DNA of 48,995 nt from Blastopirellula retiformator. GTDB lineage: Bacteria; Planctomycetota; Planctomycetia; Pirellulales; Pirellulaceae. The position numbers and the translations under genes were made by a program. Below, piece after piece: positions 1-48,995 of the stretch. Within the stretch, counting starts at the first letter, position 1, and each line of letters begins with the position of its first letter. The notes under the pieces were generated by a model, which was given only the letters and a program-made list of their open reading frames with translations, was not told where the DNA came from and ran no database searches. The stretch covers positions 816,035-865,029 of the forward strand of contig NZ_SJPF01000002.1 in assembly GCF_007859755.1 (NCBI RefSeq), written 5' to 3'.

Positions 1-351
1 AGCAGCGACGGCGTGCTGCGAATCGCGACGAACATGCCGTTCGCCCCAGCCGAAATCATCGCGATTCTTTATTCATATCGCTGGACGGTCGAAATCTTCT
101 TCCGCTTCTACAAGCAACTGATGGGTGGCGCGCATCTGATTAGTCACAGCAAAAACGGGATCGAGATTCAGGTTTACTGCGCGATGATCGCCTGCCTGTT
201 GATCCACCTGTGGATCGGCGGCAAGCCAAGCAAACGGACCTTCGAGATGATCGGCTACTACTTCACCGGCCTGGCCAACGAAGCGGAGATGCTGGCTCAC
301 ATCGCCAAGATCCGAAAGCAAGCCGCCGCGACTGCGAAGAAAAAATCGTAG
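1..351 (+). CDS. IS4-family transposase, C-terminal part (cut by window edge)
   Basis: The reading frame is already open at base 1, so this is the C-terminal end (about 116 residues) of a transposase whose start lies outside the window. It carries a perfect IS4 signature Y-(2)-R-(3)-E-(6)-K, visible as YSYRWTVEIFFRFYK, which supplies the catalytic Glu of the DDE triad in this family. After it comes a hydrophobic stretch and a basic Lys-rich tail ending in KKKS. The stop is at 349-351. I could not identify the terminal inverted repeat downstream, so whether the insertion sequence is intact is unknown. Confidence 0.8.
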   Translation, partial: SSDGVLRIATNMPFAPAEIIAILYSYRWTVEIFFRFYKQLMGGAHLISHSKNGIEIQVYCAMIACLLIHLWIGGKPSKRTFEMIGYYFTGLANEAEMLAHIAKIRKQAAATAKKKS

Positions 352-1417
352 CAGGCAGTAAGGAGTCCGCCGTCGCAGCGGTCTCTCGGTTGATGCTGCG
401 CTGGTGGAGAATGGAATGGCAGCTTGCGCGGCCTCGCTGGTCGACGAAAATGCGTAAAGAGGTCGAAGCGGCGCCGAGCTAGTGCCTGGCGAATCGCCGT
501 GCCGAACAGTATTGGGACGGGGGGCAAATTCGCAACGCGTCCCCTTTTCTCTACCTTGACCATCAAACTTTTCCTTGACAAAGCGCACGGAATTTTGGTC
601 GATTGCAAGGTGCGGATGACTTCGCCCAGGTCGCCGCGCCAGACGCCATGGTTTTCTCGTGGATGAATTTAGAGGCAAACCAAATGGGAAATCCCGATGC
701 CGGCCGAGCACGAAAAAAAATCAAACGGTCCAGTCCACTACTTGGTAGAAGTTGATGCGTTCTGGGAGAATTCGGTGAAGAACCAAAAAAACGCTGCGAT
801 CCAGTCCACTAGCGCGAAAAAAAGTGACATCGTCCGGTCCAGTCCGCGATGGCGATCCACGAAATGGGCCGGGCGCCGGAACCAGAACCGCGTAACTGGT
901 TGTGGTGCAATAAGATAGTGCGATGACGAAAAAACAGGCGCAGCGGTCCAGTCCACGAATGCAAAAAAACGAGCGCAGCGGTCCAGTCCTTTCCTGTCGC
1001 TACGGGGCGAACGAAAGCTGCCCAAAGCGGAATCGCCCTGGCGCCGGAATCCTGCGTGGCGGGCGTTATAAAAAACGAAATCGTCCGGTCCAGTCGATTT
1101 GGTCGATATCGAGCCGTTCACCAGGTTTGGGTTAGATCGCCCCTTGGGGCTGATGAAGATGTGGGCTGTTTGGCAATTCGGAAATTTTGGAACGTGGCGG
1201 TCCGGTCCGTTTGCTTGCGGGCACATTCCCTCGGCTTGCGCACTCGGGTTAGTGTGTGGGGGCAGACCGCTTTCCGCTTTCCGCTTTAACCCTGTATCAT
1301 GCGAAGGACGCCCCCCCAGACGCTCTTCTCCCCCTTATCGGACCACAACCATCGACGCCGCTGCGGCGAACGCTCGACTCTCCCCCTTGAAAAACATCGC
1401 CGAAGGATAGAAATCGG
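352..1417. other. Gene-poor stretch between IS4 tail and DUF6940 gene
   Basis: About 1.07 kb without a convincing gene. Several open frames exist on both strands but none has a recognisable product, a ribosome site or a plausible composition. The left part probably contains the end of the IS4 element. The right part (726-1208) holds the CGGTCCAGTCC motif series annotated separately. Confidence 0.6.
726..1208 (+). repeat. Seven dispersed copies of CGGTCCAGTCC, most preceded by an A-run
   Basis: The 11-mer CGGTCCAGTCC or a one- to two-base variant occurs at 726-736, 797-807, 835-845, 944-954, 979-989, 1086-1096 and 1198-1208. Six copies follow a run of 6-8 A residues by roughly 5-16 bases, giving a composite unit of A-run, short spacer and CGGTCCAGTCC, often continued by AC. 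Spacing is irregular (35-112 bases between starts), unlike CRISPR or a tandem satellite. The motif is itself nearly a direct dimer (GGTCC-AGTCC). Function unknown; it could be decayed copies of one short repeat or a multi-site protein-binding region. Confidence 0.65.
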
Positions 1418-2008
1418 ATGCCGTGGAAAGCGGAGACGTACGACCTGCCCAACCATTCGGGGCTGCGTTACGTGATCAGCAAGAAACAAAAAACGCTGAC
1501 CAGCGGCCAGGCGATCGAGCGATTGCGCAGCGACGACAAATTTGTCGCTTGGCTTTGCACGCAGTTGGCCGAGGCTCCGTACGCGGCGTTTCGTTGGGAG
1601 ACGCCGCCGGTCGATGAGAAGACGACCGACCGACCGTGGGAATTCGTGGTGCTCAACAGTCCGAACCTGGCCCGGCCGCCGGAGCCGCATTTGTTTGAAG
1701 AACACTTCGCCGCCGACCGTGCGGTCGTCACCTTTTCCAACCTCGGCCGCAACGCCCTGCTGATTGCCCCGACGCCGATCGGCGAAAAGGAGGCTTACGG
1801 GCACCTGGCGGCGTTCATGCGAGAAGGTCCCGCCGTGCAGCGGTTGGCCTTATGGCAAGAGGTGGGCGAACAAGCGCAGACGCGGCTAAGCGAGCGGCCG
1901 GTCTGGCTCAGCACCGCCGGCGCCGGCGTGAGCTGGTTGCACGTGCGGCTGGATGACTCGCCGAAGTATTACGGGTACCAGCCGTATCGGAAGTGGGTCG
2001 AAGCGTAG
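1418..2008 (+). CDS. DUF6940 family hypothetical protein
   Basis: Encodes 196 residues matching, from memory, the DUF6940 family: an N-terminal segment with FRWETPP, a central VLNSPNLARPPEPHLFEEHF block, a VVTFSNLGRNALLIAP strand, and a highly conserved C-terminus with RPVWLSTAGAGVSWLHVRLD followed by KYYGYQPYR. Length fits the family. No signal peptide or membrane segment, so probably cytoplasmic. The biochemical role is not known. No strong Shine-Dalgarno precedes the ATG at 1418, though GAAGGATAG lies just upstream. It stands alone, bounded by the repeat-rich stretch and a foldback element. Confidence 0.72.
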   Translation: MPWKAETYDLPNHSGLRYVISKKQKTLTSGQAIERLRSDDKFVAWLCTQLAEAPYAAFRWETPPVDEKTTDRPWEFVVLNSPNLARPPEPHLFEEHFAADRAVVTFSNLGRNALLIAPTPIGEKEAYGHLAAFMREGPAVQRLALWQEVGEQAQTRLSERPVWLSTAGAGVSWLHVRLDDSPKYYGYQPYRKWVEA

Positions 2009-2022
2009 AAATCGCCCGACAA

Positions 2023-2207
2023 TGGTTAGCCGCGATAGCTCTCGCTATCGGGGCCGACGAAGTCGGCAGGAAGCATCAATCCGCGGAAGAAAAAGAGGCG
2101 GCGGCGCCCGATCGTATAGAGTGGTGACCTCCGTTTGGCTCTCTTCCCTCGGCCTGATGCCTCCTGCGGCTGCGCCGCCCCGATAGCGGAGCTATCGCGG
2201 CTAACCA
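2023..2207. repeat. Foldback (long inverted-repeat) element, MITE-like
   Basis: The outer 18 bases are a perfect inverted repeat (TGGTTAGCCGCGATAGCT at 2023-2040; its complement at 2190-2207). Similarity continues inward: CGCTATCGGGGC pairs with its complement after a one-base offset, then the GCAGGA-R-GCATCA region and the GGAAGA region also match imperfectly. Roughly 60-70 bases of each arm are related, so the 185-bp unit folds nearly end to end. Because it is self-complementary, both strands give short open frames starting MVSRDSS; these are artefacts, not genes. No flanking duplication is evident. Confidence 0.75.
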
Positions 2208-2317
2208 CTTCAGTTATGGCGCTTCCATGAAATCTCGAAGTACCTTACCGGCGACACGCGACATGGGGCGACAAGAGGCCTAGAATACAAGTAGCGGCAA
2301 GTGATAATCCCAACGAT

Positions 2318-2322
2318 AGGAG
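2318..2322 (+). promoter_or_regulatory. Shine-Dalgarno of aldolase gene
   Basis: AGGAG sits six bases before the ATG at 2329 and fixes that start. It is one of the clearer ribosome sites in a window where many genes lack one. Confidence 0.7.
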
Positions 2323-2328
2323 ATCGCC

Positions 2329-3234
2329 ATGAGCACCACGTACGCCGGAAGTGACTTGCAGTTTGAGAAGATCAAATCGAAGCCGGGCTTTATCGCGGCG
2401 CTCGATCAGAGCGGCGGCAGCACGCCGACGGCGCTGCATGCGTATGGCTTGACCGATGACGCCTGGTCGAGCGACGAGGAGATGTTCGCCCTGGTGCATG
2501 AGATGCGGGCAAGGATTATTACCAGCCCCAGCTTCACCGGTGAGCATATCCTGGGAGCGATCTTGTTTGAGAACACGATGGATCGCGAGATCGAAGGGAT
2601 CCCGACCGCCGACTTCTTGTGGGAGAAAAGGAACGTCGTGCCATTTCTGAAGGTCGACAAAGGCTTGGCCGACGAAGAGAACGGCGTGCGAGTGATGAAG
2701 CCGATGCCGGGGCTCGATGATTTGCTGAAGCGGGCGGTCTCCAAGCATGTCTTCGGCACCAAGATGCGGTCGGTGATCTTGCAGGCGAACAAGGAAGGGA
2801 TTCAGGCGGTCGTCGATCAGCAGTTTGAAGTAGCGGCGCAAATCATCGCCGCGGGGCTGGTACCGATCGTCGAACCGGAAGTCGATATTCACTGCCCCGA
2901 CAAGGCGGAGGCCGAAACGCTGTTGCACGCCAGCCTGACGGCGGCGCTCGACAAGCTGCCGGCAGATCAAGTGGTAATGCTGAAGCTGACGCTGCCGACG
3001 GTCGACGATTTTTACGCCGACTTCGTGAAGCATCGCCGCGTGCTAAAGGTGGTCGCGCTATCGGGCGGTTATAGCCGCGACGAGGCGGACCAACTGCTGC
3101 GGCGCAATCACGGCGTGGTGGCCAGCTTCTCGCGGGCCTTGGCCGAAGGATTGTCGGCGCAGCAAACCGATGCCGAGTTCGACGCGACGCTGGGCAAGTC
3201 GATTCAGAGCATATTCGACGCGTCGATGACGTAA
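2329..3234 (+). CDS. fda: Class I fructose-bisphosphate aldolase
   Basis: Predicted 301-residue class I (Schiff-base) fructose-1,6-bisphosphate aldolase, which interconverts fructose bisphosphate with dihydroxyacetone phosphate and glyceraldehyde 3-phosphate in glycolysis/gluconeogenesis. Family features seen: [13 protein letters not shown] near residues 24-36, [17 protein letters not shown] at 97-113, VEPEVDI at 181-187, and MLKLTLP at 217-223, whose Lys219 is the likely Schiff-base lysine. GGYSRDEAD and SRAL near the C-terminus fit the phosphate-binding region. Length matches the roughly 296-residue bacterial Fda type. Cytoplasmic, no signal. It is convergent with the next gene, with only ten bases between the two stops. 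Confidence 0.9.
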
Positions 3235-3244
3235 TCGCCGGCCG

Positions 3245-3700
3245 CTATTTTGACTTCTCCGTCTGGCGCTGGAGACGGAGAAGCAGGATCTCGGTATCGA
3301 GACGCAGGTACTTCGCCGCTTCAAACGCACCAGGCGGAGCAGTGCCGCTCTCGAACTTACTTAGCGCGATTTTTTCGCTGTACTGAGCGAACTCGAGGAA
3401 GCATTTCAGGTTGGCGATCTTCTCTTGAGGATCGTCGGTCAGCTCAAGACTAGAATCACGGACACGCGTTGCCGGATCGATAAGATCCTCGATTGCGACG
3501 ATGCCGCTTTCGTACTGTTTCTTCGCGATTTTCAATTCGGTCACGGCGGTGTTGAACCGCTCGACCACCAATTTCTGCAGCTGGTCAGCGTCGGCTGGAA
3601 CTTCCAGCGTTTCGATGAACAAGATCTTGGGTTGCTCGGCAAGCGCCGGACTAAGCGAGAGTAAGAGCAGCAACGGAACCGCAAACATCCGCATCATCAT
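3245..3700 (-). CDS. Secreted helical protein of unknown function
   Basis: A 151-residue protein with an N-terminal signal peptide (MMMRMFAVPLLLLLSLSPALA, cleavage likely after ALA). The mature part is mostly helical, with two similar segments of the type KKQYESGIVAIEDLID and LSKFESGTAPPGAFEAAKYLR. These recall the repeat seen in TolC-like outer-membrane efflux components, but the protein is far too short to be TolC. A perfect GGAGGTAA lies eight bases before the ATG at 3700, so that start is preferred over the longer frame beginning at 3739. A perfect hairpin covers its last codons. Confidence 0.6.
   Translation of the reverse strand: MMMRMFAVPLLLLLSLSPALAEQPKILFIETLEVPADADQLQKLVVERFNTAVTELKIAKKQYESGIVAIEDLIDPATRVRDSSLELTDDPQEKIANLKCFLEFAQYSEKIALSKFESGTAPPGAFEAAKYLRLDTEILLLRLQRQTEKSK
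3254..3283. terminator. Perfect hairpin between convergent genes
   Basis: CTTCTCCGTCT at 3254-3264 pairs perfectly with AGACGGAGAAG at 3273-3283 around an 8-base loop. It lies just after the aldolase stop and inside the last codons of the convergent secreted-protein gene. There is no U-tract on the plus strand, so it is only a candidate terminator or processing site. Confidence 0.4.
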
Positions 3701-3813
3701 GGAAATTACCTCCACCGTGGTTGCCAGAGAAGGGCGCACTCGCGTTACTGAGAATCGTAACGCGCAGCGGCAACCGATGCGAACAAAACAGGCAGGGCTA
3801 GGGGAATCGCCGA

Positions 3814-5175
3814 TTAGCTGGAGCGGGTCGAGTTGGCGAGACCGACGCTGGGGCGAAGAGACGGCGCGCGTTCGACGTTCGCTTCCTTGGCAGGCGGCGG
3901 GCTCAGCTTTTCGACCAGCGACATCATCATCCGCCCTGAGAGGAGTAGCGCCAAGACAAGCGACGCCGAGGCGATCGCGACGCCGGCGTTCTTTAGCAGC
4001 GACGGTTGCATTTGGATGGCTAGAAAGAGCATGGCGAAGGCCAACAAAGGGACGCCGATTACGGTTAACGCCTGAGCGAAGACGATCAGTTGAACGCTCG
4101 ACATTTCCAACCAGTTGATGGCGATGGCGACCGACATACCAACCACAAGGCCAGCGACGGTCAACAGTTTGACAGGCGAATCTTTGACGCTGGATGGTAG
4201 CCCGAGACTATCGCTGAGCGCTGTGCCGCCGATCAACGCATTGACCAGCAGCGAACTAAACGCCCCGGCCGACAGACCGATGCAGAACATGATTTTCGCC
4301 TGGGGACCGATCAGCGGCTCTAGTTGCTTGGCGACATCGGTGATGTTGCTGAGACTCGCGCCATGCAGTACCGCAGCCGAAGTGACCATGATGACGAAGC
4401 TGATGCCCCCTAACACGGCGATGCCGACGATCGAGTCGACGATGCCGTTGGCGAGATCTTCCCGTTTCCAGTTTTTCTCGCGTACCGCGTAGATCTGGTA
4501 GAAGGCGCCGGCGATGGAGAAGGTAGTGCCGAACATCCCCAGCAGCATCACCATGTTCTCCGGCGAGGTTCCCCCGCTAGGCAACTTAGGAACCATGCCG
4601 GCCAAGATGCCGCTGACTGACGGTTGAACGATGATCAGGTTGACCATAAAACCAAGCAGCATCAAGCCAACCATGACCATCATCAGCTTCTCGATAAACT
4701 TGTAAGGGGTGCTGCTGCCGTACAGGGCCCAGATCAAGCCGAGATTGACCAGGACGATCCCGATCAGCGAGCCATATTTCGCCAACCAACCGCCGGAAGC
4801 GGACTCGGTGGCGATATTGATAACGTCGATAATCGCCAGGTTGTTGGTGAATTGAAAACAGCTGGTAATCAGGAAGAAGACGACGCCGATGACGATCGAG
4901 ACCGGGCGGCCAAGCCGATTGGCGATCTCGGTAAATGGAGTTTGGGCGTAACTGATGCCAAGCACCGCCGCCAGGAAGACGGTCAGCGCCATGAAGACCG
5001 AAGCGAGCCCCAAGACCCAAATCATGTCGTAACCATAGGCGGCGCCGACTTTGGAATTCGACAAGATGCTGCCAGGGCCGAGCACCACCGAGGCGACGAT
5101 GATGGCAGGCCCAATCGCCTTCGCGATACGGAGAAAAGAGATGCCGCTCTGTTTTTCGATCGTCGCTTCCGACAT
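3814..5175 (-). CDS. Nramp-family-like membrane transporter lacking canonical metal ligands
   Basis: A 453-residue integral membrane protein with about eleven hydrophobic segments and the general Nramp architecture: the first helix begins IGPAIIVASVV, followed by GYDMIWVLGLAS. Canonical Nramp transporters have DPGN in helix 1 and an MPH-type motif in helix 6. Here the helix-1 motif reads GPGS (residues 33-36), replacing both the ligand Asp and Asn, and helix 6 reads GMFGTTFSIAG (about 213-223) with no Met-Pro-His. It is therefore Nramp-like by fold, but its substrate may not be Mn2+ or Fe2+. A start at 5175 is supported by AAGG nine bases upstream. Confidence 0.75.
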   Translation of the reverse strand: MSEATIEKQSGISFLRIAKAIGPAIIVASVVLGPGSILSNSKVGAAYGYDMIWVLGLASVFMALTVFLAAVLGISYAQTPFTEIANRLGRPVSIVIGVVFFLITSCFQFTNNLAIIDVINIATESASGGWLAKYGSLIGIVLVNLGLIWALYGSSTPYKFIEKLMMVMVGLMLLGFMVNLIIVQPSVSGILAGMVPKLPSGGTSPENMVMLLGMFGTTFSIAGAFYQIYAVREKNWKREDLANGIVDSIVGIAVLGGISFVIMVTSAAVLHGASLSNITDVAKQLEPLIGPQAKIMFCIGLSAGAFSSLLVNALIGGTALSDSLGLPSSVKDSPVKLLTVAGLVVGMSVAIAINWLEMSSVQLIVFAQALTVIGVPLLAFAMLFLAIQMQPSLLKNAGVAIASASLVLALLLSGRMMMSLVEKLSPPPAKEANVERAPSLRPSVGLANSTRSS

Positions 5176-5266
5176 TCAATCTAGCCTTGAAATGAAAGGA
5201 TCGACTGCGGCCTTGAGAACCGCAGTCGATATCTTGGGTAGGAATTTGCTTGTCGGCGAACGTCAA

Positions 5267-5668
5267 CTACCTCAAGTCAAAGTTGACCTGATTCTCGCCT
5301 GGGGCGACTTCCGCCGTCAAACCAGACTGATGATCGCTGCCATATTTGAAAGGGAGCAGAGCGACCGCCGCCGCTTCGGGACCATTTTCCTTGACCGCCA
5401 TGATCATGACGCGGTGCTTGCCGACGGGCACCCCTTTGCCAAACTCGTCGGTATATCCTTCATACGTGCCGTCGTCCTTGATGTTCGCGTAGGCGGTCGG
5501 TACGCCGGCGGTCTCCGGCATAAACGTGATTGTTCCTGTCGGAAGCGGTTTTCCTTGATACGTAACCGAGCCGACGACATCGCCCATTTCCGGACCGCGA
5601 GCGCCGCAGCCGACAGATGCGATCGTCGCGGCGGCGACGACCATGGTCGCCAGCGTTGAGTATTTCAT
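5267..5668 (-). CDS. Lipoprotein with transthyretin/carboxypeptidase-regulatory-like domain
   Basis: A 133-residue predicted lipoprotein. The N-terminus MKYSTLATMVVAAATIASVGC is a signal peptide ending in a lipobox-like SVGC. The mature protein is a single small beta domain of the type common in planctomycetes: VVGSVTYQGKPLPTGTITFMPE, later GKHRVMIM and a C-terminal V-A-P-G-E-N-Q-V-NFDLR. Such domains often neighbour DUF1559 genes, as here (5918-6847, same strand). The ATG at 5668 is chosen because it follows AGGA by eight bases and begins the signal peptide; the longer frame to 5761 has no such support. Confidence 0.75.
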   Translation of the reverse strand: MKYSTLATMVVAAATIASVGCGARGPEMGDVVGSVTYQGKPLPTGTITFMPETAGVPTAYANIKDDGTYEGYTDEFGKGVPVGKHRVMIMAVKENGPEAAAVALLPFKYGSDHQSGLTAEVAPGENQVNFDLR

Positions 5669-5764
5669 ATCTATCATCCTAAGAAAGGTTAAACGAAGCG
5701 CAATTGCAAACGTTCTCCAGGCGCCGACGTTGCGACGGCCTGGAAAAAAGAGGACAACCAAGCC

Positions 5765-5921
5765 TTAGCAGTCCGTTGATTTTCTCGACGGACTGCGTGA
5801 TCGCAGGGATGCGATCCCAAAATAGCGACGTAAGTCGTTATTTTGCGAGCCGCGAAGAGCTACGCTCTGAGCCTGGCGAGGTTGGAAAATGCCACGAGGG
5901 CATTTTTCAACAGGCAGTTAG
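5765..5921. mobile_element. 149-bp palindromic element, copy 1 (5769-5917) with TTAG direct repeats
   Basis: One of four full copies in the window (others at 16794, 29296 and 46325). The element is exactly 149 bp and is flanked by TTAG at 5765-5768 and 5918-5921. It is a string of hairpins: CAGTCCGTTGA/TCGACGGACTG with loop TTTTC; GATCGCA/TGCGATC; CAAAATAGCGAC/GTCGTTATTTTG capped by GTAA; AGAGC/GCTCT; and a last stem ending in GGCATTTTTCAA. The outer ends form an imperfect 11-bp inverted repeat. The right-hand tetramer contains the stop codon (TAA on the minus strand) of the DUF1559 gene. Confidence 0.85.
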
Positions 5922-6847
5922 CTGCTTGGAATCACCTCTCCGTTTTTCCGAGTCGCCATCGCCTTAAGGATGTCTAGGTTGAGCGTCTCAGGCAGGAAGA
6001 TCACGCTGCCGTCGCAGTTGGCGAACATCGCTCCGCCAGGATGATAGCTGGTGAAGGGCGTATTGCTGTTGGTGAATGCGCCGGAATAGTTAATCGGGAA
6101 CTGCACCATCTTGTGGTCGATCATCAGCCACTCGGTGTCGTTGTAGCGATAGAACCCCCACACCCACGGCTTGATTCCGCCAAACCCTTGGGCTCGCGAG
6201 GTCGTCCAACCCTTAGTGCTGGACGATTCGCCGAGCAAAATCGTGTTGGTAGTGCCGTCAACGATGTCGCCGAAGCGGACCTTGCTGCGTGGATAGAGGA
6301 CGCCTGAGGTGACGTAAGGATCACGCCCCGAGGTGGTCGCGGCGACGAGGTCGACGTCGACCGATCCGGCGTTGGCGCGATAGTGCAGCGCGCCTTGTTC
6401 CTGGGAGTGCGGGAAGTAGCCGGTCACCGCATGGTCCGACGCGGTATCGCCCAAGGGAGACGACGGGCACGAAAGCGACGGCACTGGGCCGAAAATTGGG
6501 TTGTCCTGGTTGTGGCTACGATAGGGACTGCGAGTCATCAGGTAGGCAGGAGCGAGCGATTCCATCGCATCGTAACGCGACCCTTGTTCGAAGAAGGGAA
6601 ACAACCGCGGTACCCAGCCAAGCGGATAGGTGACGGTTCCATCGAGTCCCCCCGGCATGAACTTTCCGTAGGTGTCGTGATAATTGTGAAATGACAAACC
6701 GAGCTGCTTCAGGTTGTTGCTGCACTGCATCCGCCGAGCCGCTTCACGAGCTTGCTGCACGGCCGGCAACAACAACGCGATCAGCACGCCGATGATGGCG
6801 ATGACGACTAAGAGTTCAACCAGCGTGAATCCTTGTTTCCGTTTCAT
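5918..6847 (-). CDS. DUF1559 protein with prepilin-type N-terminus
   Basis: A 309-residue planctomycete-type DUF1559 protein. [19 protein letters not shown] is a type IV prepilin leader (cleavage after the Gly before FTLVE) followed by a hydrophobic helix. Next comes the family block [21 protein letters not shown], and the C-terminus holds [17 protein letters not shown], the family's terminal His-Pro-Gly-Gly...Asp-Gly-Ser motif. Pseudopilin-like secreted or surface proteins are massively amplified in planctomycetes; individual roles are unknown. AGAGGA eight bases upstream supports the ATG at 6847. Its TAA stop coincides with the tetramer flanking a 149-bp element. Confidence 0.88.
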
Positions 6848-7018
6848 AAGCGATCCTCTGTAAGAATAGAAAGTAAAGATGAGAGTTAGCTTGGCCCGTG
6901 GGACCGATTTTCAGTGAAGTTTTCGCCCAACGGCAGATCGACGCTCCGATCGATTGGAACAATCGCTTGTCCGCCTAACGGTCAACCTATTCGCACTCGC
7001 CCTTGTGATCGGCAAGCT

Positions 7019-7036
7019 TGATGTCAGCTGATATCT
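7019..7036. promoter_or_regulatory. Operator-like palindrome 1 upstream of nagBA
   Basis: TGATGTCAGCTGATATCT is two TGATATCA-type half-sites separated by two bases. It belongs to a set of three related sites (7019, 7386, 7594) found only in this intergenic region. Confidence 0.5.
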
Positions 7037-7385
7037 ACGTCTGCAAAAAAAATCACTCGCTACACGAATTCAAATCGGACGCGACGCGTCCAACGACCTT
7101 TGCCGAAGCAAACGATGCGCCATTCTCAGCAGCGACGCCCAATTGCCCAAGTCCTTCGCATCGAGTCACGAATCGCCGTCTACTCGGTCACGACAGGCCC
7201 ATCGGGAAGGTGGGACCACGCAAAAAGGTTGCCTACGTCTTCGTCGCGGCGTCGGCAAAATCGCGCGAAAATTGAGCACACCCCCCCGTTCAATCACTTG
7301 GCCTCCACCAAACGAGTGGTAGATAAAATGGGCCAAGCTCTACGAGAAGAGTATCGGCTGGCATCTCATCCCTCGACTGCGATCA

Positions 7386-7403
7386 TGATATCAGGTGATA
7401 TCA
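7386..7403. promoter_or_regulatory. Operator-like palindrome 2 upstream of nagBA (best match)
   Basis: TGATATCAGGTGATATCA has two identical half-sites, each itself palindromic, two bases apart. It is the most symmetrical of the three sites and is 292 bases from the nagB start. Confidence 0.55.
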
Positions 7404-7593
7404 CCTTGGCAAAGAAATTTTCCCTTGGCTTCCCGTTTTTTTGGAAAGATTGTGCAAATGAGGGCATTCCAGTTCGATCACGCATTACCAGCCATTGGGT
7501 AAATGGTCTCGACCACCGCCCCTACTAATTAGGGGAAAAGTCGATGCAACCTGTTGTTTAATCTGTTGACACCGCCGCCGATTCGGACGAAAA

Positions 7594-7611
7594 TGATATC
7601 GCGTGACATCA
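7594..7611. promoter_or_regulatory. Operator-like palindrome 3, promoter-proximal to nagB
   Basis: TGATATCGCGTGACATCA, with a central CG and TGA...TCA arms, lies 66 bases before the nagB ATG, a usual position for a repressor operator. The arms and CG centre resemble LacI-type operators, and a LacI-family gene lies just downstream at 9606-10643. A link between the two is inference. Confidence 0.55.
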
Positions 7612-7677
7612 GTGTCGCGTCTAATCTCTCCTCTTCTGACGCCTCCAACCTCTCCCATTTTCGACCCACCAAACTGC

Positions 7678-8427
7678 ATGAACATTCATATCTTTGATGA
7701 CGCCGCTCACCTCGGCGTCGCCGCCGCTCGGCAAGGCGCCTCCGCCATTCGCGCCGCCATCGCTGAGAAAGGCTCGGCCAATATCATCGTCGCCACCGGC
7801 GCCTCACAATTTGAGACCTTGGCCGCTTTGATCCGTGAGCCCAACATCGACTGGGGCTGCGTCACGGGCTTCCATTTAGATGAATATCTCGGCATCAGCG
7901 ATCAGCACCCAGCCTCGTTCCGTCGGTATCTACGCGAACGATTTGTCGACAAAGTGCCGCTTGCGGCGTTTCACTACGTGGATGGCTCGGATTCCGACCC
8001 GCAGCAGGTCTGCGACCGTCTGGGTGAGTTGATCGTCCAGCAGCCGATCGACGTCGCGTTTGTGGGTATCGGCGAAAATGGACATCTGGCCTTTAACGAC
8101 CCGCCGGCCGATTTCGAGACCGATTCGCCCTACCTGGTCGTCGAGCTGGACAAAGCTTGCCGAAAACAGCAGGCAGGCGAAGGCTGGTTCGCTACACTAG
8201 AGGATGTCCCAACCCGGGCCATTAGCATGTCTTGTCAACAAATCCTCCGCACCAAGACGATTATTTGCAGCGTCCCCGATCAGCGAAAAGCAATCGCGGT
8301 CCGCAATTCCGTGGAGGGTCCGGTCACTCCGGAAGTTCCCGCTTCGATCCTACAAAGCCATGCCGAGACTTCCCTATTTCTGGACAAAGCCTCCGCATCG
8401 GAATTGACCGCCTCCTCGACCCTCTAG
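7678..8427 (+). CDS. nagB: Glucosamine-6-phosphate deaminase
   Basis: 249-residue NagB, converting glucosamine 6-phosphate to fructose 6-phosphate and ammonia in amino-sugar catabolism. Family motifs seen: GFHLDEYLG (64-72; Asp68 in the position of the catalytic aspartate) and [14 protein letters not shown] (130-143) with the catalytic His136. The start is set at ATG 7678, where homology to the NagB N-terminus (MNIHIFDDA) begins; the longer frame from 7603 is not supported. No clear Shine-Dalgarno. nagA follows 17 bases downstream, forming an operon behind three operator-like palindromes. Confidence 0.9.
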
Positions 8428-8444
8428 CCCGCCTGGAATACCGC

Positions 8445-9434
8445 ATGCCTGAAACATCCTTCTTCGACCTGCAAATCAACGGCTATTTCGGCGTCGACTT
8501 CAACCAAGACGATATCTCGGCGGAAGATTTACATAACGCCTGTGCAGCGCTGGCTCGCGATGGCGTGGGCGGCGTGTTGGCGACGATCATTACGGACGAC
8601 TTGCCGCGGATGGCGGCGCGATTGTCGCGGATCGCGCATCTGCGACTCACCGATCCGCTGATCAGTCGCATGATCGTCGGCTTTCATATTGAGGGCCCGT
8701 TCATCAGCACCACGGCCGGCTATGTCGGCGCCCATCCAGTCGCTCATGCCAGGGAGACCGATTGGAACGAAATGTCGCCGCTGCTCGACGCGGCCGACGG
8801 CTTGACCCGCATCGTGACGCTGGCGCCTGAACAAGATCCTCAGCAACAGGTCACGCGCCGGTTGGCCGACCAGGGAATCGTCGTTTCGGCCGGTCACACC
8901 AACGCTTCGCTGGATCAACTCGACGCGGCGATTGACGCAGGCCTGTCGATGTTCACGCATCTGGGCAACGGCTGTCCGCGACTGATGGATCGACATGACA
9001 ACATCATTCAGCGAGCGCTCAGCCGCACCGACCAGCTTTATGTTGGCCTAATCGCTGACGGAGCGCACGTCCCCTTCTTCGCACTGAAAAATTACCTGCA
9101 GTTGATCGGCCTGGATCGTGCATTCATCGTTTCCGATGCGATCGCTGCGGCTGGTTGCGGTCCAGGCTTGTATCCGCTCGGAGACCGGAAAGTGACGGTG
9201 GGCGAAGATGGCGTGCCGCGGGCCGAAGACGACAGTCATCTGGTTGGGTCGGCGACGCCGATGCAGCGGATGGCGGAGAACTTGCAGCATGAAGTCGGGT
9301 TGACGAAGGCCGAGATCGATCGCCTTACCCGCAGTAATCCCCGTCGCATCATCGGCGCCGCGAGCGTTGCGCCAACTCCTTATGCGACCAAGAGCGTCGC
9401 CAAGAATGGCGCTCACCCCGCGACGGCGCCGTAG
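8445..9434 (+). CDS. nagA: N-acetylglucosamine-6-phosphate deacetylase, N-terminally short
   Basis: 329-residue NagA-type amidohydrolase, removing acetate from GlcNAc 6-phosphate to feed NagB. Seen: HIEGPFIS (81-88), SAGHT with metal-ligand His151, THLGNG with His172, and VSDAIAAAG with the probable catalytic Asp231. The protein begins directly at the first barrel strand ([13 protein letters not shown]), so the N-terminal half of the small beta-sandwich domain of typical NagA (about 380 residues) is absent. The frame does extend upstream, but only across nagB in another frame, so ATG 8445 is chosen. It is 17 bases after nagB. Confidence 0.85.
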
Positions 9435-9532
9435 CGAGAAGCTCGAAGCGTTGGAGAGATGAAGCGAGATTTTGCACGATATTACGAGAGTCGAGTCTCG
9501 CTGCCCTGACCTCGGATTTAGCTACCTTGACC

Positions 9533-9566
9533 GTAGCAGTCCGTTGATTTTCTTGACGGACTGCTA
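9533..9566. repeat. Solo hairpin related to one end of the 149-bp element
   Basis: GTAG then CAGTCCGTTGATTTTCTTG followed by ACGGACTGCTA reproduces only the first hairpin of the 149-bp element. TAGCAGTCCGT (9534-9544) pairs perfectly with ACGGACTGCTA (9556-9566). It lies between convergent nagA and the LacI-family gene. It may be a truncated element or a hairpin reused as a terminator; there is no U-tract. Confidence 0.6.
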
Positions 9567-9605
9567 AAGATTGAAGAACACCGCTCTAACCTACGCGAAT
9601 CGCAG

Positions 9606-10643
9606 CTAAGTCGACTCGCGGACAACCAGTTCCGGGCGGATGACTCGTAGGCGTTTGGACGGCGGAATATCTCCCTGAAGCGACTCTTCAACCAGATCGA
9701 GCGCCGCTTTGGCATAGGCGGCGTGACATTGGTCGATTGTCGTTAAGCCCGGCTCGATCACGTCGGCGATGTCCAGATTGTCGTAGCCGGTCACCGCCAG
9801 ATCTTCCGGCACCGAATAGCCATGCCGGTGCAGCCCTTGCATGATGCGGACGGCCCACTCATCGTTGGACGCGATGATGGCGTCGGCCTTGTTCTTGACG
9901 ACTAACTTCTGAATACAATCGTCGATCGCGTCGCGAGATGGCTCTTGCGTCGCTTCGGGGTTGGTCCAAATCAGCGACTCGCTGGTCGCCAACTTGCGGC
10001 GTTTGACGTTCTCTTTCCAGGCGTCGGCGCGAATCGACATCAGTTGATCGGTGGGGGACCATAGCTGAATCGCGACTCGCTTGCGACCACGATCAGCCAA
10101 GTGATCCACCAGCTGCTCGATCGCCGACGACGTCTCGACTCGCACGCAAGGTTGCGTTTTTAAGATCGGCGACGAGTGGAGAATGATGTTGTTCCGATCG
10201 CGGAAGACCTTTTTCAGCTTCGGCCGAAAGTCTTGCATCACGTCAAACATGCAGAGGATCGCGTCCATCCCATGATCGGCGAAGTCGTCGAGATACGTCT
10301 TGATTTCGTCGGTATCGTGATGGGCCTGACCGATCATCAGGCGGTAACCGCGTGCGTGCGCTTCGGCCTCGATGGCCGAAAGTCGCGCCGAGAAAACCGC
10401 CCGGTTTACCGTGTCGAGCACAACGCCAATGATCTTGGTCGGCATTCCGCGCAAGCGCTGGGCGGCGCGGTTGGGCCGATAATCAAGCTCTTCGGCGATC
10501 TTCAGCACTTTTTTGCGCGTCGCTTCCGACACGCGAACGCTGTCGAGTCCAGAGTTGTTCAGAATATGGCCAACCGCAGCGCGCGAGACGCCTGCCCTAT
10601 TGGCGATATCTACCAGGCGAACTTTTCGTTCTTCTTCGGCCAT
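9606..10643 (-). CDS. LacI-family transcriptional regulator
   Basis: 345 residues. The N-terminal helix-turn-helix is [20 protein letters not shown] (8-27), followed by the hinge region ([21 protein letters not shown]) and a periplasmic-binding-protein-like sensor domain ending in the family's ELVVREST type of tail. It would bind a sugar ligand and repress or activate nearby sugar genes. Candidates are nagBA (convergent, with three palindromes upstream) and the Gfo/Idh/MocA genes that follow on the same strand. The ATG at 10643 directly precedes the HTH; an open extension to 10805 looks non-coding. Confidence 0.85.
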
Positions 10644-10808
10644 GCACTTCGACTTGCCAAGGCCGGCCAGGCGGCGCCAGACCACTTCGTCCAGCGATTT
10701 CGGGCCGCAATTAAATTCGCAAGCCCTCCAGAATACGTAACAACAAGCGGTCGGGGCAAGCCCGCCGACCAACTTCGGCAGGGCTCTCCCCTGTTTGGCG
10801 CCCAATTT

Positions 10809-12257
10809 CTAGACCTGTTCCGGCACAACGAACGGCGCCCGGTACTCGCGGCGGAGCAAGCGATTGGCCGCCTCGTCCCCCGGAAAGGTTTCGGTTTTCG
10901 GATCAATCATTAAAGTCCGACCCAACTCGACGGCGGCCGTCGCCACATCGACGCCGTTGGCAGCCAGGTGATCGGTCATTCGGGTGGCGGCGTCGGTCAT
11001 CAGCGGCTGATCCTGGATCCGCTCTGGCAGCGAAGCCAGCGAAACGGCCTGACCGGTCCGATGCGAGATATTCCCCAAATGACAAAGCGCCGTCGAGAGA
11101 TGCCCCGTCGCGACCGGGCAATTCAGATCGCTCGTCTGGCGAGAGCGGACCGCTTTGACGAAGTTTTCGCGGTGGAGTTGACGCCCGCCGTCCGTGCCGG
11201 TATTGCCGGTGATCTCGCGAACCACCTTCCCGTCCGGATCCAGGACCTTGCCGGTGTCGAACCCGAGGTAGGTCCCTTCGGTTCCTTCGATCACGATCCC
11301 GTAACTTAGCCCCATATAGTCGCAAGTGTCTCGTTTGCCGGTTGCGGTCGGCAGGTCGCGGATCTCAAAGGTGATTGGCGCCTTGGCGTACTCGTAACGC
11401 AACAAGTGCGTGTTGGGAGTCTGACCATTGTCGTGCCACACGTAGCGTCCCCCGACGCTGGAGACGGCGGTCGGAAATTCTTCGGCGCCAATGGCCCAGC
11501 GGCAGAGATCGAGAATGTGCGGACCATTGTTGCCCAGTTCGGCGTTGCCATATTCCCAGAACCAGTGCCAATCGTAGTGGTACTTCGCGCGTTCCAGCTT
11601 GGTCGAGCCTGGTCCGCACCATAGATTGTGATTCACCGTGGCGAGCGGCTTCGGTGGTGAAGTCGGATTGCCGATCGATTCGCGACGGCTCAGGTAGAGT
11701 CCCTTCACATTTTTAACCTTCCCGAGAGCGCCTTGCTGGACTTCGGAGAAGAAGTCGCGCAGGTGGGTGAAACTGCGGCGCTGGATACCGACCTGCACGA
11801 TGCGATCGTACTTGTCGGCCGCCTTGGCCATTTGGCCCGCTTCCCAGATGTTGTGCGAGCAGGGCTTCTCGGTGTAAACGTCTTTGCCGGCCTGGCAGCC
11901 CCAGACGGTCGCCAAACCATGCCAATGATTAGGCATACCAACGACCACCGCGTCCACGTCCGCATCGTCAAAGACGCGGCGGAGATCTTCGTACGTCTTC
12001 AGCTTGTAGCCGAACTTCTTGTCAAACTCGCCCGCCCGTTTTCCCAGCACCGCGCTGTCGGCGTCACACGCCCCCACGACCTTGACGCCGGGGATCTTGG
12101 GGAACCCGTTCAAGTGGGTGCTACCGATGCTGTTGACGCCGATCACGACGACGCGAATTTCATCATTCGCTTCCGCCGCCCGACCAAGCGACGTCATCGA
12201 AGTAAAAGAAGCGGCCGAAGCGGCGGCGAGAAAATGACGGCGACTGACCGAAACCAT
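10809..12257 (-). CDS. Tat-exported Gfo/Idh/MocA family oxidoreductase
   Basis: 482 residues. The N-terminus carries a twin-arginine signal (SRRHFLAAASAASF), so the enzyme is predicted to be exported folded with its cofactor. A Rossmann domain follows (RVVVIGVNSIGSTHLNGF, about 35-52), then DVYTEKPCSHN with the family's Glu-Lys-Pro motif and a C-terminal alpha/beta domain rich in Trp and Tyr. Such NAD(P)-dependent enzymes act on sugars and polyols and are amplified in planctomycetes; the substrate cannot be read from the sequence. GAAGGAAG upstream supports ATG 12257. A second member lies just upstream on the same strand. Confidence 0.88.
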   Translation of the reverse strand: MVSVSRRHFLAAASAASFTSMTSLGRAAEANDEIRVVVIGVNSIGSTHLNGFPKIPGVKVVGACDADSAVLGKRAGEFDKKFGYKLKTYEDLRRVFDDADVDAVVVGMPNHWHGLATVWGCQAGKDVYTEKPCSHNIWEAGQMAKAADKYDRIVQVGIQRRSFTHLRDFFSEVQQGALGKVKNVKGLYLSRRESIGNPTSPPKPLATVNHNLWCGPGSTKLERAKYHYDWHWFWEYGNAELGNNGPHILDLCRWAIGAEEFPTAVSSVGGRYVWHDNGQTPNTHLLRYEYAKAPITFEIRDLPTATGKRDTCDYMGLSYGIVIEGTEGTYLGFDTGKVLDPDGKVVREITGNTGTDGGRQLHRENFVKAVRSRQTSDLNCPVATGHLSTALCHLGNISHRTGQAVSLASLPERIQDQPLMTDAATRMTDHLAANGVDVATAAVELGRTLMIDPKTETFPGDEAANRLLRREYRAPFVVPEQV

Positions 12258-12313
12258 GCGATCTTCCTTCTAAGCGGAAATAAGTGAACTCTTGCGGGGA
12301 CCGACAGCGACGG

Positions 12314-13294
12314 TTAGTTCACGTCCATAACGCTCTTCAGCGTCACGCTCTTGCCGCCGGCGTCGCGGCTGGCGTCGGCAGCCGTCATAAAGGCGAGGAT
12401 TTCGAGCGTTTCTTCCGGCGCGATCGGCGGCTTTTTGGTCTGAAAAAACTTGACGACTTCCGCCAACATTGGATTATACGATACGCGGATCGGCACGTAT
12501 TTGTTTTGCTTACCCCCAAACGCCATCACGCCGTACCCGAAGGCGCCCTCACGAATGCCGCGGAACGTTCCGATACGGCCATCTTTCCAGACGCCGGTCA
12601 CGATGTCGGCGCCGTCGACCTTGGTCCGCTGGACGCTAACGCAGCCCGGGCCCATGACGGTAAAGAGAGTCTCCACCCCGTGAATGCCGTACCAGTAAAG
12701 GTCGGGGTGGGTCGGATCGGTCTTGGCGGGGCTAAAGGCGACGCAGCCCTGGATGGCGCCATCCGCGTTCTCTTTTTGCAACGCTACCACGTCATCGCAG
12801 TAGCGCAAGCAGGAACAAGAGAAAAACGGCGTGCCGCTCTTCTTCGATAACGCAACCAGTTCTTTCGCATCAGACAGCGAGGCAGTCATCGGCTTGTCGA
12901 CGAAGACCGGCAGGCCGGCCTCAAACACCGGCTTCACCTGCTCTAGGTGGACGCGACCATCGACGCTGTTGATCACTACCGCGTCGACCTTCTTCAGCAG
13001 AACGTCAATCGAGGGAACGATTTCGATCCCCATCTCCAAGATCTGCTTCGTAAAACCTTCGATCCGATCAGCGCTGGCCGACAAGTCGGGACTTCCGCCC
13101 GGGAAAGCGGCGACGATCTTGGCGCCGGCCAGGTCAGGACTCGGCTTTTCGGCGTTGATCGCCTTCGAGAAAGCGATCGCATGCGAGCTATCGAGACCGA
13201 TCAGACCAATGCGGATCGTCTCTTCAGCGTGAGCGACGAAGCCCAGCGATGCGGAGAGCGCCACGGCGATGACGGCGGAAAGGAGTCTGTTCAT
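12314..13294 (-). CDS. Secreted Gfo/Idh/MocA-like oxidoreductase
   Basis: 326 residues, distinct from its neighbour. A Sec-type signal peptide (MNRLLSAVIAVALSASLGFVAHA) precedes a Rossmann-like segment (IRIGLIGLDSSHAIAF), and VFVDKPMTAS carries the Lys-Pro motif of the family. The glycine motif is GLIGLDSSH rather than a normal GxGxxG, so cofactor binding may differ or be weak. The ATG at 13294 begins the signal peptide; the frame extending to 13405 has no such feature. It lies 56 bases upstream of the Tat-type Gfo/Idh/MocA gene, on the same strand, and may be co-transcribed with it. Confidence 0.75.
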   Translation of the reverse strand: MNRLLSAVIAVALSASLGFVAHAEETIRIGLIGLDSSHAIAFSKAINAEKPSPDLAGAKIVAAFPGGSPDLSASADRIEGFTKQILEMGIEIVPSIDVLLKKVDAVVINSVDGRVHLEQVKPVFEAGLPVFVDKPMTASLSDAKELVALSKKSGTPFFSCSCLRYCDDVVALQKENADGAIQGCVAFSPAKTDPTHPDLYWYGIHGVETLFTVMGPGCVSVQRTKVDGADIVTGVWKDGRIGTFRGIREGAFGYGVMAFGGKQNKYVPIRVSYNPMLAEVVKFFQTKKPPIAPEETLEILAFMTAADASRDAGGKSVTLKSVMDVN

Positions 13295-13477
13295 CAGGTT
13301 GGTTCCGTAGAGGTGGGAAGCGTGCGACAGGAGCCAATCGCTGCGCAGCATCGCCAGCGAACTCAGGAAAGGAATTGCATTAAAGATACCACGAGATATC
13401 TTCAACGTAAAGGCTTTTCTTCGTCTGTCGAATCCCGCCGCTCCCTACGCCCCTCATTGTTGCCTAAGCTTATACCC

Positions 13478-14574
13478 ATGAACGCTCTCTTGCATCCCAA
13501 CCTGGCCAGATGCGGTTTGGCGATTTTGCTGCCGCTTATGTTGTCGCAACTTTCCGTCGCGGCCGAGCCGGCCTGGCTAGAAAAGGCCATAACGCCGCCC
13601 CCCGGCATCACGATGGGCGATAGCCAGACGCTGCAAGCCGCCAACGGCGTAGAGATCCGCACGCTCGACCAATGGAAACCCAAGCGAGCCGCAATCGACG
13701 CCGAGTGGCGCCAATTCCTGGGCGCCTATCGCTATCCCGAACTCCCCTTGGAGATCGAAACGCTCGAAACCGAACGATTCGACCACTACACGCGCACGCT
13801 GATCCGCTACCAAGCCGAGCCAGGACGTCGAGTCCGCGCCTACCTTCTAAAACCGCATGACCCGTCAAGCCAAAAGCTGCCGGCGATTGTGGCGTTTCAT
13901 GGAACCAACGCCAAGACGTTTCAAAAGCTGGTCGGCCTCGATGCCCGCCGGAGCGGCATCTCGGTTTGCGACTGGTGGAGCAAGGGTTCGTCGTCCTCTG
14001 CCCCGAGAACTATCTGTGGGAAAAGAAGTCGTACCTGGCGTCGACTGCCGCCGCATTACAGCCGCATCCCAACAGCAAAGGAATCGCGGTGATGCTGGCC
14101 GATGAAATGCGGGCCGTTGACGTGCTGTTCGCGCAAGAGGATGTCGATCCTAAGCGGATCGGCGCGTATGGACATTCGCTTGGCGCGAAAGAGGCGCTGT
14201 ATCTCACCGCGTTTGACAATCGGGTTTGCGCGGCCGTCGCCAGCGAAGGGGGCATCGGAATGGACTCGACCAATTGGGAGGCTCCCTGGTATTTGGGCCC
14301 GATCGTAAAGTCGGAAGGGTTCACCCGACGCCATGACGATCTAATCGCCCTGATCGCCCCGCGGCCGTTTCTGGCGCTAGGCGGAGAAACGGGCCGCGGC
14401 TGTGCCGACGGCGTGCGTAGCTGGCCAGAACTGCTGGTCGGCCAACGTGTTGCGGCACTCTATGAGCAACCGCTCCGGATTGGACTCTGGAACCATGGTG
14501 AAGGTCACCATCTTTCGGCCGATTCCGGCAAACGCATTGTTGAGTGGCTGAACGCCTATGTTGCAGAAAAATAG
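13478..14574 (+). pseudogene. Secreted alpha/beta hydrolase (dienelactone-hydrolase-like), frameshifted
   Basis: Two overlapping frames encode one protein. The first part (from ATG 13478) has a signal peptide (MNALLHPNLARCGLAILLPL...) and runs through LPAIVAFHGT, the oxyanion-hole strand. The second frame continues LVEQGFVVLCPENYLWEKK, holds the nucleophile elbow GAYGHSLG (Ser near 14176) and a C-terminal GEGHHL with the probable catalytic His. The frame change falls near 13942: one extra base there, giving GAT GGC CCG CCG instead of GAT GCC CGC CGG, restores V-G-L-D-G-P-P-E-R-H-L and a 365-residue enzyme. It may be a real mutation or a base-call error. Confidence 0.75.
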
Positions 14575-14594
14575 CCAATGATAGGGCGTACGAC

Positions 14595-16475
14595 TTATCG
14601 ATCTATCGGGCGCAGCAAGACCGCCGTGTGACCAGGGATCAGCCAGTTCTGCGTATCCAGCAGCGCTGTTCCAGACCCGCCGTAGCGCGGCTCTTCGCTC
14701 GACCACAGCAGCGACCATGTTGCGCCATGCGGCGCTGCGACCAATGGCTCGGCGACCGGATTCCATGGCAAGTCGCGGCCCAGATTTACTAGCAACAATC
14801 GATCTTCGCCGCTGGGAGTGATCCAGCGAAGCAGAAACGCCTCGTCTCCAATCACGGCGCCCTCGAGCGTCAAGTCGTCTTGCTGCGAGATCGTTGCGTC
14901 GTTCTTCCGCAGGTGAAGTAGATCGCGATGGAGCGCTACGACTTGCGAATTGCGGTCGACTTCGTCCCAGTTCAGCTTCGATCGTTCGAAAGCTCCTCGG
15001 CCAATTGGGTCGTTGGGCAAGTGCGAATTGAAGTAGCCGGCCGCTCGCGGAAAACAGCGCATGAACTCCATCCGTCCCTCTCGCGCCTGTTGATCAATTC
15101 CCACTTCATGATCGGCGAAAAAGTAGAACGGACTCGACGCGGCGAACTCCTGACCCATGAAGAGCATCGGCGTCTGGGGTCCCAACAACAGCAGCGCGGT
15201 CAACGCCCGGAACCTTCCCGGCGAGGTAAGCGCGTGCGTCCGCATGGCGCTGGCCGAGTTCGAAACCTGGTCATGATTCTGCAGGAAGTGGACAAACCGC
15301 TTGCGAGGCGTGCCGAGCGCCGCCGATCCCCGCTTCTCTTGATTGCGGCGATTCCATTGCCCTTGATAGAGATAACCCCACCGCATCGCCGAGACCAGCT
15401 CTTGCGGCGTTCCATTGAAATCAGCGTAGTAGAACTCGCAGTGTCCCGTTGCGGCGACGCGACACGCATGATGAAAGTCATCGTTCCAAATGCCGTCCAT
15501 GCCATAGCCGTTCGCCTCGGGCGGATGAACGTGACAGATCTCTTGAGCGTCGTTCTCGGCGACGACGATAATGGGCCGTTCGCCGGCCGCTTCTCTCGCC
15601 GCGGTGGTCGTCTCGGCCAAAACATGGGGACTCGAATCGTCGAAGATCGTCTGCGTCGCGTCGAGCCGGAGCCCGTCGAGATGGAACTCCCGAATCCAAT
15701 AGGCGGCGTTTTCGATAACGAACCGCCGAATTGGTTCGCAGTGGTCGCCGTCGTAGTTGATCGCATCGCCCCAGTCAGTCGCATGCTTGACCGATGGAAA
15801 GTAGGGCGAATAGGCGCCCCAGTAGTTGCCGGTCGGGCCAAAGTGGTTGTAAACAACGTCGAGCATCACCCCCATGCCGATTGAGTGCGCCGCATCGACG
15901 AAGTCGCGAAAATCGTCGGGCGAACCATACAGCCGACACGGCGCGTACCAGTAAACGCCGTCATAACCCCAGCCAAAATCGCCTTGAAAATCGGCGACTG
16001 GCATGATTTCGACCGCGGTAACGCCGATGTTTTTGAGATACGGCAACTTCTCTTTCGCCGCGGCCCAGGTCCCTTCGGCCGTAAACGTCCCCAGGTGCAA
16101 TTCGTACAACACCTGCCCTTCGAGCGGCATGCCTTCCCAGCCAGGGTCCTGCCACGCGTAGGTCGTCGCATCGACGACTTGCGAAGGCCCATGAACGCCA
16201 AACGGCTGAAACCGCGACGCCGGGTCGGGATAAAGCTGCCCTGCCCCATCCAAGCGATACATGTACAACGCGCCCGGCTGCACATTATCAATGCTGGCGA
16301 CAAAGAAACCATCCTCGCGGCGGGAGAGCGAAAAAAAGCGGCTCGGCTCGCCCTGCTCATTGACCAGGGCCAGTTCGATTTGATTCCGCTGCGGCGCCCA
16401 GACCGCAAAATCGACGCCGGTTTCGCGAACATTCGCTCCGAAGCTGTAGGTTCTCCCTGCCATGTTTTGATTCAT
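14595..16475 (-). CDS. treZ: Malto-oligosyltrehalose trehalohydrolase
   Basis: 626 residues of TreZ type (GH13), releasing trehalose from maltooligosyl-trehalose. Seen: an N-terminal CBM48-like beta domain (SFGANVRETGVDFAVWAP), the barrel motif ELHLGTFTAEGTW, DVVYNHFGPTGNYW, the nucleophile region DGLRLDAT (Asp272), the acid/base region VVAEND (Glu307) and FLQNHDQVSNS. No treY or treS lies next to it, which is unusual because TreZ acts on the TreY product. The start is uncertain: Met at 16475 or 16463 fits homology better than the open frame to 16556, and none has a clear ribosome site. Cytoplasmic. Confidence 0.88.
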   Translation of the reverse strand: MNQNMAGRTYSFGANVRETGVDFAVWAPQRNQIELALVNEQGEPSRFFSLSRREDGFFVASIDNVQPGALYMYRLDGAGQLYPDPASRFQPFGVHGPSQVVDATTYAWQDPGWEGMPLEGQVLYELHLGTFTAEGTWAAAKEKLPYLKNIGVTAVEIMPVADFQGDFGWGYDGVYWYAPCRLYGSPDDFRDFVDAAHSIGMGVMLDVVYNHFGPTGNYWGAYSPYFPSVKHATDWGDAINYDGDHCEPIRRFVIENAAYWIREFHLDGLRLDATQTIFDDSSPHVLAETTTAAREAAGERPIIVVAENDAQEICHVHPPEANGYGMDGIWNDDFHHACRVAATGHCEFYYADFNGTPQELVSAMRWGYLYQGQWNRRNQEKRGSAALGTPRKRFVHFLQNHDQVSNSASAMRTHALTSPGRFRALTALLLLGPQTPMLFMGQEFAASSPFYFFADHEVGIDQQAREGRMEFMRCFPRAAGYFNSHLPNDPIGRGAFERSKLNWDEVDRNSQVVALHRDLLHLRKNDATISQQDDLTLEGAVIGDEAFLLRWITPSGEDRLLLVNLGRDLPWNPVAEPLVAAPHGATWSLLWSSEEPRYGGSGTALLDTQNWLIPGHTAVLLRPIDR

Positions 16476-16609
16476 CGCCAAAGTCGCTCGCTCAGAAAAA
16501 AGAGAAAGGTGCGGCATTCCATTTGTCGCCCAGCGTTTCATGTTAGGCGATTTCATAGCGATGCAAACCCAGGCGCGGCCGACGCCCCATCTTTAACAAC
16601 GGGTCTTCC

Positions 16610-17474
16610 CTACTTCGGCAATGCCAAAAAGGCCGCGACAAGTTGCCGCTCCGCCTGCAGAATCATCTTGTCGCTCAGACGAAACTTGGGTCTTGGCGAA
16701 CCTTGCGGCGTCCAGGCGAATCGACGCCAAAGCGCGAGCACGGCAGGCCCTTCGGCATAGCCTTGCACGCGCAACAAGAGATCGAGTCCGTAGCAGTCCG
16801 TTGATTTTCTCGACGGACTGCGTGATCGCATGGATGCGATCCCAAAATAGCGACGTAAGTCGTTATTTTGGGAGCCGCGAAGAGCTACGCTCTGAGCCTG
16901 GCGAGGTTGAAAAATACCACGATGGCATTTTTCAACAGGCTGGTAGGCCAGTAGCGATCCCCACTGCCGCTGCGGCTGCTCTGACGAACGCCTCGTCCAC
17001 AACAATCTGCTGAGCAGCCGCCAATTGGACCGTCGCCCGGACCATCAACTGATCGGCGTACCTTTTGTGTTTTCTGGTCAAACGTGGCGTTTGCAGATGA
17101 GGGGCGGCGATCATCCAACTGCAGATCGGACAAAAACAGTGGGCGCCAGGCGAGTAGCGTATTCGCCGAGGGTTAGCGACCCAAACAAACGAGTTTTTCA
17201 GATAGGTCGCAAAGAACATCGCAAACGGCGCCAAATTTTCTCGACCGGGACGCGCATTCTACGGAATGTCAAAGTAATGCTCCCGAATCCAAGCCTCAAC
17301 GGCGCTTGGCAACTCGGTGCAGCGATGAACGGTTTGAGTTGGAGAATGAACCATTCCCTGGACGACGCCGCTGGCCATCCAACGAAGTAGCCAATAGCTA
17401 CGACGCTGCATTTCGACGGCCCCCCGCAGCTCGGCGGGTTGAAAGATGCTGCTGAAGTGAGTTTCTCCTGGCAT
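16610..17474 (-). pseudogene. Conserved hypothetical gene broken by nonsense codon, frameshift and 149-bp element
   Basis: A gene of about 236 residues can be reassembled. From ATG 17474 it reads HFSSIFQPAELRGAVEMQRR to IREHYFDIP, then TAG at 17259-17261, then in the same frame NARPGRENLAPFAMFFATYL, a CFCPIC cysteine pair and APHLQTPRLT. Near 16965 a G-run has one extra base; correcting it gives AAAVGSLLAYGLDLLLRVQGY, exactly across the element insertion. The C-terminus is LALWRRFAWTPQGSP to ALPK. Subtracting 153 (element plus tetramer) and 1 from 865 leaves 711 bases, a multiple of three. The family is a planctomycete-type hypothetical, function unknown to me. Confidence 0.75.
16790..16946. 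mobile_element. 149-bp palindromic element, copy 2 (16794-16942) with GTAG direct repeats
   Basis: Inserted inside the gene at 16610-17474. The flanking tetramer is GTAG on both sides (16790-16793 and 16943-16946), differing from the TTAG of the other copies, which argues for a real 4-bp target duplication. In the interrupted gene's corrected frame the insertion (153 bp) adds 51 codons and has no stop. Confidence 0.88.
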
Positions 17475-17614
17475 GCGAGTTGCCGACCGCGTTGGTAACG
17501 CATGGTTCGGCCGGGGGGGGCACATCCGCCAACGGCCTGGTTCGCGCCTTTTCGGCAGCGATGGTGCGTCAGCTTACCCTACGGCCTCCACCCAACTCGC
17601 CGATCGCTCTTTTA

Positions 17615-17643
17615 TTGCACCTGCATGTTGACTGCAGGTGCAA
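17615..17643. promoter_or_regulatory. Perfect inverted repeat upstream of DUF1559 gene
   Basis: TTGCACCTGCA (17615-17625) pairs perfectly with TGCAGGTGCAA (17633-17643) around a 7-base loop. It ends 48 bases before the DUF1559 start. No U-tract follows, so an operator or leader hairpin is more likely than a terminator. Confidence 0.5.
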
Positions 17644-17691
17644 CCTTATTAAAGTAGGGAGGACCTGACCCAAAAACCAAGGAGCACCGAG

Positions 17692-18681
17692 ATGACCTCC
17701 CTCCCCTTTTCGTCTTCGTCGCGACGCGGCGGCTTCACGCTGGTCGAGCTATTGGTGGTGATCGCCATCATCGGCGTTTTGATCGGCTTGCTGTTGCCGG
17801 CCGTACAGCAGGCTCGCGAAGCGGCTCGCCGGATGCAGTGCAGCAACAACCTGAAGCAGCTAGCGCTCGCGGCCCACAACTACGAGTCGACCTTCAAAGC
17901 TTTCCCCTACCCGGCCGAAGATTCGAACTACGGCTACTCGGCCCAGGCGAAGATCCTGCCCTTTATCGAACAAGGAAATTTCCAGGACCGAATCGACTTC
18001 TCGCAGCCGCTGATGGAAGGGGTCAGCTACCTGAAGACCCTCAATCCGATCTACAACGATCTAGTCGGGACCAAAATCGAAGTCCTGCTCTGCCCCAGCG
18101 ATCCCGGAGATCCGCTCTATGTTGACGACGACATCACCTGGGCAGGCGGCAACTACATGATGAACGCCGGGCCGGGCGTCGACACCCAGTACTGCAGCAC
18201 CGCTGACACCGGCGGGCTCTTTTGGCGCGGCAGCGTGATTCGTTTTCGGGACATCACCGATGGCACAAGCAATACGATCCTGATGGCGGAAACGCTGCTT
18301 GGCAATCGCATCGACTCGACCGATCTGGTCGACGCACAAACGCAGATGCGCTCGACCAGTGGCGGGGGTTCTCCCTGCTCGGTCTCGGCCGCCGATCTCG
18401 ACGCTCGTTCGGTCTCTAGCTACTACGGCCGCCGCGCCGGGCAGTGGCTGCGCAATCTGACTTACCATTCGTTCATCAACGGCTATTTTCCGCCCAACTC
18501 GGCGTCGCCTGACATTCTGTTCCACGGCGATGGGGTGATGGGCGCCCGCAGCCAACATCCCGGCGGCGCCATGGTCAGCCTGGCCGACGGCAGCGTTCGA
18601 TTTGTTGGCGAGACAGTCGACCTATCGACGTGGCGAAATCTGTTTGCCCGCAACGACGGCCAGGTACCTGGCGAATACTAG
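17692..18681 (+). CDS. DUF1559 protein with prepilin-type N-terminus
   Basis: 329 residues. After a 13-residue leader, [19 protein letters not shown] is the prepilin cleavage site and hydrophobic helix, followed by the [21 protein letters not shown] block. The C-terminal family motif is seen as QHPGGAMVSLADGSVRFVGE. AAGGAG upstream fixes ATG 17692. It opens a plus-strand cluster with a PQQ-type propeller 35 bases downstream, then a lipoprotein and an AztD-like propeller. Likely a surface-exposed pseudopilin-like protein; its function is unknown. Confidence 0.88.
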   Translation: MTSLPFSSSSRRGGFTLVELLVVIAIIGVLIGLLLPAVQQAREAARRMQCSNNLKQLALAAHNYESTFKAFPYPAEDSNYGYSAQAKILPFIEQGNFQDRIDFSQPLMEGVSYLKTLNPIYNDLVGTKIEVLLCPSDPGDPLYVDDDITWAGGNYMMNAGPGVDTQYCSTADTGGLFWRGSVIRFRDITDGTSNTILMAETLLGNRIDSTDLVDAQTQMRSTSGGGSPCSVSAADLDARSVSSYYGRRAGQWLRNLTYHSFINGYFPPNSASPDILFHGDGVMGARSQHPGGAMVSLADGSVRFVGETVDLSTWRNLFARNDGQVPGEY

Positions 18682-18716
18682 TCAACCTTCCCACACTCAG
18701 CTATCAGGAACTCGCC

Positions 18717-20246
18717 ATGAAAATGGGCACATGCTTGTTTGCAGTTCTGACGAGCGTCTCCCTCGCGGGCGTTCTCTATGGCGAATCGCCGAATTGGCCT
18801 GAATTCCGGGCCGGCGGCGCTTCGCGAATCGACGCTTCCGCCCCACTGACGTGGTCGCCAGAAGCGGGCATCGCTTGGCAATGCGAACTGGACGGCTACG
18901 GCCAATCAACGCCGATCATCTACAAACAGCGAGTCTTTGTGACTTCGGTAGAAGGCTCAAACAAAGAAACATGTACCGTGGCCTGCTTTGACCTGAAGTC
19001 AGGAGGCCAACTCTGGCGTCACCGCTTTCCGGCCGCGATGCAAACGCCCTCGAGCTACATGATGGCTCGGGCGGCGCCGACTCCCCTGGTCGATGAGAAC
19101 AAGGTGTACGTTTTCTTTGAGAGTGGCGACGTCGCAGCTTTCGATCACGAGGGACACCCGCAATGGCGGCGCGATCTGGTCGCCGACTTTGGCCCGCTGG
19201 AACATTCGCACGGCCTGGCCGCCTCGCCGACGCAAACGGCCGATCTGATTTATCTAAACATCGAGCACCGCGGCCCCTCGTACCTGATCGCCCTCGACAA
19301 AGCGACAGGCGACACCCGCTGGAAAACGAAACGTCCGAGTTCCAACTCCTGGTCGTCCCCCATCGCACTCGACCATCAGATCGTCATCAGTTCCAACGGA
19401 GCAGTGACGGCCTATGACGCATCCACTGGCCAGCAACTCTGGAACATCGGGGATCTCGACGGTAACAACGTCGCTTCGGCCACGCCCGATGCCGACCGGC
19501 TGTACGTTGGCGCACGCGTCTCGAAGTCCGATTCCGGCGACGGCGCCAGTCGGTCGAATCTCTGCCTTGCCCGCGATGGCGCCAAGACGCCGGAGATCCT
19601 CTGGCGAGCCGACAAGGCCGTGACCGACTACGCGAGTCCCGTCGTCTGCGGCGATTACGTCTATTACCTGAACAACGTCGGCGTCGTCTATTGCCTGGAC
19701 AAGCGAACCGGCGAAAAACGCTACGCCAAGCGAATCAGCGCCGAGTGCTGGGCGACGCCGATCGTCGCACAAGACCGCATCTACTTCTTCGGCAAACATG
19801 GCAAGACGGTGGTCTTGAAGGGCGGACCAGAGTTCGCGCGTCTGTCGGAGAATTGGCTGTGGAACCCCGACGCTCCCCCGGCGCCTGAAAAATATGTTGA
19901 GAACGTCTCTTCCGACCGGAGCTCCTCCCGCTTCGACAATCTCCTGGAGACGAACGACGCCAACCAAGATGGCGCCCTCTCAGCAGACGAACTGCCCGGC
20001 AGGTTCCGTTCCATGCTCGAACGCAACGACCAGGATGAGAACGGCTTGCTCGACGGCGCAGAGCTTGACGCGGCCATCAAGGCGATGAAGGTCCGGCGAG
20101 CCGAGTCGCAGCAAAATGCCCGCGATCCGATCGTCTATGGCGCCGCCGCAGCTCCGGGGCGACTCATTATACGGACCGGAACGCGACTTTATTGCGTATC
20201 CCAACCTTCTCCAGCAACTTCCAACGACGAGTCAATTCCGCAATGA
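18717..20246 (+). CDS. Secreted PQQ-type beta-propeller with two EF-hands
   Basis: 509 residues. A signal peptide (MKMGTCLFAVLTSVSLAGVLYG) is followed by WPEFRAGGASR, the typical start of planctomycete PQQ-binding-like propellers, and by blade motifs such as VACFDLKSGGQLWRH, YLIALDKATGDTRWK and VYCLDKRTGEKRYAKR. Near the C-terminus are two canonical EF-hand loops, DANQDGALSADE and DQDENGLLDGAE, likely Ca2+ sites. Probably periplasmic; no PQQ-dehydrogenase catalytic residues were identified, so it may be a binding or scaffold protein. AGGAA precedes ATG 18717. The next gene's ATG overlaps its stop (ATGA), implying translational coupling. Confidence 0.82.
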   Translation: MKMGTCLFAVLTSVSLAGVLYGESPNWPEFRAGGASRIDASAPLTWSPEAGIAWQCELDGYGQSTPIIYKQRVFVTSVEGSNKETCTVACFDLKSGGQLWRHRFPAAMQTPSSYMMARAAPTPLVDENKVYVFFESGDVAAFDHEGHPQWRRDLVADFGPLEHSHGLAASPTQTADLIYLNIEHRGPSYLIALDKATGDTRWKTKRPSSNSWSSPIALDHQIVISSNGAVTAYDASTGQQLWNIGDLDGNNVASATPDADRLYVGARVSKSDSGDGASRSNLCLARDGAKTPEILWRADKAVTDYASPVVCGDYVYYLNNVGVVYCLDKRTGEKRYAKRISAECWATPIVAQDRIYFFGKHGKTVVLKGGPEFARLSENWLWNPDAPPAPEKYVENVSSDRSSSRFDNLLETNDANQDGALSADELPGRFRSMLERNDQDENGLLDGAELDAAIKAMKVRRAESQQNARDPIVYGAAAAPGRLIIRTGTRLYCVSQPSPATSNDESIPQ

Positions 20247-20641
20247 TCCGCGTCGATTCACCTCCCGTACAAACAGCGTTCGCCCTGGCGCTTCTGGCCG
20301 CCCTGCCATTCGGCTGTCGACCTTCCGCCGAACCGCCGAGCCTGAATGTGGAAGCGGTCGCCGCCGATCAGTTCGACGCCGACTCCGCTACTTGGAGCAA
20401 GCAGGCCGAGGTCACGCCCGCAGATCAAAAACTGCTGGGGCGCTTCTTCCAGAGCCACCCAGCTTGGACCGACAGTACCGAACTGGAAGGGACGCCGGTC
20501 GTCTACACGCATGAGGATCGGCGGCGGTTCTACTGGATACGCCCCGCCCAGGACGAGCCCATCTGGACTTGCATTCACTTCGAGAAAAAGCGGTTTCGCG
20601 TCTCCCATGGCGCTGGACCGCTCGACTCCGCCGCTCACTAA
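20243..20641 (+). CDS. Small lipoprotein of unknown function
   Basis: 132 residues. The start overlaps the stop of the upstream propeller gene (ATGA at 20243-20246). The N-terminus carries a signal ending in the lipobox-like LPFGC. The mature part contains QKLLGRFFQSHPAWTDS and a two-strand C-terminus with YWIRPAQDEPIWTCIHF. Not recognised as a named family. Its coupling to the propeller gene and its position before the AztD-like protein suggest the three act together at the envelope. Confidence 0.65.
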   Translation: MIRVDSPPVQTAFALALLAALPFGCRPSAEPPSLNVEAVAADQFDADSATWSKQAEVTPADQKLLGRFFQSHPAWTDSTELEGTPVVYTHEDRRRFYWIRPAQDEPIWTCIHFEKKRFRVSHGAGPLDSAAH

Positions 20642-20688
20642 CAACTCCCGATCCGTACCGACCAACACATCAAAAAAGGGGACCATCG

Positions 20689-22053
20689 ATGCAACTTCAA
20701 TCCACCATCGCCGCAACGCTGCTGCTCTTACTCGCTCCCTTGTCCCGCACCTTGCCCGCCGAGGACCATGCGGCGCACCAAGCCGGCGGCCGCGTGATGG
20801 GCCGCGTCTTCTGGCAAAGCGATAACGACGCGACCATACGCTACGGCAATCTCATCAAGGGAGAAAAGTGGACGCTCGAGTCGCATACGATTCCCAGCTT
20901 TCCGACGATCGATCGCGACTCGCAGTCGCTGGTGCAAATGGAAGCGATCGACGACGTGTTGGTCATTGGCGTTCGTGATGCCGAAGGAGGCGAACTGGCG
21001 AGCGGCTGGGTCGCGTTCTCCGACGGTGGGCATGAAGAAGAGCATGGCGATCATACGCATCGCCGCTATAACGATGCCCCCAAAGTGCTCGCCAGCCAAC
21101 TCGATGATCAACAAGGGAACCCGGCTCATCTCTACCAATACGACGGTGCGTTCTACCTGGCGAACGACCAGAATGACGGCTTCACCCGCCTTCGTCCTGA
21201 CCAGTTGCGAAGGGGAGAAGCGGCCGCAACCTTTTTCTCGGGCGGCGGCGACCACATTACGCTGGCCGCGGTCGAGAATCAGATCGCCTACGCAACCTGG
21301 ATTGACCGCGAAGGAGAAAACGCCGGGCGAATCGACGTCGTAAACCTGCGCGATGATCAATCTGACGACGGCAACTACACCATTCACGCTCCTACCGGCG
21401 GACTGCATGGCGCGACGGCCAATTCGGGACGCGTCTTCTTTGCGCCGGCCGACGGCATCTGCTGGGTCGACGCCGATACTAACCTGTCGAAGAACGAAAA
21501 GACCGCCGAGGTCCATCACCTGTCGCTGGGCAGTGATCCCGATAACAAAAAGCCGCTTCGCACCGGCGCCTTCGCCACCGCTGGGCATTGGGTCTTGTTT
21601 ACGTCGGGATCCTCGCAAGAGTCGTTTCTCGGCTTGATCGACGCCGCCGCCGACCAGCCAACCGTCCAGAAGCTGCCAATCGAAACCGCCGCAGGTCTCC
21701 GCCTGACGACGCCAACGATTCTGGAAACGGCAAGCGGCTTGCGGATGGCTCTTCTTTTCCAGGATTGCCACGACGGCGACGTCCAGGAACAGTTGACCGC
21801 GATCAATCTCGATCCCGATCGCGACGGCGACTTCACAGACGCCAAGATCGTCAAGCACATTCCGGTCGGCAAAAGCAAGATCATTGGCCACGGCGGCCAT
21901 CACGATCTCTGCATCTTGCCGGGCGGGCGATACGCGTGCGTTACCAATCCAGGCGACGGGACAATTTGGGTCGTGTCGCTAACACGGCTCGAAGTGCTTG
22001 AAAAAATCGAGGTCGGCGGCGTCCCAAGCCGGACCATCGCCGCCCAGAGATAG
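20689..22053 (+). CDS. His-rich secreted beta-propeller, AztD-like
   Basis: 454 residues with a signal peptide (MQLQSTIAATLLLLLAPLSRTLPA). His-rich patches are AEDHAAHQ right after cleavage, GHEEEHGDHTHRRY near residues 110-125, and GHGGHHDL near 405. The body is a seven-blade-like propeller. GGLHGATANSGRVFF resembles the GLHGEA motif of AztD-type zinc metallochaperones, which also have a His/Asp-rich loop. I infer a metal-binding periplasmic protein, possibly for zinc; no ABC transporter genes are adjacent, so the link to uptake is unproven. AGGGGA eight bases upstream fixes ATG 20689. Confidence 0.55.
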   Translation: MQLQSTIAATLLLLLAPLSRTLPAEDHAAHQAGGRVMGRVFWQSDNDATIRYGNLIKGEKWTLESHTIPSFPTIDRDSQSLVQMEAIDDVLVIGVRDAEGGELASGWVAFSDGGHEEEHGDHTHRRYNDAPKVLASQLDDQQGNPAHLYQYDGAFYLANDQNDGFTRLRPDQLRRGEAAATFFSGGGDHITLAAVENQIAYATWIDREGENAGRIDVVNLRDDQSDDGNYTIHAPTGGLHGATANSGRVFFAPADGICWVDADTNLSKNEKTAEVHHLSLGSDPDNKKPLRTGAFATAGHWVLFTSGSSQESFLGLIDAAADQPTVQKLPIETAAGLRLTTPTILETASGLRMALLFQDCHDGDVQEQLTAINLDPDRDGDFTDAKIVKHIPVGKSKIIGHGGHHDLCILPGGRYACVTNPGDGTIWVVSLTRLEVLEKIEVGGVPSRTIAAQR

Positions 22054-22085
22054 CCTGAAAAAAGGCTCCTTGTTTTTAATAGCGC

Positions 22086-22475
22086 TTGCCGACAACCGCG
22101 TCAGGCGCGATCTCGACCAAGAGTGGCGCCCTCGAGTCGTACCCCTACGGCTTTGGTACCCGCTTTGAAGGAAGACTAGGCACAAACCCCGAAGAATTGA
22201 TCGGGGCAGCCCACGCCGGTTGCTTCGCGATGGCGCTCTCAATGATCGTCGGCGAAACAGGTTTTACGGCCGAGAAGCTTGAATCAAAGGCGGATGTAAC
22301 GCTCGAACAGCAGGACGCCGGTTTCGCGATTACAGCGGTACACCTAACGCTCAACGCCACCATCCCGGGCATCGATCAGGCCAAGTTCGAGGAGCTAACG
22401 ACCGCGGCGAAAAAAAACTTTCCCGTCTCGAAAGTGCTGAACGCTGAAATCACGCTTGAAGCGACGCTGAAGTAG
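22086..22475 (+). pseudogene. OsmC-type peroxiredoxin, N-terminally truncated and lacking the second cysteine
   Basis: The frame (129 residues from a TTG) matches OsmC closely: AISTKSGALES, YPYGFGTRFEG, NPEELIGAAHAGCFAMALS, PGIDQAKFEEL and PVSKVLNAEITLEA. OsmC reduces organic hydroperoxides with two cysteines. The first is present (AGCF) but the second, normally in a CPVSK context, is Phe (KNFPVSK). The first 15-20 residues, including the opening strand, are missing: an in-frame TAG at 22080-22082 lies just before the TTG, with no ATG or ribosome site. It is probably inactive. Confidence 0.7.
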
Positions 22476-22576
22476 TCGGCGCGCTGCCGTAGGCCTGCCG
22501 CGAGAGTGAGGGAAATTGGTCGGCGACTGCTCGTCACCAGGTTCCTTTGCTGGCGCGGCCGGGCTAGTTTTTCGGC

Positions 22577-23527
22577 TTAGCCGTTCGCTTTCAGGACGAT
22601 CTCGTACCGTTCCAGATCGTCGCGCCGGAAGTACTCCCGATCGGTTAGATCGTCATCGCAGATTTTGCCTCGCTCGATGACGAAGATGCTGACGTCGTAC
22701 TTTCCGTTAGGTATATCGTACTGGTAGATCTCGTCGGCTGACCAGATTTCCAAGCGGCCGATCGCCACTTCCAGCTTCGCGCGAAAAACGAGTTCGCGCG
22801 GCTGCGAGACTTCCGGCTCGCGATTGATCCAGAGGTCACAGCGGATCGAGAGGGGATCGTCCAGCACGTAGAACTCGATCAGCTGGCGATCGAGCGCCCG
22901 CCCGCCCCGCATTACGTCGTCATCGTCCGGCGAGAGATCGGCTTGGTCTTCGAGCTCTTCAAACAGGTCGAAATTGCCAATCATCACCGGCGCCGGTTCG
23001 AGCGAGATCAGGAACTTGCCGTCGGGATCTTTGGGCTGGCGATTCTCGAGATACTCTTGCCAGGCAGGTTGCACCTGACGATCGAGCGCCGGCTGCTCGG
23101 ACAGCTGCGCCGTTCGCAGTACCCGATCGACCTCGGCCGAGTCGAACTCGTCGTGCGGCGCCCGCGCGACCACCATCACAAACACCCACTCGTCGCCGCA
23201 CTGGATCAGATAGTCGCCATGCGCAGCGCGTCCCTTTGAGCCAAGCCCACGCAGATAGCGGCGGATCTGCACGCCGGGCTGGTCGCCGGCCAAGATGCCT
23301 GGGTCGACCGCAGTACGATTTTGGACCATCTGTTGCATGACGCGGGTCAGATTCTTCGCGCCATCCGGATCCAGCGGCGTTGCGATTAGCCGCCACTGAC
23401 GCGCGGCGATCGACAATTCGTCATCCTGAAACGATTCGATCTCTAGTTTGGCGCCGCCGCCATTCAAGGCGAGCCGCAGGAGGTTCAAACGGGGCGCATC
23501 AGATAGTTGCGGTTCTACGTCACTCAT
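22577..23527 (-). CDS. Hypothetical protein
   Basis: 316 residues, strongly acidic, without signal peptide or membrane segment. No domain recognised. The N-terminal half (FQDDELSIAARQWRLIATPLD, GDYLIQCGDEWVFVMVVARAP) looks like an alpha/beta domain. The C-terminal half is an all-beta domain (IEFYVLDDPLSIRCDLWINR to EIWSADEIYQYDIPNGKYDVSIFVIERG) that resembles small beta-sandwich domains of immunity-type or ComJ-like proteins, a weak resemblance only. ATG 23527. It lies downstream of lutC in the same orientation but separated by 127 bases. Confidence 0.6.
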   Translation of the reverse strand: MSDVEPQLSDAPRLNLLRLALNGGGAKLEIESFQDDELSIAARQWRLIATPLDPDGAKNLTRVMQQMVQNRTAVDPGILAGDQPGVQIRRYLRGLGSKGRAAHGDYLIQCGDEWVFVMVVARAPHDEFDSAEVDRVLRTAQLSEQPALDRQVQPAWQEYLENRQPKDPDGKFLISLEPAPVMIGNFDLFEELEDQADLSPDDDDVMRGGRALDRQLIEFYVLDDPLSIRCDLWINREPEVSQPRELVFRAKLEVAIGRLEIWSADEIYQYDIPNGKYDVSIFVIERGKICDDDLTDREYFRRDDLERYEIVLKANG

Positions 23528-23654
23528 CCATCAGGTCCTAGGGGCAACCGACGTCAAGCGATTCCTACCGGGGTTCGCAAGCGCCGTGCGGTCCCCTTCA
23601 TTTTAGAGATCAAAGCCGCTTCGTGCATCCGCCAAGAGGCTCGCTGGCCCGATT

Positions 23655-24260
23655 TTATTGCCGGAGAAAAAAGACGTTCAGCGATCGGGCGCCATGAGCG
23701 CCAATCACCAGCGACTGTTCGATGTCCGCCGTCTTGGACGGGCCTGAGACGAACGTGCCGAACCGCGGCTGACCAAACGAGAGCCGCTCGTACGCCTGGT
23801 GCATGTTGTCGACGATTGCGTCAGCCGCATCCTGAGGCGCGGGGACGATAAAGGACAAATGCTGCGGAATAAAGTAGATGACGCGATGCTTAACGTCGGC
23901 ATCGTCGACCCAAACCGCCCCATTTTCGGCTACGGCGAATTGGGCCGGCAGGATGGCGAAGTCGACATCTTCCAACTTGTGCGGATCGTCGATCTGGGCG
24001 AAATCGACATTGCCGGCGACTTCTCCGCAGAGACTGACCACTTTTTTTGCGGCGGCGAACGCAGGAACCTGGTTCAATTCGGCCAAGATTTGTTCCGCCG
24101 AGTCAACCACGTGCGCCGTTCCGCCAACCGCCGCCAAGACGGTCGCATAATGCTCGACGCGATCGTCATAGCGAATCCACTCGCCTGCCAGGCCCGGATG
24201 ATCAACGCTGGCGACGATCTGATTGCGAATGTTGTTCAGGATCTGATCGCGGCTACTCAT
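23655..24260 (-). CDS. lutC: Lactate utilization protein C (LUD domain)
   Basis: 201 residues forming a single LUD domain. Start ATG 24260 overlaps the lutB stop by 8 bases. Recognisable parts are the N-terminal MSSRDQILNNIRNQ, the mid-region GAVWVDDADVKHRVIYFIPQHLSFIVPA and the near-terminal FGTFVSGPSKTADIEQSLVIGAHG, which is very conserved in LutC. With LutA and LutB it forms the iron-sulfur L-lactate oxidation complex that converts lactate to pyruvate. It is the last gene of the lutABC operon. Confidence 0.9.
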   Translation of the reverse strand: MSSRDQILNNIRNQIVASVDHPGLAGEWIRYDDRVEHYATVLAAVGGTAHVVDSAEQILAELNQVPAFAAAKKVVSLCGEVAGNVDFAQIDDPHKLEDVDFAILPAQFAVAENGAVWVDDADVKHRVIYFIPQHLSFIVPAPQDAADAIVDNMHQAYERLSFGQPRFGTFVSGPSKTADIEQSLVIGAHGARSLNVFFLRQ

Positions 24261-25641
24261 CGCTGGCTTTTTTCGACTCGTGAATCTGGTACAGCTCGCG
24301 GAAGCTTTGTTTGGGAGACTCGGGCATCTCGCGTTGTTTTCCCCACGGGTTCAATCCGTGGTAAATCGCCCAACGCGGGAAATGACGCAGGCACCACCGC
24401 CCGATCGCGCCGACGACCCCAAACAGCCAGGGAGATTGCATCATCCAGCTGGTGAACTTCATCGGCAACGTCTTTGAGATCGGCAACTGCCCGCGTTTGC
24501 GAATCTCTCCCCGCCACTCCAGCAGTTCGTGATGCAGGTCAATCTTCACCGGGCAAACGTCGGTGCATGATCCGCACAAAGTGCAGGCAAACGGCAAACT
24601 CTTGTGCTGCTTCGAGTCGCGCGAGGGCGCCAAGATTGATCCAATCGGCCCTGGCACCGTCGTGCCATAGCTGTGCCCGCCGCTGCGCCGATAGACGGGG
24701 CAGGTATTCATGCAGGCCCCGCAGCGAATGCACTTCAGAGAGTTGCGGAACTGCGAGCTGCCCATCAAGTTGCTGCGGCCGTTGTCGACCAAAATGATGT
24801 GTAGCTCACCGCCGGGTCGCGGTCCATGGAAGTGGGACGAATAGGTCGTGATCGGCTGTCCGGTCGCGCTGCGGGCCAACAGACGCAGAAAGACGCTCAG
24901 GTCGGCCGCTTTGGGAACCAATTTCTCGATCCCCATGCAAGCGATGTGCAGCTTCGGCAGCGAGACCCCCAGGTCGGCGTTTCCTTCGTTGGTGCAAACC
25001 ACCAGGCCGCCGGTCTCAGCAATGGCGAAGTTGACGCCGGTGATGCCGGCGTCGGCGGCGACAAACTTTTCGCGCAAGTGGTTGCGGGCCGCTTCGGTCA
25101 GGTAGTTGGGATCGTTGTTGCCGGCTTCGGTCTGCAGGTGCTCGTGGAAGGTCTCGCTGACTTCTTCCTTTTTGATGTGAATCGCCGGCAAGACGATGTG
25201 CGAGGGCGCCTCTTTGCGTAATTGAACGATCCGCTCGCCTAAGTCGGTGTCGACGACCTCAATCCCCTGCTCTTCCAGAAAGGGATTCAGGTGACATTCT
25301 TCGGTCAGCATCGACTTGCTTTTGACGATCCGCTTCGCGTCGATCTTCTTCAAGAGCGACAGAACGATCTCGTTGTGCTCCTGGGCGTCCTTCGCCCAGT
25401 GCACCACCGCGCCCAGCTTGGTCGCGTTTCGTTCGAACTCTTCGAGATAGTCGGCCATGCGACTGACGGTATGCAGTTTGATTTGCGACGCCGTATCGCG
25501 CAGCTGTTCCCACTCGGGCAGGCTGACCGCCATCCGGTCGCGCTTCTCGCGGACGAACCAGAGCGCCTGGTCATGCCAATGCGCGCGAGCGTCGTTGGCG
25601 ACAAACTCGGCCGCCTGTTCGGGATGCTGAGCCGTTTTCAT
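24253..25641 (-). CDS. lutB: Lactate utilization iron-sulfur protein B
   Basis: 462 residues. An N-terminal LUD domain (KIDAKRIVKSKSMLTEEC, ...GITGVNFAIAETGGLVVCTNEGN) is followed by two 4Fe-4S motifs, CIRCGACMNTCPVYRR and CTLCGSCTDVCPVKI, and the C-terminal LutB region with a short hydrophobic segment (WMMQSPWLFGVVGAIGRW). It carries electrons from lactate oxidation in the LutABC complex. The chosen ATG 25641 overlaps the lutA stop by 4 bases (ATGA); the frame to 25737 only shadows lutA. Confidence 0.92.
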   Translation of the reverse strand: MKTAQHPEQAAEFVANDARAHWHDQALWFVREKRDRMAVSLPEWEQLRDTASQIKLHTVSRMADYLEEFERNATKLGAVVHWAKDAQEHNEIVLSLLKKIDAKRIVKSKSMLTEECHLNPFLEEQGIEVVDTDLGERIVQLRKEAPSHIVLPAIHIKKEEVSETFHEHLQTEAGNNDPNYLTEAARNHLREKFVAADAGITGVNFAIAETGGLVVCTNEGNADLGVSLPKLHIACMGIEKLVPKAADLSVFLRLLARSATGQPITTYSSHFHGPRPGGELHIILVDNGRSNLMGSSQFRNSLKCIRCGACMNTCPVYRRSGGHSYGTTVPGPIGSILAPSRDSKQHKSLPFACTLCGSCTDVCPVKIDLHHELLEWRGEIRKRGQLPISKTLPMKFTSWMMQSPWLFGVVGAIGRWCLRHFPRWAIYHGLNPWGKQREMPESPKQSFRELYQIHESKKASDE

Positions 25642-26387
25642 GATTTCGCTTCGCTCTCGTTGAGGATCTCGGCGATGTGCTTGATTTGCAGCGGCATCTG
25701 CTGGCGTTTGCCCAAGCCCTGCAGATGCATCAAGCAAGACATGTCGGCCGCGGTCAGCACTTCGGCGCCGGCGCCCAGATGATCACGCAGGCGATCGGTT
25801 CCCATCATGCAGGAGACCGCCTCTTCGGCGACGGCGAACGTTCCGCCAAATCCGCAGCACTCGTCGGGGCGTTTGGGATCGACCAATTCGATCTGATCGA
25901 TCATCTCCAACAGACGCAGCGGCTTGCTAAAGGCGGGGCCGACTCGTTCGCTCGGCTTGCCCATCTCTAGCTCTCGCAGACCGTGGCAGCTGGAATGGAG
26001 TCCCACCTTGTGCGGATAGGCGCCGCCCCAAGCGTCGACCTTCATTACGTCAACCAAAAACTCGCATAGCTCGAACGTCTTCGCTTTCAGTTCGGCAAAG
26101 CCGGGGCGACCTTCCAGGTATTCGTCATAGTGCCGGCGCACCATCGCCACGCAACTGCCGCTGGGCGCGACGACATACTGGTACGGCGAAAAGATCTCTA
26201 GGAAGCGCTCGGCCAACGGCTTGGCGTCGGAGGAGCAACCGGTATTGGCCATCGGCTGCCCGCAGCAGGTTTGCGTCGAGGGAAACACGACGTCACAGCC
26301 GCGGCGTTCCAAGATTTTCAGGGTCGCCATACCGACGCGGGGATAAAGCTGATCGATATAGCAGGGAATGAAGAGAGCGACTTGCAT
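25638..26387 (-). CDS. lutA: Lactate utilization protein A (CCG-domain)
   Basis: 249 residues with two CCG cysteine-rich domains: the first has QTCCGQPMANTGC and SGSCVAMVRRHY, the second HSSCHGLREL and PDECCGFGGTF. These ligate iron-sulfur centres and pass electrons, as in glycolate oxidase GlpC/GlcF-type subunits. The start is ATG 26387, where family similarity begins (MQVALFIPCYIDQLYP). Ten bases upstream lies a run of 13 cytosines in the mRNA sense, which leaves no Shine-Dalgarno and could influence expression by length change. First gene of lutABC, 75 bases after a histidine kinase gene. Confidence 0.92.
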   Translation of the reverse strand: MQVALFIPCYIDQLYPRVGMATLKILERRGCDVVFPSTQTCCGQPMANTGCSSDAKPLAERFLEIFSPYQYVVAPSGSCVAMVRRHYDEYLEGRPGFAELKAKTFELCEFLVDVMKVDAWGGAYPHKVGLHSSCHGLRELEMGKPSERVGPAFSKPLRLLEMIDQIELVDPKRPDECCGFGGTFAVAEEAVSCMMGTDRLRDHLGAGAEVLTAADMSCLMHLQGLGKRQQMPLQIKHIAEILNESEAKS

Positions 26388-26397
26388 CGATGCTTGC

Positions 26398-26410
26398 GGG
26401 GGGGGGGGGG
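26398..26410. repeat. 13-base G homopolymer in lutA leader
   Basis: Thirteen consecutive G on the plus strand (C in lutA sense) lie 10 bases before the lutA ATG. In this window no other homopolymer reaches this length. Its position, between where a ribosome site and a promoter spacer would be, suggests a slippage-prone contingency tract, but length variation must be shown. Confidence 0.7.
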
Positions 26411-26462
26411 ACAAATGTAGGAAGGTCGACGAGCCTCCTGCCGGTCGAAAGCGAGCCTTGCA

Positions 26463-27254
26463 TTATACTCGCTTCTGTCCCGCCAAGTTACCCGAGATCG
26501 CGTTCCATTTGTCGAAATCCTGATTGGCCCGAATCCGCGGAAAATCGATCGTCAGTCGCGTTCCGGCGCCAGGACGTGAGTCGATCTTCGCTTCGACGTC
26601 GAACAACTTGGCCCGCTCGGCGATTCCCTTGAGCCCAAAGCCGGTCGCCGGCACGTTGCCGGCGTCAAAGCCAACGCCATCGTCCTCGACCGTCAGAATC
26701 AACCGCTCCCCTTCTTCGATCAGCCGAATGGTCGCATGTTTCGCTTTACTATGGCGCAGAATGTTGGCGACCGACTCTTGCACGACCCGGTAAATCGTGC
26801 ATTCCAGCAGCGGCAACAAGCGATCGAACTGCACGTCATGCTCGAATTTGATTTCACAACTCTCGGGAACCTGCTCTTCCAGCATCCCTTCGATCGCGGC
26901 GATGACGCCGATGTCTTCCAAAAGCGGCGGGCTCAGCCCCTTCATGACGCGCCGAGCTTCGGAAACGCTTCCACGCAAAATTCGGAGGGCCGTGTCGATC
27001 CGCTGCTGGTCGATCTGCCCCGGCGCCATTTCAAGATGCATCATCGCCGCCGTCAGACCTTGGACGATGCCGTCGTGGATCTCATAGGCGATCAGTTGTC
27101 TGTCGCGCTCGTGACCGGAAAGCAAATACTGCAAGTAGACTTTATCTTGCAGAAGTTGCTGTTCGACGAGCGAACGTTCGCGAATTTCCGCTTCTAACTT
27201 CGCGTTCAGGTTCTGCAACTCACGCGTTCGTTCTTCCATCGATTCTTCCGCCAC
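26463..27254 (-). CDS. Sensor histidine kinase, HisKA_3 type, without sensor domain
   Basis: 263 residues. An N-terminal coiled coil (EERTRELQNLNAKLEAEIRER) leads into the NarL-type dimerisation/phosphoacceptor helix AYEIHDGIVQGLTAA with His60, then an HATPase_c domain (VVQESVANILRHSKAKHATI as the N-box, DDGVGFDAG and GFGLKGIAERAKLF as the G-boxes). No membrane helix or sensor domain is present, so it is a soluble kinase. No response regulator is adjacent. Start is GTG 27254 or ATG 27239; the frame is open further upstream without a good start, so an N-terminal extension cannot be excluded. It may be co-transcribed with lutABC. Confidence 0.82.
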   Translation of the reverse strand: MAEESMEERTRELQNLNAKLEAEIRERSLVEQQLLQDKVYLQYLLSGHERDRQLIAYEIHDGIVQGLTAAMMHLEMAPGQIDQQRIDTALRILRGSVSEARRVMKGLSPPLLEDIGVIAAIEGMLEEQVPESCEIKFEHDVQFDRLLPLLECTIYRVVQESVANILRHSKAKHATIRLIEEGERLILTVEDDGVGFDAGNVPATGFGLKGIAERAKLFDVEAKIDSRPGAGTRLTIDFPRIRANQDFDKWNAISGNLAGQKRV

Positions 27255-27537
27255 CGCTCGGTTCGCCTTATTCTCTGCCGGTAAATTCCGAAGACGGGTC
27301 GTCGTGACGCCGTTCTCTTCGTCGAATGCTGATCCTACTTTTTCAATCGCCCTCGCACTCTCTCTATCGAAGCCGATTCCGCTCCATAATGGGATCCCTC
27401 TTCCTACGTAATTGGCGAAGAACCTTCCCCTACAATTTGTCCAATTTAACCCAAGCTTGATTCAAAAGGCGTACAAAGGCCGGTACAATCAGCAAAGTCG
27501 CGGCAAAGTTCACCAAATTTCGTGGAGAAACCAGAGT

Positions 27538-29205
27538 ATGATTCGCAGTTTATTACTTCTCGCTACGATCACCGCATCGCTGAGTGCGGTCGACGTGGCC
27601 CAGGCGTGTCGTCGCTGTCGACCGGGTTGTCCGCCCGCTTGCGCGACCCCCTGCGACGCACCTTGCGAACCTGAGGTGCAGTACGTCGAAAAAACGATCA
27701 TGGTTCCGGTGCGGTCGTATGAAACGCGCACCATTACTTGTACGGAGATGCGTCCAGAGGTCCGGCAAAAGACGATCACCGTTTATCGCTGCGTTCCGGA
27801 AACGACTTCCGTGACGCGGACGTATACGGTGATGGTCCCGGAAACCTTGACCAAAACCGTTGAGTACACCGTTCGTAAGCCGATCTACGGCACCAAAGAG
27901 GTGACCAACACGGTCATGGTTCCGACGTATGAGACCCGCGAAGGAGTCCACAACGTCTGCCGCACCGTTCCGGAGACGCTGACGAAAACGGTGAACTACA
28001 CCGTCCGCAAGCCGATTTACGGCACCAAGGACGTCACCAAGACCATTATGGTTCCGACCTATGAAACCCGCAAAGGGGTTCGCACGGTCTGCAAAATGGT
28101 TCCGGAAACGATGACCAAGACGGTCAATTACACCGTCTGCAAACCGGTCTACGGCACCAAAGAGGTCACCAAGACCGAAATGGTTCCGACGTACGAAACC
28201 CGCGAAGGGATCCGCAATGTCTGCAAGATGATTTCCGAGACGGCGACCAAAACGGTCAACTACACCGTCTGCAAACCGGTTCACGGCACCAAGACGGTCA
28301 CCAAGACCGAGATGGTTCCGTCGTACGAAATGCGGGAAGGTACTCGCATGGCTTGCAAAATGGTTCCCACGACGATTACCAAGACCGTCTGCAAGGACCA
28401 AGGCTGCTGGCAAGACGTGGTCGTGACGGACTGCTGCGGTTGCGAAAAAACCTGCCGCAAGTGGGTTCCGAACGTCGTTCAGGTCGAAGTCCCCTGCACG
28501 GTGATGAAGCCGGTCCGCGAAGAAGTCCCGTACACCTACAAGGTGTGCGTGATGAAACCGGTTGAAAAAACCTACGAAGTCGCGACTTGCACCTACGAGT
28601 CCGAAGTCGTCTCGAAAGAAGTTCCCTACACCGTTTGCAAGCAAGTGACCGAGCAGGTCCCGTACACCTACAAGGTCTGCGTGATGAAGCCGGTCGAAAA
28701 GACGTACACGGTCAACACCTGCGAATACGTGCAGAAAACGCTTTCGAAGGAAGTGAGCTACACCGTCTGCAAACAGGTCACCGAGCAGATCCCGTATTCT
28801 TACAAAGTGTGCGTGATGAAGCCGGTTGAAAAAACCTACACGGTTCAAACGTGCGACTATGTCGACGAAGTCAAGTCGAAAGAAGTCTGCTACACCGTCT
28901 GCAAGCAGGTCACCGAACAAGTCCCGTATTCCTACAAGGTTTGCGTGATGAAGCCGGTTGAGAAAACTCGCACGGTCAAGACTTGCAAATATGTCGACGA
29001 GGTCATGACCAAGGAAGTGCCGTACACGGTCTGCCGCGCCGAAACGCGTGAAAAGACCTGCGACGTCACGACCTACAAGCAAGTTCCGGAAGAAAAGGTG
29101 GTCGACTACACCTGCATGGTTCCGGTTGAAGTGACCAAAGAAGTCAAGGTGCCCGTCTGCAAGATGGTCCCCAAGACGATCACCGTGCCGAAGTGCGGTT
29201 GCTAA
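27538..29205 (+). CDS. YTV-repeat Cys-rich envelope protein
   Basis: 555 residues with a signal peptide (MIRSLLLLATITASLSAVDVAQA) and a Cys/Pro-rich segment (CRRCRPGCPPACATPCDAPC). The rest is Lys/Thr/Val/Cys-rich repeats of the planctomycete YTV type. Two repeat families are visible, both with a 44-residue (132-base) period: about four units of KTVNYTVCKPVYGTKEVTKT...MVPTYETREG, then, after a non-repeat linker (CWQDVVVTDCCGCEKTCRKW), about four to five units of YTVCKQVTEQVPYTYKVCVM...KPVEKTYTV. YTV proteins have been linked to the proteinaceous planctomycete cell wall, where disulfide cross-links are likely. GGAG precedes ATG 27538; a terminator follows the stop. Confidence 0.88.
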   Translation: MIRSLLLLATITASLSAVDVAQACRRCRPGCPPACATPCDAPCEPEVQYVEKTIMVPVRSYETRTITCTEMRPEVRQKTITVYRCVPETTSVTRTYTVMVPETLTKTVEYTVRKPIYGTKEVTNTVMVPTYETREGVHNVCRTVPETLTKTVNYTVRKPIYGTKDVTKTIMVPTYETRKGVRTVCKMVPETMTKTVNYTVCKPVYGTKEVTKTEMVPTYETREGIRNVCKMISETATKTVNYTVCKPVHGTKTVTKTEMVPSYEMREGTRMACKMVPTTITKTVCKDQGCWQDVVVTDCCGCEKTCRKWVPNVVQVEVPCTVMKPVREEVPYTYKVCVMKPVEKTYEVATCTYESEVVSKEVPYTVCKQVTEQVPYTYKVCVMKPVEKTYTVNTCEYVQKTLSKEVSYTVCKQVTEQIPYSYKVCVMKPVEKTYTVQTCDYVDEVKSKEVCYTVCKQVTEQVPYSYKVCVMKPVEKTRTVKTCKYVDEVMTKEVPYTVCRAETREKTCDVTTYKQVPEEKVVDYTCMVPVEVTKEVKVPVCKMVPKTITVPKCGC

Positions 29206-29230
29206 TTGTCGGTTCGTCCCGACCGAAATG

Positions 29231-29268
29231 AAAAAGAGCCGGCGACCTTCGGGGCGTCGGCTTTTTTC
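29231..29268 (+). terminator. Rho-independent terminator of YTV gene
   Basis: AAAAAG leads into AGCCGGCG (29237-29244), a loop, CGTCGGCT (29255-29262) and a T6 tract. The stem has one G-T wobble. It begins about 25 bases after the YTV stop. Confidence 0.85.
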
Positions 29269-29291
29269 GTTCTTGATTCGCGTGACGCAGG

Positions 29292-29448
29292 TTAGCCGGC
29301 CGTTGATTTTCTCGACGGACTGCGTGATCGCATGGATGCGATCCCAAAATAGCGACGTAAGTCGTTATTTTGCGAGCCGCGAAGAGCTACGCTCTGAGCC
29401 TGGCGAGGTTGAAAAATGCCACGATGGCATTTTTCAACAGGCAGTTAG
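29292..29448. mobile_element. 149-bp palindromic element, copy 3 (29296-29444) with TTAG direct repeats
   Basis: Flanked by TTAG at 29292-29295 and 29445-29448. It contains the full set of hairpins, with a perfect 13-bp final stem (TTGAAAAATGCCA / TGGCATTTTTCAA). The first stem has drifted (CCGG instead of CAGT). The right tetramer supplies the TAA stop of the TerB/HNH-like gene. Confidence 0.88.
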
Positions 29449-30419
29449 TCATTCGCCTGGCAGGCACAGCGGCGGCAGAGCAACTGAATGTTACTTTCTT
29501 CATCTCCCCCGCCCATCGCTTTCGAGATGATCCGCATCAGTTCCAGATAGTCGCCGGCGCTGCACGCGGCGCAGCGACCGTTGTATTTGCGCCAGACGCG
29601 ATCGCGCAACTCCCGCGAGATCGTCATCGCTTCGAGCGCGGTTGCCCCTTCCAGGCGTGACTTAAGCCGCGCCATTTCGTTGACGACGTATTGGCAGAAA
29701 TCGCTCGGCATTTCCAACTGCTGCAGCAACCAAACCATCGTTTCTTCTTCGTGCCGCGTAATCACGCCGTCCGCCTTGGCGTCGACGATCACATGCTCGA
29801 CAAATTCGCGGGCCTGATAGCGGATCGCTTGCAGAAACTCTTGATGCGAAATCCCCAATTGATCGGCCGAGTTGAGCAGCGACGCCCATTCTTCGGTCAT
29901 CAGGTGATTGTCGGCGATCGCTTCGAGGAACATGCCGCGGAGAAATTTCTCTCCTTCGGCCTGAAAAAAGACGCCGGCGAAGGTCGACATCGGCATGCCG
30001 ATCGTATCGCTAATTTGTTGCAGCCGCCGTTGGTCGTCCTTGTCGAGCACGCCGTCGGCCATCGCCCGACTTAGCGCCGCCGCAAACTGCTTTTTGGCGA
30101 GTTGCAGTTCGATCGCCGTGTATTCCCCTTCCGGCAATTGCAGCTTTTCGGCAATCCAGCGAGCGGTCGTTTGTTCGTCAGCCGTAAACTGGCCGTCCTC
30201 CCAAGCGCGCTCGACGACTTTGCGATAGATCGCCTGCTTGGCCTGATCGAGATCCTGCGGATCGCAGGAAACGACCGAGAGCGCCGTCGCAACGGAGAAC
30301 GTTTCCGGATTTTGTGCCAAGGCCGCTTCCAAAAGATCGGTCAGCGCGCGGACGCGCGACTCTACTTCATCTTTTTTCTTCTGATTAGCGACCAGCGTCG
30401 AGTCGGCAGAGGACACGCG
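29445..30419 (-). CDS. TerB-like protein with degenerate HNH-type zinc finger
   Basis: 324 residues, all-helical and acidic, with two or three TerB-like modules: units such as AMADGVLDKDDQRRLQQISDTI and VDAKADGVITRHEEETMVWLL have the Asp-Gly...Glu pattern typical of TerB metal-binding helices. The C-terminus resembles an HNH module: DRVWRKYNGRCAAC (CxxC at 283-286), LELMRIISKAMGGG, SNIQLLCRRC (CxxC at 315-318). The His-His/Asp-His pair expected at the catalytic position is Met-Arg, so zinc may bind without nuclease activity. GTG 30419, preceded by AAAGGG, is preferred over the open frame to 30515. Its stop abuts a 149-bp element. Confidence 0.65.
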   Translation of the reverse strand, partial: RVSSADSTLVANQKKKDEVESRVRALTDLLEAALAQNPETFSVATALSVVSCDPQDLDQAKQAIYRKVVERAWEDGQFTADEQTTARWIAEKLQLPEGEYTAIELQLAKKQFAAALSRAMADGVLDKDDQRRLQQISDTIGMPMSTFAGVFFQAEGEKFLRGMFLEAIADNHLMTEEWASLLNSADQLGISHQEFLQAIRYQAREFVEHVIVDAKADGVITRHEEETMVWLLQQLEMPSDFCQYVVNEMARLKSRLEGATALEAMTISRELRDRVWRKYNGRCAACSAGDYLELMRIISKAMGGGDEESNIQLLCRRCACQAND

Positions 30420-30725
30420 ATACCCTTTCGGTAAGATCCGATCAATTTGCGGCAAGTAGCCGCAACCACATGCAAAGTTAGGCCGCTCGACTGTCGCAGG
30501 TCGCCTGCGCCGCAAAGGTGGGGCGAAATTCGCCTCGCCGCGGAGCCTGCAGGTCTCCGAATCGCGTCAACCGGCACAATCGCTCTGGAGCCTGGCGAAA
30601 CACGGTGGCGACAAATTAAGGCGATATGTCGGAACAAAACTACAAGACGGGTTGACCGGCCGCAATTTATGCAGCGATAATCGAGTCCTGCCTCTATTCC
30701 TCCCGCCTAGAGTTGCCGACACCTG
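30420..30725. other. Divergent intergenic region
   Basis: 306 bases between divergent TerB/HNH-like and yeiH-like genes. It should contain both promoters; no clear operator, RNA gene or repeat was seen. Confidence 0.5.
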
Positions 30726-32150
30726 ATGAGCGAATCTTCCCCCCCTGCGCCCGCCGACGAACGTCAACCGCTGCTTCGCGAGATGATCACCAAAGACGAT
30801 TGGTGGGCGATCTGGCTTGGCGCATTGATCCTGGCGGTCGCCTTTCTATCCGTTCAAGTCGTTTCGGCCCCCGGCGAAGATGGCGCCGCGGCGACGGTCG
30901 AAGCGACCAGTCCGCTGAAATCGTGGATCGTCAAACCTGGATCTTGGGCGGCCAACCCGCTCGATGCGTTCAGCAAAAAGGGGACGTCGCTTGTACCGGG
31001 CATGTTGGCGGTCGGCGCGGCGATCTTGGCGCTCTTCTCAGTGGCGCAGTGGATCATGGGCAAATCGGTCCCGAAGTTCGCGCTCGGTTTTCTCGCGGTC
31101 TTTCCGCTGGCGCTGCTCGCCTATTTGCTGTCAACGCAGGAGGTCATCAAGCACTACAACCTCGAATATGCCCTTTGGGCCCTGGTGGTCGGTCTGATCA
31201 TCAGCAATACGATCGGCACGCCGCAGTCGTGGAAGCCGGCCGTGTTGACCGAGTTCTATATCAAGACGGGCCTGGTGCTGTTGGGCGCCGAAGTCCTGCT
31301 CGCCAAGCTGTTCGCCCTATCGATCCCCGGCGTCGCCGTCGCGTGGATCGTGACGCCGATCGTTTTGATCACCACGTTCATCTTTGGTCAGAAGATTCTG
31401 CGAATCGCGTCGCCATCGCTCAACATGGTGATTTCGGCCGACATGTCGGTTTGCGGCGTTTCGGCCGCCATCGCTACCGGCGCCGCTTGTCGCGCAAAGA
31501 AAGAAGAACTGTCGCTGGCGATCGGCATGTCGTTGGCGTTTACGGTGATCATGATGGTCGTCCAACCGGCGCTGATTAAGATTTTCGGCATCGACGATCT
31601 GGTCGGCGGCGCCTGGATCGGCGGCACAATTGACGCGACCGGCGCCGTGGTCGCTGCTGGTAACGCCCTGGGCGAGCGAGCGGAGAAAGTCGCGGTCACC
31701 GTCAAGATGATTCAAAACGTGTTGATCGGCGTGGTGGCGTTTGGCGTCGCCCTGTATTGGGTCGCGTTCGTCGAAAAGGGAAAAGATGGCGCCCGCCCCA
31801 GCGCGATGGAAATCTGGTATCGCTTTCCGAAGTTCGTGCTCGGCTTTGTCGCGGCTTCGGTCGTTTTCTCCGCGATCGCCTATTTTGTGCCGACCGGCGA
31901 GGTCGAAGTGGCGGCGATGAAGGACATGACCAAGGCGCTCCGTGGTTGGCTCTTCTGCCTGGCCTTCGTCAGCATCGGCCTGGAAACGAATTTCCGCGAA
32001 TTGGCGGTCTACCTGAAGGGTGGCAAACCGCTGATTTTGTACCTCTGCGGGCAGACGCTCAACCTGTTGCTCACCTTGCTGATGGCCTATGTCATGTTCG
32101 GCTGGCTATTCCGCGACTATCTCGAGAAGATGTTCAGTGCCGGCAGCTAA
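30726..32150 (+). CDS. YeiH/UPF0324-family putative sulfate exporter
   Basis: 474 residues, an inner-membrane protein with about eleven transmembrane helices. Family signatures: [12 protein letters not shown] and [15 protein letters not shown], the central [18 protein letters not shown], and [20 protein letters not shown], which is very conserved in YeiH. Members are annotated as putative sulfate exporters without firm proof. Length is larger than the usual 340-350 residues because of an N-terminal extension with two additional hydrophobic segments and a loop. ATG 30726 has no clear ribosome site. A small membrane protein starts within its last codons. Confidence 0.82.
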
Positions 32151-32379
32151 CCTCTCCGTAGACGCAAAATCAGAGTCGATCGATCGGCGGCGCCAATGGC
32201 TTCGCCTAGGGATCGCGGTCGGCGTGATCGCGTTTATCTGGCTGGTCGTGCTGCCGCGATTGGGCGAAACGCCCCCGGTCAAACGCCATATCGAGACGAT
32301 GAAGGCGGCCGGAATCGACCCCAGCGCGATGTTTTACACCGAGTTGGAGCCGCATCTCTTTTTACAGCCGCAAAAGTAG
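32137..32379 (+). CDS. Small single-span membrane protein
   Basis: 80 residues from GTG 32137, overlapping the end of the yeiH-like gene by 14 bases in another frame, with GAGAAGA upstream. One transmembrane helix ([20 protein letters not shown]) follows a charged N-terminus, and a short C-terminal tail ends LFLQPQK. Not recognised as a named family. Overlap with the transporter suggests translational coupling and a possible accessory subunit. A hairpin follows its stop immediately. Confidence 0.6.
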
Positions 32380-32380
32380 G

Positions 32381-32401
32381 CGGCCCCCAAATTGGGGGCC
32401 G
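32381..32401 (+). terminator. Hairpin after the small membrane protein
   Basis: CGGCCCCC pairs perfectly with GGGGGCCG around AAATT, two bases after the stop codon. No T-tract follows, so termination is likely only by position. Confidence 0.5.
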
Positions 32402-32477
32402 AACGTCAATCGACGGCTTTTGTTCTCGGCGGTAGAATAGAATTTTGGCCGCCCGCTCCACCCTCTCACACAGTCTT

Positions 32478-33749
32478 ATGCAACTCCCGAAACTCTTTCG
32501 TCTGCGTCAAACCTTTCACCGCCCCTTGGTCGCCGACATCCCCGGCGAAGTCGACAGCCAACTGGCGAAGCTAGAACTGAGCAAAAAGGTAAAGCCGGGA
32601 GAAACGGTCGCCATCACCGCCGGCAGCCGCGGCATCGCCAACATCAAAGAGATCATCAAGGCGATCGTCGATCATCTGAAGGAGATCGGCGCCAAGCCAT
32701 ATATCGTTCCCGCGATGGGTAGTCATGGCGGCGGAACCGCCGAAGGGCAACTTGGGGTTCTCGCCTCGTACGGCATCACGCCCGAATACTGCGGCTGCGA
32801 ACTCCGCGCCAGCATGGAGACGATCATCGTCTGCCAGGCGAAAGAAGGTTTCCCCGTTCACTTCGACAAGCACGCGTCCGAAGCGGACCATGTCGTCGTC
32901 TGTGGTCGCGTCAAAGCGCATACCGACTTTACTGGCGAAATCCAAAGCGGTTTGATGAAGATGATGCTGATCGGCCTGGGCAAGCATAACGGCGCCAAGG
33001 TCTATCACAAGGCGATCATGGACAACACGTTCACCCAGATCGTGCAAAGCGTCGCCCGCGAAGTCCTGAGCCAATGCAACATCCTTTGCGGCCTGGCGAT
33101 CATCGAAAATGGCTACGACGAAACGGGACATATCATCAGCGTCCCGGCCGATCAGATCGAACAGCGTGAGCCCGAGTTGCTGCGACTGGCCAACAGCCTG
33201 TTGCCGAAATTGCCCTTTGACGAAGCCGATCTGCTGATCGTTGATGAGATTGGCAAGAACATCAGCGGCGCCGGCATGGACACCAACATCGTCGGCCGCA
33301 AGTTCAACGACCATGCCGCCACGGGTGACGAAAAGCCGCGGATCAAGCGAATCGCGTTGCGCGGCCTGACCGAAGAAACGCACGGCAACGCGTCGGGCAT
33401 CGGCATGTCCGAATTCTGCCTGACTCGGCTAGTCGACGAAATGGACCGCAACATCACCAACATCAACAGCGTGACCTCGGGCCATGTCACTGCGGCGATG
33501 ATTCCGATCCACTACGACACCGACCGCGAGATCCTGGAAAACGCCCTGGTGACGATTGGGCTCCGTCCCCCGCACGAAGCGCGCGTGATGTGGATTCCGC
33601 ACACCCTGGCAATCGACGAAATCGTCTGTAGCGAGGCGTTTTTGGCCGAAGCGAAGTCGCGGGACGAGCTAGAGGTGTTGTTCGAGCCGCTGGAGATTCC
33701 GCTCGACGAGAATGGGATGTTGCCGCCGGTTACCAAGTGGCGACCTTAA
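32478..33749 (+). CDS. LarA-like (DUF2088, lactate-racemase-type N-domain) protein
   Basis: 423 residues. The N-terminal region has the DUF2088/LarA signature: ITAGSRGIANIKEI (47-60) and MGSHGGGTAEGQ (80-91), followed by VVVCGRVKAHTDFTGEIQSGLMKMM, the region that in LarA includes the Lys and His contacting the nickel-pincer cofactor. No larB, larC or larE genes are near, so LarA activity is not assured; this sequence belongs to a divergent subfamily. The ATG at 32478 matches the start of similarity and lacks a clear ribosome site. Lactate-oxidising lutABC lies about 6 kb away. Confidence 0.7.
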   Translation: MQLPKLFRLRQTFHRPLVADIPGEVDSQLAKLELSKKVKPGETVAITAGSRGIANIKEIIKAIVDHLKEIGAKPYIVPAMGSHGGGTAEGQLGVLASYGITPEYCGCELRASMETIIVCQAKEGFPVHFDKHASEADHVVVCGRVKAHTDFTGEIQSGLMKMMLIGLGKHNGAKVYHKAIMDNTFTQIVQSVAREVLSQCNILCGLAIIENGYDETGHIISVPADQIEQREPELLRLANSLLPKLPFDEADLLIVDEIGKNISGAGMDTNIVGRKFNDHAATGDEKPRIKRIALRGLTEETHGNASGIGMSEFCLTRLVDEMDRNITNINSVTSGHVTAAMIPIHYDTDREILENALVTIGLRPPHEARVMWIPHTLAIDEIVCSEAFLAEAKSRDELEVLFEPLEIPLDENGMLPPVTKWRP

Positions 33750-34012
33750 GACTGCCCGCCGAACCCCTTGCAAGAAGGGAAAACTGCTCCTGGTTGTATG
33801 AAACCGGGACGCTTTCCGCGATTTGCGCAAAGCGTTGAACTTCTCATTGTTATCACGGCACTTAGGGGATAACAATTGCATCTAGATGACGGGTGTTGCG
33901 GAGTTCACTGACTAGCGCTCGCCCGATCGCTAAGATACCGCGCTTGCCTTTCACCACGCGTCGGGCATCGTTCGACTCGGCGCCGCTATTCCATACCGCA
34001 AAAGGACATCGT

Positions 34013-35140
34013 ATGAAGATTCCTCATTTCACCCTGGCCGCCCTCCTGCTGGCCGCTTTGCCTTGCGTAACGCCGCTTTTTGCGGCCGAGGAAGCCGCCG
34101 CAGAAGAAACGGAAGCGGCGACCAGCCCGCTGGAAACGCTGCAGGCCGAGCCGAACAGCCGCCAAGCGTTAAACGCCTATTTGCAGTCGACGGTCCCCGC
34201 GGCGATGAAAGAAGGATCGAAAGACCCAAAAGCGGGCATCGCCAAGCTGGAGGAAGTCAAAGCGAATCTGACGAAACTCGAGCCGACTGAACCAGGTTCG
34301 ACCACCACAATCAAGCAATACTCGAGTCAGCTCGACTCCCTGATCGAACAGCTCGAACTGCAGCAGATTTCGATCAAGGACATGCAGGCCAAGCTGGACG
34401 CCGACAAGGAAAACGCCGATTTGATCGGCAAGTACGGTCGCAAAGCGATGCTCGACCTCTCAACGCTGGTAAGTGAGGACTGGCAAAAAGGAGAAAAGGC
34501 GCTCGACGAACAACTCGCTTACCTAAAGTCGCTTTCCGAATCGGTGGAGACGGATGACGCCAAGGCGGCGATCGAAGGGGCGGAAAAAATGCTCACCCGC
34601 CTGACGCCGAAAATTGAACGCGAGCGGAAACTGGCCGAGTTGATCGGCAAGCCGGCGATGCCTCTCTCGGCCCAAGCTTGGGTCAACGGCGCTCCGCTGA
34701 CCGATGAAGAACTGAAAGGGAAGGTCGTCCTGCTCGACTTCTTCGCCATCTGGTGCGGTCCCTGCATTGCTTCGTTCCCTCACCTGCACGAACTGAACGA
34801 AGAGTTCGGCGACAAGGGGCTGACGATCATCGGCGTGACTAGCTACTACAACTACGGCTGGAACGAAGAAAAAGGTTCGCCGGAACCGTCGCGTGACGGC
34901 AAGGTCTCGCCGGAAGACGAGCAAGCGATGCTCGAAAAGTTCATGGCCAAGTACGACCTGGAACATGTCGTCGCCGTCGATCCGGAAGGCGCCATGTCGA
35001 AGTACTACGCCGTGATGGGCATTCCCCACATGGTTTTGATCAACCAAGAAGGCAAGGTCGCGCTGGTCAAGGTTGGCTTCGGCAATGCGAACTCCAAAGC
35101 GATCACTGAGAAGATCAAAGAGTTGCTCGGCGAAGGCTAA
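34013..35140 (+). CDS. Secreted TlpA-like thioredoxin-fold protein
   Basis: 375 residues. A signal peptide (MKIPHFTLAALLLAALPCVTPLFA) is followed by an Ala/Glu-rich helical region (residues 30-205, coiled-coil-like), then a thioredoxin/TlpA domain with the WCGPC active site at 247-251, the following helix FPHLHELNEEFG and the cis-Pro loop MGIPHMVLINQEG. Predicted periplasmic disulfide reductase. Given the Cys-rich envelope proteins in this window (YTV protein, the 189-residue Cys-rich protein), disulfide handling is a reasonable role, but that is inference. AAAGGA precedes ATG 34013. Confidence 0.85.
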   Translation: MKIPHFTLAALLLAALPCVTPLFAAEEAAAEETEAATSPLETLQAEPNSRQALNAYLQSTVPAAMKEGSKDPKAGIAKLEEVKANLTKLEPTEPGSTTTIKQYSSQLDSLIEQLELQQISIKDMQAKLDADKENADLIGKYGRKAMLDLSTLVSEDWQKGEKALDEQLAYLKSLSESVETDDAKAAIEGAEKMLTRLTPKIERERKLAELIGKPAMPLSAQAWVNGAPLTDEELKGKVVLLDFFAIWCGPCIASFPHLHELNEEFGDKGLTIIGVTSYYNYGWNEEKGSPEPSRDGKVSPEDEQAMLEKFMAKYDLEHVVAVDPEGAMSKYYAVMGIPHMVLINQEGKVALVKVGFGNANSKAITEKIKELLGEG

Positions 35141-35171
35141 GCCGCGAACGCCAAAGGCTTGAAACGTAGAT

Positions 35172-35211
35172 GCGGGGCGCTGAACCTGGAATCAGCGCCC
35201 CGCTTCTTTTT
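35172..35211. terminator. Strong terminator between tlpA-like and bestrophin genes
   Basis: GCGGGGCGCTGA (35172-35183) pairs perfectly with TCAGCGCCCCGC (35192-35203), loop of 8, followed by TTCTTTTT. Clear rho-independent terminator for the plus-strand gene, lying between two convergent genes. Confidence 0.88.
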
Positions 35212-35224
35212 GCACCCGCGTTGG

Positions 35225-36205
35225 CTAACTGCTGGTCGTGGCGTGCACCGCGAACCCTCGGAGGCTACGTGGATTTCTCGGAGCCCCATTGGCGAAGTCG
35301 CTACGGTCGTTTTCATCAAACGGAACCATTTCCGGCAGCTCTTCCACCGACGCCAGCAGGTTCTCGCGGATCGTTTTCGAGATATCGCCGAGCGGCAAGT
35401 GATTCAACCGACGATGGCAGAAGGGATTTTGCAGTTCGACGCCGATCTGATCGAGCGACAGCAGCGGATAAGCGATCAGGATCGTCATCAAAGGGGTAAA
35501 CCAGCCGACAAAGTCGACCAGGGCCATCGGCAAGAAGAGCAAATACAAGAAGAGGAAACGTCGAATCTTGATCGAGAACGCGATCGCCAGCGGCGTCTTC
35601 AGAATTCTCTCGCATGCGCCGATGTGATCGATCAACCGGGCACGCTCATCTTCCGCCTTCAAAAAGAAGAATTGGTCCATGTCGCCGGTCTCGACCGCCT
35701 GGCGCAGCATCTCTCCGACCCGCCGCACAACGTACATCGGCATATGATTCGCCTGCGCCAACCGCTGCGTCTCGACTCTTCCGACGACCGGGACCAAGTC
35801 CGAGATCTCCTCATAGGTCGTTTGTCCTCGTAAGCTGTGGCGGCAGACCGCGGAAAACGCCGCGACCCATCGCACGTATGAGGCTCGCCACGCCGGATCC
35901 TTTGGGCCGTAGATCACCCCCATTTATCCCAGGTTGCGCGACTGGTTGACGATACCACCCCAGACCTTGCGGGCTTCGTACCAACGGTCATAGCCGGCGT
36001 TGGTTCTAAGCACCAACAACAACGCCAAGACGGCGCCGATGTACTCATAGTGCGAGTTGGCCAGCAGATGCGTGACTTCCAGATAGGACATCAACAGGGT
36101 GACGATCTGCGAGAACAGCGTAAAGCCGATGACCCGCCCGATGATCAGCGGCGCCGCCGATCCCCGGAGCCGGAATACTTCTAACCAAAATTCGTATCGA
36201 GACAT
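35225..36205 (-). pseudogene. Bestrophin-family anion channel with an in-frame stop codon
   Basis: Two frames in the same phase form one bestrophin. The first (ATG 36205 to TAA at 35924-35926) has FRLRGSAAPLIIGRVIGF and NAGYDRWYEARKVWGGIVNQ, ending SRNLG. The second starts at an ATG directly after the stop and continues YGPKDPAWR, RHSLRGQ, LIDHIGACERILKTPLAIAF and YPLLSLDQIGVELQNPF, all hallmark segments. Alignment across the stop needs no gap, so one base change made it. Restored length is 326 residues, normal for bacterial bestrophins. The adjacent ATG might allow reinitiation and a split protein. Downstream member of the carbonic anhydrase-SulP-Usp cluster. Confidence 0.78.
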
Positions 36206-36265
36206 TCTTGTCGCCCGCTTCCATAAGAACCTGTTCCGGTAACCGCACAAATCCACATTCGCCAC

Positions 36266-37081
36266 TCAGGCGAACGCGTAAATTGGCAGTTCGGTTTGTT
36301 GTAAGACGTCGCTGGCAAGCTGGCCGTAGGGCTTGCCCCACCAGTTGGCTGAGCGGGAAATTCCCAGAACCAGCAAGTCGGCTTCCCATTTCTGGGCGTA
36401 CCGCGTGACGGTCTTCAGCGGTGAACCGGGCAACAGGCCGGTCTCCATCGCTGCGATCCGCGACTGACAGTACTGCGTCATTTCTCGATAGGCGCCGCCT
36501 TGCGGATCGGCCGCTTCACCGACGCAAACCAGTCGAAACTCCCGTCCCAAAAAGAAGGCGTTCGACAGGAACGAACGAATCGCCCGACTCGCCGCGCTTG
36601 AGCCGTCATAGACCAGTAAAACGCGATTCAGGGAGGCCGGTTCGTGTCGCAAGATCAACAACGGCTGCACGACCCGCTGCGCCAGTTCGATCAGATCCTG
36701 CGGCGAAAGGCCCAACTCGGGAATATTTCGCTTTCCGCCGCAAGACAGAATCGTCAGATCGTGGTACTTGGCTTCGTCCGCCAACAGTTCCAGGGGATCG
36801 CCTCGTTGGTCGCGAACGTCGCATGGAACCTCGCGACGAATACACTGCGACACAAACGTCTCCCGCGATTCGGTTTGGCGGCGCTCGGCCAGCGCCAAAC
36901 GTGTCGCCTCGACGCCGGCGTAGCCAGACGATTCCATCCCCGCCTTTTCCAAGAAATGCCGGGTGTCGACGATCGTATAGCCGCGCAGTCGAGCTCGGGC
37001 AAGGGTCGCCAACTCGATCGCCGACTCGATCAGCCACTGCGGCTTACTCGAATTGCATAAATGGACTAGCAGATGCTTCAT
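36266..37081 (-). CDS. Tandem universal stress protein
   Basis: 271 residues with two UspA-type halves. The first (1-145) begins MKHLLVHLCNSSKPQWLIESAIELA, the second (about 152-271) begins NRVLLVYDGSSAASRAIRSFL and ends VLGISRSANWWGKPYGQLASDVLQQTELPIYAF, with the Gly-rich nucleotide-binding loop partly replaced. Soluble, cytoplasmic. It lies between SulP (70 bases upstream) and the bestrophin gene, in the same direction. Fusions or neighbours of Usp domains with anion transporters are common, so a regulatory role in transport is plausible. Confidence 0.82.
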   Translation of the reverse strand: MKHLLVHLCNSSKPQWLIESAIELATLARARLRGYTIVDTRHFLEKAGMESSGYAGVEATRLALAERRQTESRETFVSQCIRREVPCDVRDQRGDPLELLADEAKYHDLTILSCGGKRNIPELGLSPQDLIELAQRVVQPLLILRHEPASLNRVLLVYDGSSAASRAIRSFLSNAFFLGREFRLVCVGEAADPQGGAYREMTQYCQSRIAAMETGLLPGSPLKTVTRYAQKWEADLLVLGISRSANWWGKPYGQLASDVLQQTELPIYAFA

Positions 37082-37151
37082 GATTGAAATGCAGAATCCT
37101 TATAAGAACCCCGCCCGATCCAATACGGGGCTTTCTTGAGATGCACGAGAG

Positions 37152-38792
37152 TTACTTCGTTCCTATCACATTTTCGATCTTCTCTCGCCCCGAAGCCTCT
37201 GGCTCGACTTCGGATGGCGAACGCCGTTTGTCGCTGTATTTCTGATAGAAGCGCGCCGCCAAACCGTCCCAGTCGACGACCAGGCTTCCTCCACTCGCGG
37301 TATGTTGCTTTTCCCAGTTCACCAGCAGGTCAAGACAAGCGTGATCGATATAGCTCAACCGATCGAGATTGACATGCAGTTCGTTGTCGTCCGGCACGCT
37401 CTCCAGTTGTTTCGCCAACACCGGCAGTCGCATGAAAGTGGCCGTGCCGATCAAACGCAAAGTAACCCGCGAATTCGCCGGCTCTTCCTCCCGCTGGATT
37501 TCCAAGTGGGAGAAGATGTACAGCAACTTGCAGGCGGCTAGAACGATGCCGGTCAGCACGCCGATCAGCAAGTCGGTCGTGACGATCATCACCATCGTGG
37601 CGAAGTAGATGAAAACCTCGCTCTTCCCATAACGCGCCAACTCGCGGATCGAGGCCGGATTCACCAGCTTGTAGCCGGTGTAAACCAACACCGCCGCCAG
37701 GCACGCGACCGGAATCTGCTTCAACAGAAACGGGAGGAAGGCGACAAAGAGTAACAGCCAGGCACCATGCATGATCGCCGACCAGCGCGACTTCCCCCCT
37801 GCCCCAACATTCGCCGCACTACGAACGATCACGCCGGTAATTGGCAACCCGCCGATCAATCCGCAGACCGAATTGCCGACTCCTTGGGCGAGCAGTTCGC
37901 GATCATAGTTGGTCCGCTGTCCATCATGTATTTGGTCGACGGCAGTAGCGCACAACAACGTTTCGGCGCTCGCGACCAACGCCAGACCGGCGGCCGACGC
38001 CAGGATCGCGCCAATCGGCGCCGCAGCCCAAGCCGCGAAATCGGGAAAAACGAAACTGCTGAGGAAGCTCTCCGGAATACTGGCGTCCAAGCGCAGAATC
38101 GGCACGTCGAAAAACTCCGAGATCAACGTCGCCGCTAACACGCCCAAAAGCGGTCCTGGAATCAACTGCCACTTTCTGGGCGCCGCCTTCCAACAAACGA
38201 TCACGGTGATCGTAAACAGACCGAGGGCCGCCGCCAGGTGATGCGACTTCGATTCGTCGAACGCAAAAACGCGGGCAAACGCTTGCGGCAACGTCAATAG
38301 ATTCGCCAGCCCCGCCTCCAAATGCACGCCGCCGACTTCCAGCCCTTTCCGAGGCTTGTCGTCGATCATGATGTGAAACTGACTGCAAAAAATCAGCACG
38401 CCAATTCCAGCCAACATGCCTTTGACCACGGCCGGCGAGACCGCGCGGAACCACTGCCCCAACTTCAAGGATCCCGCAGCGATCTGCATTAAACCGGCCA
38501 ACACAATGGTCAACAGCACCAACTGGATGTCGTATTTTTCAAACAGGCCGTAGACGATGACGGTCAATCCCGCCGCCGGTCCGCTGACCTGGAGCGGCGA
38601 CCCCGAAATGAATCCGACCACCAATCCGCCGACAATCCCGCTGATCAGGCCGGCCGCCGGAGGCGCGCCCGATGCAATGGCAATCCCTAGGCAAAGGGGC
38701 AGCGCCACCAGGAAAACCACAATCGACGGGAAAATGTCGTTGCGGATCGTCGTCCAACGAAAAAAACCCGGATTCTTCAAATCGCTTGTCAT
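37152..38792 (-). CDS. SulP-family anion transporter with STAS domain
   Basis: 546 residues. The membrane part (about 1-430) shows SulP features: FLVALPLCLGIAIASGAPPAAGLISG, FISGSPLQVSGPAAGLTV and LASAAGLALVASAETLL plus GLIGGLPITGVIVRSAAN. The C-terminal STAS-like domain (about 445-520) has NELHVNLDRLSYIDHACLDLL. SulP members carry sulfate, bicarbonate or other anions. The preceding gene, 43 bases upstream, is a beta-carbonic anhydrase, the classical pairing for bicarbonate transport. The substrate is therefore probably HCO3-, by context. Confidence 0.88.
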   Translation of the reverse strand: MTSDLKNPGFFRWTTIRNDIFPSIVVFLVALPLCLGIAIASGAPPAAGLISGIVGGLVVGFISGSPLQVSGPAAGLTVIVYGLFEKYDIQLVLLTIVLAGLMQIAAGSLKLGQWFRAVSPAVVKGMLAGIGVLIFCSQFHIMIDDKPRKGLEVGGVHLEAGLANLLTLPQAFARVFAFDESKSHHLAAALGLFTITVIVCWKAAPRKWQLIPGPLLGVLAATLISEFFDVPILRLDASIPESFLSSFVFPDFAAWAAAPIGAILASAAGLALVASAETLLCATAVDQIHDGQRTNYDRELLAQGVGNSVCGLIGGLPITGVIVRSAANVGAGGKSRWSAIMHGAWLLLFVAFLPFLLKQIPVACLAAVLVYTGYKLVNPASIRELARYGKSEVFIYFATMVMIVTTDLLIGVLTGIVLAACKLLYIFSHLEIQREEEPANSRVTLRLIGTATFMRLPVLAKQLESVPDDNELHVNLDRLSYIDHACLDLLVNWEKQHTASGGSLVVDWDGLAARFYQKYSDKRRSPSEVEPEASGREKIENVIGTK

Positions 38793-38835
38793 CGCCCTGC
38801 GCCCTCACATGCCAAATTGGATCGAGCCGAATCGA

Positions 38836-39492
38836 CTAGGACAGTCCTGCCGTCGACTCATCTACCTGATATTGGCCGGCGTCAAATACCGACACGAACT
38901 CGTTCGGCTCGGGCTGCAGCGATTCCACCGCTCCCTTGCCGATGTCGTAAGTCCAACCATGAAGCTGCAGTCTCCCTTCGGCCAGCGCAGCCGCGACAAA
39001 TTCCAGCGATTGCAGGTTTTCTAGCTGCATGCGGACGTTTTCCTGAATCACCAATTCCAGCATTCGCTCGGGCGATTGCTCACCATGACGACGAGTTGTC
39101 CGCTGGACCACGTCTTTGGAGTTCTTCAGCCATTCGGCTACAGAGGGAAGCGAATTGCACGAGGCTGGATCGAGCGTCGCCTTCATGGCGCCGCACTGCG
39201 AATGACCGCAGACGACGATATGTTGGACATTGAGCGCCTGGACGGCGTATTCGATCGTCGCGACCTCGCCGCTTGCTGCGTCTTGATACGGGATCATGTT
39301 CCCCGCGTTTCGCAGCACGAACAGATCTCCCGGATCGCTGCCGGTGATCAGATTCGGATCGACGCGCGAATCGCTGCAGGTAATGAACATCGTGGGAGGC
39401 GCTTGCCCCGTGGCGAGTTCCGCGAAGAGCGACTCTTTCCGCGAATATTCGGTTTGTTGGAATTGGCGGATGCCTTGAACGAGTTTTTGCAT
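38836..39492 (-). CDS. can: Beta-class carbonic anhydrase
   Basis: 218 residues. Zinc ligands and catalytic pair are visible: ITCSDSRVDP (Cys39, Asp41, Arg43) and CGHSQCGAM (His97, Cys100), with VLRNAGNMIP between them. Catalyses CO2/bicarbonate interconversion. Cytoplasmic, no signal. ATG 39492 is chosen; the frame extends to a TTG at 39519. First gene of a minus-strand run: carbonic anhydrase, SulP, tandem Usp, bestrophin, with gaps of 43, 70 and about 60 bases. Confidence 0.92.
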   Translation of the reverse strand: MQKLVQGIRQFQQTEYSRKESLFAELATGQAPPTMFITCSDSRVDPNLITGSDPGDLFVLRNAGNMIPYQDAASGEVATIEYAVQALNVQHIVVCGHSQCGAMKATLDPASCNSLPSVAEWLKNSKDVVQRTTRRHGEQSPERMLELVIQENVRMQLENLQSLEFVAAALAEGRLQLHGWTYDIGKGAVESLQPEPNEFVSVFDAGQYQVDESTAGLS

Positions 39493-39690
39493 ACCTTGCG
39501 TATTCTCTCGGCGCACCAATGCGCGCCAGTTGCAGGGTCAAAGAAGGTGAACTCAGCCGCGATGCGCAACGACTAGACGCTGAAGTCCATTTACGGGCGA
39601 CTAGCGCAACAGTCGGCGAAGACGATAGCAGCCGCGCTTGAATCAAGTTTCAAACGCGCACCCAGAACCGGGCGAAGAAGAGACGCAGAT

Positions 39691-40002
39691 TTAGAGCCGA
39701 AGGGCAGCGCCAAGACCGTTCCACCCGCTCCGCTCACGACTGATCGCGTTGGACGTAGTTCGCGAAACGTGACGCGGCAACGAGGCCGACAACAGATCAG
39801 CCGATTGATCGCCGACGTCGACCTTGGGACGGAACTCGGCCGAGACCAATTGCTCTAGTAGAACGACTTCGACCTCACGCGAGGTTTCGGTCTCTTGCTC
39901 ACGCAACGATCGTGATGGTGCGATCGAACCAACGATCATCGCCAGTAACATCATCAAGAGAGGAGTCAGCGCTAGAGGAGCGTTTTTCGCATCGCGTCTC
40001 AT
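39691..40002 (-). CDS. Small membrane-anchored hypothetical protein
   Basis: 103 residues. One N-terminal hydrophobic helix (LALTPLLMMLLAMIVGSIA) after a basic start (MRRDAKN), then a charged region (REQETETSREVEVVLLEQL) and a polar tail. AAGGGAG just before ATG 40002 supports this start over the ATG at 40020. No family recognised. Coding status is moderately supported by length, ribosome site and composition. Confidence 0.5.
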   Translation of the reverse strand: MRRDAKNAPLALTPLLMMLLAMIVGSIAPSRSLREQETETSREVEVVLLEQLVSAEFRPKVDVGDQSADLLSASLPRHVSRTTSNAISRERSGWNGLGAALRL

Positions 40003-40296
40003 CGGGCTCCCTTGTGTCATGATGACTTGGGCCGAAAAAACGAGGGATACGGTGTGCCCCCGCCAGAATCATATACTGTTATTTACGGTGTTGCGAGGTC
40101 CAAAGTCAAGTCGTATTCCCGCAAGCCGTTAACCGGCCGCCGCGACTTAAGGATTGTCGCGGCAAGGGATAGAGCGAGAATCGCTCGAAGATGAATTCTT
40201 GGGAAGCGCCGTTTTTCTTGACCATCGATAGGCTTGCCCTGACCAACGTGACGTCGCCCACAGCAAAACTATCGAATCGTCCCATTTGGAGTTGGC

Positions 40297-40866
40297 TTAT
40301 TCCGTCAGCGCCGGCAACAGAACCGGCACGATATGTCCGCTCGGTACGATGTCATACCGACGCGATACGCCAGCGCTGACCGGCGGCTCAGCGATCGGTT
40401 GCGGCGGAACCGGAGCGGCGCCCGGATCGACGGCCGACGGAACCGGCGGCTGGTCGGTCGCCGGGGCCGACGAGCAACCCGGGATGCACGACTTCAGGCA
40501 AGTCCGAATCCATTCGTACTTCGGCGTCGGCTCTTTGTATTCGTTTTGCCACAGAGTGCGAACGGTTCGCACCTTGCCGCACTTCACCAGCGGCGGTTCG
40601 CAACCGCAGCAGTCCGACTTCTCCCACGGAAAGCGGACCGGGGGAATCTCGACTTGCTTGCAGCGCGTCGTCCAGCAGGTCTTCTTTTCTTCCTCGCACG
40701 ATTTCTTGAGCAGGAAGGGGGCGCACTCGACGCAGGGATGATCGCAGCAGCAGGGACCATGCGCGGTCGGGCGGCCGCAGCCCCCGCCCATCATTTCGCC
40801 TGCGTTGCTCGTGGCGGCGGTCGTCGCCAACACCGCAATTATCATAAAGATCGCAATCCGTCGCAT
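40297..40866 (-). CDS. Secreted Cys-rich protein
   Basis: 189 residues with a signal peptide (MRRIAIFMIIAVLATTAATSNA). The mature part has 16 cysteines, many in CC and CxxC pairs (HGPCCCDHPCVEC, DCCGCEPP, CLKSCIPGC), and a Pro-rich C-terminal tail. KVRTVRTLWQNEYKEPTPKYEW recalls, loosely, the repeat segments of YTV proteins. Probably a cell-wall or envelope component stabilised by disulfides. AAGGAAG upstream supports ATG 40866. It follows a porin gene by 68 bases in the same orientation. Confidence 0.72.
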   Translation of the reverse strand: MRRIAIFMIIAVLATTAATSNAGEMMGGGCGRPTAHGPCCCDHPCVECAPFLLKKSCEEEKKTCWTTRCKQVEIPPVRFPWEKSDCCGCEPPLVKCGKVRTVRTLWQNEYKEPTPKYEWIRTCLKSCIPGCSSAPATDQPPVPSAVDPGAAPVPPQPIAEPPVSAGVSRRYDIVPSGHIVPVLLPALTE

Positions 40867-40934
40867 TCTGTTTCTTCCTTTTTATCGTTCGCCGTAGCGA
40901 TTGTTTGTTGTTAGGTACGATTCGCCTGTTGGGT

Positions 40935-42509
40935 TTAGAAGTCGACCATGAACCGGCAACCGAGAATCCAGAAGTTGCCTCCCGTGTATCCATTGACCGG
41001 AGCATGTTCGCTGATGTCGCCGTAGATGGCGTTAAACTGCATCTTCGAGTGCGAAGTCCAGTACCAGTTCAGGCCGAGCGTCGCGTTCGTCTCCAGACCA
41101 CCCTGGATATCTTGATCGGTCAGGTCCAAGTACGAGATGCGAGCCGCCACCTGCCAGGCGCCCCAACCTCCGCCGCAACCGCCGTAGCAATCGGGCACCA
41201 GGAAGAAGTTCTCGTACGGCTGAACGCGACTCAGCGTACCGCTCTTGCGATCCAAGACCATGTGCTCGCCGGTCAGGAAATAGCCGACCTGCAAGTAACC
41301 GCCATGGAAGTTGAGGTCCGAACGTCCAGCGTCGCGTTGCAGCCAGTTGACCTGGTATTCGCCGCAGAAGTTCCAGGCGCCAACGTTCAGCATCGATTCA
41401 ACGCCGAGGATTTCGTACCAGTGACAATCCGCGATCCGGTCCGTATTGATCCAGCGGTTGCTGGAGCGTGCTTCGGGACGCGTCCGAAAGCGGGCTTCGT
41501 TGCTATTGGGCGCCGTCGAGAGGGCGTCGCCATCGGGATTAGCGACCATACCCGCGATCGCCCAGTGGTACCAACCGCGACCGCCTGAGGAATAGTCATA
41601 CCAAGGGCTGCTCGCCAGGCGGGCGTTGCCGCTGCCTTGGAACGCGTCGCCGATGTAGGCGCCGCTCTGCGAGATGTTCTCGAGATTGAAGATGCCGTAC
41701 CGCCAGTTGTACATTTCATCATCGGAGTAGCTGTAAACACAAAGCCCCAGGCGACGAGCGTCCTCATTGAACGCTTCCACCACCAGCGGGCGCTCCATGA
41801 AGATGTTGAATCGCGAGCTATTCAAGTGATCCAAACCAAGCGGACGCTTCTGGTTGCCCAACAAGACGGTCGTGTTGCCGGGCAGTTCATTCCATCCCAG
41901 GTAGGCGTCTTTGATCGCAGGTTCCGACGGATCGGCAAAGTCGACCTGCATCCGCCACTCCATCGTTTCGAAGATGTCCCCCTTCATTTCGATCCGGAGA
42001 CGACGGAAAGCCCAACGATTATCGGGGTCGTTCCCTGTCGATGGATTCTCGAAGAACCCAATCCCCGGCGTATTTGTCGGGAAATCCCACGTATCGAGGT
42101 GGACGCGACCGCCGATCTTGAACGTCGGCTTGGTTGGCGGCTCGTAAGTGGCCGCCTTCTCAAGAATCGCCGTCTGAGCGTTTTGGTTGGCCTCCAGTCG
42201 TTCAATCCGCTCCAACAGATGCGAAACGTTGCCAGCCGGCACATTTTGGATGCTCTGCATGTTTGGCATCGCACTGGCCGGAGCCGGCGGCGCCATTTGC
42301 GGAGGCGCCGCGTCGAGTTGGTCGATCCGTCGCTCGAGATCCATAAGCCGACGACTGAAATCGTCTTGGGGCGACGCCGCGTATTGCTCGGCGGCGTAGC
42401 TGCTGAAATAGGTGTCTTGAGCGAGAACTGGCGAAACGAGCGTCGTGGCGCCAAACAGGGAAAGGCCCGCTGCGACCGCGCTAGCAAGCTTATTCGTAAA
42501 CTTCGACAT
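40935..42509 (-). CDS. OprO/OprP-like outer-membrane porin
   Basis: 524 residues with a signal peptide (MSKFTNKLASAVAAGLSLFGATTLVSPVLA), a coiled-coil segment (DDFSRRLMDLERRIDQLDAA, ...LLERIERLEANQN), then a long beta-barrel domain of the phosphate-selective porin O/P family: KIGGRVHLDTWDFP, FRRLRIEMKGDIFETMEWRM and KDAYLGWNELPGNTTVLLG, closing with GGNFWILGCRFMVDF. The N-terminal coiled coil could trimerise or reach the cell wall. Starts at 42509 or 42518 (MALMSK) are both possible. It precedes a secreted Cys-rich protein. Confidence 0.85.
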   Translation of the reverse strand: MSKFTNKLASAVAAGLSLFGATTLVSPVLAQDTYFSSYAAEQYAASPQDDFSRRLMDLERRIDQLDAAPPQMAPPAPASAMPNMQSIQNVPAGNVSHLLERIERLEANQNAQTAILEKAATYEPPTKPTFKIGGRVHLDTWDFPTNTPGIGFFENPSTGNDPDNRWAFRRLRIEMKGDIFETMEWRMQVDFADPSEPAIKDAYLGWNELPGNTTVLLGNQKRPLGLDHLNSSRFNIFMERPLVVEAFNEDARRLGLCVYSYSDDEMYNWRYGIFNLENISQSGAYIGDAFQGSGNARLASSPWYDYSSGGRGWYHWAIAGMVANPDGDALSTAPNSNEARFRTRPEARSSNRWINTDRIADCHWYEILGVESMLNVGAWNFCGEYQVNWLQRDAGRSDLNFHGGYLQVGYFLTGEHMVLDRKSGTLSRVQPYENFFLVPDCYGGCGGGWGAWQVAARISYLDLTDQDIQGGLETNATLGLNWYWTSHSKMQFNAIYGDISEHAPVNGYTGGNFWILGCRFMVDF

Positions 42510-42631
42510 TAAAGCCATCCGCGACAATGGGAGAAGAAAAAGCACTCTCGTTATGTCGCGTTCATCGGGCACAGACGGCATAACCGAACAATAAGATCGC
42601 CCAAGTGCGAGTCGCGCCGGATGTATCGATT

Positions 42632-43438
42632 TCAGCAGTCGTTCTTCCCAGGCAGGGTGGCAACGGAAAAAGGGTCGGCAAAAGCGGCAAATGCGCCCAA
42701 CCCACCATCGACCTCGATATCTGTAGCGGTTATGAAGGAGGCTCCTTCGCTTGCTAACCAAAGCACCGCCGCCGCAATTTCCGGCGGTTCGCCGATCCGC
42801 CCTAGCGGATGACGATTGGCCAACGACTCTTCGCCTCCTTGCTGAGCGAGCGACGCCCGCAATAGCGGAGTTCCCACCGCTCCAGGAGAAACCGATACGA
42901 CCCGCACACCTTCGCGCGCCAGTTCAACTCCCCATTGTTTGGCCTGCATCACATTGGCCGCTTTGATCGGCCCATAGGCCGGCACTTCGCGAGCGGTTCG
43001 ATGCGCCTGGGCGCTCGCCATGTTGACGATCACCCCGCTCTGCTGCTTCCGCATGACAGCCGCCGTTTCCATCGCCATATAGGCGTATCCGGAGAGATTG
43101 ATCGCCACCATCTTGTCCCAGGTCTCGGTCGACAACTCGTCGATCGCTTTATAAGACGCAGGCGGCTGGATCGCGGCGTTGTTGACCAGCACGTCAATCG
43201 CCCCCGCCTCTTCGACTACCTGGGCGATTACGCGGCGGCATTCTTCCCGCTTCGAGACGTCGCCGGAGATCAGCTTGGCCGGCAGTTCTCCCTCGGGCTC
43301 GGCGACGTCGACCGCATAAACGGTGGCGCCCGAAGCGGCGAAGGCCTGACAGATCGCCAACCCGATACCTCCGGCGCCTCCGGTCACAAGCACCACGCGG
43401 CCGGAGTTGTCAAATTGAACGGAACCAGTAGGTCGCAT
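42632..43438 (-). CDS. Short-chain dehydrogenase/reductase
   Basis: 268 residues of classical SDR type. TGGAGGIG (19-26) binds NAD(P); VLVNNAAI (84-91) holds the NNAG-like motif; the catalytic residues are Ser142, Tyr155 and Lys159 (YGPIK). VDGG near the C-terminus is also typical. Substrate unknown. Cytoplasmic. It starts 6 bases after the stop of the Dabb-domain gene and is probably co-transcribed with it. Confidence 0.9.
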   Translation of the reverse strand: MRPTGSVQFDNSGRVVLVTGGAGGIGLAICQAFAASGATVYAVDVAEPEGELPAKLISGDVSKREECRRVIAQVVEEAGAIDVLVNNAAIQPPASYKAIDELSTETWDKMVAINLSGYAYMAMETAAVMRKQQSGVIVNMASAQAHRTAREVPAYGPIKAANVMQAKQWGVELAREGVRVVSVSPGAVGTPLLRASLAQQGGEESLANRHPLGRIGEPPEIAAAVLWLASEGASFITATDIEVDGGLGAFAAFADPFSVATLPGKNDC

Positions 43439-43444
43439 GGTCAG

Positions 43445-43849
43445 CTACTTCGAAGCCCAGTAGTCAATCACGAACGCTTCATCCAAGTGGGGCATCAGCA
43501 GTTCGACAAATTCTTTGTGGGCCGGGTGAGGCAAATAGGCTTCGCGATCCGCTTCGCTCTTGAAGGTAACCAGGAAGCAGTGGGTGTAGCCTTGTGCGAG
43601 CATCTCGGGGCTGTTGTTGGTGCCCCATTCAAAATCGGCGATTTGCTCGATCTTGCTCGGCAGTGCGGCGAACGCCTTTTCGACCGCCTGCTTGTCGGCC
43701 GGCTTCGCATCTTCCTTGAACTTGAAACAGACGACGTGCCGCAGCAGCTTTTCAGGTTGCGCCGCATCGTCGGCGTACGAAGGAGTATTCATAGCGACCA
43801 CCACAAGGGCCAACAGGGCGAACACAGACAAACAGAGGGCGCGTTTCAT
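43445..43849 (-). CDS. Secreted Dabb-domain (stress-responsive A/B barrel) protein
   Basis: 134 residues. A signal peptide (MKRALCLSVFALLALVVVAM) leads into a Dabb domain beginning LRHVVCFKFKEDAKPADKQAVEKAF, with EWGTNNSPEMLAQGYTHCFLVTF and YLPHPAHKEFVELLMPHLDEAFVIDYW, the conserved terminal block. Dabb proteins are small dimeric alpha/beta barrels, often in stress or catabolic contexts; an exported form is common in planctomycetes. ATG 43849 begins the signal; the frame to 43954 is unsupported. It sits 6 bases upstream of an SDR gene. Confidence 0.82.
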   Translation of the reverse strand: MKRALCLSVFALLALVVVAMNTPSYADDAAQPEKLLRHVVCFKFKEDAKPADKQAVEKAFAALPSKIEQIADFEWGTNNSPEMLAQGYTHCFLVTFKSEADREAYLPHPAHKEFVELLMPHLDEAFVIDYWASK

Positions 43850-43950
43850 GATCAGTTTTCTCACGCGAAAAGGAGAAGCGAAGGAATCAGAACTACTTAG
43901 GATAACAACGGTCCGCCGCCGCGACAAACTCGCCCCCAATAGGGCGGAGA

Positions 43951-45459
43951 TCACATCTTCAACGAACTAAACACCAGCGGCCCGATGGTCGAGATCACCA
44001 GCACGATCAGCGCCAGAGAGACGAGATTCAAGACGAAGCCCGCCTTCACCATCTGCCGCATCGTCACGCGTCCCGAGCTATAGACGATCGCGTTGGGGGG
44101 GGTCGCGACCGGCATCATGAAGGCGCAGCTGGCCGCCAACGTCGAGGGAATCAACAGCAGCAAAGGGCTGACCTGCAGTTGCTCCGCCGTGCTGGCCAAC
44201 ACCGGATTGAGCATTTCGACGCTCGCCAGGTTCGAGGTCAGCTCGGTCAGCCAAATCATCCCATTGGCGGTCAGCGCCGCCATCGCCAACGGAGGCAGCC
44301 CCTCCATCGCCGCGGCGAGCCGATCCCCCAAGTAGCGATCCAGCCCCGTCTCTTCCAAACCGCCGGCGAGCGCCACGCCGCCGCCAAACAGCAGCAAAAC
44401 GCCCCACGGAATGCGGGTCGTCGATTTCCAGTTCAGCAGTCGGCTACCGTCCACTTTGCCGCTTGGCAGGAAAAAGCAACAAAGTGCCATCAAGATCGCC
44501 GCAGTGCCGTCGTCGACAAACTTGTTGTCCAGCAGCGGTCCCCAACCCCAACCTTTCACCGGCTGGCGCAAGATCCACAGTAGCGCCGTGATCGTAAAAA
44601 CGGCGCCAACGCGCCACTCGGCCGCCGACATCGATCCCAGCTTTTCTAGTTCTTCGTTAATCACCTCGCGCCCGCCGATCGAAGCGTCTGATCCGCACGG
44701 AAAGATCCAATAGGTCATCAATCCCCAGCCGATCGCCAAGAATCCCAACGAGAAGGGCAAGGCCAGAATCATCCAGCTGAGAAAACTGACCGGCTCGGCA
44801 TTAGGAAAGGTACTGTCGTAAAAACCTTTGAAGGCGATGTTCGGAGGCGTTCCGACAATCGTCGCGACGCCGCCGATACTCGCCGCGTAGGCGATGCCCA
44901 GCATCAGCGCCGCTCCTAGATTGACGCGTCGCTCGAGACTCATCTTTCCCGCATCAACGCGGGTCAAGATGCTCGCCGCGATCGGCAACATCAACAGCGT
45001 CGTCGCCGTATTGGAAATCCACATCGACAGCGCGGCAGTCGCGATCATAAAGCCCAGCACGATTCGCCGCGGCCGATCTCCCACCGAGTAGACGATCGAC
45101 AGCGCCAACCGGCGATGCAGTCCGCTTTCCTCGACCGCCAGGGCGATCAGAAAGCCGCCGAGGAAGAGGTAGATGAAACGACTGCCGTAGCTGGCCGACA
45201 CGTCCGCCATCGACTCAATGCCAAGCAGCGGCATCAGCGCCAGCGGCACGAGCGCCGTCGCCGCCATTGGCAGCGCTTCGGTCACCCACCAAACGGCCAT
45301 CAGCGCGGTGATCCCGGCCATATAATTCAGCTTGGGTTCGCCGGGTCGCAGTTCGCCGCCGAAATAAGGCGCCACAATCAGCCCGATCGCAATCGCCAAC
45401 CCAGCCCAACGTCCGAACGTGGCGAGTCCGCCGGCGCCCTCTACAGGTTGCTCACTCAT
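43951..45459 (-). CDS. DASS-family sodium/dicarboxylate symporter
   Basis: 502 residues, about eleven to twelve membrane spans, SLC13/DASS family. The first signature helix pair includes WISNTATTLLMLPIA (SNT motif), and ATIVGTPPNIAFKGF is the conserved TPPN segment. The second inverted-repeat half has TSNLASVEMLNPVL, with SNL in place of the usual SNT, and MMPVATPPNAIVYSSGRVT. It should import C4/C5 dicarboxylates or similar anions with Na+. The altered second SNT may shift ion or substrate preference. Only 9 bases separate it from the lectin-like gene upstream. Confidence 0.9.
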   Translation of the reverse strand: MSEQPVEGAGGLATFGRWAGLAIAIGLIVAPYFGGELRPGEPKLNYMAGITALMAVWWVTEALPMAATALVPLALMPLLGIESMADVSASYGSRFIYLFLGGFLIALAVEESGLHRRLALSIVYSVGDRPRRIVLGFMIATAALSMWISNTATTLLMLPIAASILTRVDAGKMSLERRVNLGAALMLGIAYAASIGGVATIVGTPPNIAFKGFYDSTFPNAEPVSFLSWMILALPFSLGFLAIGWGLMTYWIFPCGSDASIGGREVINEELEKLGSMSAAEWRVGAVFTITALLWILRQPVKGWGWGPLLDNKFVDDGTAAILMALCCFFLPSGKVDGSRLLNWKSTTRIPWGVLLLFGGGVALAGGLEETGLDRYLGDRLAAAMEGLPPLAMAALTANGMIWLTELTSNLASVEMLNPVLASTAEQLQVSPLLLLIPSTLAASCAFMMPVATPPNAIVYSSGRVTMRQMVKAGFVLNLVSLALIVLVISTIGPLVFSSLKM

Positions 45460-45468
45460 GAGGATGAC

Positions 45469-46146
45469 TTATTCGAACTCGCCGCCGATTTCGACCGCCA
45501 TCGTTCCTTGATTGTCAGAATTGTTGACGTCGAACATCTTCAGAAACAACCGCCCGGTCGCTGGGGCGTTAAACTCACGCGACTTGCCGATCGAAAACGG
45601 TTTCGGCTTCTTGTCGCCCGGGTTGGCGATATAGCCGACCAGGCTTCCCAGTTTCAGATCGCGCAGTTCGCGCGGCGGCTCGACGCCGTCGGCGTCTCCT
45701 TCGAAAACAAACGTCCATTTCCCCTCGGCCGCGATCCGCAACAGCGCCCCTTGCTGCACGTTGATTCCAGTGTCGCGCCAGTCGCCGTTGGCGCTGATCA
45801 CCAGCGACTTCCGGTTCGACCCGATCAAATTGCGATTGATCGCATCCATCTTTTCTTGGGCTGTCTTGTATTGCGGCGCCAGTTTCAAGATCTCGGCGAA
45901 GACCGCTTTCGCTTTCGCCCAATCCTGCTTACGGGCATACTCGTCCCCCAAATCTTCCGCCTTCTCGACAAACTCGCGCTGGAATTTCATCAGCCGCGGA
46001 TCTTGGACCGTTGAATCGGGAGAAGCTTGCGATTGTCCGCCTGGGCGACCACGCCCCTGGGCGAGAACAGCGGAAACAAGCAGCGACGCGACGACGCTGG
46101 TCAATACCAACTGCCGCACGGCTGCCGGGACGTACCGGAAGTACAT
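45469..46146 (-). CDS. Secreted TPR-like/LecA-like lectin-fold protein
   Basis: 225 residues with a signal peptide (MYFRYVPAAVRQLVLTSVVASLLVSAVLA). A helical region follows (FVEKAEDLGDEYARKQDWAKAKAVFAEILKLAP), resembling a TPR pair. The C-terminal beta domain has ANGDWRDTGINVQQGALLRIAAEGKW, then GYIANPG and GRLFLKMFDVNNSDNQGTMAVEIG, the pattern seen in PA-I (LecA)-type galactose-binding folds. Carbohydrate or envelope binding is therefore a reasonable guess. GGAG upstream supports ATG 46146. Likely in one transcript with the DASS transporter gene. Confidence 0.65.
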   Translation of the reverse strand: MYFRYVPAAVRQLVLTSVVASLLVSAVLAQGRGRPGGQSQASPDSTVQDPRLMKFQREFVEKAEDLGDEYARKQDWAKAKAVFAEILKLAPQYKTAQEKMDAINRNLIGSNRKSLVISANGDWRDTGINVQQGALLRIAAEGKWTFVFEGDADGVEPPRELRDLKLGSLVGYIANPGDKKPKPFSIGKSREFNAPATGRLFLKMFDVNNSDNQGTMAVEIGGEFE

Positions 46147-46320
46147 ACGAGAAACTCCAGCGGGGGGGCAAAGCGATGGGAGAGTGGACATTAGAGCGTT
46201 CTACGCCGCGAAATTCAACAAAGGGACCGAGTGCTATACGGGACGCAGCTCGCGCGACCGCCCCACGAATTCGAACAGTCGCCCTCCCCCCAGTGTACTT
46301 CAGAAACGCCGCCGAACGCC

Positions 46321-46477
46321 TTAGCAGTCCGTTGATTTTCTCAACGGGCTGCTGGATCGCAGGGATGCGATCCCCAAATAGCGACGTAAGTCGTTAATTT
46401 GCGAGCCGCGAAGAGCTACGCTCTGAGCCTGGCGAGGTTGAAAAATGCCACGATGGCATTTTTCAACAGGCAGTTAG
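46321..46477. mobile_element. 149-bp palindromic element, copy 4 (46325-46473) with TTAG direct repeats
   Basis: Flanked by TTAG at 46321-46324 and 46474-46477. Most diverged copy, yet its length is still exactly 149. In its first stem (CAGTCCGTTGA / TCAACGGGCTG) one position changed from wobble to Watson-Crick and another the reverse, so pairing is kept. The rest of the 46147-46589 interval shows nothing else. Confidence 0.85.
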
Positions 46478-46568
46478 AAAACGAAACGTAACCCCGTCCA
46501 GACGACGAGGCCCGTCGTCCGCCAGGCTCTCTGCTCGCGCACAAACTACCCTTTAACCGCCACGAGAA

Positions 46569-47830
46569 GCACGGCGATCGCACCATAAATCACGTCCCCA
46601 GCAACACTTCCAGCAGATAGGCGTCGTTCCGACCCGCTTTTAGCCGCTTGTTCTTCACGCCCACCTTGGCTGTTTTGTTGTTCTTCAAGAGGCTCAGGCT
46701 CGTTCTTCTTAGCAGGCTGAAGTTGATGTCGGCGTGTCCTTTGCGGATGCGGCTTTGGTCCTCGCTGAACGTTACGTCGAGTTGCCAATGCAAACTGTTC
46801 TCGATACCCCAGTGACCACGGACCGCTTCGGCGAAGCGTTTTCCCGTGAGGTATTTGCTAACGATATAGTAGCGGACGTCGCTTGTCTCTTTGCCGTTTT
46901 GCTTGACGATGTTGATCGTCATGCCGATCGCCTTCAGGCTCTTCCACTTGCTCGCGTACGGAAAATCATCCGCATCGATCGGGCAGAGATAATAGTAGCG
47001 CGACTCCTCGCGGCCATGCCCTTTCTCGTGCGTTTCGTGACGATGAACTTTCAGCTTCTTGAAGTCGATTTCCATCGCGGCGACGAAGTGATCGCGAATC
47101 GCTTGATGCAGATAACGCTGATTTCCTTTGATCGCCAGGCAATAATCGCCGCCTGCGTCGACGATCTTGGCGGCGATCTCTTTCTGACAACCCATCGCGT
47201 CGATCGTCACCAAACAGCCGGAAACCTCGATGATTTCGAGCAATTTCGGAATCGCCGTGATCTCGTTACTCTTGGCGTCGGTCGCCACTTGACCGAGGCT
47301 CACATGATTAGCGGTCGCCCAGGCGCTGACCATGTGAATCGCCGCCTTGCTGCTGGCGGCGTCGAAACCGCGCCGCAACGTCTTGGCGTCGATCGCGATG
47401 ATTTGTCCGTCGGTGATCTCTTGCAGCGCCGTGATCCAACTCAGCAAACACTTCTCGAACTCGGCCGGCTTCAGCGCGCCGAGAATCGCGTTGAAACGAT
47501 CATGCGAAGGGACGCCGCTGCTCATGTCGAGAAACTTCGAAAGCCACTCCTTCTTATCCTCCGCCCAATCGGCGATGGCGACAAAATCGTCCGCCCCGCC
47601 GAGCACCGCGCAGAGCGACATCGTGACGATGTTGACCAGCGGATAAGTCACCTTCCGCGTGCGCGGATCGGTCAGGTCGGCAAAGTGCTGTTGAATCGAA
47701 GCGGCCGAAGAAGACATGCGGAAGACCTCCCTGCAAAGCGAACGCCTGGCGGCGAAACGGACGTCGCGAAATCGCCAAGACGTATTTGCCGGATTATCGC
47801 AGATTGCCCATCATGGCGCAATCGCCGTGC
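46569..47830 (-). mobile_element. ISAs1-family insertion sequence
   Basis: Contains one complete transposase gene (46590-47717). Candidate imperfect terminal inverted repeats are GCACGGCGATCGCACCATAA (46569-46588) and the complement of 47811-47830, matching at 17 of 20 positions; the transposase stop abuts the left one. No clear target duplication at these exact ends, so the true tips could be a few bases outside. Confidence 0.65.
46590..47717 (-). CDS. ISAs1-family transposase
   Basis: 375 residues, full length for the family. The N-terminal H_repeat-associated region (IQQHFADLTDPRTRKVTYPL, then VGVPSHDRF-like SSGVPSHDRFNAIL) is followed by the DDE domain: QIIAIDAKTLRRG (first Asp), VTIDAMGCQKEIAAKI (second Asp) and RGHWGIENSLHWQLDVTFSED (the Glu region). 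No frameshift or stop, so it could be active. Start ATG 47717. Lies next to an IS3-family element and a 149-bp repeat, marking this end of the window as an insertion hotspot. Confidence 0.92.
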   Translation of the reverse strand: MSSSAASIQQHFADLTDPRTRKVTYPLVNIVTMSLCAVLGGADDFVAIADWAEDKKEWLSKFLDMSSGVPSHDRFNAILGALKPAEFEKCLLSWITALQEITDGQIIAIDAKTLRRGFDAASSKAAIHMVSAWATANHVSLGQVATDAKSNEITAIPKLLEIIEVSGCLVTIDAMGCQKEIAAKIVDAGGDYCLAIKGNQRYLHQAIRDHFVAAMEIDFKKLKVHRHETHEKGHGREESRYYYLCPIDADDFPYASKWKSLKAIGMTINIVKQNGKETSDVRYYIVSKYLTGKRFAEAVRGHWGIENSLHWQLDVTFSEDQSRIRKGHADINFSLLRRTSLSLLKNNKTAKVGVKNKRLKAGRNDAYLLEVLLGT

Positions 47831-48009
47831 GGCAATCCTCAAGGCACTACTCCGTTTACGCAGTATAACCTTCATTAGTAGTAGTCCGTGTAACCGAGGA
47901 TGTCCCATGTAATATTTCCCCATGCATCTTCCGTGACCATTAGTCCATAGTGATAAGCGCTGTGAGCCGTGAAGTGGACCCCAGTTTTCGGACCACGGGA
48001 GCGAGTTGC

Positions 48010-48870
48010 TTAGGTGGATACCTTGGCTCCCCGTCGCTGGCTGGTGTGGACCGCCCATGGGGTTCGATTGCCCAGCGACTGATGAGGACGTTCGTGGCTA
48101 TAGAATTTGAAATACCGAGTCAGTCCTTTCTGACAATCGGCGCCTGACTCGTAATGCTTGAGGTAGATGTCTTCGTATTTCACGCTTCTCCATAACCTTT
48201 CGATGAAAACGTTGTCCAACGCCCGGCCGCGACCGTCCATGCTGATCTCGATCGCGCTGGACTTCAATCGATCCGTATACTGGCGACTGGTGAATTGAGC
48301 TCCTTGATCCGTGTTGAAAATCTCCGGCGTTCCTTGATCCAACGCCTCGTCCAAGGCGGCTACGCAGAACTCGACGTCCATGCTGTTCGACAATCGCCAC
48401 GACAAAACGTAACGGCTGAACCAATCCATCACCGCGACCAGATACAGATATCCATGCCGCATCGGAATGTACGTGACGTCGCTCGACCAAACCTGATTCG
48501 GGCGGTTGATCACCACGTCTCTCAGCAGGTACGGATAAATTGGATGATGCGGCGCTGGTCGACTTGTGGAAGGTCCCGGCGCGAGCCCTTTGAGCCCCAT
48601 AATTCGCATCAAACGCTGGGTTCGCTTCCGATTGACGGCGAAGCCTTGCTGATGCAAAAAGGTGGTCATGTTGCGGCTGCCCCAGAAAGGCGTCTGGAGG
48701 TACTGCTTGTTGATCCTTTGCATCAAGTCGAGGTTTTCCGCCGTCTCGGGAACCGGTTCGTAGTACAACTGCGAGCGTTGAACGCCCAGCAGTTGACACT
48801 GCCTGCGAACGCTGAGTTTCGGGTGACCATGGTCGATCCATCGCAGCGCCTCGTCACGAGTTCTCGGCAA
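48010..48870 (-). CDS. IS3-family transposase OrfB (DDE integrase domain)
   Basis: 286 residues in the OrfB frame from a TTG at 48870. The HTH_21 segment (YLQTPFWGSRNMTTFLHQQG) precedes the rve integrase core with VWSSDVTYIP (Asp131), NTDQGAQFTS (Asp188) and DNVFIERLWRSVKYE (Glu224), spaced D35E as in IS3. It is normally made as an OrfAB fusion by -1 frameshifting; the A-run with A_AAA_AAG at 48871-48880 lies at the junction. Intact in this window. Confidence 0.92.
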   Translation of the reverse strand: MPRTRDEALRWIDHGHPKLSVRRQCQLLGVQRSQLYYEPVPETAENLDLMQRINKQYLQTPFWGSRNMTTFLHQQGFAVNRKRTQRLMRIMGLKGLAPGPSTSRPAPHHPIYPYLLRDVVINRPNQVWSSDVTYIPMRHGYLYLVAVMDWFSRYVLSWRLSNSMDVEFCVAALDEALDQGTPEIFNTDQGAQFTSRQYTDRLKSSAIEISMDGRGRALDNVFIERLWRSVKYEDIYLKHYESGADCQKGLTRYFKFYSHERPHQSLGNRTPWAVHTSQRRGAKVST

Positions 48871-48995
48871 CTTTTTTTTTGAGCCACTCCAGCTCGACCT
48901 TCAGTCGTCCGATCTGCTCATACAACTCGGCCGGATCGGGCTCATCGCTCTTGGCAGGCTTCGCGCTGCCCCCTTCAAAGGCCTGCTCGGCCCCA
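48854..48995 (-). CDS. IS3-family OrfA, C-terminal part (cut by window edge)
   Basis: The last 46 codons of OrfA are visible, ending DPAELYEQIGRLKVELEWLK followed by KKVAENS and TGA at 48854-48856. The helix with heptad-spaced Leu is the leucine-zipper multimerisation region of IS3 OrfA. It overlaps OrfB by 17 bases in the -1 frame. The helix-turn-helix start lies beyond the window. Confidence 0.85.
   Translation of the reverse strand, partial: GAEQAFEGGSAKPAKSDEPDPAELYEQIGRLKVELEWLKKKVAENS

Follow-up and report, generated by a model that had tools for sequence, protein, structure and literature searches.

The repeated element described here, which is 149 bp long and has four copies in the window (the whole stretch of Blastopirellula retiformator DNA that was analysed, 48,995 nucleotides), is almost certainly mobile and duplicates a YTAR target of 4 bp on insertion. 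Judged by its sequence it is a predicted non-autonomous element (MITE) of the IS1182 type, with ends and target matching IS1182-family elements of relatives; it is short, carries no transposase, occurs in many copies and has imperfect terminal inverted repeats (TIRs) of 11 bp along with the target duplication. The folded body between its ends has probably been selected for the structure of the + strand, and mobility and this selection are probably both present in one element. We also discuss the tentative reading that it may be a mobile CsrA-binding RNA module, in which the + strand RNA is selected, the ends have been switched between transposase partners and about 230-300 places of the genome, frequently at the ends of genes, have been seeded with CsrA sites.

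The positions of the four copies, which have a mean column identity of 97%, and of the parts of copy 1 are given in Table 1. The initial annotation had described copies of exactly 149 bp bracketed by the same tetramer on both sides, outer imperfect 11-bp inverted repeats and about five consecutive hairpins, one of them with a GNRA-type GTAA loop, and this description was borne out: all four copies measure 149 bp, the tetramers TTAG, GTAG, TTAG and TTAG were found on both sides of the respective copies, CAGTCCGTTGA and CTGCCTGTTGA agree in 8 of 11 letters (by eye), five hairpins were found and the GTAA loop is present. The right TTAG of copy 1 contains the stop codon of a - strand ORF (5918-6847), the right TTAG of copy 3 contains that of another (- strand, 29445-30515), and copy 4 adjoins an ISAs1-family transposase gene (46590-47717, - strand). 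Apart from the element, the window has a long open frame (27412-29205) with two families of 132-bp tandem repeats at 27832-28994, and an inverted repeat of 131 nt (6702-6832 and 17731-17861, 88% complementary) which is perhaps formed by two paralogous genes on opposite strands.

Table 1. Copies of the element in the window and parts of copy 1
Feature	Position	Strand	Remarks
Copy 1 with both 4-bp target duplications	5765..5921	+	TTAG at 5765-5768 and 5918-5921
Copy 2 with GTAG target duplications	16790..16946	+	element proper 16794-16942
Copy 3 with TTAG target duplications	29292..29448	+	element proper 29296-29444
Copy 4 with TTAG target duplications	46321..46477	+	element proper 46325-46473
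Left TIR	5769..5779	+	CAGTCCGTTGA; 5' arm of hairpin H1; resembles IS1182 ends
Right TIR	5907..5917	-	CTGCCTGTTGA on the - strand
Hairpin H1	5769..5795	+	left TIR and inverted subterminal copy of left TIR
Hairpin H2	5799..5816	+	loop A-N-GGA-T (5805-5810), C-G closing pair; Csr/Rsm-type site (sequence match)
Hairpin H3	5818..5845	+	GNRA-type loop GTAA at 5830-5833
Hairpin H4	5849..5877	+	tandem G.A mismatches, Watson-Crick pairs instead in some relatives
Hairpin H5	5881..5911	+	3' arm extends into right TIR

The genome-wide search was done on the host assembly, a 6.2-Mb draft (97% complete) in which the window lies on contig C2. The core of the element gave 118+113 = 231 matches (67-base pattern, up to 3 mismatches; reversed-pattern control 0), and its right end gave 148+150 = 298 (up to 2 mismatches; control 0), a count which can take in truncated or interrupted copies. 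From the own genome 147 distinct near-full copies, partly picked by similarity and not a random sample, were examined, of which 138 are 149 bp long; the family proposed from four copies, with its fixed length, was thus recovered genome-wide. Identical 4-bp flanks are present in 105 of the 147 copies and missing in 42, against an expectation, obtained by permuting the right flanks in 2000 trials, of 28.4 on average and 45 at the maximum; the positions just beyond the tetramer agree at about chance (42/147 and 35/147). The duplicated tetramers, mostly YTAR, come in ten versions (TTAG 35, CTAG 30, CTAA 22, TTAA 7, ATAG 5, GTAG 2 and four singles). As the flanks co-vary as pairs, the tetramers are confirmed to be a 4-bp target-site duplication, which had been supposed earlier from the GTAG pair of copy 2.

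The empty sites were seen in a second repeat family, into which three copies of the element are inserted, with flanks of CTAA/CTAA at L053 and of CTAA/CCAA at L160 and L148; other copies of the same repeat (e.g. L179, L147, L216 and L191) read unbroken CTCACTAACGCC, which is the empty site. The exact flanks at L053 together with the unbroken copies therefore indicate insertion with a 4-bp YTAR duplication. The second repeat family, which is presumably an IS630-type (TA-target) MITE, is about 157 bp long and ends in GAGCG(G/T)TTTTC adjoining TA (L179:1609-1769, L147:2688-2847, L013:1338-1503 and others); it often abuts the duplicated YTAR of the 149-bp element besides serving as its target. An insertion sequence of 1.7 kb that bears MITE ends (L098, L100) was considered as the autonomous parent and was rejected, because the junctions show an IS4-family insertion into the H5 palindrome. 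This insertion duplicates 12-13 bp (L100 agrees in 13/13 letters, L098 has one mismatch; the MITE of L101 is truncated), the same insertion sequence is also present outside MITEs (L099), and the protein of L098 was assigned to the IS4 family. Three IS4-family insertions lie at one spot of the H5 palindrome (L098, L100 and L101), which looks like either a hotspot for the IS4-family element or a composite mobilised as a unit.

The gene context of the copies was read from longest-ORF calls, which are crude. Although the sampled loci are 87% coding, 110 of the 147 copies are intergenic; the contexts are convergent for 39, divergent for 18 and tandem for 23 and 30, so that the orientation preference in tandem contexts is not clear. 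In 37 of the 105 copies with exact duplication an ORF of 100 aa or more has its stop codon within the tetramer, whereas the background in the same loci is 236 of 3145 other YTAR sites, or 229 of the 1349 such sites outside ORFs. Since YTAR contains TAA or TAG, an insertion would re-create the stop codon and may survive there without any special targeting. The + strand is antisense to the ORF ending at the element in 25 of these 37 copies, which counts against simple sense read-through from the stop-codon gene.

The mobilisation in trans, which had been implied earlier by the lack of a transposase, holds up, as the ends and the target match IS1182-family elements of relatives. In the own genome one IS1182-family remnant (L104) was found with the Pfam domains DUF772 and DDE_Tnp_1; its best NCBIfam match is IS1182 at 163 bits, below the model cut-off of 270, and its sole readable end is CAGCCCGTTGA beside CTAG. 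The IS1182-family elements of relatives which have two ends and the same tetramer beside both carry CAGCCTGTTGA/CCGCCCGTTGA or CAGCCCGTTGA with CTAG or TTAG (L113, L114, L119 and L134; the transposase gene of L119 is broken by a stop), and a second end type, CAGGCTGCTGAAAAAG with CTAG or TTAA, was found in L115 and L136. This second type is also carried by a MITE subfamily of genome G025. The transposases of class A (L104, L134, L114 and L113) are 57-62% identical to each other and those of class B (L115, L136) 73%, whereas the identity between the two classes is 22-27%. A third G025 subfamily has CAGGCCGGGGAAG ends in 15 places, near which no partner for these ends was found by tblastn with seven IS1182-type proteins.

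An intact IS1182 element with matching ends was not found in the own genome (assembly 97% complete), which gave only the one-ended L104, and no matching end pair was seen for a 437-aa IS1182 gene at L110. When body models were run on 10 IS1182 loci and on 10 loci including class B, no match inside them was obtained, and only an adjacent MITE copy in L110, one of the first set, scored; the element is therefore not an internal-deletion derivative of those IS1182 elements. ISAs1-family elements, with 10 long copies and a family assignment made on the one copy in the window, were rejected as mobiliser, because beside them an end-pattern scan detected just one isolated end, at L091, and no paired ends.

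The interior of the element is common to the copies of the genus (G001-G003) and to those of G025 and G027, which belong to two further families of the order. It was analyzed in a sequence-only alignment (A2) of 57 rows, comprising the window copy, 15 own copies (the less similar ones out of 24 spread picks) and 41 full-length copies of relatives, with partial and decayed copies left out. The five-hairpin structure pairs 93.7% of the 3060 cells of this alignment, and the pairing falls to 36-44% in controls with slid partners. Both sides have changed in 22 of the 55 pairs, and 240 double-change cells were counted against 71.4 in shuffled data (0/500 as high), although the cells are not independent and relatedness inflates these counts; that base changes tend to preserve pairing, as noticed first among the window copies, is thereby upheld. 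Whole arms change jointly, and all four TIR-like arms are altered in the end-switched subfamilies.

The strand was judged from wobble pairs and from folding. On the + strand, pairs with a majority wobble in some group are G.T in 7 cases and A.C in 1 (in G025 type 2, which may be an alignment slip), and the wobble cells are 148 G.T and 30 A.C. As RNA, copy 1 folds at -73.4 kcal/mol on the + strand (z -7.5, 0/200 shuffles as low) and at -57.4 kcal/mol on the - strand. A cruciform has no strand preference, so the G.T-biased fixed wobbles and the better fold of the + strand speak against it. A 77-bp version, L337 (G025 C1:128171-128253), which is flanked left and right by CTAG, has retained the ends together with part of H4 and H5 but has neither H2 nor H3; the body may thus be unneeded for movement, unless the deletion came after insertion. 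Compared with Rfam, the whole window gave 0 matches that reached the gathering score; around copy 1 the best score at E<=10 was 14.6 bits. A consensus scan of one copy, copy 1, gave no match to a sigma-70 promoter or an intrinsic terminator.

The distribution among other genomes was searched at several levels. Within the family, matches were obtained in 7 of 119 genomes, own included, with limited scoring, and the candidate explanation of a family-wide chromosomal RNA gene was not supported by this distribution. Across the phylum they were obtained in at least 8 of 392, own included, an undercount, since 7 candidates were scored per genome and neither G025 nor G027 is among the genomes matched. 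The exact body pattern occurs in 32 stretches of GTDB r220 (one genome per species), 31 of them in the Pirellulales MAG IP29b_bin.168 and the remaining 1 in a Planctomycetia MAG from groundwater. Plasmids gave no match to the element, and viral contigs gave one (L354) whose flank is the same as that of the own-genome locus L019; the viral collection seems to hold a prophage-like piece of the host genome or of a close one. In a sister genus (g38) the genomes of three species (G371, G417 and G243) have one body match each, which is without the full TIR hairpin; in all three it is found at the corresponding place of one tRNA array, with tRNA-Asp on one side and tRNA-Val/tRNA-Cys on the other, and on the strand opposite to the tRNAs; the fourth genome, G365, gave no body match. 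Despite differing stems, 46 of 48 pairs are formed in G371 and 41 of 44 in G417, and most of H4 is lost in G243. Another orthologous locus, more decayed, is shared by G001 and G003, and in these orthologues A.C cells outnumber G.T (8 to 4 and 6 to 4), as in decayed copies.

Hairpin H2 usually reads C-A-N-G-G-A-T-G at its loop, with GGA in 132 of 138 own copies and N free among them (G68, C40, T29, A1). The published high-affinity site of Csr/Rsm proteins is described, in the part of the account used here, as a hexaloop, ANGGAX, above a stem with a C-G closing pair, and some natural sites lack the N (PMC4005645); selection by SELEX gave the consensus RUACARGGAUGU (PMC7652899). The strict form C-A(N)GGAX-G was found in H2 in 126 of 138 own copies, in 51 of 57 rows of A2 and in 37 of 43 rows of a further alignment (A3), which includes very different stems (G371, G417, G037, G218 and others) and was fitted to structure with 41 hand-picked loci. 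GGA is retained in 41 of the 43 A3 rows, of which eight outgroup rows agree with copy 1 in 4 to 13 of the 14 letters of the H2 stem. Most G027 rows, as well as G025 type 3, have no N in the loop, and the A of the loop is replaced by C in 4 of 5 G025 type-2 rows and by T in L066 and L256.

The element therefore has a C-G closed A(N)GGAX loop in a host with CsrA, since 13 CsrA-domain matches were found in the own genome and 3 to 14 in every one of the 40 genomes searched, among which it is counted. The conserved loop and these domains make binding plausible, and it is possible, though doubtful, that H2 is bound by CsrA. The GGA loop lies in one of the five hairpins only, which differs from the several GGA loops per RNA of the sponge class. 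Some of the CsrA-domain matches sit in open frames of 260-390 codons. In another planctomycete family (G218), L261 and L269 have a similar five-hairpin plan with GGA in the H2 loop and very different stems; by eye, L269 has GGA also at the tip of H3, and both have GGAT in the H5 loop region.

The explanation which we favour is that an IS1182-family transposase would move the MITE in trans, for which the match of ends and target is observed, and that it would recognise CAGnCyGTTGA-type ends and duplicate the YTAR target, the duplication itself being seen. The enrichment of insertions at stop codons would be due to survival, as the gene is kept intact. The body would be conserved as a structured + strand, most likely in the form of RNA that arises by transcriptional read-through, and H2 would offer its A(N)GGAX loop for the binding of host CsrA, which would be the likeliest role of the body, so that each transcribed copy may act as a CsrA-binding module. 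MITE subfamilies sharing the body bear ends which match at least two unrelated IS1182 groups.

Four other explanations were weighed against this one. The element may be an ordinary MITE with hairpins that work solely at the DNA level, as a cruciform or as single strand at the replication fork, and aid the recognition of the ends without any RNA role; this is rather unlikely. The TIRs do lie inside both terminal hairpins H1 and H5, the four TIR-like arms change jointly, the + strand of copy 1 folds well as DNA too (z -7.3) and no clear orientation bias is seen relative to tandem genes. A cruciform, however, folds both strands, yet the fixed wobbles of the + strand are mostly G.T; the IS1182 ends (about 36 bases each) are by eye without the inverted subterminal copy; and H2, H3 and H4 are conserved by paired changes away from the ends, with ANGGAX and GNRA loops. 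A SINE-like origin, with a chromosomal non-coding RNA captured between IS1182 ends, is unlikely: the single body at one place of the tRNA array in three g38 species, with nearly all pairs kept in two of them, would suit it, but an old insertion that was kept later explains these loci equally well, G365 has no match, few genomes of the family have the body and it is antisense to the tRNAs.

The location of the copies, intergenic, more often convergent than divergent and frequent at stop codons, would also be expected of an insulator or terminator cassette tolerated by the host at gene ends, which we regard as improbable, because retention bias accounts for the location, the GGA and GNRA loops are left unexplained and the intrinsic terminator was not matched in the one copy scanned. 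REP/RAYT repeats have a fixed tetramer tag and no target duplication. A single-strand element of this type or of the IS200/IS605 type agrees with the strand-specific hairpins and with a tetramer adjoining a hairpin (GTAG in copy 2), but it is hardly credible here, as the flanking tetramer is a duplication that comes in ten versions and the paired TIRs match IS1182-family DDE transposons.

The bacterial MITEs are usually regarded as shrunken insertion sequences without cargo. To our knowledge NEMIS, ERIC, RUP and YPAL depend on different transposases and lack a loop of the Csr/Rsm type; their likeness to the present element is that of a short, non-coding, TIR-bounded element. They are described, in the portion of the source used here, as bacterial MITEs which often lie beside genes and are transcribed (PMC3733652). 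The IS1182 insertion sequences themselves are alike in ends and YTAR target, whereas the element has no transposase and its interior is unrelated. A close case is that of the IS1182-related MITEs of Methanosarcina acetivorans, for which a table row gives the partner ISMac2, a size of 160 bp and 14 copies and ends in 26 and 4, which we took as the lengths of the inverted and direct repeats (PMC3852290). Compared by description only, both have an IS1182 partner and similar size, whereas those MITEs are archaeal and in 14 copies and the present family has 231-298 matches, a covarying multi-hairpin body and end switching. As regards the loop, the Csr/Rsm hairpins of CsrB, RsmZ and hcnA have, in the accounts as far as used here, an A(N)GGAX loop above a stem closed by C-G as well, N being variable or absent (PMC7652899, PMC4005645); CsrB and RsmZ carry several such loops, whereas the 149-bp element carries one and is mobile DNA. 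Among the titles and abstract starts retrieved on IS1182, planctomycete, MITE-RNA and CsrA topics, none was found to describe the element, or any MITE containing a Csr site.

An IS1182 MITE is thus a known kind of element, and what is unusual here is the very high copy number, the strand-biased structural conservation, the ends matching unrelated transposase groups and the canonical Csr/Rsm-type loop. The interior outlives the ends, as one folded body is found with ends that match two IS1182 groups whose proteins are below 27% identity, and the loop of the body matches the binding site of a global regulator. Should the RNA be transcribed and bound, mobile DNA would have repeatedly supplied ready-made regulatory sites to planctomycetes, which are rich in CsrA-domain genes, and the element offers a testable case of RNA-structure selection on a selfish element.
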